DNA of 64,000 nucleotides. It comes from Acinetobacter colistiniresistens (GTDB taxonomy: Bacteria > Pseudomonadota > Gammaproteobacteria > Pseudomonadales > Moraxellaceae). Positions 1 to 64,000 of the stretch are shown here, in pieces. The position numbers and the translations under genes were made by a program. A model generated the notes under the pieces. That model was not told the origin of the DNA, did no database searches, and saw only the letters and a list, made by a program, of their open reading frames with translations. How positions within the stretch are numbered: position 1 is the stretch's first letter; the number at the start of each line of letters is the position of its first letter. The stretch is taken from NCBI RefSeq assembly GCF_024582815.1, contig NZ_CP102099.1:2170001-2234000 (forward strand). The letters run 5' to 3'.

Positions 1-770
1 ACAAGGTATTAATATTACAGGGGTGGTTGCTGAGTCATCCTCTGGGCAATATGAAATTAATATACGGCATAGTGATGATGTGCTGGAATTATGTGATCAA
101 GTGATGTTGTTGAAACGAACAGTAAAACAGGTCGCATTAAAGCATGGCTTGAGTGCAAGTTTTTTAGCAAAACCTGATATGCATAAAGCTGGTAGTGGTA
201 TGCATTTTCATATGAGTATTTTAGATCAGAATCAACAGAATATTTTTAGCACAGAAGTAAAAGATTTATTATCACCCCAGTTGTTAAAAGTAATTAGTGG
301 ACTTATTCTATTGTTACCTTCTTCAATGGCAGTCAATGCACCCAATGTAAATTCATTTAGACGATTTAGAATTGGCAATCATGTTCCTTTAGAAGCAAAT
401 TGGGGCGTCAATAATCGTAATGTTGCGATTCGGATACCATGTTCAGATACTGCTAACCAACGCTTAGAGTATCGTGTTGCTGGAGCTGATTGTAACCCTT
501 ACTTAACAGTCGCAATGATTCTAATGGGGACATTACATGGTTTAACTCAAAACTTAGAAGTTCCTAAGCAAGCTAATCAGTTAAAACGTAAAGAAGAACA
601 TATTTTTTTAACGACAAATCAGTTAGAAGCTTTAGCACTTTTAAGGAAATAATATTATAAAAGAATATCTTGGAAAAGATTTTATTGATTTATGGTGTAC
701 GGTTAAATATGCTGAATATCAGAATATTTATAATCAAATTACAGCGATTGAACAAAATTGGGATATCTAG
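1..770 (+). pseudogene. Glutamine synthetase family protein (PuuA-like), 3' part, frameshifted
   Basis: The gene enters from outside the left edge; its frame is open from base 2. It is the C-terminal catalytic half of a glutamine-synthetase-fold ligase. The PNVNSFRRF and WGVNNRNVAIRIP segments resemble gamma-glutamylpolyamine synthetases (PuuA type), which join glutamate to an amine using ATP. The frame stops at TAA 650-652. The expected C-terminal tail (EYLGKDFIDLW, then YAEYQNIYNQ) continues in another frame to TAG 768-770, so a +1 shift (one base inserted or two lost) lies near 640-657. Without it the last 35 or so residues are missing. The family call is firm; the exact amine substrate is not known. 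Confidence 0.8.
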
Positions 771-779
771 GAGTTTACG

Positions 780-1043
780 ATGTACCATAGTCTAAGTTCC
801 TCTAAGGATATGATTGAAAATCAGGAACTCACAAAAGATCTGTTTGCGAAGTACGATTTACAAATGATTGATACAGAAAAACTAGCACAGAAGTATTCAA
901 CGGCTTCAAAAAAGATGCAGAAATTAATTTTTGCAATTTTGAAAGAGAGAGGTTTTGATCGAAGTGAAATTGAAAGTTTGTTGAAATCTAATCAAAAAAC
1001 TAATTTAAAGGTTAGAAGCCTACTTGTATTTATATGCAAATAG
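780..1043 (+). CDS. Small hypothetical protein, 87 aa
   Basis: I do not recognise this protein. It has an AGGAG ribosome binding site at 769-773, six bases before the ATG, and starts directly after the end of the glutamine-synthetase remnant, so the two were probably co-transcribed. It is charged, has no signal peptide or membrane segment, and its last residues (SLLVFICK) look unlike the helical, lysine-rich body. It could therefore be the 5' piece of a longer gene cut short by a lesion, as with its neighbours on both sides. Confidence 0.45.
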   Translation: MYHSLSSSKDMIENQELTKDLFAKYDLQMIDTEKLAQKYSTASKKMQKLIFAILKERGFDRSEIESLLKSNQKTNLKVRSLLVFICK

Positions 1044-1088
1044 GCATCTAGCAAAATTTTTAATTATCTGAAACTATATTAGTGGGCT

Positions 1089-1867
1089 CTAAAAATATTT
1101 TGTTAAAGTAAATACAGCAGCATTTTTAACACCTTTTTATTAGTTTCTGTAAATCCACTAGTATCTATATTTGTACCAATAATGGCTAACTCTGCACTTA
1201 AATTCATTGGTTTGTAGTTGTAAGTTGTTCCAACTTTCCAATCATAAAAATTATTCTCTGATTTTCCGCCATAAATTTCTTTATTCGCTTTTGAGTAGCC
1301 TAAGTTTGCAATTGCGCCAAAGTTAGATTGAGCAAAAGGGGTCGTATATAAAATGTTAAAGTACCAATTATTTATATCCTCACCGAGATTTTTGCTCATT
1401 GCTTCCCCACCATATTTGTTTGTGTAGCTTATACTAGGAATGAAATTGTCATTTTCGCTTAATAAATTTGTAAGAAAAACTTTGATATAGTATTCATTAT
1501 AATTTAAATCACTTTTGCCAACATAATTGTATCTAAGCATGCCTACATCTAGTGTTGGTTGTTTTTTACCCATATTAAATGAGGTGCTATAACCTATAAA
1601 AGGGTCTAGCTCTAGATGTGCTTCATCGCCAAAATCTACATTTGATGCAAATGCTGAAATATAGAATCCAGATGAGTGGTTTAAGAGAAAGTTTCCTTGG
1701 AAAGCAGTATCATTTTTTGTTTGCGTTTGACCACGCCAGCGATATTCACTTGCGAGTGAAGCATTCCCAGATAATTTAAAGTTTATATTTTCAGAGTTTT
1801 CTGATGCTAATGTATAACTAGATGGTAGGGCTGAGATCAAAACTAATAATTTATGAGAATTTCTCAT
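1089..1867 (-). pseudogene. TorF family putative porin, copy 1, frameshifted at the 3' end
   Basis: Outer-membrane beta-barrel protein of the TorF/Gcw_chp family, with an N-terminal signal peptide (cleavage likely after TLA) and the family motif YRWRGQTQT. It is strongly similar throughout to the intact copy at 34458-35237. The frame ends with a nonsense tail (KVLKMLLYLL) at 1103. Restoring one A in the A-run that reads as T's at 1134-1139 gives GVKNAAVFTLTKYF and a stop at 1089, exactly 259 residues like the intact paralogue. The lost residues form the last barrel strand, so the product is probably non-functional unless this is a sequencing error. Confidence 0.85.
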
Positions 1868-1904
1868 AATATCCTCTATGAAATAATAGAAATTTGAGTG
1901 ATGT

Positions 1905-1970
1905 ATATTAAATTTTCACTCATTTATTTGTAATAAAGTTATCGTAAAATTTGCGTAAATAAAGTATAAA
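1905..1970 (-). promoter_or_regulatory. TorF copy 1 promoter with three 11-bp-spaced repeats
   Basis: On the minus strand a TAATAT -10 (1905-1910) lies 38 bp before the ATG, with a poor -35. Upstream are TTTACG at 1943-1948 and 1954-1959 and a weaker TTTATA at 1965-1970, each starting 11 bp from the last. The same layout sits at identical distances before the intact TorF gene (35275-35340). An 11-bp direct repeat is the usual geometry of OmpR/PhoB-type response regulator boxes, so activation by such a regulator is inferred. Confidence 0.6.
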
Positions 1971-2259
1971 TTATAACAAGGTTATTATTTTTAATAATTA
2001 AAGGTATTTTAATACATAAACACGTCATATTGGGTGGTCGTTCATATTTTCCATGAAATAAATTAAAAAGTATTGAAGAGCTCGTTTTTTGATTCTATGA
2101 TTTGATCTAGATACTCTGAAGAGCTTGTGAGTGCTGTATCAATACTCATTTGCTTGGATTACTTAAACAATGATCAAGTTGTAGTTAAATAGATTTGCTG
2201 AAAAATTTTTGGAGGGAATGATATATTGCACTATATAGCATCCTATCTTTTGAAGACAA

Positions 2260-2457
<198 letters not shown>

Positions 2458-2485
2458 TAAAATTACATGCTAAGATTTTTCTTCT

Positions 2486-2520
2486 TAAGTGGAGGCTATT
2501 TACCTCCACTTATTTATTTT
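2486..2520 (+). terminator. Rho-independent terminator after the kup remnant
   Basis: A 10-bp perfect stem (AAGTGGAGG core, 2486-2495 with 2503-2512) with a 7-base loop is followed by TTTATTTT. It lies 29 bases after the kup stop and is probably the original kup terminator. Confidence 0.75.
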
Positions 2521-2930
2521 GTGAGTAGTTTACCTCTAATGCCTTTAGATAAATAATAATTCTTTGGGAATCTAAAATTTTATGCAAATAATCTCAACAT
2601 TTAATATTTATATAGCAATATGCATCCCAGTCAGCCATCAACCCTTTACGTATTCAAGAATGTTAGCAGCTTCAACTTCATTTGGTAGTTTATGAGTAAG
2701 TACATTTTCATAGAGTTCACTTGAGTAGTCAGTTAGTGTACCTAAAGCTATATCTGAAAATTATTGCGCTTAATGTACAATCAATAAATCATTGAAGAAA
2801 ATTGAGTTCACTTAATAAAATAGCAGCAAATAATGAATTGAATTTTTGTAGTAAAAATCGTAGTAAAAAATTAAATATAAATTATTTTATATATACTTAT
2901 CAATAGTATATGTTTTTAATTTGACGGCCA
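2521..2930. other. Gene-free AT-rich stretch with a short coding-like scrap
   Basis: No full gene is visible. On the minus strand about 2638-2757 reads as a coding-like scrap without a start (LTDYSSELYENVLTHKLPNE, then VEAANILEYVKG and a stop). I cannot assign it to a family. The rest is AT-rich and has no clear structure. The stretch lies between the kup remnant and the tRNA-like fragment and fits debris at the edge of an integrated element. Confidence 0.35.
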
Positions 2931-2942
2931 CCGCTTCCGCCA
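2931..2942 (+). repeat. Possible attachment-site scar: tRNA-Ser-like 3' end
   Basis: CCGCTTCCGCCA matches the 3' acceptor and CCA end of bacterial tRNA-Ser of the GGAAGYG type, but no tRNA body precedes it. A strong terminator follows 12 bases later, as expected behind a tRNA gene. This is how an attachment-site copy looks at the far end of an element integrated in a tRNA gene. The match is short, so chance is possible. Confidence 0.4.
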
Positions 2943-2953
2943 AATATTTAAAT

Positions 2954-2985
2954 AAGCCCTTGTTTTTACAAGGGCTTGTTTTTTA
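2954..2985 (+). terminator. Rho-independent terminator
   Basis: AAGCCCTTG (2954-2962) pairs perfectly with CAAGGGCTT (2969-2977) around a 6-base loop and is followed by GTTTTTT. It sits just behind the tRNA-Ser-like 3' end, with no other gene immediately upstream. Confidence 0.75.
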
Positions 2986-3385
2986 TCTATGATTTTACCC
3001 CTCAACCTACCCCTCATCAAACATTGGATTAGGTGATATCTAAAGAGACATCTTTTTACTTATTTGGACATCATATTAGTTGAAAGAAAATTTCTAGTAG
3101 AATTCCAAACTGATTTTAAGGTGGGGAATTTTGCAAATATCCACTTTGGTCTTATGCTTGAATGGTCTGTTGTATTTGGTTTTTACTGTTGCTTATCTTT
3201 ACTTTCATCTTGGATGAGTTTTCTTGATCTTATACATTCTGTTTATGAGATTTTATCGATTCATAATTATGGGCAGACTGTAAAAAATAAATCTACCCAT
3301 ATTCTTTAGATGCTTGTAAGTGATGTTAAACCCATAAATTTGATGATACTGGTATATCATACGGACTGTTAAGTTGTCTGCATCC

Positions 3386-3679
3386 TTACAGATTGATGAT
3401 CTCATATAAATTTTCTGGTGATAAATTTTTCACCATATCATTTAGACCTTTACTTAGACTTGCTTTACTAAATGTATGTTCATAAAGTATGTCCCTCATA
3501 CCACAAGTGATAAATATTGTTGCTTTTTTAGGCTTTATGGTTTTTATATCTTTATCATTTTCAAGTAATTCATAAAGCGTTTGGAACAAATCGGAAAAAT
3601 AATCCATGCCTGTATGATTGATTGAGTTGCGACGATCTTGATTGATAGCATTCTCAATTATAGTTTGGTTTGCAGAGCC
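3386..3679 (-). pseudogene. Hypothetical protein, C-terminal fragment
   Basis: The minus strand is open and coding-like from about 3679 to 3386 (QTIIENAINQDRRNSINHTG at the start, KKATIFITCGMRDILYEHTF later). The upstream end of this frame lies inside the opposite-strand remnant of an anchor protein, so its apparent N-terminus (MLSCLILAFSIAIHGSA) is an antisense artefact. The real 5' part was probably lost at a junction near 3680. I do not recognise the family. Confidence 0.35.
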
Positions 3680-3844
3680 GTGAATGGCTATGGAAAAGGC
3701 AAGAATGAGACAACTCAACAAGGTGTCTTAAAAGCAGCTTTTGATGGTAAACATGGTTGGTTCTGGCGTAACCGTACAGAAAATCCAGTGACTGTAACTC
3801 TACTTGTAGAAGGACAGTTTAGTGAAATGAAGAAAGTCTTTTAA
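3680..3844 (+). pseudogene. Transmembrane anchor protein, C-terminal remnant
   Basis: The plus strand encodes VNGYGKGKNETTQQGVLKAA followed by FDGKHGWFWRNRTENPVTVT and a stop at 3844. The DGxHGWFWRNR...VTVTL signature belongs to a family of small membrane-anchored periplasmic proteins often found beside metal efflux genes. The N-terminal membrane helix and most of the domain are missing; sequence upstream of about 3680 belongs to something else. It is the leftmost relic of the metal islet. Confidence 0.6.
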
Positions 3845-3853
3845 GCTTTAATC

Positions 3854-3884
3854 AATCTCCTTGGAATAGTCTTCCAAGGAGATT
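3854..3884 (+). terminator. Strong hairpin between anchor remnant and MFS gene
   Basis: A perfect 13-bp stem (AATCTCCTTGGAA pairing with TTCCAAGGAGATT) with a 5-base loop follows the anchor stop by 9 bases. It is followed by TAATCG, not a T-run, so it may act as a weak terminator or mRNA-processing signal rather than a standard intrinsic terminator. Confidence 0.5.
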
Positions 3885-3925
3885 TAATCGTTATAGATGT
3901 CAGATTCTAAAAAGGAATCCATAAA

Positions 3926-5233
3926 ATGCTAGAAGTACTAAAAAATACCACATATCGGCATTTGTTCTTGGCCCAAGTGATTGCACTCATTGGAACAGGG
4001 TTAATCACGATCGCCCTAGCTTTACAGGCATACGATATTGCCAAGGGAGAAGCTGCTCAAGTTCTTGGTATTGCTTTGGCAATTAAGATGATTGCTTATA
4101 TCGGTGTAGCACCTATAGCATCAGCATTTGCAGAGCGCTTACCAAGAAAACAGGTATTGGTTGGATTAGATATTATCCGAGCATTAACAGCTTTGTGCCT
4201 ACCATTTGTGACACAAATCTGGCAAATCTATATTCTCATTTTTATTCTGCAATCTGCATCTGCTGCATTTACGCCAACATTTCAGGCAATGATTCCAGAT
4301 GTTCTGCCTGAAGAAAAAGACTATACCAATGCTTTGTCATTGTCTCGACTAGCCTATGATTTAGAAAACATTATCAGCCCAATGTTGGCAGGTTTCTTAC
4401 TCACTGTCATGAGCTACCATAATCTGTTTTTAGGAACAGTATTAGGTTTTATCGGTTCTGCTTTGTTTGTGGTAAGTGCAAAATTACCAGTCGCCAAAGT
4501 GCCTGAGTTTAGAGGTGTTTATAGCCGTATAAAGCAGGGAGCTAAAATTTATTTTAATACGCCGAGACTTAAGGCGTTGCTTGCTTTAAATTTAGCTATT
4601 GCTTCGGCGAGTGCTGTTGTGATTGTAAATACTGTTGTATTGGTTCAATCGACATTTAAACTTACCGAAAATGCAACGACATGGGCATTTGGTCTTTTTG
4701 GACTTGGGTCAATGTTATCTGCTTTTGTTTTACCAAAGATATTGGATAAATTTCCTGATAGATCAGTCATGTTGACGGGAACAACAATTCTTGTCATTGG
4801 ACTATTCAGTGGTTCTTTGATTGCATCTTATAATGGTTTGTTAGCACTTTGGTTTGTCCTTGGTATTGGATATTCAGTTTCACAAACACCTACAGGTCGC
4901 TTGATTCGTAAGTCTGCATCAAGTGAGAATAGAACATCATTGTTTGCCGCCCAATTTGCTTTCTCTCATGCTTGTTGGCTGATCACTTATCCATTGGTTG
5001 GATGGTTGAGTACGAATATAGGCACATTACAGACTTTTATTCCGATGGCTGTTATTGCGATTATTGCTCTCATTCTTGCATTATGCTTATGGACAACTAA
5101 AGATGAAGATTTTCTAGCACATAGCCATGATGATTTACCCGCAGACCACGAACATGTGATTCAGCATCAAATTAATGGTGTACATGTGCATGAGTATGTG
5201 ATTGATGACCATCATCAAAAATGGCCTAAATAA
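3926..5233 (+). CDS. MFS transporter with His-rich C-terminal tail, candidate metal efflux pump
   Basis: A 435-residue major facilitator protein with about 12 predicted membrane helices, the loop motif AERLPRKQVLV after helix 2, and a cytoplasmic tail (residues about 399-435) containing ten or more histidines (HSHDD, DHEHV, HVHEY, DDHHQK). His-rich tails occur in nickel/cobalt exporters of the NreB type and fit the setting: an anchor-protein relic upstream, a His-rich secreted peptide, chrA and chrB downstream. An AAGGA ribosome binding site (about 3912-3916) precedes the ATG. Metal efflux is inferred; the ion (Ni, Co or other) cannot be told from sequence. Confidence 0.75.
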   Translation: MLEVLKNTTYRHLFLAQVIALIGTGLITIALALQAYDIAKGEAAQVLGIALAIKMIAYIGVAPIASAFAERLPRKQVLVGLDIIRALTALCLPFVTQIWQIYILIFILQSASAAFTPTFQAMIPDVLPEEKDYTNALSLSRLAYDLENIISPMLAGFLLTVMSYHNLFLGTVLGFIGSALFVVSAKLPVAKVPEFRGVYSRIKQGAKIYFNTPRLKALLALNLAIASASAVVIVNTVVLVQSTFKLTENATTWAFGLFGLGSMLSAFVLPKILDKFPDRSVMLTGTTILVIGLFSGSLIASYNGLLALWFVLGIGYSVSQTPTGRLIRKSASSENRTSLFAAQFAFSHACWLITYPLVGWLSTNIGTLQTFIPMAVIAIIALILALCLWTTKDEDFLAHSHDDLPADHEHVIQHQINGVHVHEYVIDDHHQKWPK

Positions 5234-5321
5234 TTCTTTTCGACTAATGGCTTAGAAGTAAATCGTTTGTTTGTTGTACAATTTCAAACTTGTTTTATCG
5301 TTCAATAAAAAGGGAAACAAT

Positions 5322-5447
5322 ATGAAAAAACTAATCTTGGTATGTTTAATGGGGCTTGCGGTAACAAATGCTTTTGCTCATTCAGGTGGTACTGATTCTT
5401 CAGGATGCCACACGAATAGTAAAACAGGGGATCGTCACTGCCACTAA
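5322..5447 (+). CDS. Tiny secreted His/Cys peptide, 41 aa
   Basis: MKKLILVCLMGLAVTNAFA is a clear signal peptide. The mature part is only 22 residues (HSGGTDSSGCHTNSKTGDRH plus CH) with four His and two Cys. The HSGGTDxxGCHxxxKTGxxHCH pattern is the small metal-binding-like motif seen at the ends of many YHYH/excalibur-like proteins. An AAAGGGAAACAAT stretch supplies the ribosome binding site. It lies 88 bases behind the His-rich MFS pump and ahead of a terminator, so it is probably co-expressed with the pump. A periplasmic metal-binding role is inferred. Confidence 0.65.
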   Translation: MKKLILVCLMGLAVTNAFAHSGGTDSSGCHTNSKTGDRHCH

Positions 5448-5453
5448 TGGTAT

Positions 5454-5481
5454 AAAAAAAGGAAGCTAAGCTTCCTTTTTT
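5454..5481. terminator. Bidirectional terminator between the small peptide and chrA
   Basis: An A-run, GGAAGC, a short loop, GCTTCC and a T-run form a symmetric hairpin that can end transcription of the plus-strand peptide gene and of the minus-strand chrA operon. Confidence 0.8.
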
Positions 5482-5497
5482 ATTAAAAATTATAAGT

Positions 5498-6850
5498 TTA
5501 CGCACCAATGTACAAAATCAAACCACAGAATGCCGAAGCTAAAATGACATACATGACTTTGACTTCAAAATGGAACAAGGCGATGAATGCTGCAATCGCA
5601 ATAACCATTGCTTCATAGTTGAATGGATGATCGAATCCATTTGGCCATAAAACGTGGTAACTGAAGAAAAGTGCAAGATTTAAAATTACACCAACAACAG
5701 CGGCAGTGATTGCCGTCAAAGGTGCAGTAAATTTTAATTCATTGTGGGTTGATTCAATCACTGGAGCACCAGCTAGAATAAAAATGAAAGAAAACAGGAA
5801 AGTAAACCAAGTCACAATCACAGCACCCAACGCACCTGCCAAGAACAGATGATCATTGCCTAACAGAGCATGATTAAAGCCACCTAAGAATCCTACAAAC
5901 GCAACAACCATGATCAGAGGACCTGGGGTGCTTTCTCCAAGGGCTAAACCATCGATCATTTGTGTTGGACTCAACCAACCATAAAAATTAACAGCACCTT
6001 GATAAACATAAGGTAATACTGCATAAGCACCACCAAATGTGAGCAAAGCAGCTTTTGTAAAGAACCAAGCCATTTGAGTATAAGCATGATCCCAACCAAG
6101 CGTTAAAACCAAACTGAAAATTGGGGCAAGCCATAGGATTGCTCCAATCAAAAGTATCTTAGCTAAATGTTTCCAACTAAATATGGCATGTTCTGGGGTA
6201 GGTGTATCATCATCAATTAATGCGGGACCATAATCTTTTTTACCTTGCTGATGTGAACCTCCGCCTGTAAAAACGCTTGGATATTTTTTACTTGCTAAAT
6301 ATCCAATGATCGCAGCCGTTAGAACGATTAAGGGGAATGGCAAGTTAAAGAAAAATATAGAGATGAATGCAAGCGCAGCGATTGCCCATAAAAACTTATT
6401 TTTCAACGATCGGCTACCAATCCGATATGTCGCATGAAAAACGATAGCAACAACAGCTGGTTTAATCCCATAAAAAAGACCTGCAATAATAGGAACATCA
6501 CCAAATTTTACATAGACCCATGACAGACCAATCAGGATAAATAGAGAGGGTAATACAAAAAGGATTCCTGCAACTAATCCACCAACGGTTCTATGCATCA
6601 ACCAACCGATATAGGTTGCTAATTGTTGTGCTTCAGGCCCAGGCAGTAACATGCAGTAGTTGAGAGCATGTAAAAAACGCTTTTCAGAAATCCAACGTTT
6701 TTGTTCAACGAGTTCTTGGTGCATAACAGCGATTTGCCCCGCTGGTCCACCAAAACTAATAAACCCCAATTTAAGCCAAAATAAGAAAGCTTGCCAAAAA
6801 TGAACTGGCTGTGCTGGTTCTTCATGTACAGCGGCTTGTTCTTGTTCCAT
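5498..6850 (-). CDS. chrA: Chromate efflux transporter ChrA
   Basis: A 450-residue membrane protein with the two-domain layout of long-chain CHR-family chromate transporters. The N-terminal half carries FWLKLGFISFGGPAGQIAVM (residues about 24-43) and PGPEAQQLATYIGW. The C-terminal half carries FTKAALLTFGGAYAVLPYVY. ChrA exports chromate from the cytoplasm driven by proton motive force. Upstream in the same direction is what remains of chrB, 11 bases away, so these formed a chrBA operon. The gene itself looks intact, with no missing segment; expression may depend on the IS upstream, since chrB and its promoter are lost. Confidence 0.93.
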   Translation of the reverse strand: MEQEQAAVHEEPAQPVHFWQAFLFWLKLGFISFGGPAGQIAVMHQELVEQKRWISEKRFLHALNYCMLLPGPEAQQLATYIGWLMHRTVGGLVAGILFVLPSLFILIGLSWVYVKFGDVPIIAGLFYGIKPAVVAIVFHATYRIGSRSLKNKFLWAIAALAFISIFFFNLPFPLIVLTAAIIGYLASKKYPSVFTGGGSHQQGKKDYGPALIDDDTPTPEHAIFSWKHLAKILLIGAILWLAPIFSLVLTLGWDHAYTQMAWFFTKAALLTFGGAYAVLPYVYQGAVNFYGWLSPTQMIDGLALGESTPGPLIMVVAFVGFLGGFNHALLGNDHLFLAGALGAVIVTWFTFLFSFIFILAGAPVIESTHNELKFTAPLTAITAAVVGVILNLALFFSYHVLWPNGFDHPFNYEAMVIAIAAFIALFHFEVKVMYVILASAFCGLILYIGA

Positions 6851-6861
6851 GATTATTCTCT

Positions 6862-7307
6862 TTATAGGTTGGCATATAAGCCATCGAAAATGTGATTTGA
6901 TAAGGCAAATAGGTGGTCATCGTCACTTATCTGGCTTCTAATTCCTTGAATAACCTTTTCAATACCGATTGCTTCGGGAGGCTCAATTCCACCGACATCT
7001 AAGTAATGAACAATTTCAGCAATTTTCTTTAATGCAGGTGTTTCTAAATTAAAACTATGTAAAAGAACTTCGAAGGTCACCCAATGATTGACATGACTGA
7101 AAGTTGCACCATCAAAATCGAATCCTAATGCTGCTTCTGGGCAGTCACTTGGCATTTCTAACCAAATGAATGTTGGTGAGGTATCAATAAATGTCTTTAT
7201 TAGCCATGCAGAGGCTAGACGATCAATCCAAGGTCTTTTACGTGTTGCCCAAATTCTGTTTTGATAACTAGCTTTATCTAGAAGTTGAATATGAGCTTGT
7301 ATCGCTT
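6862..7307 (-). pseudogene. chrB: Chromate resistance protein ChrB, 5'-truncated by IS
   Basis: The frame runs unbroken from the IS end at 7307 to the stop at 6862: IWATRKRPWIDRLASAWLI, then FIDTSPTFIWLEMPSDCPEA and VTFEVLLHSFNL. This is the C-terminal domain of ChrB, a chromate-responsive regulator/accessory protein encoded with chrA. The N-terminal half and promoter are absent and do not reappear on the far side of the IS. A short ORF from the internal ATG at 7155 exists but is probably not a functional ChrB. Confidence 0.8.
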
Positions 7308-7333
7308 TGAACCGTACCGGGTTTGTCGGAGAC
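7308..7333. repeat. IS left terminal inverted repeat
   Basis: The 26-bp left end is a perfect inverted match to 8591-8616. It abuts the truncated chrB frame. Confidence 0.92.
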
Positions 7334-7357
7334 TCAATATTCTGAGAGACTATTCCG

Positions 7358-7675
7358 ATGAAAAAACCAAACTATACCCCCGAAATTAGAGAAAGAGCGG
7401 TTCAATTACTAATTGAATCTGAAAAAGATTATCCATCGAATTGGGCAGCAGTTTCCGCAATTGCTCCTAAAATTGGCTGTACTCCTGAAACACTTCGTGT
7501 TTGGTATCAAAAATACTTAGATCAACAAAATCCCGCCAAAGTACAACAGGTATCTGACCAAGAAAAAATGAAGCAAATGGAACGTGAAATTAAAGAATTA
7601 AAACGTGCCAATGAAATTCTACGTAAAGCAGCCGCTTTTTTCGCCCAGGCGGAGCTCGACCGCCCACACAAATAA
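7358..7675 (+). CDS. IS3-family transposase OrfA
   Basis: A 105-residue OrfA: an N-terminal helix-turn-helix DNA-binding region (YTPEIRERAVQLLIE and GCTPETLRVWYQKYL), then a leucine-zipper-like helix (KMKQMEREIKELKRANEILR). A TTTTTTC slippery heptamer at 7636-7642, shortly before its end, is placed for -1 frameshifting to make the OrfAB transposase. Its stop overlaps the OrfB start (TAATG). Confidence 0.92.
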   Translation: MKKPNYTPEIRERAVQLLIESEKDYPSNWAAVSAIAPKIGCTPETLRVWYQKYLDQQNPAKVQQVSDQEKMKQMEREIKELKRANEILRKAAAFFAQAELDRPHK

Positions 7676-8577
7676 TGGTGGATTTTATCCATAACAATAA
7701 GGCGTTATATGGTGTTGAAGCGATTTGTAGAATTTTACCGATTGCAGCTTCGACCTATTATCGGGCTTTAGATTTCGTTGATAACCCAGAACATCGAGCG
7801 AAACGTGCTCTGCATGATTTACATCATGCAGAGCAAATCAAACGTATTTGGAAAGAAAGTTCAGGTCGATATGGTGTACGTAAAGTTTGGCAAAAATTGA
7901 AACGTGAGGGTTATGTTATTGCACGTTGTACAGTTGCTCGATTGATGCAAAAGCTAGGTATACAAGGTGTTTGGCGTGGTAAGAATAAACAAACCACCCG
8001 TAGCCGAGATGATCAAAAACGAGCAGATGATTTAGTGAAACGGAATTTTAGTGCTGATCGACCTGACCAATTATGGGTCAGTGACTTTACGTATATTCAA
8101 ACACATTCAGGCTGGGTCTATACCGCCTTTATTATTGATGTGTTCTCACGAGCAATTGTTGGATGGAAAGTATCTACACGGATGAATACAGATATGGTGC
8201 TCGATGCATTGGAGCAAGCATTGCACGATCGAGGCATGCCAAAGAATGTGATTCATCATTCCGATAGAGGTGTTCAATATCTTTCTATTCGCTATACCAA
8301 TCGTTTAGATGCTGCAAATTTACGAGCATCAGTCGGTACGACAGGTGATTCATACGATAATGCTCTGGCTGAAACGGTGAATGGCTTATACAAAACAGAG
8401 GTGATTGAATATTTAAAAGCAGATTGGCAAGGTTTAGCAGATGTACAACTTGCGACACTAAACTGGGTAGATTGGTTCAATAAAAAGCGTGTACACAGTG
8501 CACTGGGTTATGTATCGCCTTTTGAGTTTGAAGCAATGTACTATGATAAGATTAACCCGTTAGGTCAGGTGGCCTAA
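7675..8577 (+). CDS. IS3-family transposase OrfB (DDE integrase core)
   Basis: A 300-residue OrfB with an N-terminal HTH_21-type region (YGVRKVWQKLKREGY) and an rve integrase core. The catalytic triad is visible as D in WVSDFTYIQ, D in HHSDRGVQY and E in LAETVNGLYKTE. The RVHSALGYVSPFEFE end is typical. The frame is -1 relative to OrfA, so the active protein is the OrfA-OrfB fusion. The gene looks intact, so the element may still be mobile. Confidence 0.93.
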   Translation: MVDFIHNNKALYGVEAICRILPIAASTYYRALDFVDNPEHRAKRALHDLHHAEQIKRIWKESSGRYGVRKVWQKLKREGYVIARCTVARLMQKLGIQGVWRGKNKQTTRSRDDQKRADDLVKRNFSADRPDQLWVSDFTYIQTHSGWVYTAFIIDVFSRAIVGWKVSTRMNTDMVLDALEQALHDRGMPKNVIHHSDRGVQYLSIRYTNRLDAANLRASVGTTGDSYDNALAETVNGLYKTEVIEYLKADWQGLADVQLATLNWVDWFNKKRVHSALGYVSPFEFEAMYYDKINPLGQVA

Positions 8578-8590
8578 CTTAAATAAAAAA

Positions 8591-8616
8591 GTCTCCGACA
8601 AACCCGGTACGGTTCA
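8591..8616. repeat. IS right terminal inverted repeat
   Basis: The 26-bp right end, GTCTCCGACAAACC onward, is a perfect inverted copy of 7308-7333. Confidence 0.92.
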
Positions 8617-8647
8617 GTATAACCGTAGCAAGCAAAGCAATACTTTT

Positions 8648-8676
8648 AGCCACATTCTCCAGATGTGGCTTTTTTT
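8648..8676 (+). terminator. Rho-independent terminator downstream of the IS
   Basis: AGCCACAT (8648-8655) pairs with ATGTGGCT (8663-8670) around a 7-base loop and runs into seven T's. It points rightwards and its original gene is gone, or it now ends transcripts leaving the IS. Confidence 0.75.
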
Positions 8677-8731
8677 ATAGAATTCATCATTGGGTACTTA
8701 TTAAAAAGATCAAGCCAACAATACTTAGCTG

Positions 8732-9216
8732 TTAAGATGTACTAGTTTTTATACAACTGGTCATATAGTTTACGGTGATGTCTGGCGCTAACCAGAAATA
8801 TTTGCCGATTGGACTATAATGTAGACCAATCGTATTCATCTGCGTTAAACCTGCAAGTTCTGAAAAGCTGCTAAGCTCATTCGGTTTAATATATCTATTA
8901 AAGTTATGCGTGCCTTTGGGCATTAATTTAAAAAGATATTCACCACCAACAATCGTGTATAAAAAAGACTTTGGGTTTCTGTTGATTGTTGAAAAAAATA
9001 CTAGTCCATGAGGTTTTAATAATTGTGCACAAGACTGGATAATTGCAGCAGGGTTAGGAACATGTTCTAGAAGTTCCATACAGGTAATAATATCGTATTG
9101 TTGTGGGCTTATTTTTGCCAGTTCCTCTACAGCAACAGTGCGATACTCAAGGTTATGAATATTCTCCATAATCGCGTGATTACGGGCAACCTGAATACTT
9201 TGCTCCCCAAGGTCAA
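8732..9216 (-). pseudogene. ubiG: UbiG-type ubiquinone O-methyltransferase, 5'-truncated
   Basis: SAM-dependent methyltransferase of ubiquinone biosynthesis. Visible are the post-I region (DLGEQSIQVARNHA), the UbiG signature YDIITCMELLEHVPNP and the C-terminal part (INRNPKSFLYTIVGGEYLFK, WLAPDITVNYM). The frame extends past the ATG at 9169 up to about 9216, where it stops resembling UbiG. The N-terminal 70 or so residues with the SAM-binding glycine motif are missing. An intact ubiG probably exists elsewhere in the genome. Confidence 0.8.
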
Positions 9217-9463
9217 ATTAGGAATAACAACACGTCACCTCTCTCGTATTTTTTCTAAGGAATTTGGGATTTCACCCGCGAAATGGCTAGAGAATATTCG
9301 TTTGGAACATGCTAAAAAGCTACTGAGAGAAGATCAATTGGCAACCAAACAAGTCGTCATGGAGTGTGGTTTGAGCAATGAACAAGTGTTAAGGCAATTA
9401 TTTGTCAGAAATTTGGGAATAAGCCCAGTTGAATATAAAAAGTTATATCAATATAGGCTTTAA
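9215..9463 (+). pseudogene. AraC-family regulator, C-terminal DNA-binding fragment
   Basis: From about 9215 the plus strand encodes the second part of an AraC/XylS DNA-binding domain: LGITTRHLSRIFSKEFGISP, then LEHAKKLLREDQLATKQVV and RNLGISPVEYKKLY. It resembles GlxA/FtrA-type regulators. The sensor domain and first helices are gone. The codons before 9215 are antisense to ubiG, so the frame opening at 9098 is an artefact. The two truncated genes meet head to head within a few bases. Confidence 0.7.
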
Positions 9464-9647
9464 AAAAAAGACGATGCTAATGAGAGCAAAATTGTGTTTT
9501 TTGCGCATAGGGGATTTTACACATGAGGTTAAGTATTGAAAATGATTTAAAATTTCGAATGCATAACTCTCGTCTATTTCATCAAGGGATAGATCTCATA
9601 CTCAAATTTTATAACAATCAAGTTCGTTGTATAGGCCAAGTAAATAT

Positions 9648-10418
9648 TTAGCAGATCAGCAGCAGTCTATACTCACCCTCTTTTTCAGCAGGTGCTCTAT
9701 GCACGCAGGGCAAGGCTTGTTGTGTGGGATGGTCTACCGCCAAACGCCAAAGATATCCTGAGCCTAAATTCACAGGTTGGGCATCCGGTTTGGGTTGATA
9801 ATGTAGATCAAAGAAATAATCTTCCAAGAAATGTTCAAATTCTGCTTCTGGTCCGTCATACAGGTTTTTGAGTTTGTTTCTGATGTCTGGAATCAGAATC
9901 TTTTGTTCAACCTGATCATTCGGCAAAATATCGCTTGCTACGCCGTAATAGGTACATAAAAAAGTATCCGTTGCGATGGGAGAACGATCAATATGGTAAG
10001 AATAGACGTCTGTTGAGATGAAATCGAATTCTTGGTCACGTTCGTAACTTTCAAGAAGATTCAGAGAAGGTGACGCCCCGAAATCAGAGAGAAGTTGCAT
10101 ATCGCTTAAGATTATTTCTCTTGCCAGATTGCCTTTTTCTGAAAGTTTCAGTGCTATAAGATCCTCAATGGAAACTTCGGTAATCTTCTCTTTTAATTCA
10201 AGTTTAGTCACAATTTCTTTAAAGTCACCCATCAAATTTCTAGACCAGCAAATGGCATTCATCTCTCCTTGAAAATGAGTATTTACCAGTTCAGAAAAAC
10301 TAGAAACTACTTTAATTTGATCACTGTCAGAAAATGTCTTGCTCATATAGAAATTAAATAAATCATTTACTCTGGTTAATAATATACACCCAGTTCCTAT
10401 AGAAATATTGCTTTTCAA
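9648..10418 (-). CDS. DUF1826 family protein
   Basis: A 256-residue soluble protein that I assign to DUF1826 from its C-terminal half: FDFISTDVYSYHIDRSPIA, TFLCTYYGVASDILPNDQ and the terminal LPCVHRAPAEKEGEYRLLLI. The HIDR and C..HRAP positions hold conserved His/Cys that could bind metal. The biochemical role is unknown. In other bacteria members are often zinc-starvation (Zur) linked, but I could not see a convincing Zur box in the 288 bp upstream. It stands alone, flanked by scar sequence on one side and a DsbA-like gene on the other. Confidence 0.7.
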   Translation of the reverse strand: MKSNISIGTGCILLTRVNDLFNFYMSKTFSDSDQIKVVSSFSELVNTHFQGEMNAICWSRNLMGDFKEIVTKLELKEKITEVSIEDLIALKLSEKGNLAREIILSDMQLLSDFGASPSLNLLESYERDQEFDFISTDVYSYHIDRSPIATDTFLCTYYGVASDILPNDQVEQKILIPDIRNKLKNLYDGPEAEFEHFLEDYFFDLHYQPKPDAQPVNLGSGYLWRLAVDHPTQQALPCVHRAPAEKEGEYRLLLIC

Positions 10419-10730
10419 GCGATTCGATAGATTTAATCGGCTTTGATGGGCAATTTACATTCAGCGCAGTAAATCAGTATTTTCTTGGTTATTCACCTCT
10501 GTTTAGCATGGTGATTTGTTATACATATATGTTTGTTTTTGTGATGCATTGTTGAATTTTTCGTGTGTGTATGAAGAATATGCAAGGTTATTGGTTAATG
10601 ATAGCTTTCTCCAATTGTAGATTGATAGCAAAATCGCATCTGCCTTTCCAAAGGAAAGATGCTTTGGAGCAGCTTTAATATTTAAAAATCATTTTAATGA
10701 GACAAAATGATGGTGAGGATAAGAGAACGA

Positions 10731-11351
10731 ATGAAGAATTTAATTTTAACTAGTGTGTTTGCAGTAGCGGCGGTATTTTCAACACAAACGATGGCCAACG
10801 ATTTTGTCGAAGGCAAAGATTATAAAGTTGTCTCAAATCCAGTAAAAACCTCAGCACCGGCCAATCAAATTGAAGTACGGGAATTCTTTTGGTACGGGTG
10901 TACTTATTGTTTTAAATTAGAGCCTTATATGCAGGCCTGGCTAAAGAAAATTCCAAGTGATGTGTATTTCCTTCGTACTCCGGCAGCAATGAATCCGATG
11001 TGGGAGCAGGGAGCGCGTGCCTACTACGTGAGTGAAGCTTTGGGTGTACGTAAGCGTACTCATTTACCGCTATTTCATATTAATAATGTAGGAAATCAAA
11101 AAGTTCTGCAGAAGGATGCCTTTGCCAAATTCTTTGTGAAGTATGGTGTTCCTGAAGCAAAATTTAATAGTATGTATGATTCTTTTGCAATCACCGCAAA
11201 AATTTCAGAATCAAACCAGTTGGCACAAAAATATCAATTGACTGGTGTTCCTGCTGTTGTTGTAAATGGAAAATATATTGTGCAAGGGGGAGATGATAAG
11301 GTGGTTAAAGTGGTCGAATATCTTGTCAATAAAGAGCGTAAAGCGAAGTAA
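10731..11351 (+). CDS. Thiol:disulfide interchange protein, DsbA family
   Basis: Periplasmic oxidoreductase that introduces disulfides into exported proteins. From the ATG at 10731 it has a clear signal peptide (KNLILTSVFAVAAVFSTQTM then AND), the active site FFWYGCTYCFKLEP (CTYC in place of the E. coli CPHC) and the cis-proline loop TGVPAVVVNGKY. The frame is open from 10707, but the in-frame ATG at 10731 gives the proper signal peptide. The length of about 206 residues is normal for DsbA. It is followed by a terminator and seems monocistronic. Confidence 0.88.
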   Translation: MKNLILTSVFAVAAVFSTQTMANDFVEGKDYKVVSNPVKTSAPANQIEVREFFWYGCTYCFKLEPYMQAWLKKIPSDVYFLRTPAAMNPMWEQGARAYYVSEALGVRKRTHLPLFHINNVGNQKVLQKDAFAKFFVKYGVPEAKFNSMYDSFAITAKISESNQLAQKYQLTGVPAVVVNGKYIVQGGDDKVVKVVEYLVNKERKAK

Positions 11352-11400
11352 ATTTTTAAAATTACAATTGCTTGTCATTGAGTTAGCTGAATACCTTGTT

Positions 11401-11460
11401 GAACCCTTCTGAATTTCCTGATTTGGTATCTGTCAGAAAAATTGAAGGGTTCTTTCTTTT
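11401..11460 (+). terminator. Terminator after the DsbA-like gene
   Basis: GAACCCTTC (11401-11409) pairs with GAAGGGTTC (11444-11452) across a long loop that can pair further near the stem, followed by TTTCTTTTT. Confidence 0.6.
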
Positions 11461-11649
11461 TCTATCAAATCAATTTGATTATTCTACACAAAACCAAATA
11501 TTAAAATGTGATTTAGTTCAAATATTCATGCTTATATCGTATTTTCTGTTTGGTTTGCTTTTTTGATATTAGTTTTAATTGCTAAATAGATTTTATCTTT
11601 ACTGAATTGTTTTGTTTTGAAATTTAGCTATGTTTTCAGGTCTTTTAAA

Positions 11650-11967
11650 ATGAATAAAATGCATGTTGCAGTATCTGTCATTATTGGTTTAATTGTTGGT
11701 GGCGTCCTAGGTTCTCTCGGCTATTCGAAGACAGCAGCACGTTACGATGCGATCACGACAGCTTGTGTTATGGTCAATCAAGGGGTTGAACATGACATCT
11801 TGAAACCAGAACAGCTCAAACAATTAGGTGAGTTAACTGGGCAAAGCCTTAAGAAAGATTATAGCTCTGTTGCATCTAAATTTAAGTTTGCTGATAATCA
11901 ATTGGACAATGCATCTGAAGCTTCGAATTGTAGCCAGTTTATTGTTGGAGTGAATGCTGCTCAATAA
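11650..11967 (+). CDS. Hypothetical single-pass membrane protein
   Basis: From the ATG at 11650 this is a 105-residue protein with one N-terminal membrane helix (VAVSVIIGLIVGGVLGSLGY) and a soluble, probably periplasmic, domain with two cysteines (TACVMVNQ and ASNCSQ) that could form a disulfide. The frame opens 33 bases earlier at a TTG, but the ATG places the helix at the N-terminus. I do not recognise the family. It lies alone between two terminators, next to the DsbA-like gene. Confidence 0.65.
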   Translation: MNKMHVAVSVIIGLIVGGVLGSLGYSKTAARYDAITTACVMVNQGVEHDILKPEQLKQLGELTGQSLKKDYSSVASKFKFADNQLDNASEASNCSQFIVGVNAAQ

Positions 11968-11977
11968 GAATTAAAAG

Positions 11978-12002
11978 GCCCTTGTTATCCAAGGGCTTTT
12001 TT
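11978..12002 (+). terminator. Rho-independent terminator
   Basis: GCCCTTG (11978-11984) and CAAGGGC (11990-11996) form a stem with a 5-base loop, followed by six T's. It ends the small membrane-protein gene. Confidence 0.8.
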
Positions 12003-12075
12003 GGGGCTACCGTTCTGATTCATGTTGAATTCGATATCATGCAACTAATAATTTCATAAATCTAAGCATGCTGAT

Positions 12076-12927
12076 TTAACCTAATTTGTCTTCAGTCCGT
12101 GTCTCGAAATCACTTGCATCATGACGTTCATGCAATTGGGTTGCTAAGTCGCCGAAGGTGCGATTGACCATGCGTCCACGCTGCACCGCAGGGCGTGCCA
12201 GAATCGTATCCGCCCAACGTTGTACATGTTGATATTGATCTACACCTAAGAATTCATTGGCATTGTAAACCCAGCCTTTGACAATGCTGCCATACCAAGG
12301 GAAAGCTGCAATATCGGCAATCGAATATTCGCTACCAGCCAAATATTCATGTTGTGCTAAATGTTGATCCAAAACATCCAGTAGGCGTTTGGTTTCCATG
12401 GCAAAGCGGTTGATTGCATATTCAATTTTCACAGGTGCATAAGCATAAAAATGCCCCAAACCTCCACCGATGTAAGGTGCGCTGCCCATTTGCCAAAACA
12501 ACCAGTTTAAACATTCGGTACGTGCTGCAATATCGTTCGGAATAAAGGCTTTAAACTTTTCAGCCAAATAAAGCAAAATTGAACCTGACTCAAAAATCCT
12601 TAAAGGTGGAGTTTGGCTATGATCGACCAACGCGGGAATTTTAGAGTTTGGATTGATATCGACAAAGCCACTGCTGAATTGTTGTCCTTCGCCAATCTTA
12701 ATGAGCCAAGCATCGTATTCGGCATCTTGATGCCCTAATGCGAGCAGTTCTTCCAGTAAAATCGTGACTTTTTGTCCATTAGGCGTTGCCAAGGAATAGA
12801 GCTGAAGGGGATGTTTCCCAATGGGTAAAGTATGCTGATAACGGCTGCCTGCTGTCGGCTGATTTAAATCTGTTTTTTCTCCAGTCCATTGCCAAATTCG
12901 GGGTGGGATATAGTTTGAATCGTTCAT
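12076..12927 (-). CDS. yghU: Glutathione S-transferase-like disulfide-bond oxidoreductase YghU
   Basis: A 283-residue protein matching E. coli YghU nearly end to end. It has a thioredoxin-fold N-terminal domain with HPLQLYSLATPNGQKVTI and NPNSKIPALVD, then ESGSILLYLAEKF. The C-terminal helical domain has NWLFWQMGSAPYIGGGLGHF and ends ERHDASDFETRTEDK. Family members reduce disulfides and organic hydroperoxides with glutathione-type thiols in the cytosol. It is encoded singly, downstream of a LysR gene transcribed in the same direction but 102 bp apart, so co-transcription is uncertain. Confidence 0.93.
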   Translation of the reverse strand: MNDSNYIPPRIWQWTGEKTDLNQPTAGSRYQHTLPIGKHPLQLYSLATPNGQKVTILLEELLALGHQDAEYDAWLIKIGEGQQFSSGFVDINPNSKIPALVDHSQTPPLRIFESGSILLYLAEKFKAFIPNDIAARTECLNWLFWQMGSAPYIGGGLGHFYAYAPVKIEYAINRFAMETKRLLDVLDQHLAQHEYLAGSEYSIADIAAFPWYGSIVKGWVYNANEFLGVDQYQHVQRWADTILARPAVQRGRMVNRTFGDLATQLHERHDASDFETRTEDKLG

Positions 12928-13029
12928 TATTATGTGCCAGTTGATCGTGAGATCTATCCAGTCTAGGCGAGCTGATCTAAAATTGGGTAGCTTTTTTGTG
13001 GCAGCGTTTTATCTTTTTTTCTACGTATA

Positions 13030-13956
13030 TTATTCCTGTATTTTATTTATTTCAGGCCTAATATTTTGAAAGTGCTGACGAATGATGTCAAGCCAAGCCT
13101 GAACAGCGGGTGAGATGGGAAGGCTTTTTTTCCATGCCATCGCTAAATGCCACTGAATATTTGGTTTTTCAAGCGGAATGGCTGCAAATAAATTGGAATC
13201 CAACATATCGGTATAATATTTTGGCAGTAGGGCTATTCCCATACGTTGTAACACCATATCCGCCAGAAGATTCCACTGGCTGGTACGGCAGGCAATACTT
13301 GGATAAAAGCCATGCTGCTGGCATGCATCCAGAATAATACGGTTTAAGGAAAAATTTTCAGGAAACATCAAGAAGGATTGGTGTCGTAACTCTTCTAAAG
13401 TGATTTTTTTCCGTGACGCCCAAATTGCATCTCGTCGTAACACAACCATTAAAGGGTAATTGCACAATTCAATGCTATCAAAAATCTGTGGATCGAAAGG
13501 TTGTAACAATACACCTACATCCAATTCATTGTTATGCAAAGCGAGTTCAATCGCTCTGGAGCCGACTTCAAGAAAAGAGAGTTCAATTTTAGGCCATTGT
13601 TGGTGATAATCAAAAAGCGCGGTGGTAAGGAGTTGAGCACCTAATGGCGGAACACCAAGTTTGAGCGTACCTGTTTTTAATTGTTGATAATTTTCAATTT
13701 CTAGAAAAATATTTTGCTCAGCTTGTAGCAGTTCTACAGCGTGTTGATAGATACGTTTGCCAATTTCAGTCAGTTCAAGTTGTCTTTTACGACCATGTTC
13801 GGGTTTCACGAGCAGTTGTACTTGCAGCTGTTGTTCGAGCTGCTGCAAAATTTTACTAATGGTTGGCTGAGTGAGGCATAACACTTCTGCCGTCCGAGTA
13901 AAACTTTTCGTTTTTACTAAGGTGACAAAGCATTGTAATGATTTGAAGGAAAGCAT
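13030..13956 (-). CDS. LysR-family regulator, probable CidR-like
   Basis: A 308-residue LysR regulator with an N-terminal winged helix (SFTRTAEVLCLTQPTISKIL) and an effector-binding domain (LKLGVPPLGAQLLTTALFDY, NELDVGVLLQPFDP). It is divergent from cidA with 113 bp between the two starts, the usual place for a LysR operator. This suggests it controls the cidAB pair and its own gene. The effector is unknown. It is full length for the family. Confidence 0.82.
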   Translation of the reverse strand: MLSFKSLQCFVTLVKTKSFTRTAEVLCLTQPTISKILQQLEQQLQVQLLVKPEHGRKRQLELTEIGKRIYQHAVELLQAEQNIFLEIENYQQLKTGTLKLGVPPLGAQLLTTALFDYHQQWPKIELSFLEVGSRAIELALHNNELDVGVLLQPFDPQIFDSIELCNYPLMVVLRRDAIWASRKKITLEELRHQSFLMFPENFSLNRIILDACQQHGFYPSIACRTSQWNLLADMVLQRMGIALLPKYYTDMLDSNLFAAIPLEKPNIQWHLAMAWKKSLPISPAVQAWLDIIRQHFQNIRPEINKIQE

Positions 13957-14069
13957 AACAAATTTTTGATTATTCCATTTTTGAATAATTTTAACATGAA
14001 TAATTCATATCATCACGCTGCTGGCTGGATAAGATAATAATTATGTAGTTCACCATTTGATTTCATAAA

Positions 14070-14504
14070 ATGCGTACCGAAGCTGTTTCTGGAATATCCA
14101 CACAAAACTCATTTTTGCAATTGCTTAAACAAATTTTAATTCTGGCTGCATTTTGGAGTGCAGGTTATGTCCTGCATCAAAAGTTAGGTATACCAATCTC
14201 TGCGGGAATTTTAGGTATGTTCTTGCTGCTCTTCAGCCTGTTTTTAAAATTCATCAACATTGATCAAGTGGCAACAGGAGCAGCATTTATTTTAGGTGAG
14301 TTATTACTGTTTTTTATCCCTGTGGTTGTTGCAATCGTTCAATACAAAAACTTATTTATGACAGAAGGTTGGCAAATTGTATTGAGTATTGCACTGGGTA
14401 CTATTCTGGTCATGTTAAGTACTTCGCTTACCATTCACTATTACCATCGCATGAAAAATTATTTGCTTGTAATACGTAAGCATTTCCAGCACAAGCATAT
14501 TTAA
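14070..14504 (+). CDS. cidA: CidA/LrgA family holin-like protein
   Basis: A 144-residue inner-membrane protein with four hydrophobic segments and the family pattern around IPISAGILGMFLLLF and GELLLFFIPVVVAIV. CidA/LrgA proteins are holin-like and modulate murein hydrolase export, membrane potential and metabolite (pyruvate/acetate) transport. The gene is followed 11 bases later by the LrgB/CidB partner, and a LysR regulator is divergent. This is the standard cid arrangement. Confidence 0.88.
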   Translation: MRTEAVSGISTQNSFLQLLKQILILAAFWSAGYVLHQKLGIPISAGILGMFLLLFSLFLKFINIDQVATGAAFILGELLLFFIPVVVAIVQYKNLFMTEGWQIVLSIALGTILVMLSTSLTIHYYHRMKNYLLVIRKHFQHKHI

Positions 14505-14515
14505 AGGCAGTCAAG

Positions 14516-15205
14516 ATGAATATTTGGTCAATTCTTTGTTTGATCTGGACTTTGCTGGCCTATGTAATTGCAAAGCGCCTCTATCAAAAGTATCCGAAAT
14601 TATGGCTATCGCCAGCGCTGAGTGTGCCAGTACTCACGATTCTTTTAATGATGATTTTCGGGATTTCATATCAGACTTATGCTGAAGATACTCAGTGGAT
14701 TGTCAATTTACTTGGCCCTGCAACGGTTGCATTCGCCGTGCCGATTTATCGTTATCGCGAGACAATTCGTAAAAATTTGGGGGTTTTATCCGTTGCCATT
14801 GTTGTGGGAATGAGCGTTGGTGTGATGTCGGCTTATGAGATGGCACAATTATTTGATTTTAGCCCTGAAGTCACTAATAGTTTGATGGCACGTTCTATCT
14901 CAACACCTTTTGCCATGATTTTGGCAGAAGATATTCATGGTTCAGCGGCATTGGTGTCTTTATTTACCGTTATTACTGGTTTAGTAGGAATGATTTGTGG
15001 AGACGCGATTTTAGCAATCACCAGAATCCGTTCTCATGTGGCAAATGGTGCTGCATTTGGTAATGCAGCGCATGGTTTTGGTACGGTGAGAGCGCAACAA
15101 CGCAATACTGAGGAAGGGGTGATTGCAAGTTTAACCATGGTTATTGCTGGTATTTTAATGGTTTTGCTTGGTCCAGCAGCGATTCATGTATGGTTAGTGC
15201 TCTAA
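14516..15205 (+). CDS. cidB: CidB/LrgB family protein
   Basis: A 229-residue polytopic membrane protein with the LrgB hallmarks LLGPATVAFAVPIYRYRETI, RSISTPFAMILAEDIHGSAA and GAAFGNAAHGFGTVRA. It is the partner of CidA and acts in the inner membrane, probably in export or exchange of small metabolites. A weak AAGG ribosome binding site and 11-base spacing from cidA indicate one operon. Confidence 0.9.
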   Translation: MNIWSILCLIWTLLAYVIAKRLYQKYPKLWLSPALSVPVLTILLMMIFGISYQTYAEDTQWIVNLLGPATVAFAVPIYRYRETIRKNLGVLSVAIVVGMSVGVMSAYEMAQLFDFSPEVTNSLMARSISTPFAMILAEDIHGSAALVSLFTVITGLVGMICGDAILAITRIRSHVANGAAFGNAAHGFGTVRAQQRNTEEGVIASLTMVIAGILMVLLGPAAIHVWLVL

Positions 15206-15930
15206 GCGCCTTTTAGTAATAGTCAGATATTATCCTTAAAGTGATTTAGTTTGAGCTTGTGCAGTGGGCTACATAGTTCATTTTAGTGATGTAGTTATTA
15301 TTCATTTTTGATAAACATTTAATTTAGTTTTTTGAAACCAAAGGGTGTTTAACGTGAGAGCTTGATAGATCATTTTAAGATGGTGGTGTATATATTGGTA
15401 AAGGATATTTTTATCAATAACTGTTACACTCCTTAATTAATGGGGCTTGGCAAAGTAGAAATAATAAAAAATGGAGAAAGGGACTGTTACATCGATAAAA
15501 ACATTTTTTATAACCTGCTGTAAAATTGAGCAGATGTAAGCTATATTGCCCAAAAACTGCAGTTAGATCGTTTTTAAATTTATAGTGCTTTGTTTTTGTA
15601 TTATTTTTTTATTTGATGTAGGTAATTTACATTGTATTACTCTGACATGTTGTTCATTTTTATATCTGGATTAGCATAAATTTTATTATAAAAGACTGAA
15701 CTGAGTGAAGATATAAAATATCTCCATTTATTATTAAAGCTTAGGTGATCTGGTCTTTTACCTTGCAGCTTAATATAATAAAATGTAATCTCTTCGGCGT
15801 GTTGTTATCTATTTTCTATGGGTGAAATTCAAAAACTAACAATTCTTTTCTCTAATAAGTAATTTTAAATAACCATCATGACTGAATTAGTTATTTGCTA
15901 AATCATAATTTTAACGAGCGTATCAACTGA
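15206..15930. other. 725-bp gene-free AT-rich intergenic region
   Basis: No open frame of note. The sequence is very AT-rich with several possible -10 elements (for example TATAAA near 15711) but no single convincing promoter. Its length before the synthetase gene suggests a complex or horizontally acquired control region. I saw no repeat or hairpin terminator that could be assigned with confidence. Confidence 0.4.
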
Positions 15931-17403
15931 ATGAATCAAATTGTGATAAACGAAAAAAATATTATTCGTGGTAAGCACCACCCAGAGTTTTTGCAGGAAG
16001 AAGTTTTAACCGATATTTTTGTCCAGACTGCGCAACGCCTCCCTCAAAAGACTGCCCTGATCGAAGCAGAGCAACAGATCAGTTATGCCGAGTTATATCA
16101 GCAAGCACTGGTCATGGCACAGCACTTAACCTTGAAGGGGGTTAAAGCGGGAGATATTGTTGGCTTGTGGTTACCGCGAGGAATTGAATTATTAAAATCC
16201 CAATTGGCGATCTGCCTTAGTGGCGCTGCATGGTTGCCTTTTGATATGGATACCCCGGCAGACCGGATTGCAGTGTGTCTTGACGATGCTGCGGCAGTCG
16301 GCATGATCACCACCGATGAGTGGTATGAACATTTGGCTGAAGTCCCACAAAGCAAGTGGACCAATACCGAATTACAACGCCCACTCGATCAGGCGGTTGA
16401 ACTCGCCAGAACCACACCTGAGCAACCCGCCTATATTATTTATACCTCAGGTTCGACAGGTAAACCGAAAGGGATTGTCATTACCCAGAAGAATATTTGC
16501 CATTTCCTGCGTAGTGAAAACAGTATCCTGGGCATTCAGGAGCAAGACAAGGTCTATCAAGGCTTCTCAGTGGCTTTTGACATGTCTTTTGAGGAAATCT
16601 GGCTGTCTTATCTGGTCGGTGCAACATTGTGGATAGCACCTAAATCACTGGTCAGTGATCCAGAACGCCTGTGTAAAACCTTGCAACAGCAACAGATCAC
16701 GGTTCTACATGCGGTGCCAACATTATTGGCTTTATTCCCGGAAGATGTACCGAATCTGCGCATCATCAATCTGGGTGGAGAAATGTGCCCGGATTCACTG
16801 GTCGATCGCTGGGCCTTAGCTCACCACCAAATGTTTAACACCTATGGGCCAACTGAAACCACGGTCTCTGCCAGTCTGGAACTGTTGCAGCGTGGCAAAC
16901 CAGTGACCATTGGCAAGCCTTTACCCAACTATGGCATGCTGGTCATCAATGCGGAGCGCGAATTGTTGCCGCAAGGAGAAACAGGGGAACTATGTATCTT
17001 TGGACCAAGTGTGGCCCCTGGCTATCTCGGACGTCCTGATCTGACCGCAGATAAATTTATTCAGAATCCATGGGCCAGTAACCCTGATGAAGAAAACCTG
17101 TATCGCACTGGGGATCTGGCCAAAATCGATGAATTTGGTCAGGTACATTGCTTAGGCCGTGCCGACGATCAGGTTAAAATCCGCGGCTTCCGGGTTGAAC
17201 TCGGTGAGATTGAAGCTGCGTTATGTGATCTGGATGGCATTGGCACCGCAGCCGTAATTCTACGTGCTGAAGACGGTATTGATCAGTTGATTGCCTTCAT
17301 TGCTCCTGAAATTGATGCCCAACAGGCCATTGAAATTAAACAGCTGCGTCATCACTCAGTCAGCGCTTGCCACCTTATATGGTGCCGAACCGCTTTGAAG
17401 TGA
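15931..17403 (+). CDS. Adenylation domain portion of the Pls/PosA-type synthetase
   Basis: This frame holds the amino-acid-activating domain. Core motifs are present: A3 YIIYTSGSTGKPKG (residues about 168-181), A4 region FSVAFDMSFEEIW with the aspartate that binds the substrate amino group, A5 FNTYGPTETTV, A7 YRTGDLAKID and A8 GRADDQVKIRGFRVELGEIE. The last 15 or so residues (SVSACHLIWCRTALK) are out of frame. The catalytic A10 lysine lies in the next frame, so this piece alone should not complete adenylation. Codons here are richer in CTG and ACC than in the neighbours. Confidence 0.85.
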   Translation: MNQIVINEKNIIRGKHHPEFLQEEVLTDIFVQTAQRLPQKTALIEAEQQISYAELYQQALVMAQHLTLKGVKAGDIVGLWLPRGIELLKSQLAICLSGAAWLPFDMDTPADRIAVCLDDAAAVGMITTDEWYEHLAEVPQSKWTNTELQRPLDQAVELARTTPEQPAYIIYTSGSTGKPKGIVITQKNICHFLRSENSILGIQEQDKVYQGFSVAFDMSFEEIWLSYLVGATLWIAPKSLVSDPERLCKTLQQQQITVLHAVPTLLALFPEDVPNLRIINLGGEMCPDSLVDRWALAHHQMFNTYGPTETTVSASLELLQRGKPVTIGKPLPNYGMLVINAERELLPQGETGELCIFGPSVAPGYLGRPDLTADKFIQNPWASNPDEENLYRTGDLAKIDEFGQVHCLGRADDQVKIRGFRVELGEIEAALCDLDGIGTAAVILRAEDGIDQLIAFIAPEIDAQQAIEIKQLRHHSVSACHLIWCRTALK

Positions 17404-19928
17404 TTGAAGAAGTACCACGCTTATTGTCAGGAAAAATTGACCGTAAGGCACTGAAAGCACGTCCATTAACCAGTGTGGTCGATCGGAGCGAATCAGATCA
17501 GCCGCAGAATCAGGCCGAAGAAATCTTATTTGGCATACTCAATCGTTTATTTCCAAATATCCCGATTAAATTAGATGCAGACTTCTTTGACGATCTCGGT
17601 GGACATTCACTGCTGGCTGCTGTACTGATTTCCAACCTACGCGAGCACCCTGAATACAGTCACCTAACCATTCAAAGCCTGTATCAGGCTCGCAGAGTGG
17701 GTGCCATTGCCGCACTGATGCTGGAACAACCTGAAGCATCATTATTCGATAGCCAGCTTGGGCAGGATAATCCACGGAATACCCGCTATAAATGGCTGTG
17801 TGGTCTGGCACAATTGGTGACGATTCCAGTGCTGATTTCGATCAACATCTTACAATGGCTGGCTCCGTTCTTTACCTACCATTATTTTACCGGCGGTACC
17901 CGAGACACCATTCCATCGGCGATTCTATTGTCATTACTGGTCTATATAACGGTGATTCTTGCCAGCTTTGCGCTGTCGATTACCGTAAAACGGGTGTTAT
18001 TACTCGGGATACCAGCAGGGCGTTACCCACTCTGGGGAATGACCTATTTCCGTTGGTGGCTGGCGGACCGAATCAGCAGCATTTCACCTGTATATCTCTT
18101 ATCGGGTTCCACCTTGCTGAATCTCTACCTCAAGGCACTGGGCGCAAAGATTGGCCATGATGTCAACATCAGTTCCGTACATATCCGGATGCCATCTTTA
18201 TTGACCATTGAAGATGGGGTCAGTATTGGTTCCAATGTCAATCTAGAGAATGCCAAAGTTGAACATGGTCATCTGGTATTGGGCTCAATCCAGCTCAAAC
18301 AAGACAGTTATGTTGGTTCCTATGCCGTTCTGGAAGAAAATACCGTATTAGAACCCCGTGCTCATGTAAATGCCTTAACTGCGATTGAATATGACACCAC
18401 AGTGCCAGCAGGGGAAATCTGGGACGGTACACCTGCGAAGAAAATTGGCCATGTTGACAGCCTGGAGCCATTGGCTGCACGCCCAAAACTGTCGTTTATC
18501 CGCAAAATCTCAGAATATGCCTACTATGCAATCAGTGCCTTATTCATTGCCTGTATCTTTTTTATCCCGATCTTTCCAAGCTTCCTGTTGGTGGACTGGT
18601 TAGATGTCAATATTTTTAATATTGATTCGAACAACCACTTACAGATTGCATTGTACTATTTCATTCTGGCGATTCCAGCCAGTGCGATGATGATGGTAAT
18701 TACCGCACTGATCTCTTCGGTCTTACGCAAAGTGGCTTTGCCGCGTTTAGAGACTGGCAGCTATGCCATTCATGGTGGTACTTATTACCGTAAATGGTTT
18801 GCATCACAGATTCTGGAAACCAGTTTACAAACCCTGCATGGTTTATTCGCCACCATTTACGCACCGACCTGGTTCCGTTTGTTGGGTGCCAAAGTCGGTA
18901 AGAACACTGAAATCTCAACAGCAAATGGAGTAATTCCTGAAATGCTGACCTTGGGAGAGGAAAGCTTTATTGCCGATGCCGTGATGTTGGGGGATGAGGA
19001 AATCAAGGGTGGCTGGATGACCTTAAAATCGACCCAGATTGGTAACCGCAGCTTTGTGGGGAATAGTGCCTATATCGCGGATGGGACGGTATTACCGGAC
19101 AATGTGTTGATTGGGGTGCAATCCAAAACACCAGATAACCGAGAAATGTATTCAGGTCAAACCTGGTTTGGTTCTCCACCTTTACTGCTGCCTGCACGTG
19201 AAGCCGCAGAACAATATCCAGATCACCTGACCTTTCAGCCGAGTTTCAAACGACGTCTGATGCGTGGTTTGATTGAAGGTCTACGGATCGTATTACCGGC
19301 AGCGCTGGCGATTGGTGTGGGTTATATGATCGTATTGGAAATTATCGATGTGATTAATAACTACAATATCGCGACAGGGCTATTGGCCTTGACTTTGGCG
19401 GGGTTACTCTATGGAGTGGGCTGCTTTGTGATCGTGGCGTTATTGAAGTGGATTCTAATTGGACGTTACCAACCACGTTCAGCACCGATGTGGACCATGT
19501 TTGTCTGGTTAAGTGAAGGGGTGACCAGTTTATATGAAGCGGTTGCCATCCCGAACTTCCTGAACTATCTCAGAGGCACACCAATGTTACCGTTCTTCCT
19601 GCGCCTGTTAGGGGTACGTATAGGTAAGGATGTGTATATGGATAGTGCAGATATCACTGAGTTTGACTGTGTTGAGATTGGAGATCGAGCGGAGTTTAAC
19701 AGTTTCTCTGGTCCACAGACGCACTTATTTGAAGACCGAATCATGAAAATTGGTCAGGTGAAAGTGGGCAATGATGTGGTGGTGAATGCGCGCAGTATTA
19801 TTTTATATAATGCCAATGTGAGTCATCATGCGGTATTGGGTCCACTGACCCTGGTGATGAAGGGTGAGAACATTCCAGCTAAATCGGCTTGGATTGGTTC
19901 ACCTGCTGTGCCTTGGAAATATAAGTAA
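17367..19928 (+). CDS. Carrier and membrane/hexapeptide portion of the Pls/PosA-type synthetase
   Basis: This frame begins mid-domain with A10 LLSGKIDRKALKA, then a carrier domain with the phosphopantetheine serine at DDLGGHSLLA (Ser about 81). Then come three repeats of a unit made of membrane helices plus hexapeptide-like turns: around LGAKIGHDVNISSVHIRMPS, LGAKVGKNTEISTANGVIPE and LGVRIGKDVYMDSADITEF. The three tandem units correspond to the C-terminal domains that carry out peptide bond formation in Pls enzymes. The apparent ATG is internal; the real start is at 15931. Confidence 0.85.
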   Translation: MPPYMVPNRFEVIEEVPRLLSGKIDRKALKARPLTSVVDRSESDQPQNQAEEILFGILNRLFPNIPIKLDADFFDDLGGHSLLAAVLISNLREHPEYSHLTIQSLYQARRVGAIAALMLEQPEASLFDSQLGQDNPRNTRYKWLCGLAQLVTIPVLISINILQWLAPFFTYHYFTGGTRDTIPSAILLSLLVYITVILASFALSITVKRVLLLGIPAGRYPLWGMTYFRWWLADRISSISPVYLLSGSTLLNLYLKALGAKIGHDVNISSVHIRMPSLLTIEDGVSIGSNVNLENAKVEHGHLVLGSIQLKQDSYVGSYAVLEENTVLEPRAHVNALTAIEYDTTVPAGEIWDGTPAKKIGHVDSLEPLAARPKLSFIRKISEYAYYAISALFIACIFFIPIFPSFLLVDWLDVNIFNIDSNNHLQIALYYFILAIPASAMMMVITALISSVLRKVALPRLETGSYAIHGGTYYRKWFASQILETSLQTLHGLFATIYAPTWFRLLGAKVGKNTEISTANGVIPEMLTLGEESFIADAVMLGDEEIKGGWMTLKSTQIGNRSFVGNSAYIADGTVLPDNVLIGVQSKTPDNREMYSGQTWFGSPPLLLPAREAAEQYPDHLTFQPSFKRRLMRGLIEGLRIVLPAALAIGVGYMIVLEIIDVINNYNIATGLLALTLAGLLYGVGCFVIVALLKWILIGRYQPRSAPMWTMFVWLSEGVTSLYEAVAIPNFLNYLRGTPMLPFFLRLLGVRIGKDVYMDSADITEFDCVEIGDRAEFNSFSGPQTHLFEDRIMKIGQVKVGNDVVVNARSIILYNANVSHHAVLGPLTLVMKGENIPAKSAWIGSPAVPWKYK

Positions 19929-19972
19929 TCTATGTTGAAAAAATGATGTTTCTAGACAAGATGAGCTAGGCT

Positions 19973-20010
19973 AAAGAGATAAGAGGATGAATTCTTCTTA
20001 TCTCTTTTTA
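19973..20010 (+). terminator. Terminator after the synthetase gene
   Basis: AAAGAGATAAGA (19973-19984) pairs perfectly with TCTTATCTCTTT (19996-20007) and ends in a short T-run. It separates the synthetase from the patatin gene. Confidence 0.75.
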
Positions 20011-20114
20011 TTAAAATGGATTTGAGAAAATTTCTATACGATAAAAATCAATGCAAGGTCTTATAGTTAAAGTCTGGCAGTAAAAATCCTATTAATGATT
20101 TTAGGTGGTGGATT

Positions 20115-21284
20115 ATGAATTTATTTCATCGGATTATTCAGGCGTTTAACTGGCACTCACGCCTTGAAGCTGTTCCAGAACGGATGACAGAAAAAGCAAT
20201 TATTTCAGGTATTCCCAATGCACGCGTTTGGTTTGACCATGATCTGACACCTTTTATTGAAGCGATACTTCGAAATAGTCAGCGCGAGTTAGAATCGCTC
20301 AGGCATGTATCTGAAAAATTACCTCCATTATATGCCTTGGCAATCTCGGGCGGAGGTGAAAATGGGGCTTTTGCCGCAGGTGTATTATGTGGACTGACGG
20401 CAAGTGGTAAACGGCATGACTTTAAGGTTGTTACAGGGGTAAGTGCGGGTGCATTGATTGCGCCATTTGCTTTTTTAGGCCCAGAATATGATGATATTTT
20501 GAGTACAGTCGCGACCTCCGCTGGACCGAATACGATATTTCGATATCGTAATATTGTCATGGGTTTAGTCAAAGATGGTATGGCCAGTAGCGAGCCACTT
20601 ACCCAGATTGTTGAAAAATACATAACACCTGAAGTTTTAGCTTTGATTGCACAAGAGCATGCCAAAGGTCGGATCTTACAAATTGGAACAACCGATATTG
20701 ATGCAGGACGTCAATCGATTTGGAATATGGGAGAAATTGCATCGAGCAATGCACCGAATGCAATAGAATTATTTCGTAAAATTATTATTGCATCTACCAG
20801 TATTCCTGGAGTGGTTTCACCCGTGATGATTGATGTGGAAGTGGGTGGGAAAAAATATCAGGAAATGCATGTCGATGGTGGGGTGGTCAATCAGGTCTTT
20901 TTATATCCTGCCTCACTGAAGAAGCGATTAGAGCAAATCATGGGTCAATCCATCAATCGCGAAGTGCATTTGTATGTCATCCGCAATGGCCGTTTTCGGC
21001 CGAGTTGGAATCAGACCAAGAGGAAAACTTTAAGTATTGGTGGACGGGCTATTCGGGCATTGATACAAAATCAAGGCATAAGTGATGTATTGCATCTTTA
21101 TCAAATTGCAAAGCAAGATCAGGTTGATTTTAATCTTGCTTATATTGATGAGGATTTTAAAGGAGAACATTTAAAACAGTTTGATACCGTTTATATGAGG
21201 AAGCTATATGAATATGGCTATCAGTTTGCAGCGACGCAACAACAATGGCATAAAGATTTACCGAATGACATTTTGATGAGATGA
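20115..21284 (+). CDS. Patatin-like phospholipase family protein
   Basis: A 389-residue protein with a patatin fold. It has an oxyanion glycine loop SGGGENGAFAAG (residues about 77-88), the nucleophile elbow TGVSAGALIAP (Ser of GxSxG), and the catalytic aspartate in VDGGVVNQ. Patatins are serine acyl hydrolases acting on phospholipids or other acyl esters. There is no clear signal peptide. A purine-rich AGGTGGTGG precedes the ATG. It sits between the synthetase and the convergent ureohydrolase operon and has its own control region behind a terminator, so a link to either unit is contextual only. Confidence 0.85.
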   Translation: MNLFHRIIQAFNWHSRLEAVPERMTEKAIISGIPNARVWFDHDLTPFIEAILRNSQRELESLRHVSEKLPPLYALAISGGGENGAFAAGVLCGLTASGKRHDFKVVTGVSAGALIAPFAFLGPEYDDILSTVATSAGPNTIFRYRNIVMGLVKDGMASSEPLTQIVEKYITPEVLALIAQEHAKGRILQIGTTDIDAGRQSIWNMGEIASSNAPNAIELFRKIIIASTSIPGVVSPVMIDVEVGGKKYQEMHVDGGVVNQVFLYPASLKKRLEQIMGQSINREVHLYVIRNGRFRPSWNQTKRKTLSIGGRAIRALIQNQGISDVLHLYQIAKQDQVDFNLAYIDEDFKGEHLKQFDTVYMRKLYEYGYQFAATQQQWHKDLPNDILMR

Positions 21285-21314
21285 ATTAAACGATAACGAT
21301 AAAAAAATATTGGG

Positions 21315-22202
21315 TTAATTCATCCATGCCGTATTGATCTCATGGACTAAACGTAGGTTGAGCGCTTTTTGCTGTAATTGCCAATTCTCAATCTCAGTCA
21401 CGGAGGGCTCTTGTTGTCCATCTGAGGCGGCCAAGAAGCGCTTAAAATAATTTTTATAATGATAGGCCGAGATATCACCGGTAATATCTGCAGCGATTAG
21501 TCGACCCTGACATGCCTGAATCAAACTTTGTAAATGTTGTTCGAGAAACAGACCTTGATCCCAGTTGGTCATGACCACTTCACTGGAGAGTACGTCTTTA
21601 TCAATGGATAAATAAATCGGGCTATCCTGATGGCTTATTTCGGCTAAGAAACTAGCGAGCAGGTCATCTGGATGGTTGAAATTATGCCAAACACCTTTAG
21701 CACCGATAAAGCGTGTCCATGAAGCATTTTTTTGTAAGCTCCAATAATGCAATTTACCTTTGCGTAACGGGGACCAATGGTTCTCCCAAGCATGTTGCCA
21801 GCCAATGTCATTCGAATGAATTCCAATAACATCGATACGTGCAATATGGGGCAATTGGCTTGCCCAGTACACCCATGAACCACAATGAATACCAAACGGA
21901 TAGCGCATGTTATCTGGGTGATTATCACAGACAATGAGATGAATGGGTCTGGTTATGACTTGTCTTGCAAGTAACAGTTGAGTGATGTGATGATAATCGC
22001 CACTTCCCATCAGCAGACATCCAAATTGTGTGGGAAGGTGTTGGTTGAGATAGTTGCCTAAGGCTTGAAATTGATTCCATTTACAGCCAAATCGAATCAT
22101 TTCCTGCCACGTACTGAGGTCTAGACGTAATGCACCTTCAAATTCACCAGCGGAGTCATCGAAATTTAATACAATCGGTCTTCTGTTATCCGTCAGCGTC
22201 AT
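21315..22202 (-). CDS. Arginase/ureohydrolase-fold protein
   Basis: A 295-residue protein with the metal-binding pattern of the ureohydrolase superfamily: GSGDYHH (residues about 62-68), CDNHPDN in place of DAHxD, and LSIDKDVLSS in place of SxDxDxxDP. Two manganese-type sites therefore look intact, but the surrounding sequence is far from true arginase or agmatinase, and the conserved substrate loop is not obvious. It ends the minus-strand operon and starts 2 bases after the GNAT gene stop. It may hydrolyse a guanidino or amide group on an amino-acid-derived intermediate; the substrate is unknown. Confidence 0.72.
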   Translation of the reverse strand: MTLTDNRRPIVLNFDDSAGEFEGALRLDLSTWQEMIRFGCKWNQFQALGNYLNQHLPTQFGCLLMGSGDYHHITQLLLARQVITRPIHLIVCDNHPDNMRYPFGIHCGSWVYWASQLPHIARIDVIGIHSNDIGWQHAWENHWSPLRKGKLHYWSLQKNASWTRFIGAKGVWHNFNHPDDLLASFLAEISHQDSPIYLSIDKDVLSSEVVMTNWDQGLFLEQHLQSLIQACQGRLIAADITGDISAYHYKNYFKRFLAASDGQQEPSVTEIENWQLQQKALNLRLVHEINTAWMN

Positions 22203-22204
22203 AA

Positions 22205-23266
22205 TTATTGTTCCTGTTTGCTGTGCCAGTGATGATCTGCTTCAAAAATGGGCCGCAATTTTTTTAGAATAAACCGTAAGATTGGGGAGTGCACCCATAC
22301 CAAATGTCGGGTAAAGGTAAATTGAGCACCTAACTGAGCTTTCACTTCGGGGTCTGTCCAGCCAGCAATGTAGAACTTTAAATCATGCTTCAGTGCATAA
22401 TCTAAATTCACAAACCAGCTGATGAAATATAAATTGTAATTTGTGGCCAAGGGATAATTTAGGCCAATATATTTATCCACCAGATTGCCTTGGTATTCAT
22501 AACACAGATTGTAACCAACAAGCTGTGTGTCAGCCCAATACAAAAACACTTTGCCGCCGCTGTTCTGGTCTTGCAAAATCTGATCAAAGAATTCGGCGCT
22601 GAGTAAGTCAAAATGTATGTCGCTTTGATGATAAACCGCGAGATAAAGTTGGTAGAGCTGTGCTCTAAACTCATTATCATTGAACTGTATATCGCCCGTG
22701 GACAATTGTTCGACATTGAGTTCATCCAAGCTTTTTAATTTTCTCTTTAAATTTTTACGGCGGCTGCGAGAAAGTCTGGAAAGATAATCTTCACGGCTGC
22801 TAAAGTCGATTGGTACATAGGCCAAAGCTTGTCCTTCAACAGAGAGAAATCCTCGCTGTTCAGCGTCTTGAATAAAGTGGTGGTTATAAGTATTTTCAGC
22901 CTCGCTCAATAAAGGTGAGCTTAAAGGCAGGTCTTTAATGATTCCTAATTTGATTTTTTGGTCATTGTTTTTAAGAAAACTTGTGATGGGTTCTACAGAG
23001 AGCTGATTCGGCAGTGGGCTGTATTCAGTCACGGTTGTGCCGATAAAACAGGTCTTCAGATGCAGAAGTTTGCCCCATAGTTTATAACCAGGTAATGCTT
23101 TAACTTTTTTATGAACATCGGTATCTAGCGTCGTCAATAAGTCAAAGTCGGTATAAAAGTACGGTAGAAAGTGCTGAGGAGAATGAACCTGAAAACTGAT
23201 GGGTGGATGCTGTAAAAAAGCATCCACCACGGCCTGAGGTTCTAACTGATTCAGGTTTTTGTCCAT
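22205..23266 (-). CDS. GNAT/FemAB-like acyltransferase
   Basis: A 353-residue protein with a C-terminal GNAT-type fold as in BioF2/FemAB-like proteins: SREDYLSRLSRSRRKNLKRK (phosphate-binding style basic segment), GGKVFLYWADTQLVGYNLCY (acetyltransferase core strand) and VDKYIGLNYPLATNYNLYF. Such proteins transfer acyl or aminoacyl groups onto amines, including peptidoglycan or lipid acceptors. It is nested in the operon between the aminotransferase (9-base gap) and the ureohydrolase-like gene (2-base gap), so the three are almost surely one pathway. Donor and acceptor are unknown. Confidence 0.7.
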   Translation of the reverse strand: MDKNLNQLEPQAVVDAFLQHPPISFQVHSPQHFLPYFYTDFDLLTTLDTDVHKKVKALPGYKLWGKLLHLKTCFIGTTVTEYSPLPNQLSVEPITSFLKNNDQKIKLGIIKDLPLSSPLLSEAENTYNHHFIQDAEQRGFLSVEGQALAYVPIDFSSREDYLSRLSRSRRKNLKRKLKSLDELNVEQLSTGDIQFNDNEFRAQLYQLYLAVYHQSDIHFDLLSAEFFDQILQDQNSGGKVFLYWADTQLVGYNLCYEYQGNLVDKYIGLNYPLATNYNLYFISWFVNLDYALKHDLKFYIAGWTDPEVKAQLGAQFTFTRHLVWVHSPILRFILKKLRPIFEADHHWHSKQEQ

Positions 23267-23275
23267 AAGTTGATT

Positions 23276-24715
23276 TTATAATTCCCGTTTTGCACGAACC
23301 AAGAGTTGTTCAAGCAAGACCATGGCTTGCTCAATTTCAGCACGTGAGATTTCGAGTGACGGTGCGAATGTGATCACATTCTTGTAATAACCGCCCACAT
23401 CCAGAACGAGACCACATTGTTGTCCCTGATATTCAAGCGTACCAGAAAGTCCGATATCGACCATCTTGTCCAATAATTCCTTATTTGGCGTAAAGCCATC
23501 AGCTTGGCAAATTTCAGCACGTAGCGCGAGACCAAGTCCGTCTACATCACCAATTTCAGGGTGACGTGATTGCAGGTCTTTGAGTCCTTCTAGGAAATAG
23601 GCACCACTTTCCATGATCTGCTTTTCATAATCCTTTTCAGCCAACATATTCATCACTTCTAGGCCAACCGCAGTACCAAGTGGGTTAGATGCGAAGGTTG
23701 AATGTGTTGAGCCAACAGGGAATACGTCTGGGTTAATCATTTCTTCCTTGGCCCAAATCCCTGCAAGCGGGTTTAATCCATTGGTCAGTGCTTTACCAAA
23801 TGCAACGACGTCAGGCGTAATATCAAAATGTTCAAATGACCATAATTTACCAGTACGGTAGAAGCCCATTTGGATTTCGTCTACAACCAGCAAAATACCG
23901 TGATCATCAAGGACTTTCTTTAAGCCTTTATAGAAATTTTTCGGTGGAATTACATAACCACCCGTACCCTGAATCGTTTCGATATAGAACGCGGCGAATT
24001 CACTTTCACGAACTTTTGGATCCCATACTCCGTGGTATTCATTTTCAAAAAGACGTGCGAACTCAGCAACTAACTTATCTGCATATTCTTCTGGTGTCAT
24101 GCCTTTCGGGCGACGGAAAGGATATGGGAATGGGATGAATTGCGCTCTTTCACCAAAATGACCATAACGACGGCGATAACGATAACTTGAGGTAATCGAC
24201 GATGCACCTAAGGTACGACCATGATAGCCTCCCTCGAAAGCAAACATTCGGCTTTTACCTTTGCAAAAGTTTCGAACAAGTTTTAGTGAATCTTCAATTG
24301 CCTGCGAGCCACCGACATTGTAATGAACTCGGCCTTCTACACCGGTCTTCTTGAACATGTCTTCAGCAATGACCTTACTCAGTTCAATTTTGGTTGGATG
24401 CAAGTATTGGCTGGCAATTTGAGGCAGTTTATGAATTTGATTGATTAATGCTTGATCTAAACGTGGATTTTTATAGCCAAAATTGACTGCTGAATACCAC
24501 ATTTGTAAATCTAAATAGGGAACGTTTTGATCATCGAAGATATAACTACCCTGACAATCGGTAAAGATTTTAGGTGGGTTAACATAATGTACGGTATCAC
24601 CATGTGAACAATACTTTGCTTCATCTGCTAAAAGCTGTGCCTCATTCAGTGGAACGCTGTCATCGAAATTCTTTGCAGAAGCAGGTTCATGCGTGAATTT
24701 ATGATTATTGTTCAT
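23276..24715 (-). CDS. Class III PLP-dependent aminotransferase
   Basis: A 479-residue fold-type I aminotransferase. Seen: VHYNVGGSQAIEDSLKLVRN (phosphate-binding start), YHGRTLGASS, the DEIQMGFYRTGK segment (PLP aspartate) and FGKALTNGLNPLAG with the Schiff-base lysine. The family moves amino groups between omega-amino acids or diamines and oxo acids, making or using GABA, ornithine, 2,4-diaminobutyrate, putrescine or similar. Sequence alone does not fix the substrate; the long N-terminus (about 60 residues before the family core) is unusual. It probably supplies or consumes the amino-acid unit handled by the acyltransferase downstream. Confidence 0.85.
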   Translation of the reverse strand: MNNNHKFTHEPASAKNFDDSVPLNEAQLLADEAKYCSHGDTVHYVNPPKIFTDCQGSYIFDDQNVPYLDLQMWYSAVNFGYKNPRLDQALINQIHKLPQIASQYLHPTKIELSKVIAEDMFKKTGVEGRVHYNVGGSQAIEDSLKLVRNFCKGKSRMFAFEGGYHGRTLGASSITSSYRYRRRYGHFGERAQFIPFPYPFRRPKGMTPEEYADKLVAEFARLFENEYHGVWDPKVRESEFAAFYIETIQGTGGYVIPPKNFYKGLKKVLDDHGILLVVDEIQMGFYRTGKLWSFEHFDITPDVVAFGKALTNGLNPLAGIWAKEEMINPDVFPVGSTHSTFASNPLGTAVGLEVMNMLAEKDYEKQIMESGAYFLEGLKDLQSRHPEIGDVDGLGLALRAEICQADGFTPNKELLDKMVDIGLSGTLEYQGQQCGLVLDVGGYYKNVITFAPSLEISRAEIEQAMVLLEQLLVRAKREL

Positions 24716-24790
24716 ACTTGTTTCCTTTGTGGTTGGTGTTTTCAGTATGTATGGTTTAAATACAGAGGCTGAGTGAATGGGGTGATAGAT

Positions 24791-25576
24791 TTAAAAGTTA
24801 TAGGTGATCCCGAAGGCAGGGGTGATATCTGTCCGTCGTTTAATCATCGGGCTTTTAAATTGTTCATTTGAGAGATAGTTGAATTCCACTGAGCTGAAAG
24901 CATTCCAGTGTTTAGACATTTCATAGTTAGCGGCAAAACTGACAAAGGGAAATACACTTTGGCCAGGTTGATAGGCTGAAATACCACTACGTTTGGACTC
25001 AGTTTCACTTACACCGTAGTAGTACTGATTGTATTGCGCGTTATTCCATTGAAAGCCCAATTCAGGATAGAAGGACCAATTGCCTTGATCAAATTCGGCC
25101 AGATAGGAACCTCGAAACAGGGTTCCTTTACTGCGCGATAAAGCATCTGTAGCCAAGCGTGCCTTAAATCCACCATAGGGGGTAATCCGCATGTAGCTTC
25201 CACCCGCCATAACTGACCATTTGCGTTTATCCAGTGAATGAAGTTCACCACTTGGGTCGTAGGAATTACTGTCATAGTGAACATTGAGGCGTAATTGGTT
25301 GTGATCATCCTTAAACAAATAGACGCCTGCATCGTCGCCTTCAATATAAAATTGATCATTATCATAGAAAAAAACAGGCAGTACACTCTGATAGGTTCTG
25401 TGACCTTTATACGCTTGGAAGTTTACCGAATAGTTAAAACCCATGGTTAAATCTGGTAACTCAGTGTCTTTCGCATAAGCTGGATAGTAAAAGCAGATAT
25501 TGCTAGTTACTATTGCTATGGTCATTTTTTTCAATGGTTTAAGCATATTCAGTCTTTGTATATTGATGCATGACAT
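24791..25576 (-). CDS. MipA/OmpV family outer membrane protein
   Basis: A 261-residue protein that looks like an MipA/OmpV-type barrel: DLTMGFNYSVNFQAYKGHRT at the mature start, alternating strands, and a C-terminal DITPAFGITYNF ending in the phenylalanine typical of outer-membrane barrels. A hydrophobic signal region (KKMTIAIVTSNICFYYPAYA) precedes the mature part; the ATG at 25549 gives a more usual signal peptide than the one at 25576. It is 75 bases upstream of the aminotransferase in the same direction and probably leads that operon, perhaps as the outer-membrane exit for the product. Confidence 0.78.
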   Translation of the reverse strand: MSCINIQRLNMLKPLKKMTIAIVTSNICFYYPAYAKDTELPDLTMGFNYSVNFQAYKGHRTYQSVLPVFFYDNDQFYIEGDDAGVYLFKDDHNQLRLNVHYDSNSYDPSGELHSLDKRKWSVMAGGSYMRITPYGGFKARLATDALSRSKGTLFRGSYLAEFDQGNWSFYPELGFQWNNAQYNQYYYGVSETESKRSGISAYQPGQSVFPFVSFAANYEMSKHWNAFSSVEFNYLSNEQFKSPMIKRRTDITPAFGITYNF

Positions 25577-25966
25577 CGTGATCTATGAAATATTTTTTTA
25601 ATATAAAAGTTGATTCTTACATAAATCTTAATGAAAAATTAAAACAAGCTTTATTTTGTATTTTTTGTGAAGTTTTATGGATTTTAAGCTGGTAAACATG
25701 CTTCCCAATAAAAACAATGCTTGAATTGCAGATATTTGTTTGATTTAATCTATTGATTGTCATTAGTTTATTTTTCATTTCAGTATGGCTTTGGGGTCTT
25801 AGAATAACTTGTTATTTAGAGCAATTCGATGAAGTGCTAGAATAATATAACATTTTATTCACACAGTTTTGGTATAAATTGAGAATATTTATAATTAAAG
25901 AAATTTTAAGATTTCGGGCCTAAAGTTAGCATGTAATTTTTATAAAAAGATTTTTAAATTATCCAT
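25577..25966. promoter_or_regulatory. 390-bp divergent control region between two operons
   Basis: This AT-rich region separates the MipA operon (minus) from the HAD operon (plus). It contains a perfect 14-bp palindrome AATAACTTGTTATT (25803-25816), a plausible regulator site, and a TAATATAAC box at about 25844-25852 that could serve a plus-strand promoter. No terminator lies inside. Divergent placement suggests shared control, but no known operator was recognised. Confidence 0.45.
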
Positions 25967-26698
25967 ATGAGGCATCTTATGTTCATGGTCAACCAGCATT
26001 ACGATACAGACCACACTGTACCCTGCCATATTTTATGTGACTTTGATGGAACAATTAGTTTAAAAGATACGACTGATCACTTGTTAGAGACATTTGCTAG
26101 ACCAGGCTGGCAAGATATTGAGGATGAATGGGTTGCTGGAAAAATTGGTTCTAAAGTTTGTATGCAAAAACAAATTGCCTTGCTGGATGTTTCCATTGAT
26201 GAGTTATATGAATGCCTAGATCATATTGAAATTGATTTAGGATTTCTGGAATTAGTCAAGATTACAGCACAATATAAAATTCCTTTAACAATCGTGAGTG
26301 ATGGGCTTGATCTGGTTATTCGTCATATTTTAAAACGCTATCGTTTAGACCATTTACCCATCATTGCCAATCATTTGGCTCAGTTAGATGAGCGAAGCTG
26401 GCAGCTCGAGTTTCCCAATGAGAAGTTGAGTTGTATCAGCCAAAGTGGCACTTGTAAGTGTAGTGTTGCACAACAGTATCCGAAGCAGCATATCATCTTA
26501 ATTGGTGATGGTCGTTCAGATTTCTGTCTTGCCGCTCAGGCGGATTATGTTTTTGCAAAAAAATCATTGATACAGCACTGTAAAGATCATCATATTTCTC
26601 ATACGACTTTTGAGAATTTCGAAGAAATTTATCATCCTTTGGCTAAACTGCTGAATAGTGATTTAGGGCAGGATAACTCTGTTATGGTGATAACATGA
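25967..26698 (+). CDS. HAD-IB family phosphatase (MtnX-like)
   Basis: A 243-residue haloacid dehalogenase-fold phosphatase: nucleophile motif CDFDGTISLKDTTD (residues about 23-36), motif II SDG in IVSDGLDLVIRHIL, and motif IV GDGRSDFCLA. It resembles the MtnX/PSP branch, which removes phosphate from small metabolites such as phosphoserine-like or diketo sugars. No strong ribosome binding site is seen, so the start may be 25967, 25979 or 25985. Its stop overlaps the next gene's ATG (ATGA), giving tight translational coupling to the alpha/beta hydrolase. The substrate is unknown. Confidence 0.75.
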   Translation: MRHLMFMVNQHYDTDHTVPCHILCDFDGTISLKDTTDHLLETFARPGWQDIEDEWVAGKIGSKVCMQKQIALLDVSIDELYECLDHIEIDLGFLELVKITAQYKIPLTIVSDGLDLVIRHILKRYRLDHLPIIANHLAQLDERSWQLEFPNEKLSCISQSGTCKCSVAQQYPKQHIILIGDGRSDFCLAAQADYVFAKKSLIQHCKDHHISHTTFENFEEIYHPLAKLLNSDLGQDNSVMVIT

Positions 26699-27582
26699 TA
26701 AAAGATCATTCATTTTTTCTCTCAGGCAACCGCACGGGCATTTTACTGATTCATGGATTGACTGGAACGCCGAATGAGATGAGAGGGATTGCACGAACAT
26801 TTCATCAAGCGGGTTATAGTGTATCTGGTGTTCAATTGGCTGGGCATTGTGGTGATGTGCAAGATCTGGTGAATAGTCGTTGGGAGGATTGGTTTGCGAG
26901 TGTAACTGCAGCGGCAGAAAAGTTAAAACAGCATACCGATGAAATTTTTGTTGCAGGGTTATCGATGGGAGCGTTATTGGCACTAAAATACGCCTCGGTC
27001 TATCCTGTCGCAGGCGTCATTGGTTATAGTCCTACGTTTCAATACGATGGCTGGAGTATTCCATTATGGTCAAAATTGTTGGCGCCGATTGTATTGCCGA
27101 GTGTGCATTATCTCAATATTTGTCGCAACAATACCTTTGATGAAGCTGAACCATATGGCATTAAAAATAAGGTCTTGCGTTCTCGTATTGTTCAGGCAAT
27201 GAATAGTGGGGAAAGCGGAGAGGCTGGCTTACCTGGAAATCCTTGGCATTCGCTGTTTCAGCTACAACGTTTGTCGCGCAATGTCCGTAAAAACTTGACA
27301 AATATTACTGCCCCGTGTCTTTTATTACATGCCTATGATGATGATATTTCTCATCGTAACAATAGCCAATTGGTTTATGACAAAGTCAAGGGACCTAAAC
27401 GTTTAGTCTGGCTATATAATAGTTATCACATGATTACGATTGATAATGATCGCAAGCAAGTGATTGAAGAGTCTCTGCATTTCATTCAACAATACCAGCG
27501 TCGGCACAATAGTGCACCTAAATCGCATTCAACCTCACAAGAATTCACTACCCCCCCGATTAAGGTGGGGCTGCTTGTATGA
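26695..27582 (+). CDS. Alpha/beta hydrolase, carboxylesterase/monoacylglycerol-lipase type
   Basis: A 295-residue serine hydrolase: oxyanion LLIHGLTGTPNEMRG, nucleophile AGLSMGALLALKYA (Ser of GLSMG), acid in HAYDDDIS, and His in NSYHMITIDNDRKQV. The arrangement fits the Est30/bacterial monoacylglycerol lipase branch, acting on short or medium acyl esters, thioesters or amides. No signal peptide, so cytosolic. It starts inside the HAD stop codon and its own stop overlaps the first SMR gene by 4 bases, placing it in a four-gene coupled operon. Confidence 0.82.
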   Translation: MIKDHSFFLSGNRTGILLIHGLTGTPNEMRGIARTFHQAGYSVSGVQLAGHCGDVQDLVNSRWEDWFASVTAAAEKLKQHTDEIFVAGLSMGALLALKYASVYPVAGVIGYSPTFQYDGWSIPLWSKLLAPIVLPSVHYLNICRNNTFDEAEPYGIKNKVLRSRIVQAMNSGESGEAGLPGNPWHSLFQLQRLSRNVRKNLTNITAPCLLLHAYDDDISHRNNSQLVYDKVKGPKRLVWLYNSYHMITIDNDRKQVIEESLHFIQQYQRRHNSAPKSHSTSQEFTTPPIKVGLLV

Positions 27583-27938
27583 ATGCAATTGTATTTGGCG
27601 TATGGATGTTAACTATTTTAATTGATACGGTTGGGCAGTTGGCGTTTAAGGCCGCTGCTCATGAAAGCAAAACCAATCAAGGGCTTGATCATTGGTGGTT
27701 CATGTTCAAGCGTCCGTGGTTATGGCTCGGTATTTTTTGTTATATCTTTGAATTTGTGGTTTGGCTGGCTTTTCTTTCATTGGTTCCACTCTCCATCGGC
27801 GTTATGCTGGGCTGCATTAATATTGTGGTAATTATGCTTGCTGGGCGATTATTCTTTAAAGAAAAACTGACCCGAAATCGATTAATTGGTGTGGTGTTGA
27901 TTGCATTAGGTGTCACCATTGTTGGGGTTGGTGCATGA
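27579..27938 (+). CDS. Small multidrug-resistance/EamA-like membrane protein, subunit 1
   Basis: A 119-residue four-helix inner-membrane protein of the SMR/EamA type. The first helix carries LIDTVGQLAFKAAA, with an aspartate where EmrE has its essential glutamate. The last helices (LFFKEKLTRNRLIGVVLIAL then GVTIVG) are typical. ArnE/ArnF-type and MdtIJ-type pairs have this size and work as heterodimers. It overlaps the next, similar gene by 4 bases, which strongly suggests a heterodimeric flippase or exporter. Confidence 0.75.
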   Translation: MNAIVFGVWMLTILIDTVGQLAFKAAAHESKTNQGLDHWWFMFKRPWLWLGIFCYIFEFVVWLAFLSLVPLSIGVMLGCINIVVIMLAGRLFFKEKLTRNRLIGVVLIALGVTIVGVGA

Positions 27939-28342
27939 AAAAGTTTTATATTATTGGCTTTCTGGTACTGATGCTGTTTGATACTTTAGCGCAGATCAGT
28001 TTTAAATTTGCGTCTGTTCATGCGATGCCTTTAACTTTTGATTGGGCATGGTTGGTTCGTGTATTTAGTCATCCTTGGATTTATGGTGCGTTCATTGGAT
28101 ATCTGGGGGCTTTCTTTATCTGGATGAATTTACTTAAACATGCCCCCATTGGTCCAGCTTTTGCTGCATCACATTTAGAATTAATTAGTGTGATGTTTTT
28201 GTCTATCTGGTTATTCAATGAGCCACTTACATTCACCAAAGTTGCAGGTGCCATTCTGATTTTTGCTGGAGTCTGTTTTCTAGCTAAAGATGAAGAGAGT
28301 CATAGCCAAGAAGCTGATCTCAGCAAAGAGGTTGAGAGTTAA
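27935..28342 (+). CDS. Small multidrug-resistance/EamA-like membrane protein, subunit 2
   Basis: A 135-residue partner of the preceding gene with the same four-helix plan and helix-1 signature LMLFDTLAQISFKFAS. The fourth helix has FNEPLTFTKVAGAILIFAGV. It has a 15-20-residue acidic C-terminal tail (KDEESHSQEADLSKEVES) absent from subunit 1. The two D-T-x-x-Q helices point to a heterodimer that moves a polar or amphipathic cargo across the inner membrane. It ends the operon; no obvious terminator follows. Confidence 0.75.
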   Translation: MKKFYIIGFLVLMLFDTLAQISFKFASVHAMPLTFDWAWLVRVFSHPWIYGAFIGYLGAFFIWMNLLKHAPIGPAFAASHLELISVMFLSIWLFNEPLTFTKVAGAILIFAGVCFLAKDEESHSQEADLSKEVES

Positions 28343-28477
28343 TGACTCGACCCACGGGTTGTTGATAGAACGTCATATACAAAGAAATTGCGCAAACGAA
28401 TTCATAAGTTCGTCATAACCCTATGAAATAATCTGTTTTCTAAGCTAAATTTATTCAATGATAGATAGAAAAGTTGT

Positions 28478-28714
28478 ATGACGGATGAGTTGTTTGTTGA
28501 TTTTGAGAAGTCAAAGATCATAGAAAAAAATGAACATGGTTTATTGGAAGGGTATCACTTCTATTTGTTTATGGATGATCGGGCTGACGAATATATCAGT
28601 CGATTGAATTACATCAAAAAAAATATTCCTGAAACCGAGTATCTATCCTACGGCGCCGTAAATATCGACCAATTGATCATGAAGCTAGCAGAATTGTATA
28701 AGTACAAAAAATGA
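28478..28714 (+). CDS. Hypothetical protein, 78 aa
   Basis: I do not recognise this protein. It is acidic and soluble, with no signal peptide (MTDELFVDFEKSKIIEKNEH start, IDQLIMKLAELYKYKK end). It lies 136 bases behind the SMR pair, in the same direction and convergent with xseB, so it could be the last gene of that operon or separate. No clear ribosome binding site is seen. Confidence 0.45.
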   Translation: MTDELFVDFEKSKIIEKNEHGLLEGYHFYLFMDDRADEYISRLNYIKKNIPETEYLSYGAVNIDQLIMKLAELYKYKK

Positions 28715-28754
28715 AGCAATGCTTTAGAGGATACGCTTAGAGCAGAACAGGGCA

Positions 28755-28952
28755 CTAGTTTTCTTTAAACGTCTCATTCAACGCTTGTTGTACGGCATCG
28801 ACTCTGGTTTTGCAGGCTTTGTAAGCTGCCATCGACTCTTCAACAATCTTCATGAGATTATCAATATCAGGCTCGTCCTGTGCTTCTAACAGCTCGGCAT
28901 TCTTTTTTAACAGCTGGTAACCTTCTTGAAAGCTTAACTCTTTTTTACTCAT
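28755..28952 (-). CDS. xseB: Exodeoxyribonuclease VII small subunit XseB
   Basis: A 65-residue helical protein (LSFQEGYQLLKKNAELLEAQ and MAAYKACKTRVDAVQQAL), the typical coiled small subunit of exonuclease VII, which degrades single-stranded DNA with XseA. Its ATG overlaps the end of xseA (8 shared bases), as in many genomes, so both are made from one message. Confidence 0.88.
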   Translation of the reverse strand: MSKKELSFQEGYQLLKKNAELLEAQDEPDIDNLMKIVEESMAAYKACKTRVDAVQQALNETFKEN

Positions 28953-30204
28953 GATGAATTACCTCACTGACATTGGCATGGATGTAGCCATCTTGCATTT
29001 CGATGGAGACAGTCGATGTCACTTGATCGACCGAGCGAATCGCTTTGTTTTCACTACGAATAATGCCATAGCCTTTGGCCAAAACATTCTTCGGATTTTG
29101 TAATAGGGTTTCCCGCATTAACGCTTCAATTTGCGTCGAAGCCAGCTTTAGTTTTTGACGGGCAAAATATTGTAGGGTTGATTTAACCACATCAAGCTGC
29201 ATATGGCTGGTCATGATTTGATTCTGAGCCAGTGTCTTGATGACATTCATGAGCTGATCATTTTGACTTTGATAGGCGGTTATCTGATGTTGTGAGAGTA
29301 ATTTAATGGTCTGTAGATGATCGATGACATCTTGTGAGCGCTCACTGATCAGATTGCGAATACCTGCGATGACCTTACTGGGGGTATCGAAGGAACGATG
29401 TGCAATTTCATCTAAAATGGTACGATCTTTTTCATGGCCGATTCCCACCCAAATCGGCACTTTACGTTTACACAGTAGGGCAGCAAGATCGTAGTCATTT
29501 AAGTAAGCCAGATCATTCACAGCACCACCTCCGCGAATAATCACAATAAGATCAGGAGGTAAGCTAAATGTTTTTGCCCATTGACGTAGTCCTGAGCTTA
29601 ATGACTCCATAATACTGTGTGCGGCCGTATTGCCCTGAAAAGTCGCGTTATGGTAAACAAAATGGCATACACCAGCTTGATCTAAAGCATCGGCATCTTT
29701 TTTGAAATCGCCCAATCCTGCTGCATTTTCTGGTGCAATGACCAGTACATTTTCAAGATCAAAAGGTGTCGGAAGTGCTTTATTCAAATGAAGCAAACCT
29801 TCACTGCTTAATCGGGCAAGAATCTGCTGGTAGCGTTTCGCAATATCGCCCAAGGTAAAGCTTGAGTCGATGTCTTCGATATTGACTGAGAAACCGTATT
29901 GCGGATCAAAGCGAGCTTTGATTTTTATTAACACATTTAAGTCTTTTGAGAGTTCTATGCCACTTTCACGCTCAAATTTGAGCACCATTTTAGCTGCAGT
30001 AAATTTCCAAATCGTGGCTTTACAGCTTGCGATGACCTTGTCTGTGTCTTGTTCTTTTTCAGCGAGCTCAAGGTAATAATGACCAGCTTTGATATTTAAA
30101 TTTCGAATTTCTGCTTTGACCCAGACTGGCTCATCAAAAGCCACGCGTATGACTTCCTGTATCGTCGATAAGTAATCGCTTAGAGAGAGTTGCAGATCAG
30201 ACAT
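28945..30204 (-). CDS. xseA: Exodeoxyribonuclease VII large subunit XseA
   Basis: The catalytic subunit of the bidirectional single-strand-specific nuclease. Visible are the N-terminal OB-fold (VWVKAEIRNLNIKAGHYYLE), the catalytic core with IVIRGGGAVNDLAYLNDYDLA and GIGHEKDRTILDEIAHRSFD, and a long coiled-coil helix region before the C-terminus. The frame is open to 30309, but the conserved N-terminus begins at MSDLQLSLSDYLSTIQE, so I place the start at 30204, giving 419 residues. xseB follows and overlaps. Confidence 0.9.
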   Translation of the reverse strand: MSDLQLSLSDYLSTIQEVIRVAFDEPVWVKAEIRNLNIKAGHYYLELAEKEQDTDKVIASCKATIWKFTAAKMVLKFERESGIELSKDLNVLIKIKARFDPQYGFSVNIEDIDSSFTLGDIAKRYQQILARLSSEGLLHLNKALPTPFDLENVLVIAPENAAGLGDFKKDADALDQAGVCHFVYHNATFQGNTAAHSIMESLSSGLRQWAKTFSLPPDLIVIIRGGGAVNDLAYLNDYDLAALLCKRKVPIWVGIGHEKDRTILDEIAHRSFDTPSKVIAGIRNLISERSQDVIDHLQTIKLLSQHQITAYQSQNDQLMNVIKTLAQNQIMTSHMQLDVVKSTLQYFARQKLKLASTQIEALMRETLLQNPKNVLAKGYGIIRSENKAIRSVDQVTSTVSIEMQDGYIHANVSEVIHHE

Positions 30205-30357
30205 GGGATCAAGTGATAACAGAGATATGCCTATAGTAGCAAATTGAGTAAGCTGATAACAAATCAGGCCTATTATGTCGGAATTTATGATTGAGATGGG
30301 GGAAGGCATCTACAGCTTTTACTGTTGAGTGCTGTAGATGCGAATGATTGATTATCC

Positions 30358-31821
30358 TTAAAGTGATTTATTCCATTTCAAGACTTTAAATAATCCAAAC
30401 ATAAACATGATCCAGACTGGAATTAAAATGACGGATTCTTTAAAGCCTTGTGTCCACATGATGTATAAAATCATGACAATAAAGGCGAGAACCAGATAGT
30501 TACTAAACGGCGAGAACAATGCTGGAAATTTAACGGCCGTACCTTCTAGTCGAACTGCACGTTTAAATTTTAAGTGGGTAAAGCTAATAATGGCCCAGTT
30601 TAAGACCAAGGCTGCAACGGCCATGTACATCAGGTGACTTAATGCCTGTTCTGGAACAAAATAGTTCAGCAATACACAGCCAAAAATAAGCACAGAAGAA
30701 AAAATTACCGCTGGTATAGGCACACCCTGTTTGCTGACTTTGGCAAAAATCTTAGGTGCATTACCCTGTACAGCAAGTCCAAACAGCATACGGCTATTGG
30801 CATACATACCACTGTTATAAACCGAGAGTGCGGCGGTTAAAATAATGAAATTCAGTAAATGTGCGGCCCAATCAATGCCCAATTGACTGAAAATCATCAC
30901 GAAAGGGCTTTTATCCAAGCCACCTAAATCCAGTTGATTCCATGGAATCAATGACATGATGATGGCAAGGGACGCTACGTAGAATACCAGAATTCGGAAA
31001 ATCACCTGATTAATCGCTTGCGGAATACTTTTTTCTGGGTTTTCTGCTTCAGCTGCGGTCATCCCGATCAACTCAATGCCGCCAAAGGCAAACATCAAGA
31101 ACGCCAGCATATAAAACAGACCAGAAAAGCCATGTGGAAAGAATCCGCCGTGTTGCCATAAATTGGTAAAGCTTGCAGTGGAATCTGCACCGGCAGTCAG
31201 TAGTAGGTACAAACCGAACAAAATCATTGAAATCACTGCAACGACTTTAATAATAGCTAACCAGAATTCGGATTCACCATAAAATTTCACATTGCCGAGG
31301 TTTAGGCAGGTGACGAAGATGAAGAAAAATAAGGTCGAAACCCAAGCAGGAATGTGTGGCCACCAATAATGGATGTATTTGGCAATTGCTGTCAGCTCAG
31401 TCATTGCCACTAAAATATAAACTACCCAGTAGTTCCAGCCCGATAAAAATCCTGCAAACCTTCCCCAATATTTTTGTGAGAAATAACTGAAAGAACCCGC
31501 GACAGGTTCTTCTACGATCATTTCACCCATTTGACGCATAATTAAAAATGCAATTAAACCGACAATGGCATAGCCTAAGATAATCGAAGGGCCAGCCGAT
31601 TGGATTACTTGAGCAGAACCTAAAAACAGTCCAGTACCCACAGCACCACCCATCGCGATTAGGTGGATATGACGATTTTTAAGCCCACGTTTTAATTGGG
31701 GAGAGGTGTTATTCAAGATAGGATGCGCTGAATATAAAAAGCTGGGGCCATTGTAAAGGATTGATTCGGGATCGCCTAGTTTGAAAATGAGATTAACGAA
31801 GACATTATGTGAGCAATTCAA
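30358..31821 (-). CDS. aroP: AroP-type amino acid permease
   Basis: An APC-superfamily secondary transporter with 12 helices, very close to E. coli AroP/PheP: LKRGLKNRHIHLIAMGGAVG at the first helix, then IRQMGEM-like IMRQMGEMIVEEPVAGSFSY and ELTAIAKYIHYWWPHIPAW. It imports aromatic amino acids with protons. The start is uncertain: the frame opens at a TTG (31821) and the family core begins about 41 residues later at SPQLKRGLKN, so the extra N-terminus may not be translated. The exact substrate range cannot be told. Confidence 0.82.
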   Translation of the reverse strand: MNCSHNVFVNLIFKLGDPESILYNGPSFLYSAHPILNNTSPQLKRGLKNRHIHLIAMGGAVGTGLFLGSAQVIQSAGPSIILGYAIVGLIAFLIMRQMGEMIVEEPVAGSFSYFSQKYWGRFAGFLSGWNYWVVYILVAMTELTAIAKYIHYWWPHIPAWVSTLFFFIFVTCLNLGNVKFYGESEFWLAIIKVVAVISMILFGLYLLLTAGADSTASFTNLWQHGGFFPHGFSGLFYMLAFLMFAFGGIELIGMTAAEAENPEKSIPQAINQVIFRILVFYVASLAIIMSLIPWNQLDLGGLDKSPFVMIFSQLGIDWAAHLLNFIILTAALSVYNSGMYANSRMLFGLAVQGNAPKIFAKVSKQGVPIPAVIFSSVLIFGCVLLNYFVPEQALSHLMYMAVAALVLNWAIISFTHLKFKRAVRLEGTAVKFPALFSPFSNYLVLAFIVMILYIMWTQGFKESVILIPVWIMFMFGLFKVLKWNKSL

Positions 31822-32065
31822 TGAAATAACTCTCTGAATGCTCTGGATGATTTATTGTCTTAAGTCTCTCAAGATTCAATTTGATCTTTAACTACTTACA
31901 AGACAATCAACCCTTAACTCGTCTTAACAGGGTGGAGGTAAAATAGAGTTTAAAGGTTCAATTTACATTTTTTATGATGTGCTCTGTCTATTCATTCAAA
32001 AGCCTCTGACTCCTAACTTAAATAGGGTGATCATAAGATCGGAGACAGAGGTAGCAGGGTATTGA

Positions 32066-32908
32066 TCATATTTTTTGTTTCGTTAATGAGAAATCAATCA
32101 AGATGACCCATCTTTCACCGAGGTAGTTAAGTTGGTTGTTGGGAATCTTTTGAATCGGTGACACGTAATGGCATACAGAGGAGTGATGCATCGCAAAACT
32201 GTCTAAAATATTCTTTAAAGTGAAGTGGGTATAAATATTCTCAGCACTTACATCTTCTAAGCGTTTGTTCTTTTCGCTTGGGCTGGCAATGTAATTTTCT
32301 CCGCCAGTAATGTTGCTGCTTCGGTAGAACAGATGGGCAAAGGTAAATGGCTTACCATCCTGATGGAAACTATCAGGCATATTGATCCCTAAGTACTGTA
32401 CATCTGAAGTCAATTTAACGAAATGTATGCCGACATAGATCGGCAGATAATATTCTTTTAAACCGAACGTAAGCGCATAGTCCTCAGTAATTAGTTGATT
32501 TAGATAGTGGGACAGCTTTACATTTTGGCTCAGTGCATTGAAATAGCGAATCGAATCTTGCCCAGATGTATTATTTCCCTGATCATATCCTGAGAGTTCC
32601 TGACCATCTTCAGACAAGGTTGTGGGTAACCAAATTGGTCTGATCTGTTTTTCCCAAGGGAGGATTAAGGCATTGCCATAGCGGATAAAGCGATGATTCT
32701 CAGCTGCTGAAAAGGGATCTTGTTCTAAAGCTTTGAATTCTCTTGCAATGGTTATTTTTGACTCAATATCGATGTCCGATGCTTTATATTGAATAAAGCC
32801 ATTTTGCCGCAAATTCTCTTTGAGTGTTGAAAATTTAAAATCGTAGGTGAAAGGTGATTGATAACTTGAAAGTATGTCTTTAATTGCTAGATTTTCTTCT
32901 ACTAACAT
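32066..32908 (-). CDS. 2OG-Fe(II) dioxygenase family protein (PF10014-like)
   Basis: A 280-residue protein from the ATG at 32908, which has an AAAGG ribosome binding site; the frame extends six codons further to a TTG. It has the H-x-D iron pair in DSFHQDGKPFTFAHLF (residues about 181-196) and the later histidine in SSVCHYVSPIQ, followed by a basic/arginine-rich end (ERWVILIDF). Members include L-isoleucine dioxygenases that hydroxylate free amino acids with 2-oxoglutarate. Free amino acid hydroxylation is a reasonable guess; the substrate is unknown. The gene stands alone. Confidence 0.72.
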   Translation of the reverse strand: MLVEENLAIKDILSSYQSPFTYDFKFSTLKENLRQNGFIQYKASDIDIESKITIAREFKALEQDPFSAAENHRFIRYGNALILPWEKQIRPIWLPTTLSEDGQELSGYDQGNNTSGQDSIRYFNALSQNVKLSHYLNQLITEDYALTFGLKEYYLPIYVGIHFVKLTSDVQYLGINMPDSFHQDGKPFTFAHLFYRSSNITGGENYIASPSEKNKRLEDVSAENIYTHFTLKNILDSFAMHHSSVCHYVSPIQKIPNNQLNYLGERWVILIDFSLTKQKI

Positions 32909-32926
32909 GAGCGGACCTTTTATCAA

Positions 32927-33523
32927 CTTGGGTATTTAATAGTCTAGATAGAGTATTTAAAATTTATTAAATCCAAATATAATTATTATTAATAATCATA
33001 TGTTTTAATATAACAAACGGTTAATTTTATATGAAATACATGAGCTTGCTTGAACGTTAGGTTTTTAATAATTCTCTCAAAATATGTCGGAAGTTTTGGG
33101 GTTTGTTTTTATTTTTATTGAATGTATTTATCTGTTTTCTATGTAGGGAATATTTTATTTAGGTTATCTGGTGATTTTATCTTATTTTAATCATTTATTT
33201 AGGTATCTATTGATTAGGTTAAGGTTTGTTTTTCGATATTTATAGCGTAGTACAGTTTTCCCGTGCTATTTCAAATTTTTAATAATTTTTAGCTGATATC
33301 ATTTTAATAACATAGACGCGTTCTTTGCGTTGTAAATAGCCATGCACATGTATCTTGTTTCACGAAAGCTTTTAAGCATTTGAATTAGATCAATATCGAA
33401 TCATTATAATTTCTGCAAAGCTTAGCAAATAATAATATTTCATGTGAAATTTCAATCAGCATAGACTCATCCAAAGATAAGTAACAACAACGTATTTATC
33501 AAAAGAATCAATTTTTCATTCGG
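32927..33523. other. About 600-bp AT-rich region without a gene
   Basis: No credible ORF. The stretch is highly AT-rich and likely contains promoters for the flanking genes, but I could not single one out. Nothing else is evident. Confidence 0.4.
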
Positions 33524-33781
33524 ATGTTTTCTTTGGATTGGCAGTATATACAGAGTGTGCTGCCGCAGTTCTATGCGGCCACCCTCATGACCTTAAAAAT
33601 CTCCTGTATTGGTATCGTGTTATCTATTTTACTTGGGCTGATCTGTAGTGTGATTAGCACCTATCAGGTTCGGGTATTGAATAAAATTGTCAAAGAAGGC
33701 GTGATTCATCAGGCTTATGAAAAAACCTTAAAGCCGGTCTATGGCGATGGTATTCCTGCTAAAGATCTAATTATTGAATAA
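33524..33781 (+). pseudogene. Chimeric remnant: amino acid ABC permease N-terminus joined to a substrate-binding protein C-terminus
   Basis: The first 50 or so residues (LDWQYIQSVLPQFYAATLMT, then LKISCIGIVLSILLGLICSV) are the N-terminus of a HisM/GlnP-type polar amino acid permease. At about residue 52 the sequence changes to NKIVKEGVIHQAYEKTLKP and YGDGIPAKDLIIE, the C-terminal end of a periplasmic amino acid-binding protein. The frame continues through the junction near 33680, so an in-frame deletion joined two genes of one ABC operon. The chimera has one or two membrane helices and cannot be a working permease. Confidence 0.7.
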
Positions 33782-33802
33782 TCAGTAGTACTGAAGACAA
33801 AG

Positions 33803-33835
33803 GCGAAGCGAGATTAAATCTTGCTTCGCTTTTTA
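33803..33835 (+). terminator. Rho-independent terminator
   Basis: GCGAAGCGAGATT pairs with AATCTTGCTTCGC (one G-T pair) around a tiny loop and ends in five T's. It is the terminator of the former ABC operon. Confidence 0.8.
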
Positions 33836-33923
33836 TTGCTGGGGGTTTACTTAGCTTACAAAGTACAGACAGTGATCAGAAAATCGGGCCCTTGGAATGA
33901 ATAAAACAAAGGGAATAGATCAA

Positions 33924-34370
33924 ATGCAAAGTACAGAAATAGATTTTATTGTCAAAGATACCATGGCTGCCTTGGCGTTTTATGAGCGGGTTTTTGAGGT
34001 TGAAAGAATCGAAGTCGGTGATTTTGTGCTTGGACAAAATAGTGTGATTATCAGTATTCATGGTGTCCATTTTCATATGCTGGATGAAAACCCAGATTTC
34101 CAATTATTGGCGCCTACTCCAGAGAGCTATATTCCACTCTGGTTTAACATTACCGTCATGGATATTGAAAAGACTTTGCAGCAGGCTGTGGATGCAGGTG
34201 CCGCACTGGTTCAGGCGGTACAACATATGCCTAAAATGGGCATTAAAAATGCCATGTTTAAAGACCCTTTTGGCTATATGTGGTTATTACATCAGGTGCT
34301 CGAAGTGGTGGACTATGAAACACGGGCTCAGTTATTGGCGCAACAAGGCTTTCAGCGTAAATCCAGTTAG
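33924..34370 (+). CDS. VOC family protein (glyoxalase/PhnB-like)
   Basis: A vicinal-oxygen-chelate-fold protein of about 148 residues from the ATG at 33924, which has a GGGA ribosome binding site; the frame also opens at 33897. It has IDFIVKDTMAALAFYERVFE at the first betaalphabeta unit, GVHFHMLDENPDF with metal-ligand histidines, and MFKDPFGYMWLLHQ at the end. PhnB-like members do varied reactions or sequester ligands; no specific reaction can be named. It stands alone between a terminator and the intact TorF gene. Confidence 0.75.
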   Translation: MQSTEIDFIVKDTMAALAFYERVFEVERIEVGDFVLGQNSVIISIHGVHFHMLDENPDFQLLAPTPESYIPLWFNITVMDIEKTLQQAVDAGAALVQAVQHMPKMGIKNAMFKDPFGYMWLLHQVLEVVDYETRAQLLAQQGFQRKSS

Positions 34371-34457
34371 AACAAATCAGTCAAATAAATGTGATCTGAA
34401 ACAGCAAGCCATAAAGTGTATTAATGCTTGCTGTATTTCAGCTATCTTTACTTTAAT

Positions 34458-35237
34458 CTAAAAAGACTTGGTCAGACTAAACACTGCGGCGGTTTTAACA
34501 CCTTTTTGATTGCTATCAGAATAACCTGTGTGATCTAGGTCGGTTCCAATCGCAGCTAATTCAGCATTTAAGTTCATGGGTTTATAATTATAATTCGCTG
34601 CAATTTTCCAGTCGAAGAAATGATCTTTGGCGGTTTCGCCATAAATAGCTTGGCTGGCTTTGGAATAGCCTAAACTTGCAACTGCAGCAAAGTTGGTCTG
34701 GGCGATCGGCGTCGTATATAAAAGATTGAAATACCAATTTTTGACATTTTCACCGACGTTTTGGCGAGTGGTTTTTCCGCCGTATTGAGGGGTATAACTT
34801 ATACTTGGTGTAAAGCGATCACCATCGTTCAAGGCATTGTTTATGATCAGTTTGAGATAGTATTCGTTATAATTTAAATCGCTTTTTCCCACGTAATGAT
34901 AGCGTAGCAAACCGATATCAAAGGTGGGCTGGAATTTCCCGAATGTGATTGGCGCTATATAACCAAGTGAGGGGTCAAGTTCTAAGTGCGCTTCATCACC
35001 GAAATCGACATTTGATGCAAATGCTGCGGCATAAAATCCAGAGGAATGGTTTACAACAAAGTTAGCTTGTAATGCCGCATCATTTTTAGTCTGGGTTTGT
35101 CCACGCCAGCGATAGTCACTCGCCAAAGCAACATTCCCACTCAGACTGAAATTTGCTGCAGCGGTTTGATCGGTTGCCAAAGCATAGGTTGAGCAGCACG
35201 TTGTGGTTAAAAGTAATATATGATGCAAAGCTTTCAT
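34458..35237 (-). CDS. TorF family putative porin, copy 2, intact
   Basis: A 259-residue outer-membrane barrel of the TorF/Gcw_chp family: signal peptide with cleavage near YALA, the motif YRWRGQTQTKNDAALQANFV, DFGDEAHLELDPSLGY and the terminal FSLTKSF ending in Phe. It is a clear paralogue of the frameshifted gene at 1089-1867. Transcription probably starts at the TAATAT element 38 bp upstream, under the three 11-bp repeats at 35313-35340. Substrate and trigger are unknown; an OmpR-type response regulator is suggested by the repeats. Confidence 0.85.
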   Translation of the reverse strand: MKALHHILLLTTTCCSTYALATDQTAAANFSLSGNVALASDYRWRGQTQTKNDAALQANFVVNHSSGFYAAAFASNVDFGDEAHLELDPSLGYIAPITFGKFQPTFDIGLLRYHYVGKSDLNYNEYYLKLIINNALNDGDRFTPSISYTPQYGGKTTRQNVGENVKNWYFNLLYTTPIAQTNFAAVASLGYSKASQAIYGETAKDHFFDWKIAANYNYKPMNLNAELAAIGTDLDHTGYSDSNQKGVKTAAVFSLTKSF

Positions 35238-35274
35238 GACATCCTTAAATGATGAGTTAATTTAGATGTCATGA

Positions 35275-35340
35275 ATATTATGATTTAATTGATTGATAAA
35301 TAATAAAATTATCGTAAATTATGCGTAAAGAAAGCATAAA
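35275..35340 (-). promoter_or_regulatory. TorF copy 2 promoter with three 11-bp-spaced repeats
   Basis: On the minus strand TAATAT (-10, 35275-35280) is 38 bp before the ATG. TTTACG at 35313-35318 and 35324-35329 plus TTTATG at 35335-35340 repeat with an 11-bp period, starting 76 bp before the ATG. All these distances are identical to those upstream of TorF copy 1, although the surrounding bases differ. That conservation supports a real operator. Confidence 0.65.
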
Positions 35341-35354
35341 TTTTTACATTTATT

Positions 35355-35813
35355 TTATTCGCTCAATGGATTGACCTTTAGTACTTCAGTGCTTGCTGTG
35401 CTCAATACTATGCCCTCATTAGAGATGGGAGTCATCAAGGGGACAGGTTGTTTGGTACTTTTTTCAATCAGGATGGAATGGGGTTCATTGTTGTCAAAAA
35501 GAAATTGTTCCCCCCATTGGCGTAATGCCACCACGATCGGAAACAGCTGTTTGCCTTTGTCCGTCAGAATATATTCCTGATAACTTGTGCCATCGGATGC
35601 AGCACGTGTTTGCAAAATTTCAGCAGCAATTAATTTATGTAGTCTGTCTGAGAGAATATTGCGTGCCACATTTAAGTTCCGTTGCAGATCACCAAAGCGG
35701 TGTAGCCCGTCCATAATATCGCGCACAATCAGAAGTGACCAACGATCTCCAATCACTTCAACACTTCGTGCAACTGGGCAGAATTCTGGACTCGAAATTT
35801 TAGGGTTTGGCAT
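35355..35813 (-). CDS. HxlR-family transcriptional regulator
   Basis: A 152-residue winged-helix regulator with the HxlR signature CPVARSVEVIGDRWSLLIVR and DGLHRFGDLQRNLNVARNIL. The N-terminal cysteine (EFCPVA) is the usual redox or electrophile sensor of the family. It is divergent from the MFS gene at 35911 with about 98 bp between, so it probably represses that exporter. The C-terminal extension (NEPHSILIEKSTKQPVPLMT onward) is longer than in the shortest members. Confidence 0.87.
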   Translation of the reverse strand: MPNPKISSPEFCPVARSVEVIGDRWSLLIVRDIMDGLHRFGDLQRNLNVARNILSDRLHKLIAAEILQTRAASDGTSYQEYILTDKGKQLFPIVVALRQWGEQFLFDNNEPHSILIEKSTKQPVPLMTPISNEGIVLSTASTEVLKVNPLSE

Positions 35814-35910
35814 CGCATTCTCAGCAGATTAAGATTGGCCTAGTTGCATTTTAAAACTAGATCAATTAGGATTCAACTGGTTTTAATTTGAAACTAGTTT
35901 GGGTGTATAT

Positions 35911-37152
35911 ATGAATATTCTCTGTAAATCTTCTTTACCCAAAAATGAAAAATGTTTTGTAATTCAGCCAAAAAAATTGCCGACTGGTTTGGTGTTTTTG
36001 TTTGCCATTGCAAGCGGGCTTAGTGTTGCCAATGTCTATTATGTTCAGCCATTGCTCGATGCGATTGCTCGGGATTTAGCCATCAGTTATGCCGCTGTTG
36101 GTAGTGTGATTTTAGTGACACAAATTGGCTGTGCTGTGGCGTTGTTCTTGTTGGTGCCATTGGGTGATCGAATCAATCGGCGTCGTTTGATGTTATTTCA
36201 GCTTTTGGCGCTCTGTGCTGCTTTGATTGCCGTCAGCATCACCAAGACGACTTTGAGTCTATTCGCCAGTATGTTTGCTGTAGGCTTGTTAGGGACTGCG
36301 ATGACGCAGGGACTGATTGCCTATGCGGCAAGCGTGGCGGATTTGCATGAGCGTGGTTATGTCGTCGGTACAGCACAAAGTGGTGTATTTATTGGCTTGC
36401 TGCTGGCGCGTGTATTTGCTGGAGCAATCAGTGATGTTGCGGGTTGGCGAAACGTTTATTTCTGTGCAGCAATGCTTATGTTGATGATTGCCATACCGCT
36501 TTGGAAATCTCTGCCTGTGCTTGCGAATCCACAGTATAAGCTAAGCTATCCACGGTTGCTTGGGTCGATGTTGAGCTTGCTTTATCACAATCAGATATTA
36601 CAAATACGTGGTCTATTGGCACTGCTGATGTTTGCCGCTTTTAATATTTTTTGGAGTGCCTTGGTCTTATTATTGAGCTCAGCGCCATATCATTATTCTC
36701 ATACAGCAATTGGTGCATTTGGCTTGGTTGGGGTACTCGGTGCTTTGATGGCGACAAAAGCTGGGCAATGGGCAGATCAAGGTTTTGCGCAAAGAACCAG
36801 TGGCTTTGCCTTGCTGATTATATTGTTGTCTTGGGTTGCATTCACTCAAATTGAATATTCCATTGCTGCGTTAATCATTGGTATTTTGTTGCTGGATTTG
36901 GGTGGGCAAGCTTTACATGTCACCAATCAAAGCATGATTTTCCAAACCCAACAAGACAACCAAAGTCGCTTGGTTGGACTGTATATGCTGTTTTATGCGG
37001 CTGGGAGTGGTTTGGGAGCGATTAGTAGTACCCTGACGTATGCACGAACAGGATGGCAAGGGGTGTGTGTACTCGGCGCCTGCATCAGCATCATGGCTTT
37101 ATTATTTTGGTGGATCACACGACATGTTAAACATGACAGCATGCCGGTTTAA
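35911..37152 (+). CDS. MFS transporter next to HxlR regulator
   Basis: A 413-residue, 12-helix drug-efflux-type MFS protein: VANVYYVQPLLDAIARDLAI in helix 1 and the loop LGDRINRRRLMLF. The ATG at 35911 is preferred over the TTG at 35899. Efflux of an organic compound, induced through the divergent HxlR regulator, is inferred. It resembles the YnfM/arabinose-efflux-permease group. No resistance phenotype can be read from sequence alone. Confidence 0.82.
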   Translation: MNILCKSSLPKNEKCFVIQPKKLPTGLVFLFAIASGLSVANVYYVQPLLDAIARDLAISYAAVGSVILVTQIGCAVALFLLVPLGDRINRRRLMLFQLLALCAALIAVSITKTTLSLFASMFAVGLLGTAMTQGLIAYAASVADLHERGYVVGTAQSGVFIGLLLARVFAGAISDVAGWRNVYFCAAMLMLMIAIPLWKSLPVLANPQYKLSYPRLLGSMLSLLYHNQILQIRGLLALLMFAAFNIFWSALVLLLSSAPYHYSHTAIGAFGLVGVLGALMATKAGQWADQGFAQRTSGFALLIILLSWVAFTQIEYSIAALIIGILLLDLGGQALHVTNQSMIFQTQQDNQSRLVGLYMLFYAAGSGLGAISSTLTYARTGWQGVCVLGACISIMALLFWWITRHVKHDSMPV

Positions 37153-37221
37153 CGCACTGGAGTGAATCAGGGCTTTATTCAAATGGCCATGATTCACATC
37201 GAATAGCAGTTCCTTGTGATT

Positions 37222-38100
37222 TTATTCAATTCCGACAACAGTCGTAATATAGTCAGTGGTCATTAAAATCATGAAACCGAGTGACATTTCAAACAAAATG
37301 GCATAGCCGAGTTGTTTGGCAAATTTAGCCTGTTGTAAACGTGGGCTAAAGTACCATTTGTTAAAAGCGGCCAACAGTAAAATGCCGATAACCAAGACAA
37401 GCTTAATGATAAAACCTTGTCCATAAGGTGTGGCGCTGAGCACATCAAAATCTTTAAACAGGAGTAGTGCAATAGTGATACCGCATGCAATCAGAATACC
37501 GACGATAAACGTGGCAATTTGTCCAAATAAATGCATAGATTGTTTTAACGATAGCCCACTGATCATGTGGCTGGTTTTCCAAAGCGGGTAGAGCGACCCC
37601 ATCCAAACAGACATTAAAAGCACATGGATCGTCAATAAAAGCTGGGCGAAAGTGGGGAGATTGGTGACATGGCCGAGTTGAGAAAAACTATAGGCGATCA
37701 GAAATATTGGGATTGGCCAAATGCATTTTTCAAAAAGAGTAATTTCTGTTCTGTGCATTTTGAGTTTAAAAATCAGCAACGCTAGAAGTAACGCAAAGCT
37801 GATCATACGAAGCAGATGGGCATGTCCGGTCGCAGTGTTGATCAGAATGTTGATATAGTTCCAGTCAAACATGCCGAGCAGGCCTGTATTGGCAAAGCTT
37901 CCAATTAAAAGCAAGAAACCCAGCGTACTGGACATAAAGCCAAGGGTGGCCCCAATGCTGATGTAATTGACCATCCCTTTTTTGATTTCAGCATAGTGTC
38001 CGAGGAGGAAGTAGCTGAATGCACCTCCAATGACAAAAGCAGTACTTAGATATAGACTGATTTTTGTTATCCAAGCGGCGAATATCCAATATTCAGACAT
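37222..38100 (-). CDS. copD: CopD family copper resistance membrane protein
   Basis: A polytopic inner-membrane protein of about 292 residues (MSEYWIFAAWITKISLYLST start at 38100, with an AGGA site; the frame is open to 38133). Several His/Met residues sit in or near helices (ATGHAHLLRMISFALLL, FAQLLLTIHVLLMSVWMGSL). CopD works with the periplasmic CopC to take copper into the cytoplasm or cuproenzyme assembly. It lies 79 bases downstream of copC in the same direction, so they form a copCD unit. Confidence 0.85.
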   Translation of the reverse strand: MSEYWIFAAWITKISLYLSTAFVIGGAFSYFLLGHYAEIKKGMVNYISIGATLGFMSSTLGFLLLIGSFANTGLLGMFDWNYINILINTATGHAHLLRMISFALLLALLIFKLKMHRTEITLFEKCIWPIPIFLIAYSFSQLGHVTNLPTFAQLLLTIHVLLMSVWMGSLYPLWKTSHMISGLSLKQSMHLFGQIATFIVGILIACGITIALLLFKDFDVLSATPYGQGFIIKLVLVIGILLLAAFNKWYFSPRLQQAKFAKQLGYAILFEMSLGFMILMTTDYITTVVGIE

Positions 38101-38179
38101 TATTTTTATTCCTGACACCGAGCAACTGGTCAAGGGATGAGATTGGCAAGTTGCTCATCTATTTCGAGTTTGATTTGGC

Positions 38180-38551
38180 TTATTTCAAAGTAAAACTATA
38201 TTCACCCGTCATGTTATGGCCATCTTTGCCCATGGTGCTCCAAAGTACGGTGTATTTGCCTTTTTTCAGTGAGGGTAAAGCCACATCAAAGGATTTTTTC
38301 AGGTCATGACTGACTTTATAATTCAATGGAAGCTCTCGGCGTTGTTCATCTAAAACTTGAATTTTCATTAACATCACCTCATCACCAAAATTAAGGCTTA
38401 AATTTTTAGGTTGGCTTGAAACTATGGTATTTGCTGCGGGTGTAGCACTGATCAAGCTGACATGGGCAAAAGCGGTTGATGTTGCAATCGTTAGGGTTGT
38501 ACCGATGATCAGGTTGCGCAACATGGTTTTACTGTTTTGCACAAAACTCAT
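38180..38551 (-). CDS. copC: CopC family periplasmic copper-binding protein
   Basis: A 123-residue protein with a signal peptide cleaved before AHVSLISATPAANT. The first mature histidine is in the Cu(II) site, along with a C-terminal histidine in STMGKDGHNMTGEYSF. The fold is an immunoglobulin-like barrel. An AGAGGA ribosome binding site precedes the ATG. CopC binds copper in the periplasm and passes it to CopD, encoded downstream. Methionines (EVMLMKIQVL) are few, so the Cu(I) site is probably weak. Confidence 0.88.
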   Translation of the reverse strand: MSFVQNSKTMLRNLIIGTTLTIATSTAFAHVSLISATPAANTIVSSQPKNLSLNFGDEVMLMKIQVLDEQRRELPLNYKVSHDLKKSFDVALPSLKKGKYTVLWSTMGKDGHNMTGEYSFTLK

Positions 38552-38676
38552 TTTTTATCCTCTTTTAAAGCATGATGTGGGACTGAGGGCGCAATCAGCG
38601 CTCTCAGCTTTCATGGTTTATTATCCAAGCTGCATCAGTACTTCTGAACAACAGGAAAATTACGTTTTTGTTATTT

Positions 38677-39858
38677 TCAAGGTTGCATATTTGGTTTGAG
38701 GCTACGAATCACAATGGGCAGTGCAAGCAGATAAATCATGACCACACTCAGCCAGATTGCACCCGGCCATTCAGATTGAAATTGAAAATACAGGGTGGAA
38801 AATAGTAGAGGAGCAAACATGGAGGCCAAGCTGATGGTAGAGGCAATAATGCCTTGAAATTGACCTTGTTGTTCTGGTAAAACTTTTTGCGAAGCCAAGG
38901 CTTGTAATGAAGGGCCACCGATACTGCCTAAGGCGAAAAGCGGCATGATGGCAAAAATGATCCAGCCTTGTTGAGCAAAAGCCATGATGGATAATGCAAT
39001 ACAAGAGCAACTTATTCCGATAAGGACGGTGTTTCGGTCTCCAAATCGTCTGGAGGCATGCTGAGGAATAAAGGCTTGAACCAGCATTTGAGATAAACCA
39101 AAAGCAGCTAAAGATAGACCTACCCAAAAACCGTTCCATTGAAAGGTAGCATGTCCCCACAACGCCCAGCACACCGCATAAGCTTCACCTGTGCCACTCA
39201 AGATAAAAAAGGTGGCAATTAAGGGACGTATATTCGGGATCGCCCGAAGCGAAGTAAAGGCTTTAAATGGATTCAGGCTCGAAACAGTGTTATTTGAGAG
39301 TTCAGTTGTTTTTGACTCAGGCAATGCCCAATAGGCCAGTAAAAAGTTGAGACCTGAAAGAATGGCTGCAATAAAAAAGGGCAGTCTGAGCCAGTAGTCA
39401 CCCAGCCAACCTCCAAGGATTGGTCCAACAATAAAACCTGCACCAAACATCGCGCTCATGAGGCCAAAGTATTTGGCACGTTGATCTGGTTTGGTCATAT
39501 CGACGAGATAGGCGGAAGCAACCGACATATTGGCACTGCTCATGCCTGCAATGATTCGACCGATCACTAGCAGCACCAGACTATGTGCAAAGGTCAAGAA
39601 AGTGTAGTTGATGGTTGAACCTGCCAATGACAGCAGCAGAATCGGTCGCCGTCCAAATCGGTCACTTAATGCACCGAGTACAGGTGAAAAGAGGAATTGC
39701 ATGGCGGCATAGAGACTGCCGAGCAGACCAATGTATAATGCAGTCTGATGACTATGTGTAATATCTTGAAGTAAGGCGGGTAAGATTGGAAAAATCAGCC
39801 CAATGCCAATCGCATCTAAAGCAATGGTTGAAAAAATAATAAATAGAGAGCGATTCAT
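38677..39858 (-). CDS. TCR/Tet family MFS transporter
   Basis: A 393-residue 12-helix transporter from the ATG at 39858 (the frame extends 24 codons beyond). It carries the Tet/TCR signatures: ALDAIGIGLIFPILPALLQD in helix 1, the loop LSDRFGRRPILLLSLAGSTI and GRIIAGMSSANMSVASAYLV. It is probably a proton-driven efflux pump related to TetA, but no TetR-type repressor is next to it, so calling it tetracycline-specific would go too far. It lies downstream of a short unassigned gap and convergent with nothing. Confidence 0.82.
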   Translation of the reverse strand: MNRSLFIIFSTIALDAIGIGLIFPILPALLQDITHSHQTALYIGLLGSLYAAMQFLFSPVLGALSDRFGRRPILLLSLAGSTINYTFLTFAHSLVLLVIGRIIAGMSSANMSVASAYLVDMTKPDQRAKYFGLMSAMFGAGFIVGPILGGWLGDYWLRLPFFIAAILSGLNFLLAYWALPESKTTELSNNTVSSLNPFKAFTSLRAIPNIRPLIATFFILSGTGEAYAVCWALWGHATFQWNGFWVGLSLAAFGLSQMLVQAFIPQHASRRFGDRNTVLIGISCSCIALSIMAFAQQGWIIFAIMPLFALGSIGGPSLQALASQKVLPEQQGQFQGIIASTISLASMFAPLLFSTLYFQFQSEWPGAIWLSVVMIYLLALPIVIRSLKPNMQP

Positions 39859-40177
39859 AAAGCGTCCTATCGAAAAAGCAGGCACAGAAATACTGTGAGA
39901 ACCTGTTAACGATGCCTGATAACAACTCAAGCCCTGATGAACGCTGACCGAATCTTAATGATTGGGATATGTGTTGATGTGATATTTTTCACGAATGAAA
40001 AAACATCAGCATCAATTTTTCGCGGTTTTTATCGTAACAATGAAAACGAAGGAATCTAGCAAGTTCCAACGATGGCTAAAATTCTAGCACTTAAACGTGC
40101 AGGCAAACAAGATCATGTTGATCTATCAAAACAACTGCATCAAGCCCGTTGGTATGCTGCAGTTGTTGAGAGATGGA

Positions 40178-41149
40178 TTATTTTTTAGTATTCGGCAAGA
40201 ACGCAGTCATAAAACCTAATAAAGGCAGGAAGGAGCAGAGTTTATAGACCCAAACAATACCATGGGTATCGGCTAAATGCCCCAGTCCCGCTGCACCAAT
40301 CCCGCCGATCCCGAACATCAGTCCAAACATCAAGCCAGCAACCATACCGACACGACCAGGCACGGCTTCTTGAGCATAAACCACCAAGGCAGAGAAAGCA
40401 GAGGACATGACTAAACCAATAATAATGACCAGAATTGCCGTGCCAGTTAAGCCAACATAAGGCAGCATTAAGGCAAATGGTGCAATCCCCAAGAAGGAGA
40501 CCCAAATCACAGCTTTACGGCCAATCCGATCGCCCACAGGGCCGCCCGCAAAAGTACCCAGTGCTACTGCACCTAAAAATATAAATAGATATAGCTGAGA
40601 AGTTTGAATGGAAACATTAAAACGTTCAATCAGATAGAAAGTAAAATAATTGGTAATGGCCGCGATATAGATAAATTTGGCAAACATCAACACACAAATC
40701 ACGGCCATGGCCTGAATCACTTGTTTACGGGTCAAGGTGGAGATGGCGGGTTGACTGGCAGCACGCTGTACAGGTGCTTGCTTGACCACCCATTTGGTGA
40801 CGCGTAATAAAACAAATATGGCCAAAGCAGCAACCAAAACAAATAGGCCAATTGCCCCTTGCCCATTTGGAATAATGACAGCCGCAGCCATTAATGGCCC
40901 AATCGCAGAACCGGTATTGCCTCCAACCTGAAACATCGATTGTGCTGTACCAAAACGTCCGCCTGACGCAGTACGGGCGATGCGAGAGGCTTCAGGATGA
41001 AAAGTCGATGAACCTACCCCAATCAGTGCAGCAGCAAATAATAAGCTGTGGAAGCTTGCTGCAATTGCCATCAAGCCAATGCCAATCAGTGTCGCTGCCA
41101 TACCCATCGGCAATAAATAGGGTTTTGGATGTTTATCGGTATATAGCCC
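40178..41149 (-). pseudogene. Fosmidomycin-resistance (Fsr)-type MFS transporter, 5'-truncated
   Basis: From GLYTDKHPKPYLLPMGMAAT onward this is an Fsr-type MFS protein: GVGSSTFHPEASRIARTASG, FQVGGNTGSAIGPLMAAA and GGPVGDRIGRKAVIWVS. Fsr proteins normally have about 400 residues; here the first 65-70, with two helices, are missing. Before residue 12 the sequence (MKKSTSNTQR) is not MFS but out-of-frame araC. The junction is near 41150. The residual 10-helix protein is unlikely to work. Confidence 0.82.
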
Positions 41150-41336
41150 AATCCGGCGTTGGGTGTTGCTGGTGGATTTCTTCAAGCAAGTTCCACCATT
41201 TGTGTAAGGGCATTCTCGGTTGATTGGCGTACTGTTGAGTAAGTTGATTGAGCTGATGACTCGAAATATTCTGTTGCTGTAAATATTTATTGATGAGTTC
41301 TAATAGAACGGATGGAATACTTGGAAGATCAGTCAT
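41144..41336 (-). pseudogene. AraC-family regulator, N-terminal fragment
   Basis: About 64 residues (MTDLPSIPSVLLELINKYLQ, then MPLHKWWNLLEEIHQQHPTP) look like the start of an AraC regulator with an arabinose-type N-terminal domain. The sequence then breaks off at DWA and runs into the middle of the Fsr gene (IYR, stop at 41133). The DNA-binding half is gone. This is the 5' side of the deletion that truncated fsr. Confidence 0.6.
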
Positions 41337-41726
41337 AATTGCTCTGCTAATTTCGAAGCCAAATCCTTTAACCCAATTAAAGATAAATCATTGCAGCATG
41401 ATGCAGTTGATTTATAAGTTATCTTAACTTATTCAATTCAATCTCTGTGTATCATCAAAGGACAGAATCATGGACTTTGGTCTCTATATCTATGGTTAAA
41501 AAATTAATCAATTAAAACATGATTTAATCATTCATTCATTTGACTTTGATTCTTTTAAGATGATATTTCAGGTCAAATTTTAGGGCTGAATGTTAATACT
41601 TTCCAGAGAGATATCTTTGCGTCGGTGTAGATAGGATTGAAACATTTAACTGAAAAGGTTTTATGATTTGAGAGTAGAAGATCTCAGCGTTAAATCAAGA
41701 TTGAGCTGAAACAGCAAAAAATCAAT

Positions 41727-41852
41727 AATTTTATTATTATTGAAAAATCAAATGAAGTGGATGGCGTTTGGCGGGAAAATACCTATCCTGGCTGTGAATG
41801 TGATGAGCCATCTTTGATTTATTCCTATTCATTTGCACCGCATCCGAACTAG
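41727..41852 (+). pseudogene. Flavin-containing/Baeyer-Villiger monooxygenase remnant
   Basis: A short in-frame relic reads [20 protein letters not shown] then [20 protein letters not shown] and ends at TAG 41850-41852. EKxxxVGGVWRxNTYPGxxCDxPSxxYSxSFAPxP is the region just after the first FAD-binding fold in Baeyer-Villiger-type monooxygenases. Nothing else of that gene survives here. The surrounding 41337-42011 region is otherwise gene-free. Confidence 0.7.
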
Positions 41853-41962
41853 TTCATATTTTCGTGAAACAAATAGAGACTTGGCAATCGTTATAGCTTT
41901 CATCGCTAAAACCTTAAAAAAGTTTATATTGATAGGGCTTCTATCTTGAATTCTGTTAAAAC

Positions 41963-41984
41963 AAAAAAAGGCACATCATGTGCC
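41963..41984 (-). terminator. Rho-independent terminator for the minus-strand hydrolase operon
   Basis: Read on the minus strand, GGCACAT/ATGTGCC forms a tight stem followed by seven T's (A-run at 41963-41969). It lies 28 bases after the stop at 42012. Confidence 0.8.
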
Positions 41985-42011
41985 TGGAAGTGGAAGGAAT
42001 AATTGAGTGAC

Positions 42012-42941
42012 TTAGCAAACCCGAAGTTGGGTTAGGGCTTTGACCGCAGGGGAGTTATTGATGACTTGCAAGGCTTTTAAAGTATCGCCTTCATAATATG
42101 GGTGATAGCTCGGTTTCAGCCAATGTTTTAAACTAAAGACCACCGAGAAAAAGCTTGGTACCTGTTTGCTACGGGCATTTTCAATTGCCATTTGAGCTAG
42201 GGAACGGAGCAGACCATAATTTTGATAGCGTTTGGTTTGAGTATCTTGTCGAGCAAGTTCCTTAAAGCATTGATAGATGGCAAAAGTAAATCCCGGTGCG
42301 ACCGCCAGCATGATCATTTGGCGTTGTAAGTAGGCAAAGATTTTATTTTCTTCACCACATAAGTGCATATAGAGATCAAAAGCTACACTTCGATGCTCAA
42401 CTTCTTCTGCCAAATGCCAAGTCATCAGATCAGACATCATTTTATCAGCAGTTTTATTTTGCCAAGGTTGGTTTTCGAGGCACCAAGTTCCCAGCATCGT
42501 TGTAAAATGTTCAGCCGCAGCTGCGATACCGATGCGCATTGTGAGCCAACGATATGCCAGAGTACTGGATAAGGTTAAGCCAAAAGGTGCAACATTAATT
42601 TGTTTAAAGATATTGTCTAAAGATACAAGAAATTCATCAATATCATAATTATAGTGACGTAAATAATCTTGAGCGACCTTGTGTGCGGAGGCATGGTGCG
42701 CTTCTTGATGGACAAAACCTTTTACATCGGCACGAAGCTTTTCATCTTTGACATAAGGTAAGGCTTCATTAAATGAGCGGCACATCCAGAGTTCGCCCAC
42801 AGGTAAAATCAAATGCACTGCATTAACTAAATGAGTGGCAAAAGGATTGTCATAGATCCAATATTCTGGTGTATTGCTAAAATCGAATTGCACACGGCGC
42901 TGTTCAAGATAGTGATTTTCCAGTCGTTGTTTAGGATGCAT
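42012..42941 (-). CDS. Metal-dependent hydrolase family protein (PF10118-like)
   Basis: A 309-residue protein from the ATG at 42941 with a GGGAG ribosome binding site. The frame could start 5 codons earlier. It has metal-ligand patterns EAHHASAHKVAQDYLRHYNY (residues about 87-106) and WHLAEEVEHRSVAFDLYM, a ferritin-like HxxH/ExxH arrangement that defines the family. The reaction is not established for the family. It overlaps the end of the alpha/beta hydrolase gene by 11 bases, so both belong to one operon; the relic monooxygenase next door hints at degradation of ketones, esters or alkanes. Confidence 0.82.
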   Translation of the reverse strand: MHPKQRLENHYLEQRRVQFDFSNTPEYWIYDNPFATHLVNAVHLILPVGELWMCRSFNEALPYVKDEKLRADVKGFVHQEAHHASAHKVAQDYLRHYNYDIDEFLVSLDNIFKQINVAPFGLTLSSTLAYRWLTMRIGIAAAAEHFTTMLGTWCLENQPWQNKTADKMMSDLMTWHLAEEVEHRSVAFDLYMHLCGEENKIFAYLQRQMIMLAVAPGFTFAIYQCFKELARQDTQTKRYQNYGLLRSLAQMAIENARSKQVPSFFSVVFSLKHWLKPSYHPYYEGDTLKALQVINNSPAVKALTQLRVC

Positions 42942-43794
42942 AGTGTTCTCCCTCATTCACGGCATTGATAAAATAATGGCTAAGTTGCTCGGCATTCTGG
43001 GCAGGAATCCAATGTGTGGCATCCAGATAAATTTCCTGATATGCGCCAGTAAAAAACTGTTTATTCAACTGTACGCTTTTCTTACCAACTGCAATATCTT
43101 TATTGCCCCAGATAAATAAGGTAGGGACTTTTACCTTGTTAAAGGTCGAGTTGAAAGGTGCGAGTGGCATACTGCGATACCAGTTGATTGCTGTGCCGAT
43201 GCGATTTTCTTGAATGAAATACTGCTGAAAATCCCTGATTTGTTCCGCATTCATCCCTGAGTTTTTTAGCAATAGCCGACTCAGTGATTTGGCCCGTTTA
43301 AACAGCAGTTCAGGAATAAAGGGCAATTGGAAAAAGCCAATATAGTACGAGCTAAAGATTTGCGTACTGCTAAGCATGGATTTCAGAAATGCCCCAGTAT
43401 GTGGAACCGAGACCAATGTGAGATGCTTGACTAGATTGGGGAATTGCTGGGCCAATTCGCAGGCGACAATTGAACCCCAATCATGGCCAATGACGTATAC
43501 CGGTTGGCCTAATAAATCGATGAAGGCTTTGACATCAGCAACCAGCTCTCCAATAGCATACTGAAAACGACCTTTGGGTGAGGCTGTTAGGCTGTAGCCT
43601 CGTTGTTCAATCGCAAACGTTCGAAAGTTTTGTTGATTGAGAATGGTGCTGGTGGCTTGCCAACTTTGTGCAGTCTCGGGGAAACCATGCAAAAGAATGA
43701 CGGGTTTACCATCGATTGGACCCGAATCAATCACATTAAAAATCAGGTGATTACGATCATACTGGCGGTATCGTTTTTCTGTCTGTTTTGTCAT
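42931..43794 (-). CDS. Alpha/beta hydrolase (epoxide-hydrolase-like)
   Basis: A 287-residue hydrolase with oxyanion HGFPETAQSW (residues about 36-45), the nucleophile elbow VIGHDWGSIVACEL with Asp in place of Ser, and a C-terminal histidine in LDATHWIPAQNAEQL. An aspartate nucleophile and HGxP motif mark the epoxide hydrolase/haloalkane dehalogenase branch. It precedes the PF10118 gene in one operon, with an 11-base overlap. The substrate is unknown. Confidence 0.82.
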   Translation of the reverse strand: MTKQTEKRYRQYDRNHLIFNVIDSGPIDGKPVILLHGFPETAQSWQATSTILNQQNFRTFAIEQRGYSLTASPKGRFQYAIGELVADVKAFIDLLGQPVYVIGHDWGSIVACELAQQFPNLVKHLTLVSVPHTGAFLKSMLSSTQIFSSYYIGFFQLPFIPELLFKRAKSLSRLLLKNSGMNAEQIRDFQQYFIQENRIGTAINWYRSMPLAPFNSTFNKVKVPTLFIWGNKDIAVGKKSVQLNKQFFTGAYQEIYLDATHWIPAQNAEQLSHYFINAVNEGEHYAS

Positions 43795-43975
43795 GCTGAT
43801 CTACTTGTCAAAGCTGCCTATTTCAATCGATAGTAATCAGCGCTATTGGTATAGTCTTGACAGTAAATCAGGTGTTTTAACTTTTTGTGCCATGTCATCT
43901 ATTTTTGGCACATCTAGCATAAGGCTTGGCACATAATGACGCATTGCCTGAGCTGTTAGGTGATTTGAGCACAAA

Positions 43976-44833
43976 TCATTCACGTTGTGATGCTTCAAAA
44001 CGGTTGCTGAGTACGCTCGTCATTTGTGCTAAAAGATCAAACACCAGACCATCTTTATCCCAGGCATAGATCGCAACAGTCATTGCTTGAGCTTTACCCA
44101 AGGGCAAATATTCCTGTACTCGATGGCCTTTGGTGGTCGCTACAGGCAAGAGTGATAAACCCAGACCAGTTTCAACACCGACTAATACACTGGCTAAACT
44201 ATTGCTGGTAAAGGCGATATAGCCATGTAGGCGCTCGCGCTCAATCCGTTCAAACATTTCATCACGATAGAGCCCACCTTGTGGGAAGGTCACCAAGGGT
44301 AGTGGATCAGACCAATCCCCGCCATGATCAATACTTTCAAACCACGCCATTTCTTCGGGGAAACAGGCATGATGATCAGAACTGGCCGCAGTTTCTTTGA
44401 CAATCACAATATCAAGTTGTGCATTGCGATAACGTTCCATCAAATCGCGGCTGAGTCCTGCAGTCACATCTAGCCGTACCGTACGGTGTTGTTTGCTAAA
44501 GGCACTTAAGGCCAAAGCCATATCACTATTCATAATATCTTCAGGCAAACCAATCCGAATTGGAATCGTGCCTGATGGATCGCTCAAAATCATCTGTGCT
44601 TCTTGTTGCAGGGCTAAAATCCGCCGTGCGTAGCTAATCAGATATTCACCTGAACTGGTCAGTTGTAAGGGGCGCGCATTACGCTCAATCAAGCTCTTAC
44701 CTACAGATTCCTCTAGTCGGGCGAGTTGTTGACTGATTGTAGATTGTGTCATATGCAAATGTTCAGCAGCTAAAGTAAAGCTTCCTGCTTCATAAATACT
44801 GACGAAGGCACGAAGCAAGCGTGGATCAAACAT
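43976..44833 (-). CDS. LysR-family regulator
   Basis: A 285-residue LysR regulator: winged helix SFTLAAEHLHMTQSTISQQL (residues about 18-37), effector domain with IPIRIGLPEDIMNSDMALAL. It is divergent from the ankyrin-deaminase-MFS genes at 45003 (169 bp apart) and is the best candidate regulator for them. It is convergent with nothing and 181 bp from the hydrolase operon on the other side. Confidence 0.83.
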   Translation of the reverse strand: MFDPRLLRAFVSIYEAGSFTLAAEHLHMTQSTISQQLARLEESVGKSLIERNARPLQLTSSGEYLISYARRILALQQEAQMILSDPSGTIPIRIGLPEDIMNSDMALALSAFSKQHRTVRLDVTAGLSRDLMERYRNAQLDIVIVKETAASSDHHACFPEEMAWFESIDHGGDWSDPLPLVTFPQGGLYRDEMFERIERERLHGYIAFTSNSLASVLVGVETGLGLSLLPVATTKGHRVQEYLPLGKAQAMTVAIYAWDKDGLVFDLLAQMTSVLSNRFEASQRE

Positions 44834-45002
44834 ATCGACTTACCCTTGAGGCAGTGGAATTTGGTGGTGTTGTTTATATGGTATTTATAATCTTAATAGA
44901 TTTTATTAAATAATTTAATTTTTAAATAGAAATGAAGCTGATTATCCTAGTCATAGTGTTTATTTGTCATCTAATAACTTCGGCTGAGCCAAGGAGGATT
45001 TT

Positions 45003-45677
45003 ATGCACAAATCATTATTATCGGTTATTTGTACGATGGCATTGACTGCATGCAGCCATGCGAGTTCGGGAGATGCGATGCAAGAAGATGCCTTACATAC
45101 GGCGGCGGCACGCAATAATGTAGCACAAATCCAGCAGTTGCTTGCTCAAAATATTCAGATTGATGCCCGTGATGCCTCTGGTTCTACCGCTTTACTGGTT
45201 GCAACGCGTGCCAATAATCTCGATGCCGCACAAGCCTTGATGAATGCAGGTGCAGATGTCAATGCCAAAGATCGAATGCAGGATAGTGCTTATCTCTATG
45301 CAGGAGCGCGTGGTTATCTAAAAATATTAAAGCTCACGTTAAAGCATGGTGCTGATTTGAAAAGTACCAACCGCTATGGTGGCACAGCATTGATTCCTGC
45401 GGCTGAACGTGGCCATGTGGATACGGTTCGTACCCTGATTGACGCGGGTGTGGATGTCGATCATATCAATAACTTAGGCTGGACCGCTTTATTGGAAGCG
45501 ATCATTTTAGGCAATGGTACGCAACCTTATCAACAGATTGTCGATGTGCTGATTGCAGCAGGGGCGAATGTCAATATTCCTGATGCTGATGGGATTACGG
45601 CACTCGAACATGCGCATGCACGTGGCTATAGCCATATCGAAAAAGCGTTACTGCGTGCAGGCGCAAAAGCAAAATAA
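45003..45677 (+). CDS. Ankyrin-repeat lipoprotein
   Basis: A 224-residue protein with a lipobox (MALTAC, lipidation at Cys 17) after a signal peptide, then about five ankyrin repeats: EDALHTAAARNNVAQIQQLL, DASGSTALLVATRANNLDAA, NRYGGTALIPAAERGHVDTV, NNLGWTALLEAIILGNG and DADGITALEHAHARGYSHIE. It should be anchored on the periplasmic face of a membrane and bind a protein partner. An AAGGAGG ribosome binding site is strong. The next gene starts 14 bases after its stop. Confidence 0.85.
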   Translation: MHKSLLSVICTMALTACSHASSGDAMQEDALHTAAARNNVAQIQQLLAQNIQIDARDASGSTALLVATRANNLDAAQALMNAGADVNAKDRMQDSAYLYAGARGYLKILKLTLKHGADLKSTNRYGGTALIPAAERGHVDTVRTLIDAGVDVDHINNLGWTALLEAIILGNGTQPYQQIVDVLIAAGANVNIPDADGITALEHAHARGYSHIEKALLRAGAKAK

Positions 45678-45690
45678 TTGGAGTATAGGC

Positions 45691-46152
45691 GTGCAACAGA
45701 ATACCGATTTTCTACGTCAGGCCATTGAACTGGCTTATCAAAATTGCGAGCAAGGTGGACGGCCGTTTGGTGCAATCTTGGTGAAAGATGGCCAAGTGAT
45801 TGCGTCAGGTGTCAATGAAATATTGAAAAGTAATGATCCAACCGCACATGCAGAACTCTTGGCAATACGTGCCGCAAGCCAGCAATTGGGGACAGCCAAT
45901 TTGGACGGTTGTGTTGTATTTGCCAGTGGGCAGCCTTGTCCTATGTGTATGGCAGCGATGCGTATGGCGGGCATTAGTCGCGTGACTTATGCACATTCCA
46001 ATGAAGATGCTGAAGCCTATGGTTTGTCAACGGCTGCGATCTATGCTGACTTAGCCAAACCCTTTGCAGAGCAGTCGATGACAATCCGTTATGTGCCTGT
46101 ACGCATTGAAACAAAGCCGGACTTGTACCGCTATTGGCAATCCATTACATGA
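45691..46152 (+). CDS. Nucleoside/guanine deaminase-type zinc hydrolase
   Basis: A 153-residue cytidine-deaminase-fold enzyme. The GTG at 45691 follows a GGAG site (about 45680). Zinc motif: PTAHAELLAIRAASQ (HAE with catalytic Glu) and SGQPCPMCMAAMRMAG (PCxxC). It resembles GuaD-type guanine deaminases and tRNA-like deaminases; the RPFGAILVKDG start matches the former. It probably removes an amino group from a purine or related base. The following MFS gene starts 19 bases later, suggesting uptake or release of the same compound. Confidence 0.82.
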   Translation: MQQNTDFLRQAIELAYQNCEQGGRPFGAILVKDGQVIASGVNEILKSNDPTAHAELLAIRAASQQLGTANLDGCVVFASGQPCPMCMAAMRMAGISRVTYAHSNEDAEAYGLSTAAIYADLAKPFAEQSMTIRYVPVRIETKPDLYRYWQSIT

Positions 46153-46171
46153 TTGATGTGCAGCTAAAACC

Positions 46172-47347
46172 ATGAATAGGATAAATCAGCGATCTTTTTT
46201 GATTATAACCGTTGCTTTGGTGGGATTGAACCTTCGACCATTCATGACCAGTATTGGGCCCGTTGCCAATCAGATTCGAGCAACGACTGGATTGAGTTTA
46301 CAAGGCATTGCACTATTAACCCTGGTGCCAATGGTGCTGATGGGGCTGATTGCTTTTATTGGTCCTGCGATACAAAGCACGATCGGTGAACGCCGTGCCA
46401 TTCTCGGGGCCTTAGGGATGATTTGCTTAGGGTGTGGCTTGCGTTTCATTGTACCTAATGGATGGGCTTTAATTGGAACGGCAGCAATTATTGGTTTTGG
46501 TGTGGCGGTAGTTCAAGCAGCTTTTCCAAGTCTGATAAAAAGAGAATTCCATGCCCATCTCAGTCCGATGATGGGGCTTTATTCAGCGATGTTGATGGGC
46601 GGAGGAGCGCTTGGTGCTCTCATTGCACCAGTAGTAACAAATAGTAGCGGTAACTGGAAAATCGGGCTGGCTATTTTTGTGTTGCCTGCATTACTGGCGT
46701 TGATCTTTGCAACGTATGTTTTGACTCAGACAGTACAGCAGCACAAAAAAATGCCTTCGGTGATGCGGCTGATCAATAAGCCAAGAACATGGTTGCTGAT
46801 CTGCTGTTTTGGTTTAATCAATGGCGGCTATAGCTCGATAGTGGCTTGGCTTGCACCTGCTTTTCAAGCACAAGGTTGGGCTGCAACAGCCAGTGGCAAT
46901 TTGATGGCTGTGCTAACCCTGAGTCAAGCAGGGGCAGCATTGCTGTTACCGTATTTATCCCGAAAACAGCGAGATCGTCGAATCTGGGTGGGATTCACTT
47001 TAATCTTGCAACTGATTGGCTTTTCAGGCTTGGCTTTTTTTGCAGATGCTTTGCCTTACCTCTGGGCAATCACTGTAGGAGCGGGTTTAGGGGGATGCTT
47101 TGCTTTGTTGATGATCGTGGTGCTCGACCATTTACCTGATCCTACACATGCAGGACAGCTTTCAGCCTTGATGCAAGGTGGCGGATTCCTATTGGCTGCA
47201 ATTGCACCTTGGTGGGTTGCGGTATTGCATGGTATGACGGACACATATCGTGCAGGATGGATTTGGCATATATTGATGGTCGTGATTGTTGCGGGGTTGA
47301 TGATTCGTCTAAACCCTCGGCATTATGACAAGGTTATCCGTCTTTAG
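46172..47347 (+). CDS. MFS transporter, CynX/NimT family
   Basis: A 391-residue 12-helix transporter with the family start VALVGLNLRPFMTSIGPVAN and LGALGMICLGCGLRFI. CynX/NimT members carry cyanate, nitroimidazoles or small nitrogen compounds. It is the last gene of the ankyrin-deaminase-MFS set, so it may move the deaminase substrate or product. No terminator with a good T-run is visible behind it, though a weak inverted repeat lies near 47390-47420. Confidence 0.83.
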   Translation: MNRINQRSFLIITVALVGLNLRPFMTSIGPVANQIRATTGLSLQGIALLTLVPMVLMGLIAFIGPAIQSTIGERRAILGALGMICLGCGLRFIVPNGWALIGTAAIIGFGVAVVQAAFPSLIKREFHAHLSPMMGLYSAMLMGGGALGALIAPVVTNSSGNWKIGLAIFVLPALLALIFATYVLTQTVQQHKKMPSVMRLINKPRTWLLICCFGLINGGYSSIVAWLAPAFQAQGWAATASGNLMAVLTLSQAGAALLLPYLSRKQRDRRIWVGFTLILQLIGFSGLAFFADALPYLWAITVGAGLGGCFALLMIVVLDHLPDPTHAGQLSALMQGGGFLLAAIAPWWVAVLHGMTDTYRAGWIWHILMVVIVAGLMIRLNPRHYDKVIRL

Positions 47348-47453
47348 CTCAGAAAAGAAAATCAGCAGATTGCTCATTCAGCCCCAGAATAAACAGACAT
47401 ATCATTGATGTGTTTGTTTATTCTGTACATATGAATATTGTGGAATCAAATAC

Positions 47454-48269
47454 TTAAATGATTTCAATATCGACATATTGCTGAATCAGGTTGTCATCCA
47501 GCATATGCACATAATCTAAAAAGGCCACATTAAAGCTGCCAACGGTTTGCGCATGCTCATAAGCCAGTTTACCAGCAATGGCAAAATGAATGTGTGAGGC
47601 AAGTGCAGCGATGGTTGGATGACTGACTGAATGATAGGCTGCGGTTAATGCGCCTAAGGCACACCCTGTTGCGGTAATTTTGGGTTGTAAATGACAGCCA
47701 CCATTGACTTGAATCACCGCATCGAATTGTTTAGAGATGATGAAGTCTGATTCACCTGAAATTGCAACACATTCAGTGTGCTGCAATAGGCTTTTGGCTT
47801 GTGCATAAACCTCATGACTATTTAAAGTGCTATCGACACCTTTAGATTGGATTTGGCTGCCCGCTAAGGTACTGATCTCCGAAGCATTGCCGCGAATAAT
47901 GCTGGGTTGGAATGTTAACAGTTGATCGACCGTTGCACTGCGCCATTTTAACACTGCACCATAACCGACAGGGTCAAGTACCCAAGGCACTTGCTGCTGT
48001 TGAGCCGTTTGAGCTGAAATCAACATGGCTTGGGTCTGTTCGCTGGTGGGTGTACCCAGGTTGATACTTAAGGCGGCACTGATTTTAGTGAAATCTTCGG
48101 CTTCAAATGGATTATCAATCATGGCAGGAGATGCACCTGCTGCCAGTAAGATATTTGCCACATAATTGTTGGCAACGCTATTGGTCATGCATTGCACTAA
48201 AGGCGTTTGTTGTTGTAAGGCACGCCAAGCTTCGATGACTTGATCAATCAGTTGTTGTTTGTGTGACAT
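47454..48269 (-). CDS. thiM: Hydroxyethylthiazole kinase ThiM
   Basis: A 271-residue ribokinase-fold enzyme phosphorylating hydroxyethylthiazole in thiamine salvage. Typical segments: VQCMTNSVANNYVANILLAA (residues about 26-45), WVLDPVGYGA, IIRGNASEISTLAG and TATGCALGALTAAYHS (catalytic Cys/anion-hole loop KITATGCALG). Length is usual for the family. It stands alone here (no thiE or thiD adjacent). I did not find a TPP riboswitch in the 24 bases before it or at the end of the upstream gene. Confidence 0.92.
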   Translation of the reverse strand: MSHKQQLIDQVIEAWRALQQQTPLVQCMTNSVANNYVANILLAAGASPAMIDNPFEAEDFTKISAALSINLGTPTSEQTQAMLISAQTAQQQQVPWVLDPVGYGAVLKWRSATVDQLLTFQPSIIRGNASEISTLAGSQIQSKGVDSTLNSHEVYAQAKSLLQHTECVAISGESDFIISKQFDAVIQVNGGCHLQPKITATGCALGALTAAYHSVSHPTIAALASHIHFAIAGKLAYEHAQTVGSFNVAFLDYVHMLDDNLIQQYVDIEII

Positions 48270-48293
48270 GACATATCCTGAATAAGGTCTTTA

Positions 48294-49454
48294 TTAGCGA
48301 GTGAAATAATGATCTTGATGCTTACATTGACGGCAAATTAATGACACATAATCTTCGGCATCATAATCCACAATTAAGTCATTTGAACCGCAATACATGC
48401 ATCGCTTAACCGAGTAGAAACTTAAGCGAGGTTCGATTTTTCGCCAAGACTTCCAGACTGGCTGAATAAAAATGCTCTCGTCATAACCCAAAAATTTAAA
48501 CAGCAGCACTTCACTCATTTTACTAAATGGAATGGTGTACGGTCTGGGTAAGGTCGTGGTTTCCCAACGTTCAGTTAAGGCACGCTCACGATATTGTTCC
48601 AAGGTCTTTTTTAATAAATTGGTATTAATGAATCTATCGTTTCTTGGCTGCAAAGCATTCTGTTTATGCAGATATTCTAATGCGGTTTGAATCAAATAAA
48701 AAATTTGGCCGACAGCGAGCCCTTCCATTAAACGGTAACAAAAAGCTTGGAATGGGCGGCTACCTGCAATCTGGATGCCCCAAGTTCGACAATAGAACTG
48801 CATGAATTGTACAATTTCTTGGTAAAGCACAAGATAGAGGGCATCCTTGACCTCATCGGTGTTTTTAAAGGGAATTCCTAGACTCAGGTTTTCATAAAAC
48901 CAGTGCCGCAATTGTTGGGTGACACTAAACAGACTCGGGTCAGAATAGCCATCCAGTCGAACATTCAAATAAAAATGTTCAGTTTCCAAGTTACTATCTT
49001 GTGACTTAAATACCCCGAGTTTCAGTAATTCTTGAACTAAATGATTCTGGAACAAATAGTTGGGTGTAAATTCTCGATATTTAATATTCTGCCAATGAAT
49101 CAGCTCATCATGCTGTATGTCTTCGCGTGCATAGTTATCTAGCAGGCTGAGCAAAAATAATTTATGTAAAAAACTCAGTTGATTCAGACTATAAATCACT
49201 TCGTCTTTAACTTTGTTCTTGCGCTGTTCTTGTAAAATGGTTTGCTGGGTTTGTTTTTTCCGTTGAGCGGTGCATTGACTACAATGACAATTCAGTTTGC
49301 TATCACTTTTAAAGACACGGTGCTGACAATGGCTGCATTCGTGAAATTGAAATTCTTGATTGTACTGTTCTGCCTCAATCCAGAACATCGACGCGCGGCA
49401 CAACGGGCAATGGCTACTTTCATCTAACTGTTTTTGTAGAATCTGTAAATCCAT
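48294..49454 (-). CDS. Hypothetical zinc-ribbon protein
   Basis: I do not recognise the family. From the ATG at 49454 it has 386 residues, with an N-terminal cluster of CxxC knuckles (CPLCRASMFW, CSHCQHRVF, CHCSQCTAQRKKQ), a long helical middle, and a C-terminal zinc ribbon (CMYCGSNDLIVD then LICRQCKHQDHYFTR). No enzyme motif is seen. It ends 24 bases before thiM in the same direction. Zinc fingers at both ends suggest nucleic-acid or protein binding; the helical middle is aromatic-rich. Confidence 0.6.
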   Translation of the reverse strand: MDLQILQKQLDESSHCPLCRASMFWIEAEQYNQEFQFHECSHCQHRVFKSDSKLNCHCSQCTAQRKKQTQQTILQEQRKNKVKDEVIYSLNQLSFLHKLFLLSLLDNYAREDIQHDELIHWQNIKYREFTPNYLFQNHLVQELLKLGVFKSQDSNLETEHFYLNVRLDGYSDPSLFSVTQQLRHWFYENLSLGIPFKNTDEVKDALYLVLYQEIVQFMQFYCRTWGIQIAGSRPFQAFCYRLMEGLAVGQIFYLIQTALEYLHKQNALQPRNDRFINTNLLKKTLEQYRERALTERWETTTLPRPYTIPFSKMSEVLLFKFLGYDESIFIQPVWKSWRKIEPRLSFYSVKRCMYCGSNDLIVDYDAEDYVSLICRQCKHQDHYFTR

Positions 49455-49826
49455 TGATTTTAAACCTGCGACCATTAAAAACAGAATTATACATGCTGTA
49501 TCTGTAGAGTGATGCAAAGTTTACAGCGAGATCAAAATTATAGGTGAGATTGTAGACACTCAAAGAGGTGAAGCTTCATACAGTCTAGGCAATCTAATCG
49601 TTGCTGAGATGCGGAACACTGTCTGAGTTTCTGCTTAAGGTCGAATCTTAAAGTGGATTTGTATGTGTAGTGCCAAGCCATAATCATTAATTAAAAATTC
49701 TGAGAATTAATTAAAATTTTGTTTGATTTTAAGTAATTAAATGACCTTTTGTTGTGTTGACTGTTTCTGAACATTCGTATAAAAATGAAGTCATAGACGG
49801 ATCGGTTTTGCATTACGGAGTTGATT

Positions 49827-50303
49827 ATGCAAAAAAACACACTCATGAAAGGAATCATGGGCATCTCTTTCACTGTACTCACGACACTTAGTTTTGCTTC
49901 AACCCCAGAAGGATTTTGGAAAAGTATTGATGATCGTACAGGGGAGCAGCTTTCAATCGTGGAAATTAAAAAGAAACCCGATAATACCTATACAGGAACG
50001 ATTGTCTATCGTTATCCCGTTCCTGGCGGTGCGACAGTATTGACCCATTGTGTTAAATGTCCTGAACCATTTAAAAATAAGCCAATTCTCGGATTGCAAA
50101 TTGCGTGGGGGCTAAAAGAAGATCCGAAAAATCCGAATCAATATATTGATGGTCGAGTTCTTGAGCCTAAAACAGGTAATATTTATAAGGGTAAGGCGCA
50201 ATTGAGTGCCGATGGCAAGCGTCTGCGCATGCGGGGGTATATGGGAATTTCAGCACTTGGACGTACTCAAGTCTGGATTCGAACCGACAGCGCGAATCCT
50301 TAA
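49827..50303 (+). CDS. DUF2147 family protein, copy 1
   Basis: A 158-residue secreted protein from the ATG at 49827 (CGGAG ribosome binding site). It has a signal peptide ending near SFA, then TPEGFWKSIDDRTGEQLSIV, IDGRVLEPKTGNIYKGKAQL and the family end RMRGYMGISALGRTQVWIRT. DUF2147 is a small beta-barrel-like periplasmic fold of unknown role. The two cysteines (HCVKCPEPF) form a CxxC pair. It is followed by a terminator and then a close paralogue, so it is a tandem duplicate with its own transcription unit. Confidence 0.87.
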   Translation: MQKNTLMKGIMGISFTVLTTLSFASTPEGFWKSIDDRTGEQLSIVEIKKKPDNTYTGTIVYRYPVPGGATVLTHCVKCPEPFKNKPILGLQIAWGLKEDPKNPNQYIDGRVLEPKTGNIYKGKAQLSADGKRLRMRGYMGISALGRTQVWIRTDSANP

Positions 50304-50323
50304 CGGATTCAATCGTTCTTTAG

Positions 50324-50353
50324 AAAGCCTAAACGACCTGTTTGGGCTTTTTT
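50324..50353 (+). terminator. Terminator after DUF2147 copy 1
   Basis: AAAGCCTAAAC (50324-50334) pairs with GTTTGGGCTTT (50340-50350) with one G-T pair, followed by T's. Confidence 0.75.
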
Positions 50354-50362
50354 ATTTGTACT

Positions 50363-50383
50363 AAACAATAACGATTATTGTTT
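50363..50383. promoter_or_regulatory. 21-bp perfect palindrome before DUF2147 copy 2
   Basis: AAACAATAA, CGA, TTATTGTTT: 9-bp half sites around a 3-base centre. It sits behind the copy 1 terminator and about 137 bp before the copy 2 ATG, a likely operator for a dimeric regulator. No matching site was seen before copy 1. Confidence 0.5.
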
Positions 50384-50519
50384 TAAATTTGGCAAATAGA
50401 TAACTCATTTCTTATACAAATGAACGCTAGCGTACAGTGTAACTTATTAAAAAGTGTGATAATTTCCGTGCATTAAACCTATAACGATGAATAGGTTTCT
50501 TTTTTTAGACGGGGTTAAT

Positions 50520-50993
50520 ATGCTAAATCGTATGCTCATGAACGGAATCATGGGACTCACTATTGCTTGTGCAAGCGCAACGACTTTTGCAGCTTCAATT
50601 GAGGGCTACTGGAAAAGTATCGAAGAACGAACAGGTGAGCAACTCTCAATCGTAGAAATCCGTAAAGGAAATGACGGCCGTTATCATGGGAAGATTGTTT
50701 ATCGTTATCCAAACTCACACGGCATTGCACTGACCAATTGTACTAAATGTGCAGCACCCAATACCAATAAACCGATTCTAGGTCTAGAGATTTTATCAGG
50801 CTTTAGGGAAGATCCAGATAAGCCGGATTCTTATATTGATGGTCGAGTATTGGAGCCGACATCTGGCCGTATCTATAAAGGCAAAGGCGTGGTAACAGGC
50901 GAAGGTAAACGTTTACGTATGCGTGGTTATATGGGCGTTTCAGCATTGGGCCGTACAGTCGTCTGGTTACGTACTGATAATGCAACACCATAA
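50520..50993 (+). CDS. DUF2147 family protein, copy 2
   Basis: A 157-residue paralogue of the preceding gene: signal peptide ending near TFA, then ASIEGYWKSIEERTGEQLSI and the shared end RGYMGVSALGRTVVWLRT. The ATG at 50520 (GGGG site) suits the signal peptide better than 50487. It also has a CxxC pair (NCTKCAAPN). A bidirectional terminator follows. The gene has its own palindrome-marked promoter region, so regulation may differ from copy 1. Confidence 0.87.
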   Translation: MLNRMLMNGIMGLTIACASATTFAASIEGYWKSIEERTGEQLSIVEIRKGNDGRYHGKIVYRYPNSHGIALTNCTKCAAPNTNKPILGLEILSGFREDPDKPDSYIDGRVLEPTSGRIYKGKGVVTGEGKRLRMRGYMGVSALGRTVVWLRTDNATP

Positions 50994-51005
50994 TCAAATA
51001 GTTAT

Positions 51006-51037
51006 AAAAAAACCTCGAAATCGCTTCGAGGTTTTTT
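51006..51037. terminator. Bidirectional terminator after DUF2147 copy 2
   Basis: ACCTCGAA (51012-51019) pairs with TTCGAGGT (51025-51032), flanked by an A-run and a T-run, so it can serve both the plus-strand DUF2147 gene and the minus-strand gene at 51053. Confidence 0.82.
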
Positions 51038-51052
51038 GGTTAAAGTGAATGA

Positions 51053-51310
51053 TTAAACTGGGCATGGTAAGTTTTCGTCCTCCTGACCGATTTTTTTTGC
51101 AGCAATGAGTGCTTGTACTTTTTTACTCGGTAATTTTTCTTTACCAAGCGCGTCATAGGTGTTCACGATATTGGTCACTTCTAATGCGGTCAATTCAATT
51201 CCTTCTGCAGTTAAAAAAACGGAAATGACATGATGATCCACGCCTGCTTTTGCTAGATCGTGAATCGCCTTGATATTTTCTAAACGATATAAGTGTGCTT
51301 TTAATTCCAT
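51053..51310 (-). CDS. Small hypothetical protein, 85 aa
   Basis: I do not recognise it beyond a probably conserved Acinetobacter hypothetical. It is soluble and helical (KAHLYRLENIKAIHDLAKAG, LTALEVTNIVNTYDALGKEK) with a hydrophilic end. A GAGGG site precedes two in-frame ATGs (51316 and 51310); spacing favours 51310. It is divergent from pepN with a 340-bp gap and convergent with DUF2147 copy 2. Confidence 0.6.
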   Translation of the reverse strand: MELKAHLYRLENIKAIHDLAKAGVDHHVISVFLTAEGIELTALEVTNIVNTYDALGKEKLPSKKVQALIAAKKIGQEDENLPCPV

Positions 51311-51649
51311 CGTCATACCCTCACATGTTTTATTGTATTACCTACATTGGCATATAAACTTAAGCAATAACCGTGCACAAAATGTAAAACGCCAGAAAAA
51401 AATGTAAGTTGAGCGATAAAACCCCTTCGATTCTGTAGCATTTATTTAAGAATGGAAAACCATGTTGTAATTTTGTCTAAACGGCACGTGATTTGCTCAA
51501 TAAATTTGAAAAGATGAAAAGTAAACCCAATAAAATTCTTAAAACTGGTATGTGACTCTAAAGACAGCTTTTGTAAGTTGGCGTATGATCGACTCATCAA
51601 GAGTCTTGCCAACAAGACCATCCGACATGATGAAAGATAAGGAATACTG

Positions 51650-54256
51650 ATGAATATTGCGGCGCAGCCCCCTGTACAGGCAGATCAAACCATTTATTTA
51701 AAAGACTATCAAAAGCCTTCATTCTTGGTTGAATCCATCAATTTGGATATTCAGGTTTATGATGATCATACCGTTGTTGATTCTACACTGGTGATGAAAC
51801 GTCAGACAGCAGGTGCATTGGTTCTGTTAGGTCGTGATCTGGAACTCAAATCAATTCAACTTAATGGTCAGACGCTGAGTGCCGAGCAATATGATCTGGA
51901 CAGTGAACAATTGGTGATCACTGATGCACCAGATCAGGTCATTCTACAAACGCAAGTGATCATTCATCCTGAGTCGAACACTCAGCTTGAAGGTCTATAC
52001 AAGGCAGGGGATTTATTTGTCACTCAAAATGAACCTGAAGGTTTCCGTAAAATTACCTTCTATCCAGATCGCCCAGATGTGCTTGCTGAATTTACCACAC
52101 GAGTAGAAGCAGACAAGAAATATCCAGTATTGCTTGCAAACGGGAACTTATTGGAAACGGGTGAGGCTGGAGAGGGCCGTCATTTTGCGATCTGGCAAGA
52201 TCCAACCAAAAAACCGAGCTATTTATTTGCCTGTGTGATTGGTGATTTAGCAGTATTGAAAGATCGTTATACAACCTCCGAAGGCCGTGATGTTGCTTTG
52301 GAGATTTATGCGATTGAAAAAGATATTCCAAAATGTCACATCGCGATGGAAGCTCTAAAGCATTCAATGCGCTGGGATGAAGAACATTACGGTCGTCCTT
52401 ACGATCTCGATAACTATATGATCGTGGCAGTGAGTCAGTTCAACATGGGGGCAATGGAGAACAAAGGTTTAAATATCTTTAATACTTCTTGTGTGCTTGC
52501 CGATGAAGAATACACCACTGATGCTGCGATTATGCGAGTCCAGTCGGTGATTGCACATGAATACTTTCACAACTGGACAGGCAACCGGATTACCTGTCGT
52601 GACTGGTTCCAGTTGTGCTTAAAAGAAGGTTTAACGGTTTTTCGTGATCAGTCTTTCTCTGAAGACTTACAATCAGCGGCCGTACAACGCATAGATGATG
52701 TGGCCGTGTTAAAGTCGCATCAATTCCCGGAAGATGCAGGTCCATTGTCGCATCCACCACGCCCAGATCATTTTGTTGAAATCAACAACTTTTATACTGC
52801 TACGGTGTATGAGAAGGGTGCTGAAATCAATCGCATGATGGCCACTTTATTGGGCAAAGAAAAATACCGTCAAGGGACTGATGAATATTTCCTGCGTCAT
52901 GACGGGCAAGCGGTCACAGTGGAAGACTGGGTGGCTGCATTAAGTGCAGGTTCTGGTGTGGATCTCTCTAATTTCCTGACTTGGTATAACCAGCCAGGGA
53001 CGCCAAAGTTAGAAGCCAAAGGTGAATATAATGCCGCTGCACAGACTTATCGTCTAAGCTTCAAACAAAGCTTGAAAGCACATCCAAAATATCCAAATCT
53101 TAAAGCAGTGCCAATTCCTGTGGCCTTGGCTTTATTTAATGCCAATACGGGTGAGCAATATACTTTGCACAGCACAGACCTGTTTGTGAATCAGGTCAAA
53201 GATGGGGTGTATTTATTTGATCAAGATGAAGCAACAATTGAATTTACAGGGGTAACCGAGCAACCTGTCGTTTCCTTATTGCGTAATTTCTCGGCACCTG
53301 TGAATTTGGTATTTGACTATTCCGATGACGATCTGGCTTTTCTAATTCAGCATGAAACCAATGGTTTTAACCAATGGCAAGCCACACAAACCTTATTGGA
53401 ACGGATTTTATTAGACGATCATAAGGCAGATATTTATATTCAGGCGATTAAAAATACCTTGCCTGAATTAGTGAATCAAGATCCGTTACTGGCATCGCGT
53501 TTATTTGATGTACCAAGTGAAAACTACTTGGGCAGCCGTATTGATCAGGACTATGAACCCGAACTGATTCGTGAAAAACGTGAAGCGGTACTGGATCGTT
53601 TAGCGCGTGAGTTGGGCTCATTCTGGAAAGACACCTATTTAGCCCTTGATCCAGCGCAACAGAAAGAGTTTTCTTTGGCAATGGGCGTGCGAGCATTGAA
53701 AAATATCATGCTCAACATGCTGGCACGTCAAGGCGATGAATCGGTCTTTGAGTTGGGTTATGCGCAATATCAACAAACGGGCAATATGTCTGAGCGTTTA
53801 GGGGCCTTACGTGTTTTGGTGTGGAACGATGCACCACAAGCGCAAGCAGCGCTCGCTGATTTCTATAACCGTTTTAAAGATGAAGCCTTATCTTTAGACC
53901 AATGGTTTAGTATCCAGGCATCGAACCCGTGTGCAACAGCAGAAACAATTGAGTATCTGACCAAACATGCCGATTATGATTTGGGAACACCGAATCGTAT
54001 CCGTGCAGTGAGTGGTGGTTTGGCAGCAAACCCAGTCAATACCTGGAGTTTTGGTGTTGATCATTTCATCGAGCTTGCCACTTATCTGGATGAGAAAAAT
54101 CCAATTTTGGGTTCTCGATTATTGCAAGTATTGTCACGTTGGTACACCTTGGCTGAACCACAACGTAGCCAAGTGCAACAGGCACTTAAAGGCCTACAGC
54201 CTCAAGTAAAATCGAAAAATGTGGCAGAGACTTTGAACAGTTTATTAAGTATTTAA
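51650..54256 (+). CDS. pepN: Aminopeptidase N (PepN)
   Basis: An 868-residue M1 zinc metallopeptidase removing N-terminal residues from peptides in the cytoplasm. It has FNMGAMENKGLNIFN (GAMEN, residues about 264-278), zinc motif VIAHEYFHNWTGNRITCRDW with HExxH and the distant glutamate in LKEGLTVFRDQ, and a C-terminal helical domain. Length matches the E. coli enzyme. An AAGGA site precedes the ATG. It ends before a good terminator. Confidence 0.95.
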   Translation: MNIAAQPPVQADQTIYLKDYQKPSFLVESINLDIQVYDDHTVVDSTLVMKRQTAGALVLLGRDLELKSIQLNGQTLSAEQYDLDSEQLVITDAPDQVILQTQVIIHPESNTQLEGLYKAGDLFVTQNEPEGFRKITFYPDRPDVLAEFTTRVEADKKYPVLLANGNLLETGEAGEGRHFAIWQDPTKKPSYLFACVIGDLAVLKDRYTTSEGRDVALEIYAIEKDIPKCHIAMEALKHSMRWDEEHYGRPYDLDNYMIVAVSQFNMGAMENKGLNIFNTSCVLADEEYTTDAAIMRVQSVIAHEYFHNWTGNRITCRDWFQLCLKEGLTVFRDQSFSEDLQSAAVQRIDDVAVLKSHQFPEDAGPLSHPPRPDHFVEINNFYTATVYEKGAEINRMMATLLGKEKYRQGTDEYFLRHDGQAVTVEDWVAALSAGSGVDLSNFLTWYNQPGTPKLEAKGEYNAAAQTYRLSFKQSLKAHPKYPNLKAVPIPVALALFNANTGEQYTLHSTDLFVNQVKDGVYLFDQDEATIEFTGVTEQPVVSLLRNFSAPVNLVFDYSDDDLAFLIQHETNGFNQWQATQTLLERILLDDHKADIYIQAIKNTLPELVNQDPLLASRLFDVPSENYLGSRIDQDYEPELIREKREAVLDRLARELGSFWKDTYLALDPAQQKEFSLAMGVRALKNIMLNMLARQGDESVFELGYAQYQQTGNMSERLGALRVLVWNDAPQAQAALADFYNRFKDEALSLDQWFSIQASNPCATAETIEYLTKHADYDLGTPNRIRAVSGGLAANPVNTWSFGVDHFIELATYLDEKNPILGSRLLQVLSRWYTLAEPQRSQVQQALKGLQPQVKSKNVAETLNSLLSI

Positions 54257-54277
54257 CCAGCTGATTGAATGAATGCA

Positions 54278-54306
54278 AAAAGGATGTCGTCAGACATCCT
54301 TTTTTA
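54278..54306 (+). terminator. pepN terminator
   Basis: AAAAGGATGTC, a GTCA loop and GACATCCTTTT form an 11-bp stem running into a T-run. It lies 21 bases behind the pepN stop and makes an upstream start (54269) for the next gene impossible. Confidence 0.85.
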
Positions 54307-54307
54307 T

Positions 54308-54336
54308 TTGACAATTGATATTGTCACAAATAGGAT
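54308..54336 (+). promoter_or_regulatory. Sigma-70 promoter of the dienelactone hydrolase gene
   Basis: A perfect TTGACA -35 at 54308-54313 lies 17 bases from TAGGAT (54331-54336, four of six to consensus). Predicted transcription start about 54343 leaves a short leader to the ATG at 54368. Confidence 0.65.
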
Positions 54337-54367
54337 GAAAATCATTCGAACGCAACGGATGACTGCA

Positions 54368-55054
54368 ATGGAAATAAAAACAATCACATTACCGACACGT
54401 CAAATTGAAGTTGAAGTGTATGCACCTGCTCAAACCTTAGAAAAAGCACCTGCCATATTATTGCTGCATGAGTTATTCGGTATTTTAGATGTCTATCGAG
54501 AAGATGCCCAAGATTTGGCGGATCGTGGCTATTTGGTCTATGTCCCTAACTTATTTAGTGGTGGCGCAGTCAAATATTGTATTCGTGCTATGGTAAATAA
54601 GGCAGGACGAACCAATGCTGCGGATAGTGGGGTGAATCAGGAAATTCATGTATTACTGGATGCATTAAAAGCAGATCCACGGTCAAATGGACGTTTGGGG
54701 ATGTTGGGGCAATGTCTTACAGGCGGCTATGTCATTCAGATGGCCAAACGAGACGATATGTTGGCGCCTGTGGTGTATCACCACTCATTAGGGATTGAAG
54801 GAGCAGGCGTACCGAAAAAAGAATCTTTAGATCAAGTTCGTATTTTACAAGGACATTGGTCTACGGTTGATCCATTTTGTCCAGCGACCAAACGCAATCA
54901 ACTTATTCAACAATTGGGTGATCGTGTGGAAGCCTATACCTATAATATGCCGCATGGTTTTCGTAGCGTGAGTCGCGGTATGCCGGAAGCACAAGTGGTT
55001 TGGCAACGAACTATTGATTTTTTTGAGCGAGAATTACAACAAAAGATAATATAA
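54368..55054 (+). CDS. Dienelactone hydrolase family protein
   Basis: A 228-residue alpha/beta hydrolase with the DLH nucleophile cysteine in LGQCLTGGY (Cys in GxCxGG), an aspartate (STVDPFCP) and histidine in NMPHGFRS. The HELFGILDVYREDAQDLADR start region is typical. Family members open lactone rings in chloroaromatic breakdown, but many are general esterases. The start at 54368 is set by the pepN terminator and the promoter; the frame is open upstream to 54269. It stands alone. Confidence 0.87.
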   Translation: MEIKTITLPTRQIEVEVYAPAQTLEKAPAILLLHELFGILDVYREDAQDLADRGYLVYVPNLFSGGAVKYCIRAMVNKAGRTNAADSGVNQEIHVLLDALKADPRSNGRLGMLGQCLTGGYVIQMAKRDDMLAPVVYHHSLGIEGAGVPKKESLDQVRILQGHWSTVDPFCPATKRNQLIQQLGDRVEAYTYNMPHGFRSVSRGMPEAQVVWQRTIDFFERELQQKII

Positions 55055-55117
55055 ATAAATGCTGCAACAGGTTATTATTTATTAATATTTTATAGAAATA
55101 ATCAAAGAGAGGGAAAT

Positions 55118-55555
55118 ATGTCTCAACAATATGAGTATGCGGGTTTCTGGATACGTGTTGGCGCAGCAATTATTGATTCGATCATTATCATTGTCGCATT
55201 AATTCCTTTAACCATGATCTTTGGGGGTGGTGATACTACTGTTGCCTCAGATGGGTTCTCATCATTCCAGTTTATGTCTACATGGGATTGGGTGTGGCAA
55301 ATCATCACAGCAGCTTTTTACATTTTTTGCTGGATTAAATTCGCAGGAACGCCAGGTAAACGTTTACTTCGATTAAAAGTCTTGGATGAAAAAACAGGAG
55401 AAAAGATTAGTGTTGGGCAAGGGATTATTCGCTACATTGGTTATATTCCAGCTACATTAGTATTTTTTATTGGTTTAATTTGGGTTGCATTTGACTCCAA
55501 GAAACAGGGTTGGCATGACAAAATGGCCAAAACAGTAGTAGTGAGAGAGCTTTAA
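55118..55555 (+). CDS. RDD family membrane protein
   Basis: A 145-residue protein of the RDD family: [20 protein letters not shown] (Arg-Asp-Asp-like motif region) at the N-terminus and [20 protein letters not shown] then [18 protein letters not shown] at the end. Three membrane helices are predicted. RDD proteins are poorly understood; some are linked to ion transport. A GAGAGGG ribosome binding site is clear. It stands alone, 62 bases behind the hydrolase. Confidence 0.85.
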
Positions 55556-55614
55556 GCAATAAAACCTTGTCGCACTGAATTGTGTGTTGCAATAAAAAAT
55601 TCATGAAAAGGGGC

Positions 55615-55642
55615 TTGTTAATCTAATAACTTCCCCTATAAT
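55615..55642 (+). promoter_or_regulatory. Promoter of the mgtA leader
   Basis: TTGTTA (55615-55620) and a perfect TATAAT (55637-55642) are 16 bases apart. Predicted start about 55649, giving a leader of about 238 bases before the first large gene. Confidence 0.6.
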
Positions 55643-55648
55643 GCCGAT

Positions 55649-55886
55649 GAGTTTATTCAACGGAGATCCTAAATGGGAAGTTGTTCGAGGTTCGAGTTTA
55701 ATTATCTTTTAAACCAAAGCGAATACTGAGCAAGTTAGCCTTTTAGGTCGGCTATCTTGCAAGGAGATAGCTTTGATAAAATGTATATAATTATTCCCTG
55801 ACTTATAAAATTTTTACGTATTAGCAAAAATTTATTGTATTGACTACAGCCCGTTTAGTTTCCCACCTAAAAATGGGGAGAAGCCT
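55649..55886 (+). promoter_or_regulatory. Candidate attenuator leader upstream of the mgtA block
   Basis: About 238 untranslated bases contain a small leader ORF (55673-55729) and then two hairpins that exclude each other: GCAAG.TAGCC with GGCTA.CTTGC (55730-55760), and GCTATCT with AGATAGC (55751-55771). The first hairpin begins right after the leader stop codon, so a ribosome paused there would block it and favour the second. The AAGGAG in the second region is a possible ribosome site. It does not match the M-box or yybP-ykoY core as I know them. Role in magnesium control is inferred. Confidence 0.5.
55673..55729 (+). CDS. Short leader peptide ORF, 18 codons
   Basis: ATG at 55673 with GGAGA nine bases upstream, coding MGSCSRFEFNYLLNQSEY and TGA at 55727-55729. 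Too short for a normal product; its position against the two hairpins is what makes it look like a leader peptide. Confidence 0.4.
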   Translation: MGSCSRFEFNYLLNQSEY

Positions 55887-56591
55887 ATGTTTTTACACGC
55901 TTCCATTCAATGGTATTATACCCTCAGCGTATTTTTACTCTGTGGGGTATTGCTGCTCGCTCAAAAGAGCAAAGCAGATCCACTGTTAAATACAGATGAT
56001 GCTTCAATAACCGCAGCACATCATTGTCAATTAGAATCGTCATATCTATTTTTAAAGGGCGGAGCCAGTTCCTATCAGATTACGCCAGCCTGTAATCTAG
56101 GCCAAAATTTTGAAGTCTCGCTTGGCTATCATGCGACCCAAGATCTGGATAATGTGCATGGTTTTTCTGTTCAAGCGAAAACTGTCTTAAAGCCAATGAG
56201 TAACCACTGGGGTGTTGCTACCAGCCTGATGTTGTCACGTGATGAACAATCTAAACAGCGCTCCGATCTAGATTGGTTTTTCAACGTACCGATGAGTTTT
56301 AATCTGATTGATCAACGCTTGGGCCTCAATACCAATATCGGTTATCAGGATGGTCCAGATCATGTCGGTTTAATCCGTTGGGGAGTCGCGACCAATTACT
56401 CTTTATCCGACCGTTTCGCCATAAGCGCAGAAACCTATAATCAAGACCGTCAATCACCCTTTGTGCAAGCTGCTGTGAATTACAGCCTCATTCCAAATAT
56501 CCTCGTATTAGAAGCTTCAATCGGCGAACGTCTAAATGCCTTTCGACAGAGATGGTTTGGGCTTGGGTTAAGTTTTACCCCTTCATTCTAA
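55887..56591 (+). CDS. Outer-membrane beta-barrel protein, hypothetical
   Basis: A 234-residue protein with a hydrophobic signal region (ASIQWYYTLSVFLLCGVLLL then AQKSKA) and alternating-strand sequence (VSLGYHATQDLDNVHGFSVQ, AKTVLKPMSNHWGVATSLML, WFGLGLSFTPSF ending in Phe). It looks like a small outer-membrane barrel of the transporter/phenol-degradation-protein type. It lies between the leader and mgtA in the same direction, so it shares the leader's regulation and may help divalent-cation or other uptake. Confidence 0.65.
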   Translation: MFLHASIQWYYTLSVFLLCGVLLLAQKSKADPLLNTDDASITAAHHCQLESSYLFLKGGASSYQITPACNLGQNFEVSLGYHATQDLDNVHGFSVQAKTVLKPMSNHWGVATSLMLSRDEQSKQRSDLDWFFNVPMSFNLIDQRLGLNTNIGYQDGPDHVGLIRWGVATNYSLSDRFAISAETYNQDRQSPFVQAAVNYSLIPNILVLEASIGERLNAFRQRWFGLGLSFTPSF

Positions 56592-56694
56592 GAATGCTCA
56601 ACTTCGTTATTTCCTAAATTTATATTTTTTCAATCGACTTTATTGATGAAAATAAGGTCAAGGCCTTTGCATGCCTAAAAAAGAGGATTTCAAT

Positions 56695-59451
56695 ATGAAA
56701 CTCTGGCAACGACTTTTTACTGCATTTCTTAAAAGATTCCACCTCATGCGCTTTTTTGGGCGGAGTCAATCATTTAAAGAATTACATCAATCAAGCTATG
56801 CACAAGAAATTGGTAAAACATTATCTGCTCGTTTAGTGGATGCTGCACAGCTTGATTCAGCACAGTTATTACAACAATTAAATAGTTCAAATTCGGGGTT
56901 AACTGAGCAACAGGCAAACGCACAACAGAAACTTGTTGGGTTAAATGAAATTGCACATGAAAAGCCATTAACCTGGTGGCAACATCTTTGGTATTGCTAT
57001 CGCAATCCATTCAATATTTTATTGAGCTTGTTAGCTTTGGTTGCCTTTCTGACAGATGACCTAACCGGTGCCAGTATTATTAGTGTGATGGTGATACTTT
57101 CAACCTTATTACGCTATTGGCAAGAGTCAAAGTCTAATCAGGCAGCAGATGCATTAAAAGCCATGGTCAGTAACACAGCAACGGTGTTACGTCATCAGGT
57201 CAGCTATGATGATCTGACATTGATGCAACAACGTTATGGAATTGATGTAAAAAATCAAAAAAATACTCAATTTGAAATGCCGATTCAGTATTTGGTTCCA
57301 GGTGATGTCATCTTGCTTTCAGCGGGAGATATGATCCCTGCAGACTGTCGCATTTTAACAGCCAAAGATTTGTTTGTGTCCCAAGCTGCAATGACGGGCG
57401 AATCGATGCCTGTAGAAAAATTTGCATTGCAAAAAAATATGCAGGAGCAAAGTGCGCTTGAGTTGGAAAATATCGTATTTATGGGGACCAATGTGGTGTC
57501 TGGCTCAGCCCAAGCTGTTGTAGTCAGTACTGGTATTCAAACTTATTTCGGTGCTTTGGCACATCGTGTGACGGCGACAGATCGGGGGACCACATCGTTT
57601 CAGATGGGGGTCAATAAAGTAAGTTGGTTACTGATTCGCTTTATGTTGGTGATGGCACCGATTGTGTTATTTATTAATGGTTTCACCAAAGGCGACTGGA
57701 CAGAGGCATTTCTATTTGCACTTTCAGTTGCGGTCGGCTTAACACCTGAAATGCTACCGATGATTGTGACTTCAACCTTAGCCAAGGGCGCAGTCTTCCT
57801 CTCTAAAAAGAAAGTAATTGTCAAACGGCTGGATGCAATTCAAAATTTTGGTGCGATGGATGTACTCTGCACAGATAAAACGGGAACGTTGACACAAGAT
57901 AAAATCTTTTTATCTCAGCATGTGGATGTACATGGACAAACTTCACATTATGTTTTAATGCAGGCTTTCTTAAACAGTTATTATCAAACTGGATTAAAAA
58001 ATCTGCTTGATGTGGCAGTGCTGGAAGCGGTTGGCCAAGATATTAAAACGCAAAAGTTACACTATAAAAAAGTAGATGAAGTGCCATTTGACTTTGATCG
58101 TCGTCGGATGTCTGTGGTCGTGAAGACACCCGAAGATCGTGTCAGAATGATTACCAAGGGTGCGGTAGAAGAAATGCTGAAAGTTTGCCGTTATGTTGAG
58201 GTTAACGGAAAAATTGAAGCATTGACCCAGCAACGGCAAGTAGCGATTGAAGCGTTAACTCAGCGTTATAACAAGGACGGTTTGCGTGTTGTGGCGGTTG
58301 CATATCGCGAGTTTTCAAATGCACAGGAAAACTTTTCGGTCGTCGATGAAAGCGATCTTATTTTAATTGGTTATGTTGCTTTTCTTGATCCGCCAAAAGA
58401 GTCAGCAATGGCGGCAGTAAAAAGCCTACATGCACACGGTGTAACGGTGAAAGTACTGACAGGTGATAATGAATTTGTCACTCAAAAAGTATGCCGTGAA
58501 ATTGGGATCGATTTTAAGCAGGTTTTATTGGGTAGTGTGATTGAAACCCTGACCGACCAACAGCTTCAAAGAGCGGTAGAGCAGTACCATATTTTTGCAA
58601 AACTCAGTCCCGTGCATAAAGAACGAATTGTTGAGCAACTTAAAGCCAATGGGCATGTGGTTGGTTTCCTGGGAGATGGTATCAATGATGCAGCTGCCAT
58701 TCGTGCTGCGGATATTGGTATTTCTGTTGATACAGCGGTTGATATTGCAAAAGAATCGGCAGATTTGATTTTGCTTGAAAAAAGTCTGATGGTACTTGAG
58801 CAAGGTGTGATTGAAGGACGTAGAACATTTGCCAATATGCTGAAATATATCAAAATGACGGCAAGTTCAAATTTTGGTAATGTTTTTTCGGTATTAATAG
58901 CCAGTGCTTTTATTCCATTTCTACCAATGTTGCCTATTCACTTACTGATCCAGAACCTGCTTTACGATATCTCTCAAATTGCGATTCCATTTGACCATGT
59001 CGATGAAGAGTTGATTGCTCAGCCGCAACGTTGGCAACCTGAGGAAGTGGGGCGTTTTATGATCGTTTTTGGGCCGATTAGTTCAATTTTTGACATCCTT
59101 ACATTTGCATTGATGTGGTTTGTGTTCTCTGCGAATACGCCAGAACAGCAAACTTTGTTCCAATCGGGATGGTTTGTTGTGGGATTGTTGACGCAAACAT
59201 TGATTGTGCACATGATTCGTACCGCTAAAATTCCATTTATTCAAAGCCGAGCTGCAACACCATTACTGGTCATGACTGCAATCATTATGTGTATTGGTAT
59301 ATTCTTACCAATGGGGCCTTTAGCTAGCTATTTGAAATTGGAAGCTTTACCGCTAAGTTATTTTTTCTATCTACCTTTCATCTTGATTGCCTATATGTGT
59401 GTGACACAATGGGTCAAAACAATGTATATCCGCCGTTACGGCTGGCAATAA
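56695..59451 (+). CDS. mgtA: Magnesium-transporting P-type ATPase MgtA
   Basis: A 918-residue P3B-type ATPase from the ATG at 56695 (AGAGGA site; 56671 also possible). It has MTGESMPVEKF (dephosphorylation loop), phosphorylation motif CTDKTGTLTQDK (Asp), hinge GDGINDAAAIRAADIGISVD, and ten membrane helices with the C-terminal cluster LLIQNLLYDISQIAIPFDHV. It pumps Mg2+ inward across the inner membrane. It is followed 15 bases later by an MgtC-like gene, a common pairing. Confidence 0.93.
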   Translation: MKLWQRLFTAFLKRFHLMRFFGRSQSFKELHQSSYAQEIGKTLSARLVDAAQLDSAQLLQQLNSSNSGLTEQQANAQQKLVGLNEIAHEKPLTWWQHLWYCYRNPFNILLSLLALVAFLTDDLTGASIISVMVILSTLLRYWQESKSNQAADALKAMVSNTATVLRHQVSYDDLTLMQQRYGIDVKNQKNTQFEMPIQYLVPGDVILLSAGDMIPADCRILTAKDLFVSQAAMTGESMPVEKFALQKNMQEQSALELENIVFMGTNVVSGSAQAVVVSTGIQTYFGALAHRVTATDRGTTSFQMGVNKVSWLLIRFMLVMAPIVLFINGFTKGDWTEAFLFALSVAVGLTPEMLPMIVTSTLAKGAVFLSKKKVIVKRLDAIQNFGAMDVLCTDKTGTLTQDKIFLSQHVDVHGQTSHYVLMQAFLNSYYQTGLKNLLDVAVLEAVGQDIKTQKLHYKKVDEVPFDFDRRRMSVVVKTPEDRVRMITKGAVEEMLKVCRYVEVNGKIEALTQQRQVAIEALTQRYNKDGLRVVAVAYREFSNAQENFSVVDESDLILIGYVAFLDPPKESAMAAVKSLHAHGVTVKVLTGDNEFVTQKVCREIGIDFKQVLLGSVIETLTDQQLQRAVEQYHIFAKLSPVHKERIVEQLKANGHVVGFLGDGINDAAAIRAADIGISVDTAVDIAKESADLILLEKSLMVLEQGVIEGRRTFANMLKYIKMTASSNFGNVFSVLIASAFIPFLPMLPIHLLIQNLLYDISQIAIPFDHVDEELIAQPQRWQPEEVGRFMIVFGPISSIFDILTFALMWFVFSANTPEQQTLFQSGWFVVGLLTQTLIVHMIRTAKIPFIQSRAATPLLVMTAIIMCIGIFLPMGPLASYLKLEALPLSYFFYLPFILIAYMCVTQWVKTMYIRRYGWQ

Positions 59452-59466
59452 CACAATAGGTGTATA

Positions 59467-60186
59467 ATGCAATTAAAATTTCTACAACATATTGATTTAT
59501 CTAATATCGTTGATACATTAATTAGCCTTGTTACAGCATTCGCTTTAGGTGCATTAATTGGTATAGAGCGTCAGTATCGGCAGCGGACGGCAGGGTTAAG
59601 AACCAATGTACTGGTTGCCGTTGGCGCTGCGATTTTTGTAGATATTGCAATAAATCTCACGGGGGCAGATGGAGCTGTCCGAGTGATTGCCTATGTGGTT
59701 TCAGGGATTGGCTTTTTGGGTGCTGGTGTGATTATGCGTCAAGAAGGCAATATTCATGGTTTAAATACAGCTGCTACTCTGTGGTGTTCGGCAGCTGTGG
59801 GAGCTTCTGCGGGCGCAGACCTAATCGTAGAGGCTATTATCGCCACCTTATTTATTCTGGCGGCTAATACCTTGCTGCGTCCGATCGTGCATGTGATCGA
59901 TCGTCGTCCATTAGACGATGACACTGAGGTTTTGCATGTGATTTATATCATTTGTGATCGTAGCCATAGCAAAGCTGTAATGGATGAACTGAATCTCACC
60001 TTAAAACATCATAATTACCCTGCAAAAGATATTGATGTCACGCCATTTGGGGAAAAAGAAGTTGAGATTGAGGTGACGCTAATCGCAACCTCAATTGATG
60101 CTGAAGAAGCTCAGCACATGATTAATCACCTTAATGCAATGCCTCAAATTCGACAGGCTTTTTGGGATAAAAATGCAATCAATTAA
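59467..60186 (+). CDS. mgtC: MgtC/SapB family protein
   Basis: A 239-residue inner-membrane protein: ALGALIGIERQYRQRTAGLR then TNVLVAVGAAIFVDIAIN (the RTAGLRTN motif), with about four helices and a C-terminal ACT-like domain (PLDDDTEVLHVIYIICDRSH onward). MgtC proteins act in low-Mg2+ growth and modulate ATP synthase or cation balance. It is the second gene of an mgtA-mgtC operon, by 15-base spacing, and probably answers to the same leader. Confidence 0.87.
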   Translation: MQLKFLQHIDLSNIVDTLISLVTAFALGALIGIERQYRQRTAGLRTNVLVAVGAAIFVDIAINLTGADGAVRVIAYVVSGIGFLGAGVIMRQEGNIHGLNTAATLWCSAAVGASAGADLIVEAIIATLFILAANTLLRPIVHVIDRRPLDDDTEVLHVIYIICDRSHSKAVMDELNLTLKHHNYPAKDIDVTPFGEKEVEIEVTLIATSIDAEEAQHMINHLNAMPQIRQAFWDKNAIN

Positions 60187-60325
60187 GCCTTTGTTTTATT
60201 CTTGAAAAAGCAGTGATTTAAAAGCTGTTAAATGAATGAGTTGAGATACATTGTCTCATAAATGATATATAAAACGTGTAATGTTTCACATAAAATGAAA
60301 GCAGCTAGATAACAATGAGAACTGT

Positions 60326-62158
60326 ATGAGTTCAGAAGCACATTCTATTAGTTTAATTGCACCAGTGGTGCTTCTCGCGGCAGCGGTTGTTGCCGTTCCT
60401 ATTTTTAAGCGCATTGGCTTAGGTTCAGTATTAGGTTATTTAATTGCGGGTCTGATTATTGGGCCGTTCGGCTTTGCATTTTTCCATGATTCTGCCTCGA
60501 TTTTGCATATTGCCGAATTAGGCATTGTGATGTATTTATTTGTGATTGGTCTGGAGATGCAGCCTTCGCATTTATGGAGTTTAAGGCGTGAAATCTTTGG
60601 TTTAGGGACTTTGCAGATTGTTGCTTGTGCCTTAGCTCTCACAGGCGTTGGTTTGCTATTTGGTTTTAGCTGGCAAGTTGCATTCATTGGTGCTGCAGGT
60701 TTTGTTTTGACCTCGACGGCCATTGTGATGCAGTTATTAGGCGATCGAGGGGATATTGCTCAACCTCAAGGTCAAAAGATCGTTGCCATTTTATTATTCG
60801 AAGATTTATTGATTGTTCCTTTATTGGCAATTGTGGCTTTTATGGCACCCAACCATGTGGTTGAAACAACCTCAACACGTTTAGAAAGTATCGGTCTTGG
60901 ACTTATTGCAATAGCGGGTTTAATTGCCGCAGGTTATTGGTTACTTAATCCATTATTCAGATTGTTGGCCGCTGCCAAGGCACGTGAAGTCATGACTGCC
61001 GCAGCACTTCTTGTGGTTTTAGGTGCCGCATTGTTGATGCAAGTAAGCGGTCTATCTATGGCAATGGGTGCATTTTTGGCAGGCGTGCTGTTATCTGAAT
61101 CGACCTTTAGACATCAAATTGAAGCTGATATTGAGCCTTTCCGTGGTTTACTACTGGGTTTGTTCTTCCTTGGCGTAGGCATGTCTTTAGATCTTTCCGT
61201 AGTTGCGCAAAACTGGCAGCTGATTCTCAGTGGCGTATTGGCGATGATGTTTGCTAAAGCCCTGATGATTTATATCGTAGCGCAAGTCACCAAAAGTTCG
61301 CATACGGAAGCACTGGATCGTGCACTGTTAATGGCACAAGGGGGCGAATTTGCCTTTGTACTCTTTGCTGCAGCGCTAAGTGCCCAAGTGATTGATAATT
61401 CGGTAAAGTCGAATCTTACTGCAATTGTGGTGTTGTCGATGGTGTTGACACCGATTTTAGGCATCATTTTCAAACGCTTCACGCAAGCCAAAGATCAAGT
61501 CAATTTGGACAATGTTCAGGTGGCCGAGGGTTTGAGTGGCAGTATTTTGATGATCGGTTTTGGTCGTTTTGGCCAAGTAACCAGTCAACTGTTATTAGCA
61601 CGTGGCGTCGATGTCACTATTATTGACAATGACATTGATATGATTCAAAACGCAGAAAAGTTTGGTTTTAAAATTTATTATGGTGATGGTTGCCGTTTAG
61701 ATATTTTGCATGCCTCTGGTGCTTCTTCGGCCCAAGCCATTGTTGTCTGTGTGGATAGTAAAGAAACGACGAATCGGATTGTGGAGTTGGTAACACACGA
61801 ATTTCCATTGGCAAAGCTGTTGGTGCGTTCGTATGACCGTGAGCATTCACTCTACTTAGTGAAACAGAAAGTCGATTATATGATCCGTGAAACCTTTGAA
61901 TCAGCAATCAAGTTCGGTGGTGTGATTTTACATGAATTGGGTGTTGAAGAAGACGAAGTACAACGGATTACCGATGAAATTCGAGATCGTGATGAAGAGC
62001 GTTTTGAAACTGAAATTGCAGCGGATGATGTCTATGCAGGCGTCGGCTTACAGTATACCCATACGCATCCACGACCAACGGCGCCATTAATTCGCCCTCA
62101 ACAGGCTGCCCGAATCCTCAATGATGAAGAAGCGCAGAAAGATTTAGAGGAAAAGTAA
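60326..62158 (+). CDS. Kef-type CPA2 cation:proton antiporter with RCK domain
   Basis: A 610-residue CPA2 antiporter. The N-terminal two thirds hold about 12 helices (GLGSVLGYLIAGLIIGPFGF, QLLGDRGDIAQPQGQKIVAI, AMGAFLAGVLLSESTFRHQI). The C-terminus has a nucleotide-binding RCK domain (ILMIGFGRFGQVTSQLLLAR, then DNDIDMIQNAEKFGFKIYYG). It is closest to KefB/KefC (K+/H+ antiport, glutathione-regulated) or YbaL. No KefF/G partner gene is adjacent. A TTGTCT/TATATAA promoter near 60250-60275 suggests its own transcription. Confidence 0.85.
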   Translation: MSSEAHSISLIAPVVLLAAAVVAVPIFKRIGLGSVLGYLIAGLIIGPFGFAFFHDSASILHIAELGIVMYLFVIGLEMQPSHLWSLRREIFGLGTLQIVACALALTGVGLLFGFSWQVAFIGAAGFVLTSTAIVMQLLGDRGDIAQPQGQKIVAILLFEDLLIVPLLAIVAFMAPNHVVETTSTRLESIGLGLIAIAGLIAAGYWLLNPLFRLLAAAKAREVMTAAALLVVLGAALLMQVSGLSMAMGAFLAGVLLSESTFRHQIEADIEPFRGLLLGLFFLGVGMSLDLSVVAQNWQLILSGVLAMMFAKALMIYIVAQVTKSSHTEALDRALLMAQGGEFAFVLFAAALSAQVIDNSVKSNLTAIVVLSMVLTPILGIIFKRFTQAKDQVNLDNVQVAEGLSGSILMIGFGRFGQVTSQLLLARGVDVTIIDNDIDMIQNAEKFGFKIYYGDGCRLDILHASGASSAQAIVVCVDSKETTNRIVELVTHEFPLAKLLVRSYDREHSLYLVKQKVDYMIRETFESAIKFGGVILHELGVEEDEVQRITDEIRDRDEERFETEIAADDVYAGVGLQYTHTHPRPTAPLIRPQQAARILNDEEAQKDLEEK

Positions 62159-62194
62159 TCCACAATTTTCCTCTCTATTGTTGAATAAGCCTTA

Positions 62195-62212
62195 GGGTCT
62201 GTTGATATTTCA
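62195..62212. repeat. Left terminal inverted repeat of the MITE-like element
   Basis: GGGTCTGTTGATATTTCA; inverted match to 62442-62459 with one mismatch. Confidence 0.8.
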
Positions 62213-62441
62213 CAGATGCTTGCGACAGAAGACATTTTTAGACGATACGAGGCATGACTTATGAGATTTAGTTATTCTAAATGAATAAGGCATAACGTAG
62301 TAGCGACAAAAAATGTCTCTGTCCCGTAGGGTTATAGCTAAAACTTCCCTAAACTGCGTTATGAAACTTGGCAAGGGGACTACCATTACCTGCGTTTCAT
62401 GCCTTGTTTATGTTGTTTTAGCTAATAACGCAAGACATGGC

Positions 62442-62459
62442 TGAAATGTCAACAGACCC
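62442..62459. repeat. Right terminal inverted repeat of the MITE-like element
   Basis: TGAAATGTCAACAGACCC; inverted match to 62195-62212 with one mismatch. The TA dinucleotides outside both ends are the likely target duplication. Confidence 0.8.
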
Positions 62460-62473
62460 TAGTCAACTAAGGC

Positions 62474-63646
62474 TTATTTTTTTGCTTTAAATCTAAAGAG
62501 CAGCAATACCAAGATACCCAATAACAGGCCCCAAAATGCAGAGCCAATGCCCCAGAATTCAACACCAGAAGCGCTACATAAAAAAGTTAATAATGCTGCT
62601 TCACGCTCTTCTACATTTGAAAAAGCCACCGCAATGTTATGACTAATCGTTGCAAATAGCGCAATTCCTGCAAGTGCCACAATAAAAATCTGCGGAAATG
62701 ACATTAATAAACTGACTAAGGTTGCTGCAAAAAGTCCCATCAAAATATAGAACAGACCACAACTGATACCTGCAATATAACGTTTGCTTGGATCAGGATG
62801 CACTTGATCATCTAAGCTCACTGCTGCACTAATTGCTGCGAGGTTTATTGAAAAGCAGCCAAAAGGCGCGAAAACAGTATGTGCAACACCTGTCCAACCC
62901 ACCAATTGATTGACATGTGGATGGTAGCCATAACTTTTAATCATGGCGATGCCTGGTAAGTTTTGTGAGGTCATGTTGATCACAAACAGAGGCAACGCCA
63001 AACCCAAGATCGCAGACCACGAAAATGAAGGTTGCATCCATACAGGTTGAGTTAGAGACCATGTGATGGCTTGGAGTTGAAAATCAATAAACAGGGGACA
63101 AATGGCCGCACCTAAAATGACGGTCAGTACAATGCTATAACGTGGGAATAAGCGTTTTGACACCAAGTAAATCACGAGCATACTTAAAATAAAGCCGAGA
63201 TGACTTTCTAAGCTGCTAAAAATCTGAATACCGAACTTTAATAGAATCCCAGCAAGCATCGCGCAAGTTAAGCTTTGTGGAATATGGGCCAATAGTTTTT
63301 GAAAAATCCCTGAAAAGCCGACCACAGCAATGGAAATACCACAGATCAGGAAGGCACCAATCGCTTCATAAAGATCGTAATGTCCAGTCGATGCAATAAT
63401 CAGTGCAATACCGGGTGTAGACCATGCCGTGGCAACAGGATATTTATATTTCCAAGACAAGATTAAGCCAGAGAGGCCAATGGCAAGCCCCAGAGCCCAG
63501 AACCAAGAACTGATTTGGGCGGTATTGGCACCTAAAGACTGTGCACCTTGAATAACAAGGACGGCGGAAACACTAATCCCGATTAAGAATGTAATAAAGC
63601 CAGCGAAAACTGCTGGAATGGAAAAATCCTGAAGGAGACGTTGCAT
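62474..63646 (-). CDS. Benzoate/H+ symporter family protein (BenE-like)
   Basis: A 390-residue BenE-family transporter with 12 helices. Recognisable pieces: QDFSIPAVFAGFITFLIGIS at the start, WSTPGIALIIASTGHYDLYE and VAHTVFAPFGCFSINLAAIS. The family imports benzoate-like aromatic acids with protons. No aromatic-degradation gene is adjacent, so the substrate is open. It is convergent with the Kef-type gene; their shared terminator now holds the MITE-like insertion, which could lengthen read-through on both strands. Confidence 0.85.
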   Translation of the reverse strand: MQRLLQDFSIPAVFAGFITFLIGISVSAVLVIQGAQSLGANTAQISSWFWALGLAIGLSGLILSWKYKYPVATAWSTPGIALIIASTGHYDLYEAIGAFLICGISIAVVGFSGIFQKLLAHIPQSLTCAMLAGILLKFGIQIFSSLESHLGFILSMLVIYLVSKRLFPRYSIVLTVILGAAICPLFIDFQLQAITWSLTQPVWMQPSFSWSAILGLALPLFVINMTSQNLPGIAMIKSYGYHPHVNQLVGWTGVAHTVFAPFGCFSINLAAISAAVSLDDQVHPDPSKRYIAGISCGLFYILMGLFAATLVSLLMSFPQIFIVALAGIALFATISHNIAVAFSNVEEREAALLTFLCSASGVEFWGIGSAFWGLLLGILVLLLFRFKAKK

Positions 63647-63753
63647 CTATGCATCTATACTTGTTTAAAATTTGTTGAAAAGTATATCGTTAATGCTTAT
63701 TAAATCGTAGTTCTAAAATGATTGAATAAATTGATCATTCGGTTAAATCTAGA

Positions 63754-64000
63754 TTAAGTTAAAGTCGAGGTAGCCAATCTTAAACCGAAACCAAAGAATA
63801 AAATGCCGACCAGACAGATACCAGCAGCTGCGAGCTTATAATTATGTTTGAAAAAGCCAGCAAGTTTTATCCCTGAAAAAATAAGGGCTGTTAAATAACT
63901 GAAACTCACGATTTGTAGAATAATTGCCAAAATTAAAAAGCTGAATGCTGGGTAAGCATAACTTGGTTCAACAAACTGAACAAAGAAGGAGAGGAAGAAT
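63754..64000 (-). CDS. LysE family translocator, 3' part
   Basis: The gene runs off the right edge. The visible 81 codons read FFLSFFVQFVEPSYAYPAFS and continue to YLTALIFSGIKLAGFFKHNY and a stop at 63754. The F(F/L)xxFxPQF pattern and the helix pair fit the LysE/RhtB exporter superfamily, which exports amino acids and homoserine lactones. The rest of the gene and its regulator are outside the window. Confidence 0.75.
   Translation of the reverse strand, partial: FFLSFFVQFVEPSYAYPAFSFLILAIILQIVSFSYLTALIFSGIKLAGFFKHNYKLAAAGICLVGILFFGFGLRLATSTLT

What the first reader, a model, noticed from the sequence alone, without database searches (positions are those of the whole stretch)
15931..28342. 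Candidate uncharacterised biosynthesis/export system: Pls/PosA-type synthetase with two divergent operons
Seen: a Pls/PosA-type adenylation-carrier-hexapeptide synthetase, a patatin, a minus operon (MipA/OmpV - class III aminotransferase - GNAT/FemAB-like - ureohydrolase fold) and a divergent plus operon (HAD phosphatase - alpha/beta hydrolase - SMR pair) with 2-9-base gaps or ATGA overlaps. Known: Pls-family enzymes polymerise basic amino acids such as lysine; class III aminotransferases make diamino acids or use omega-amines; SMR/ArnEF-type pairs flip or export small polar cargo. Inference: the set makes an amino-acid- or polyamine-derived polymer or envelope conjugate, trimmed by hydrolases and exported through an SMR pair and a MipA barrel. 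I know of no described system with this exact gene set.
Basis: partly seen in the sequence, partly recalled or inferred. Interest (0 to 1): 0.8.

Follow-up and report, generated by a model that had tools for sequence, protein, structure and literature searches.

The report
Travelling eight-gene cassette, probably envelope-modifying
Two divergent gene clusters in this Acinetobacter genome form one travelling eight-gene set shared with distant Proteobacteria, probably making and flipping an unknown amine-bearing envelope molecule; the polymer synthetase beside it is an unrelated, frame-split copy of a known gene.

Summary
The synthetase (15931-19928) is a frame-split duplicate of posA, the known delta-poly-ornithine synthetase: 15 of 19 synthetase genomes lack the cassette GNAT, and in the three others with both it is unlinked. 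The patatin was found in 1 of 119 Acinetobacter genomes.

The two operons (21315-28342) are one cassette: MipA, class III PLP enzyme (AT3), FemX/MprF-fold twin GNAT, ureohydrolase | HAD-IB phosphatase, monoacylglycerol-lipase-like hydrolase, two SMR proteins; complete in 14 of 17 GNAT-positive genomes (119 searched). AT3 was found only in GNAT-positive genomes. Seven kernel genes recur in 21 of 27 loci examined outside Acinetobacter, often with a histidine kinase, a DegT aminotransferase or lipid genes.

In the window and four relatives the mipA promoter carries an 11-bp-period half-site array; the derived pattern also precedes eptA in 30 of 30 loci and a naxD-like deacetylase in 7 of 9. The other cassettes have it weakly or not.

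Best reading: a pathway that makes, flips and displays an amine-bearing envelope lipid or conjugate, under PmrA-type control here. Product unknown. I found no description, but seven paper searches failed.

The parts
21315..22202 (-). ureohydrolase-superfamily enzyme (arginase fold), metal ligands kept
22205..23266 (-). twin-GNAT transferase of the FemABX/MprF fold (FemAB_like)
23276..24715 (-). AT3: class III PLP enzyme, most conserved member of the cassette
   Evidence: Pfam Aminotran_3 247.5 bits; mean identity 89% across 15 Acinetobacter cassettes against 48-71% for the other seven; 67.5-76.5% identical to Rhizobium, Xanthomonas and Bartonella orthologues; C-terminal Arg of relatives replaced by Thr449 in 10 of 10 orthologues aligned
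24791..25576 (-). MipA/OmpV-family outer-membrane protein
   Evidence: Pfam MipA 144.4 bits; in all 14 complete Acinetobacter cassettes; also in 7 of 27 loci outside the genus: L093, L094, L103, L104, L124, L127, L128
25616..25654 (-). four half-sites with 11-bp period (PmrA-box-like array) upstream of mipA
   Evidence: k=4 array reached by 1 of 300 shuffles in the window; the derived 17-base pattern occurs before eptA in 30 of 30 and ydjC in 7 of 9 loci, reversed control 0; genome-wide it is no more frequent than its control, 29 and 29
25967..26698 (+). MtnX-like HAD-IB phosphatase
   Evidence: TIGR01489 110.6 over 81.55; TIGR03333 MtnX 108.5 under 303.2
26695..27582 (+). alpha/beta hydrolase, closest to monoacylglycerol lipases
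   Evidence: PDB thermostable monoacylglycerol lipase E 1.6e-37; Ser, Asp and His motifs kept here; nucleophile Cys in 6 Rhizobiales orthologues
27579..27938 (+). SMR1, first half of a paired small EamA/SMR-type transporter
   Evidence: Pfam EamA 35.7 over 28.2; hydrophobic segments; pair conserved
27935..28342 (+). SMR2, second half of the pair, ArnF-like
   Evidence: NCBIfam ArnF 33.4 bits, under its cut-off 99; overlaps SMR1 by 4 bases
15931..17403 (+). NOT part of the cassette: posA duplicate, adenylation half
   Evidence: 852 bits to PDB 8g95 (PosA adenylation domain); 7 of 7 named pocket residues kept
17367..19928 (+). NOT part of the cassette: posA duplicate, carrier and terminal membrane/hexapeptide half, other frame
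   Evidence: TIGR02353 730.7 over 423.1; part of a 4,026-base alignment to the copy at G000:C1 3.46 Mb
20115..21284 (+). NOT part of the cassette: patatin-like phospholipase
   Evidence: Pfam Patatin 71 bits; found in 1 of 119 Acinetobacter genomes

Best explanation
The eight genes at 21315-28342 are one horizontally moving envelope-modification cassette. Inferred working: AT3 forms or interconverts an amine that probably lacks the usual alpha-carboxylate anchor; the HAD phosphatase removes a phosphate from the head group or its precursor; the FemX/MprF-like twin GNAT joins an acyl or aminoacyl group to it, with the ureohydrolase and the lipase-like hydrolase (possibly an acyltransferase) trimming or transferring; the SMR1/SMR2 pair, resembling the ArnE/ArnF flippase, moves the finished lipid or lipid-linked molecule across the inner membrane, and MipA serves it at the outer membrane. 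Many relatives add a DegT aminotransferase directly behind the SMR pair; the window lacks it there. In the window and its close relatives the cassette is probably switched on with the PmrA regulon, as many alpha-proteobacterial and Pseudomonas-type versions sit beside their own histidine kinase. Shown: gene content, linkage, coinheritance, folds (predicted), catalytic residues, promoter array. Inferred: substrate, product, direction of transport, regulation by PmrA, role against cationic peptides.
For: Linkage: complete in 14 of 17 genomes, in two arrangements (11 divergent, 3 convergent); AT3 16 of 16 inside the GNAT set; pairwise distances of the eight genes correlate, r 0.65-0.90. Breadth: all seven kernel genes in 21 of 27 non-Acinetobacter loci. 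Lipid link: desaturase and cyclopropane synthase inside the operon in Rhizobium Pop5, R. acidisoli and Phyllobacterium, FabF-like KS and ACP in Xanthomonas sacchari, G1048 and G485, MBOAT in two Bartonella plasmids, hydrolase closest to monoacylglycerol lipase. Envelope link: MprF/FemX fold, MipA in two classes, histidine kinase adjacent or fused in 14 of 27 loci, DegT (superfamily of ArnB, recalled) directly behind the SMR pair in many. Regulation: a pattern read from the cassette promoter also precedes eptA in 30 of 30 and a YdjC deacetylase in 7 of 9 loci, control 0; array strong in window, L002, L001, L044, L046.
Against: No enzyme activity, product or phenotype is known. The half-site array is weak (L047, L051) or absent (L048, L049, L050, L052, L056, L060) in 8 of 13 divergent promoters and mostly absent in the three convergent cassettes; the 17-base pattern occurs 29 times in the genome, as often as its reversed control, and the genes behind most of those places have no envelope-modification link; the second half-site before mipA is imperfect; a scan with a weight matrix from eptA and ydjC sites did not single out the window promoter (14 of 150 shuffles as good); the array idea was prompted by the data. 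Fatty-acid genes are optional and were not found in the Acinetobacter loci. Bartonella keeps only AT3-GNAT-ureohydrolase, and G693 (L090) has only GNAT, ureohydrolase and the SMR pair at that place. SMR2 scores below the ArnF cut-off. MacB/TolC-type export genes near some loci would also fit a secreted small molecule.
Confidence: 0.45

Rival explanations
1. A diffusible small natural product (an amine or amidine antimetabolite) is made by AT3, phosphatase, GNAT and ureohydrolase and exported by the SMR pair; kinases and MipA serve regulation and self-protection.
For: Patchy distribution, different flanks and plasmid carriage; KS, ACP and DegT in several versions; TolC/MacB genes near several loci; ureohydrolase fold relatives include proclavaminate amidinohydrolase.
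Against: No NRPS, ligase or resistance gene in the kernel; desaturase and cyclopropane synthase inside operons; FemX/MprF fold; half-site pattern shared with lipid A modification genes.
Confidence: 0.25
2. A peptidoglycan-modifying set: AT3 acts as racemase supplying a D-amino acid, the FemX-like GNAT adds it to a lipid-linked precursor, MipA (named for its interaction with MltA, recalled) couples it to wall growth.
For: AT3's nearest solved relatives include Ala/Ser and broad amino-acid racemases; GNAT's best folds include FemX; MipA present in all 14 complete Acinetobacter cassettes.
Against: AT3 has Thr where the aligned racemases have Arg; lipid enzymes and lipase-like hydrolase unexplained; MipA not found in 20 of 27 non-Acinetobacter loci (some are cut by contig ends).
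Confidence: 0.12
3. Polyamine or guanidino-compound detoxification: ureohydrolase and aminotransferase degrade, GNAT modifies, SMR pair exports.
For: Arginase fold with intact metal site; class III enzymes include polyamine transaminases; SMR pairs such as MdtIJ export spermidine (recalled).
Against: AT3 lacks the usual Arg; does not explain phosphatase, lipase-like hydrolase, desaturase, cyclopropane synthase or MipA.
Confidence: 0.1
4. One reading: the Pls/PosA synthetase makes a basic-amino-acid polymer that the two operons process and export.
For: Physical adjacency in the window and, by a 34-residue piece at the contig end, in A. colistiniresistens NIPH 2036 (L002); ornithine pocket residues 7 of 7 kept.
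Against: 15 of 19 synthetase genomes lack the cassette GNAT and 13 of 17 GNAT genomes lack the synthetase; unlinked in the three others with both; the window copy is a near-identical duplicate and is split in two frames.
Confidence: 0.03

Closest known systems
PosA, delta-poly-L-ornithine synthetase of A. baumannii (PMC10522769)
   Same: The window synthetase is its close homologue: adenylation domain 852 bits to 8g95, all seven named pocket residues kept.
   Different: Split in two frames, a duplicate, and unrelated to the cassette.
Arn (L-Ara4N) pathway, ArnE/ArnF flippase
   Same: Paired small SMR-type membrane proteins; SMR2 hits ArnF; a DegT aminotransferase (ArnB superfamily, recalled) sits behind the pair in many relatives; probable regulation in common with lipid A modification genes.
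   Different: ArnF score 33.4 against cut-off 99; DegT's ArnB-type match (PRK11658) 45.2 against 631; no ArnA, ArnC, ArnD or ArnT in the cassette.
MprF / LpiA aminoacyl-phosphatidylglycerol synthases
   Different: No fused membrane flippase domain; 353 residues, no transmembrane segment by hydropathy; 10-12% identity in the rows listed.
FemABX aminoacyl transferases
   Same: Fold and Pfam FemAB_like.
   Different: Genomic context is not peptidoglycan synthesis; substrate untested.
Ureohydrolases (agmatinase, guanidinopropionase, formimidoylglutamase)
   Same: Fold, metal ligands and position of the catalytic His (equivalence to arginase H141 recalled).
   Different: Own family, no PDB sequence match at E below 0.1; PFGIHCGSW in place of the arginase substrate loop (loop motif recalled).

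Membership tests
PosA / Pls family (TIGR02353) | adenylation, carrier and TIGR02353 terminal domain | tested here: met
   TIGR01733 392.1 over 317.4; PP-binding 24.8 over 20.8; TIGR02353 730.7 over 423.1, but in two frames
PosA / Pls family (TIGR02353) | ornithine pocket residues D217, M218, E221, H260, N280, T304, S313 | tested here: met
   7 of 7 identical; residues from PMC10522769 passages
PosA / Pls family (TIGR02353) | single intact reading frame | tested here: not met
   two overlapping ORFs here and a split second copy; 15 of 18 other genomes have one frame of 1,328-1,373 aa
Arn pathway | ArnF equivalog score | tested here: not met
   33.4 bits, cut-off 99
Arn pathway | ArnA, ArnC, ArnD, ArnT partners in the cluster | tested here: not met
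   none among the eight genes; elsewhere in the genome not tested
MprF | twin-GNAT catalytic domain fold | tested here: met
MprF | N-terminal membrane flippase domain | tested here: not met
   no hydrophobic segment in 353 aa
FemABX | FemAB_like domain over cut-off | tested here: met
   46.3 over 27
FemABX | aminoacyl-tRNA-dependent transfer | not testable with these tools
   needs enzyme assay
Ureohydrolase superfamily | Arginase domain and two-metal ligands | tested here: met
Class III aminotransferase | PLP Lys and Asp | tested here: met
   K308 and D279 invariant in 15 sequences; their roles recalled
Class III aminotransferase | C-terminal Arg before the PPL/PSL motif | tested here: not met
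   Thr449 in 10 of 10 AT3; Arg at that column in the aligned chains 9wqz, 9wrf, 5ll2 and 7vno; role of the Arg recalled
MtnX phosphatase | TIGR03333 equivalog score | tested here: not met
   108.5, cut-off 303.2
PmrA regulon | tandem half-sites 11 bp apart before the gene | tested here: inconclusive
   strong in 5 of 13 divergent promoters, weak in 2, absent in 6
PmrA regulon | PmrA binding and PmrAB-dependent expression | not testable with these tools
   needs EMSA and RNA-seq

The most novel reading that the evidence does not exclude
An undescribed class of amine-bearing membrane lipid (or lipid-linked envelope conjugate) is made, flipped and displayed by this eight-gene cassette (nine with DegT in other lineages), moves between Alpha- and Gammaproteobacteria on chromosomes and on plasmids, some predicted conjugative, and in part of Acinetobacter has been wired into the PmrA-type response beside eptA and a naxD-like deacetylase.
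Probability: 0.33. Interest if true: 0.85.

Novelty: new variant of a known kind. Interest (0 to 1): 0.6.

Why it matters
If right, it adds an unrecognised envelope-modification route, distinct from EptA, Arn and MprF, to bacteria that include opportunistic Acinetobacter and plant-associated Rhizobiales, and gives a defined set of genes for lipidomics. It would offer a testable contributor to intrinsic responses to cationic peptides in species that carry it. It also corrects a natural misreading: the adjacent posA copy is a passenger.

Tried and rejected
Rejected: synthetase as part of the system; patatin as part of it and as CBASS effector (NCBIfam CBASS lipase 27.6 under 200, weak PADLOC phospholipase hits); a near copy of 20000-28500 in the plasmid collection (no match); AT3 DNA in the E. 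coli collection (no distant match); MtnX itself for the phosphatase. Sequence searches for solved relatives of the ureohydrolase and GNAT found nothing credible, so folds were used. A profile search of AT3 in the PDB at 1e-80 gave nothing. A weight-matrix scan with the 17-base box was mixed: 0 to 4 of 150 shuffles as good for L001, L044, L051, L047, L057-HAD and L059-HAD, 8 of 150 or more for the other 13 regions, the window itself 14 of 150. Families not in the VIA-align lists are not excluded.

Literature: working searches were (7, 44, 59 and 78 returned no paper); searches failed, and met the cap. So 'not described' rests on few searches. PMC10522769: search listing and passages only. The PmrA-box consensus, the PmrB link of NaxD, the roles of MprF, MdtIJ, MipA and ArnB, and the roles of the class III Lys, Asp and Arg are recalled.

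Full report
Observation. The synthetase is in two overlapping frames (15931-17403 and 17367-19928). Spacing is as described except for a 75-base gap between AT3 and MipA.

The synthetase is posA. Its adenylation half matches PDB 8g95, the PosA adenylation domain, with 852 bits, and seven of seven pocket residues named in PMC10522769 (passages) are identical. In 119 Acinetobacter genomes its C-terminal half was found in 19 and the cassette GNAT in 17; both in 4 (the window's genome, G053, G100, G102), 2.7 expected. In G053 and G100 they lie 0.54 and 1.6 Mb apart, in G102 on different contigs. None of the 18 synthetase loci fetched from other genomes shows patatin, xseA or cassette genes at E <= 1e-15 in the 15.6-20 kb taken. 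The window copy is covered by a 4,026-base alignment, 99.58% identical, to a copy near 3.46 Mb of the same genome, whose neighbourhood has the 38% permease homologue seen at 6 of the 18 other loci. Both copies are interrupted, and so are those of G024, G100 and G116. The patatin was found in 1 of 119 genomes.

The two operons are one cassette. Around the 18 GNAT places in 17 genomes, plus two named contigs (L001 Acinetobacter nosocomialis NIPH 2119, L002 A. colistiniresistens NIPH 2036), tblastn shows all eight genes in 14 of 17 genomes, the window's own included, and in both named contigs. Exceptions: G100 shows GNAT and ureohydrolase only; G101 lacks MipA and HAD and has a partial hydrolase; G102 is cut by a contig end. 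The arrangement is divergent in 11 of 14 and convergent in 3 (G103, G026, G099). The G103 AT3 frame contains one stop. AT3 at E <= 1e-150 was found in 16 of 119 genomes, all among the 17. Distances of the eight genes across 15 cassettes correlate (r 0.65-0.90; part of this is shared ancestry). AT3 is far more conserved (mean identity 89%) than the rest (48-71%). A DegT aminotransferase follows SMR2 in 8 of 19 Acinetobacter loci (L047-L053, L060) and was not found in the others; the window has no room for it before xseA, and whether the window's genome has one elsewhere was not tested. Apart from DegT no non-cassette family is shared by more than 4 of the 19 loci, so insertion sites differ.

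Outside Acinetobacter the ureohydrolase marker was found in 3 of 369 genomes of the class, 7 of 390 of the order and 16 of 398 of the phylum, the window's own genome included each time and the samples overlapping, and in 49 plasmid records; AT3 in 34 plasmid records. I examined 27 loci: all 17 genome loci from those three searches (L070, L071, L090-L104) and 10 of the plasmid records (L065-L069, L124-L128). They were chosen by a kernel gene and several share a genus, so they are not independent. 21 of 27 hold all seven kernel genes (HAD, AT3, GNAT, ureohydrolase, hydrolase, two SMR; by BLAST, by annotation; the Roseomonas AT3 is annotated as two ORFs). The six others: two Bartonella plasmids (AT3, GNAT, ureohydrolase only), L071 and L090 (partial), L099 and L102 (contig ends). 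The genus of the G genomes is not given; 'Pseudomonas-type' is my inference from their order and from protein names. Accessories: MipA in 7 of 27 (L093, L094, L103, L104, L124, L127, L128), DegT in 11 (L066, L068, L070, L071, L095-L101), KS with ACP in 3 (L066, L071, L097; a distant KS, 34-36%, also some 4-6 kb off in L091 and L092), desaturase plus cyclopropane synthase in 3 (L067, L127, L128), and a histidine kinase adjacent or fused in 14 (L067, L068, L070, L093-L096, L103, L104, L124-L128; in L067, L124-L126 and L128 annotated only as 'ATP-binding protein' next to a response regulator).

Regulation. An alignment of seven divergent promoters showed a conserved spaced repeat, CTTA-N7-CTTAA on the + strand. 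In 13 divergent promoters it is present in 8: the seven used to see it, and 1 of 6 not used (L047; not L049, L050, L052, L056, L060). Read on the mipA strand as HTTAAG-N7-TAAG it occurs 29 times in the whole genome, no more than its reversed control (29). 14 of the 29 have a same-strand ORF of 100 aa or more starting within 150 nt: besides mipA they include the only gene with an EptA N-terminal domain (45 nt), a YdjC-family deacetylase (93 nt) and a PAP2 phosphatase (43.9 bits to the PAP2 lipid A phosphatase model, cut-off 275), but also a citrate transporter, trigger factor, a TonB receptor, FecCD, a ParA-type ATPase and a DUF2062 protein. In the 30 eptA loci returned (of 59 matches in 52 of 60 genomes; the window's own among them) the pattern is upstream in 30 of 30, and in 7 of 9 ydjC loci; reversed control 0 in both. 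It therefore captures what I take, from recall, to be the PmrA box. In the cassette promoter there are four such half-sites at 11-bp period (25616-25654): 0-1 of 300 shuffles do as well for window, L002, L001, L044, L046; 8 and 9 of 300 for L051 and L047; 58 or more of 300 for L048, L049, L050, L052, L056, L060; and 10 to 260 of 300 for the six upstream regions of the three convergent cassettes. So the wiring, if real, is confined to part of the genus. The five cassettes with the strong array lack DegT (the window by its gene list; the others).

Interpretation. A transaminase-like enzyme, phosphatase, acyl or aminoacyl transferase, amidine or amide hydrolase, lipase-like enzyme, paired SMR transporter and outer-membrane protein, with optional DegT, fatty-acid enzymes and kinase control, fit best a pathway that makes and flips an amine-bearing envelope lipid or conjugate. 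The chemical identity is open. Rivals are a secreted small molecule, a peptidoglycan modification and polyamine handling.

Novelty. I found no description of this gene set in the searches that worked; seven further searches failed, so this is weak evidence of novelty. It is filed as a new variant of a known kind (envelope amine modification with an SMR-type flippase) because none of Arn, MprF or FemABX fits it in full.

Noticed in passing
window 15894-19917 and G000:C1 about 3.4619-3.4659 Mb: posA is present twice at 99.58% identity and each copy is split in frame at a different place; posA is also split or partly deleted in G024, G100 and G116, so the gene seems to be decaying repeatedly.
   Followed up: partly
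window 20115-21284: Patatin-like phospholipase with no E<=1e-60 match in 118 other Acinetobacter genomes, though 97% identical in A. colistiniresistens NIPH 2036; weak similarity to CBASS phospholipase effectors.
   Followed up: partly
L067, L124-L128 alpha/beta hydrolase: Nucleophile Ser replaced by Cys in all six Rhizobiales cassettes, suggesting acyl transfer rather than hydrolysis.
   Followed up: partly
L047-L053, L060: DegT aminotransferase directly behind SMR2 in 8 of 19 Acinetobacter loci, absent from those with the strong promoter array: two lineages of the cassette.
   Followed up: partly
L065, L069 (Bartonella plasmids): A stripped version, AT3-GNAT-ureohydrolase next to an MBOAT acyltransferase and an AlgX-like protein, may show the minimal biosynthetic core.
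   Followed up: no
G026:C14 154801 and 243456 (L057, L058): Two cassettes with identical scores in opposite orientation on one contig; the genome is flagged 9% contaminated, so duplication or assembly artefact is open.
   Followed up: no
G000:C1:1534043 (L145), 3376568 (L158): PAP2 phosphatase and YdjC deacetylase genes preceded by PmrA-box-like sites; possible regulon markers in this genome.
   Followed up: partly
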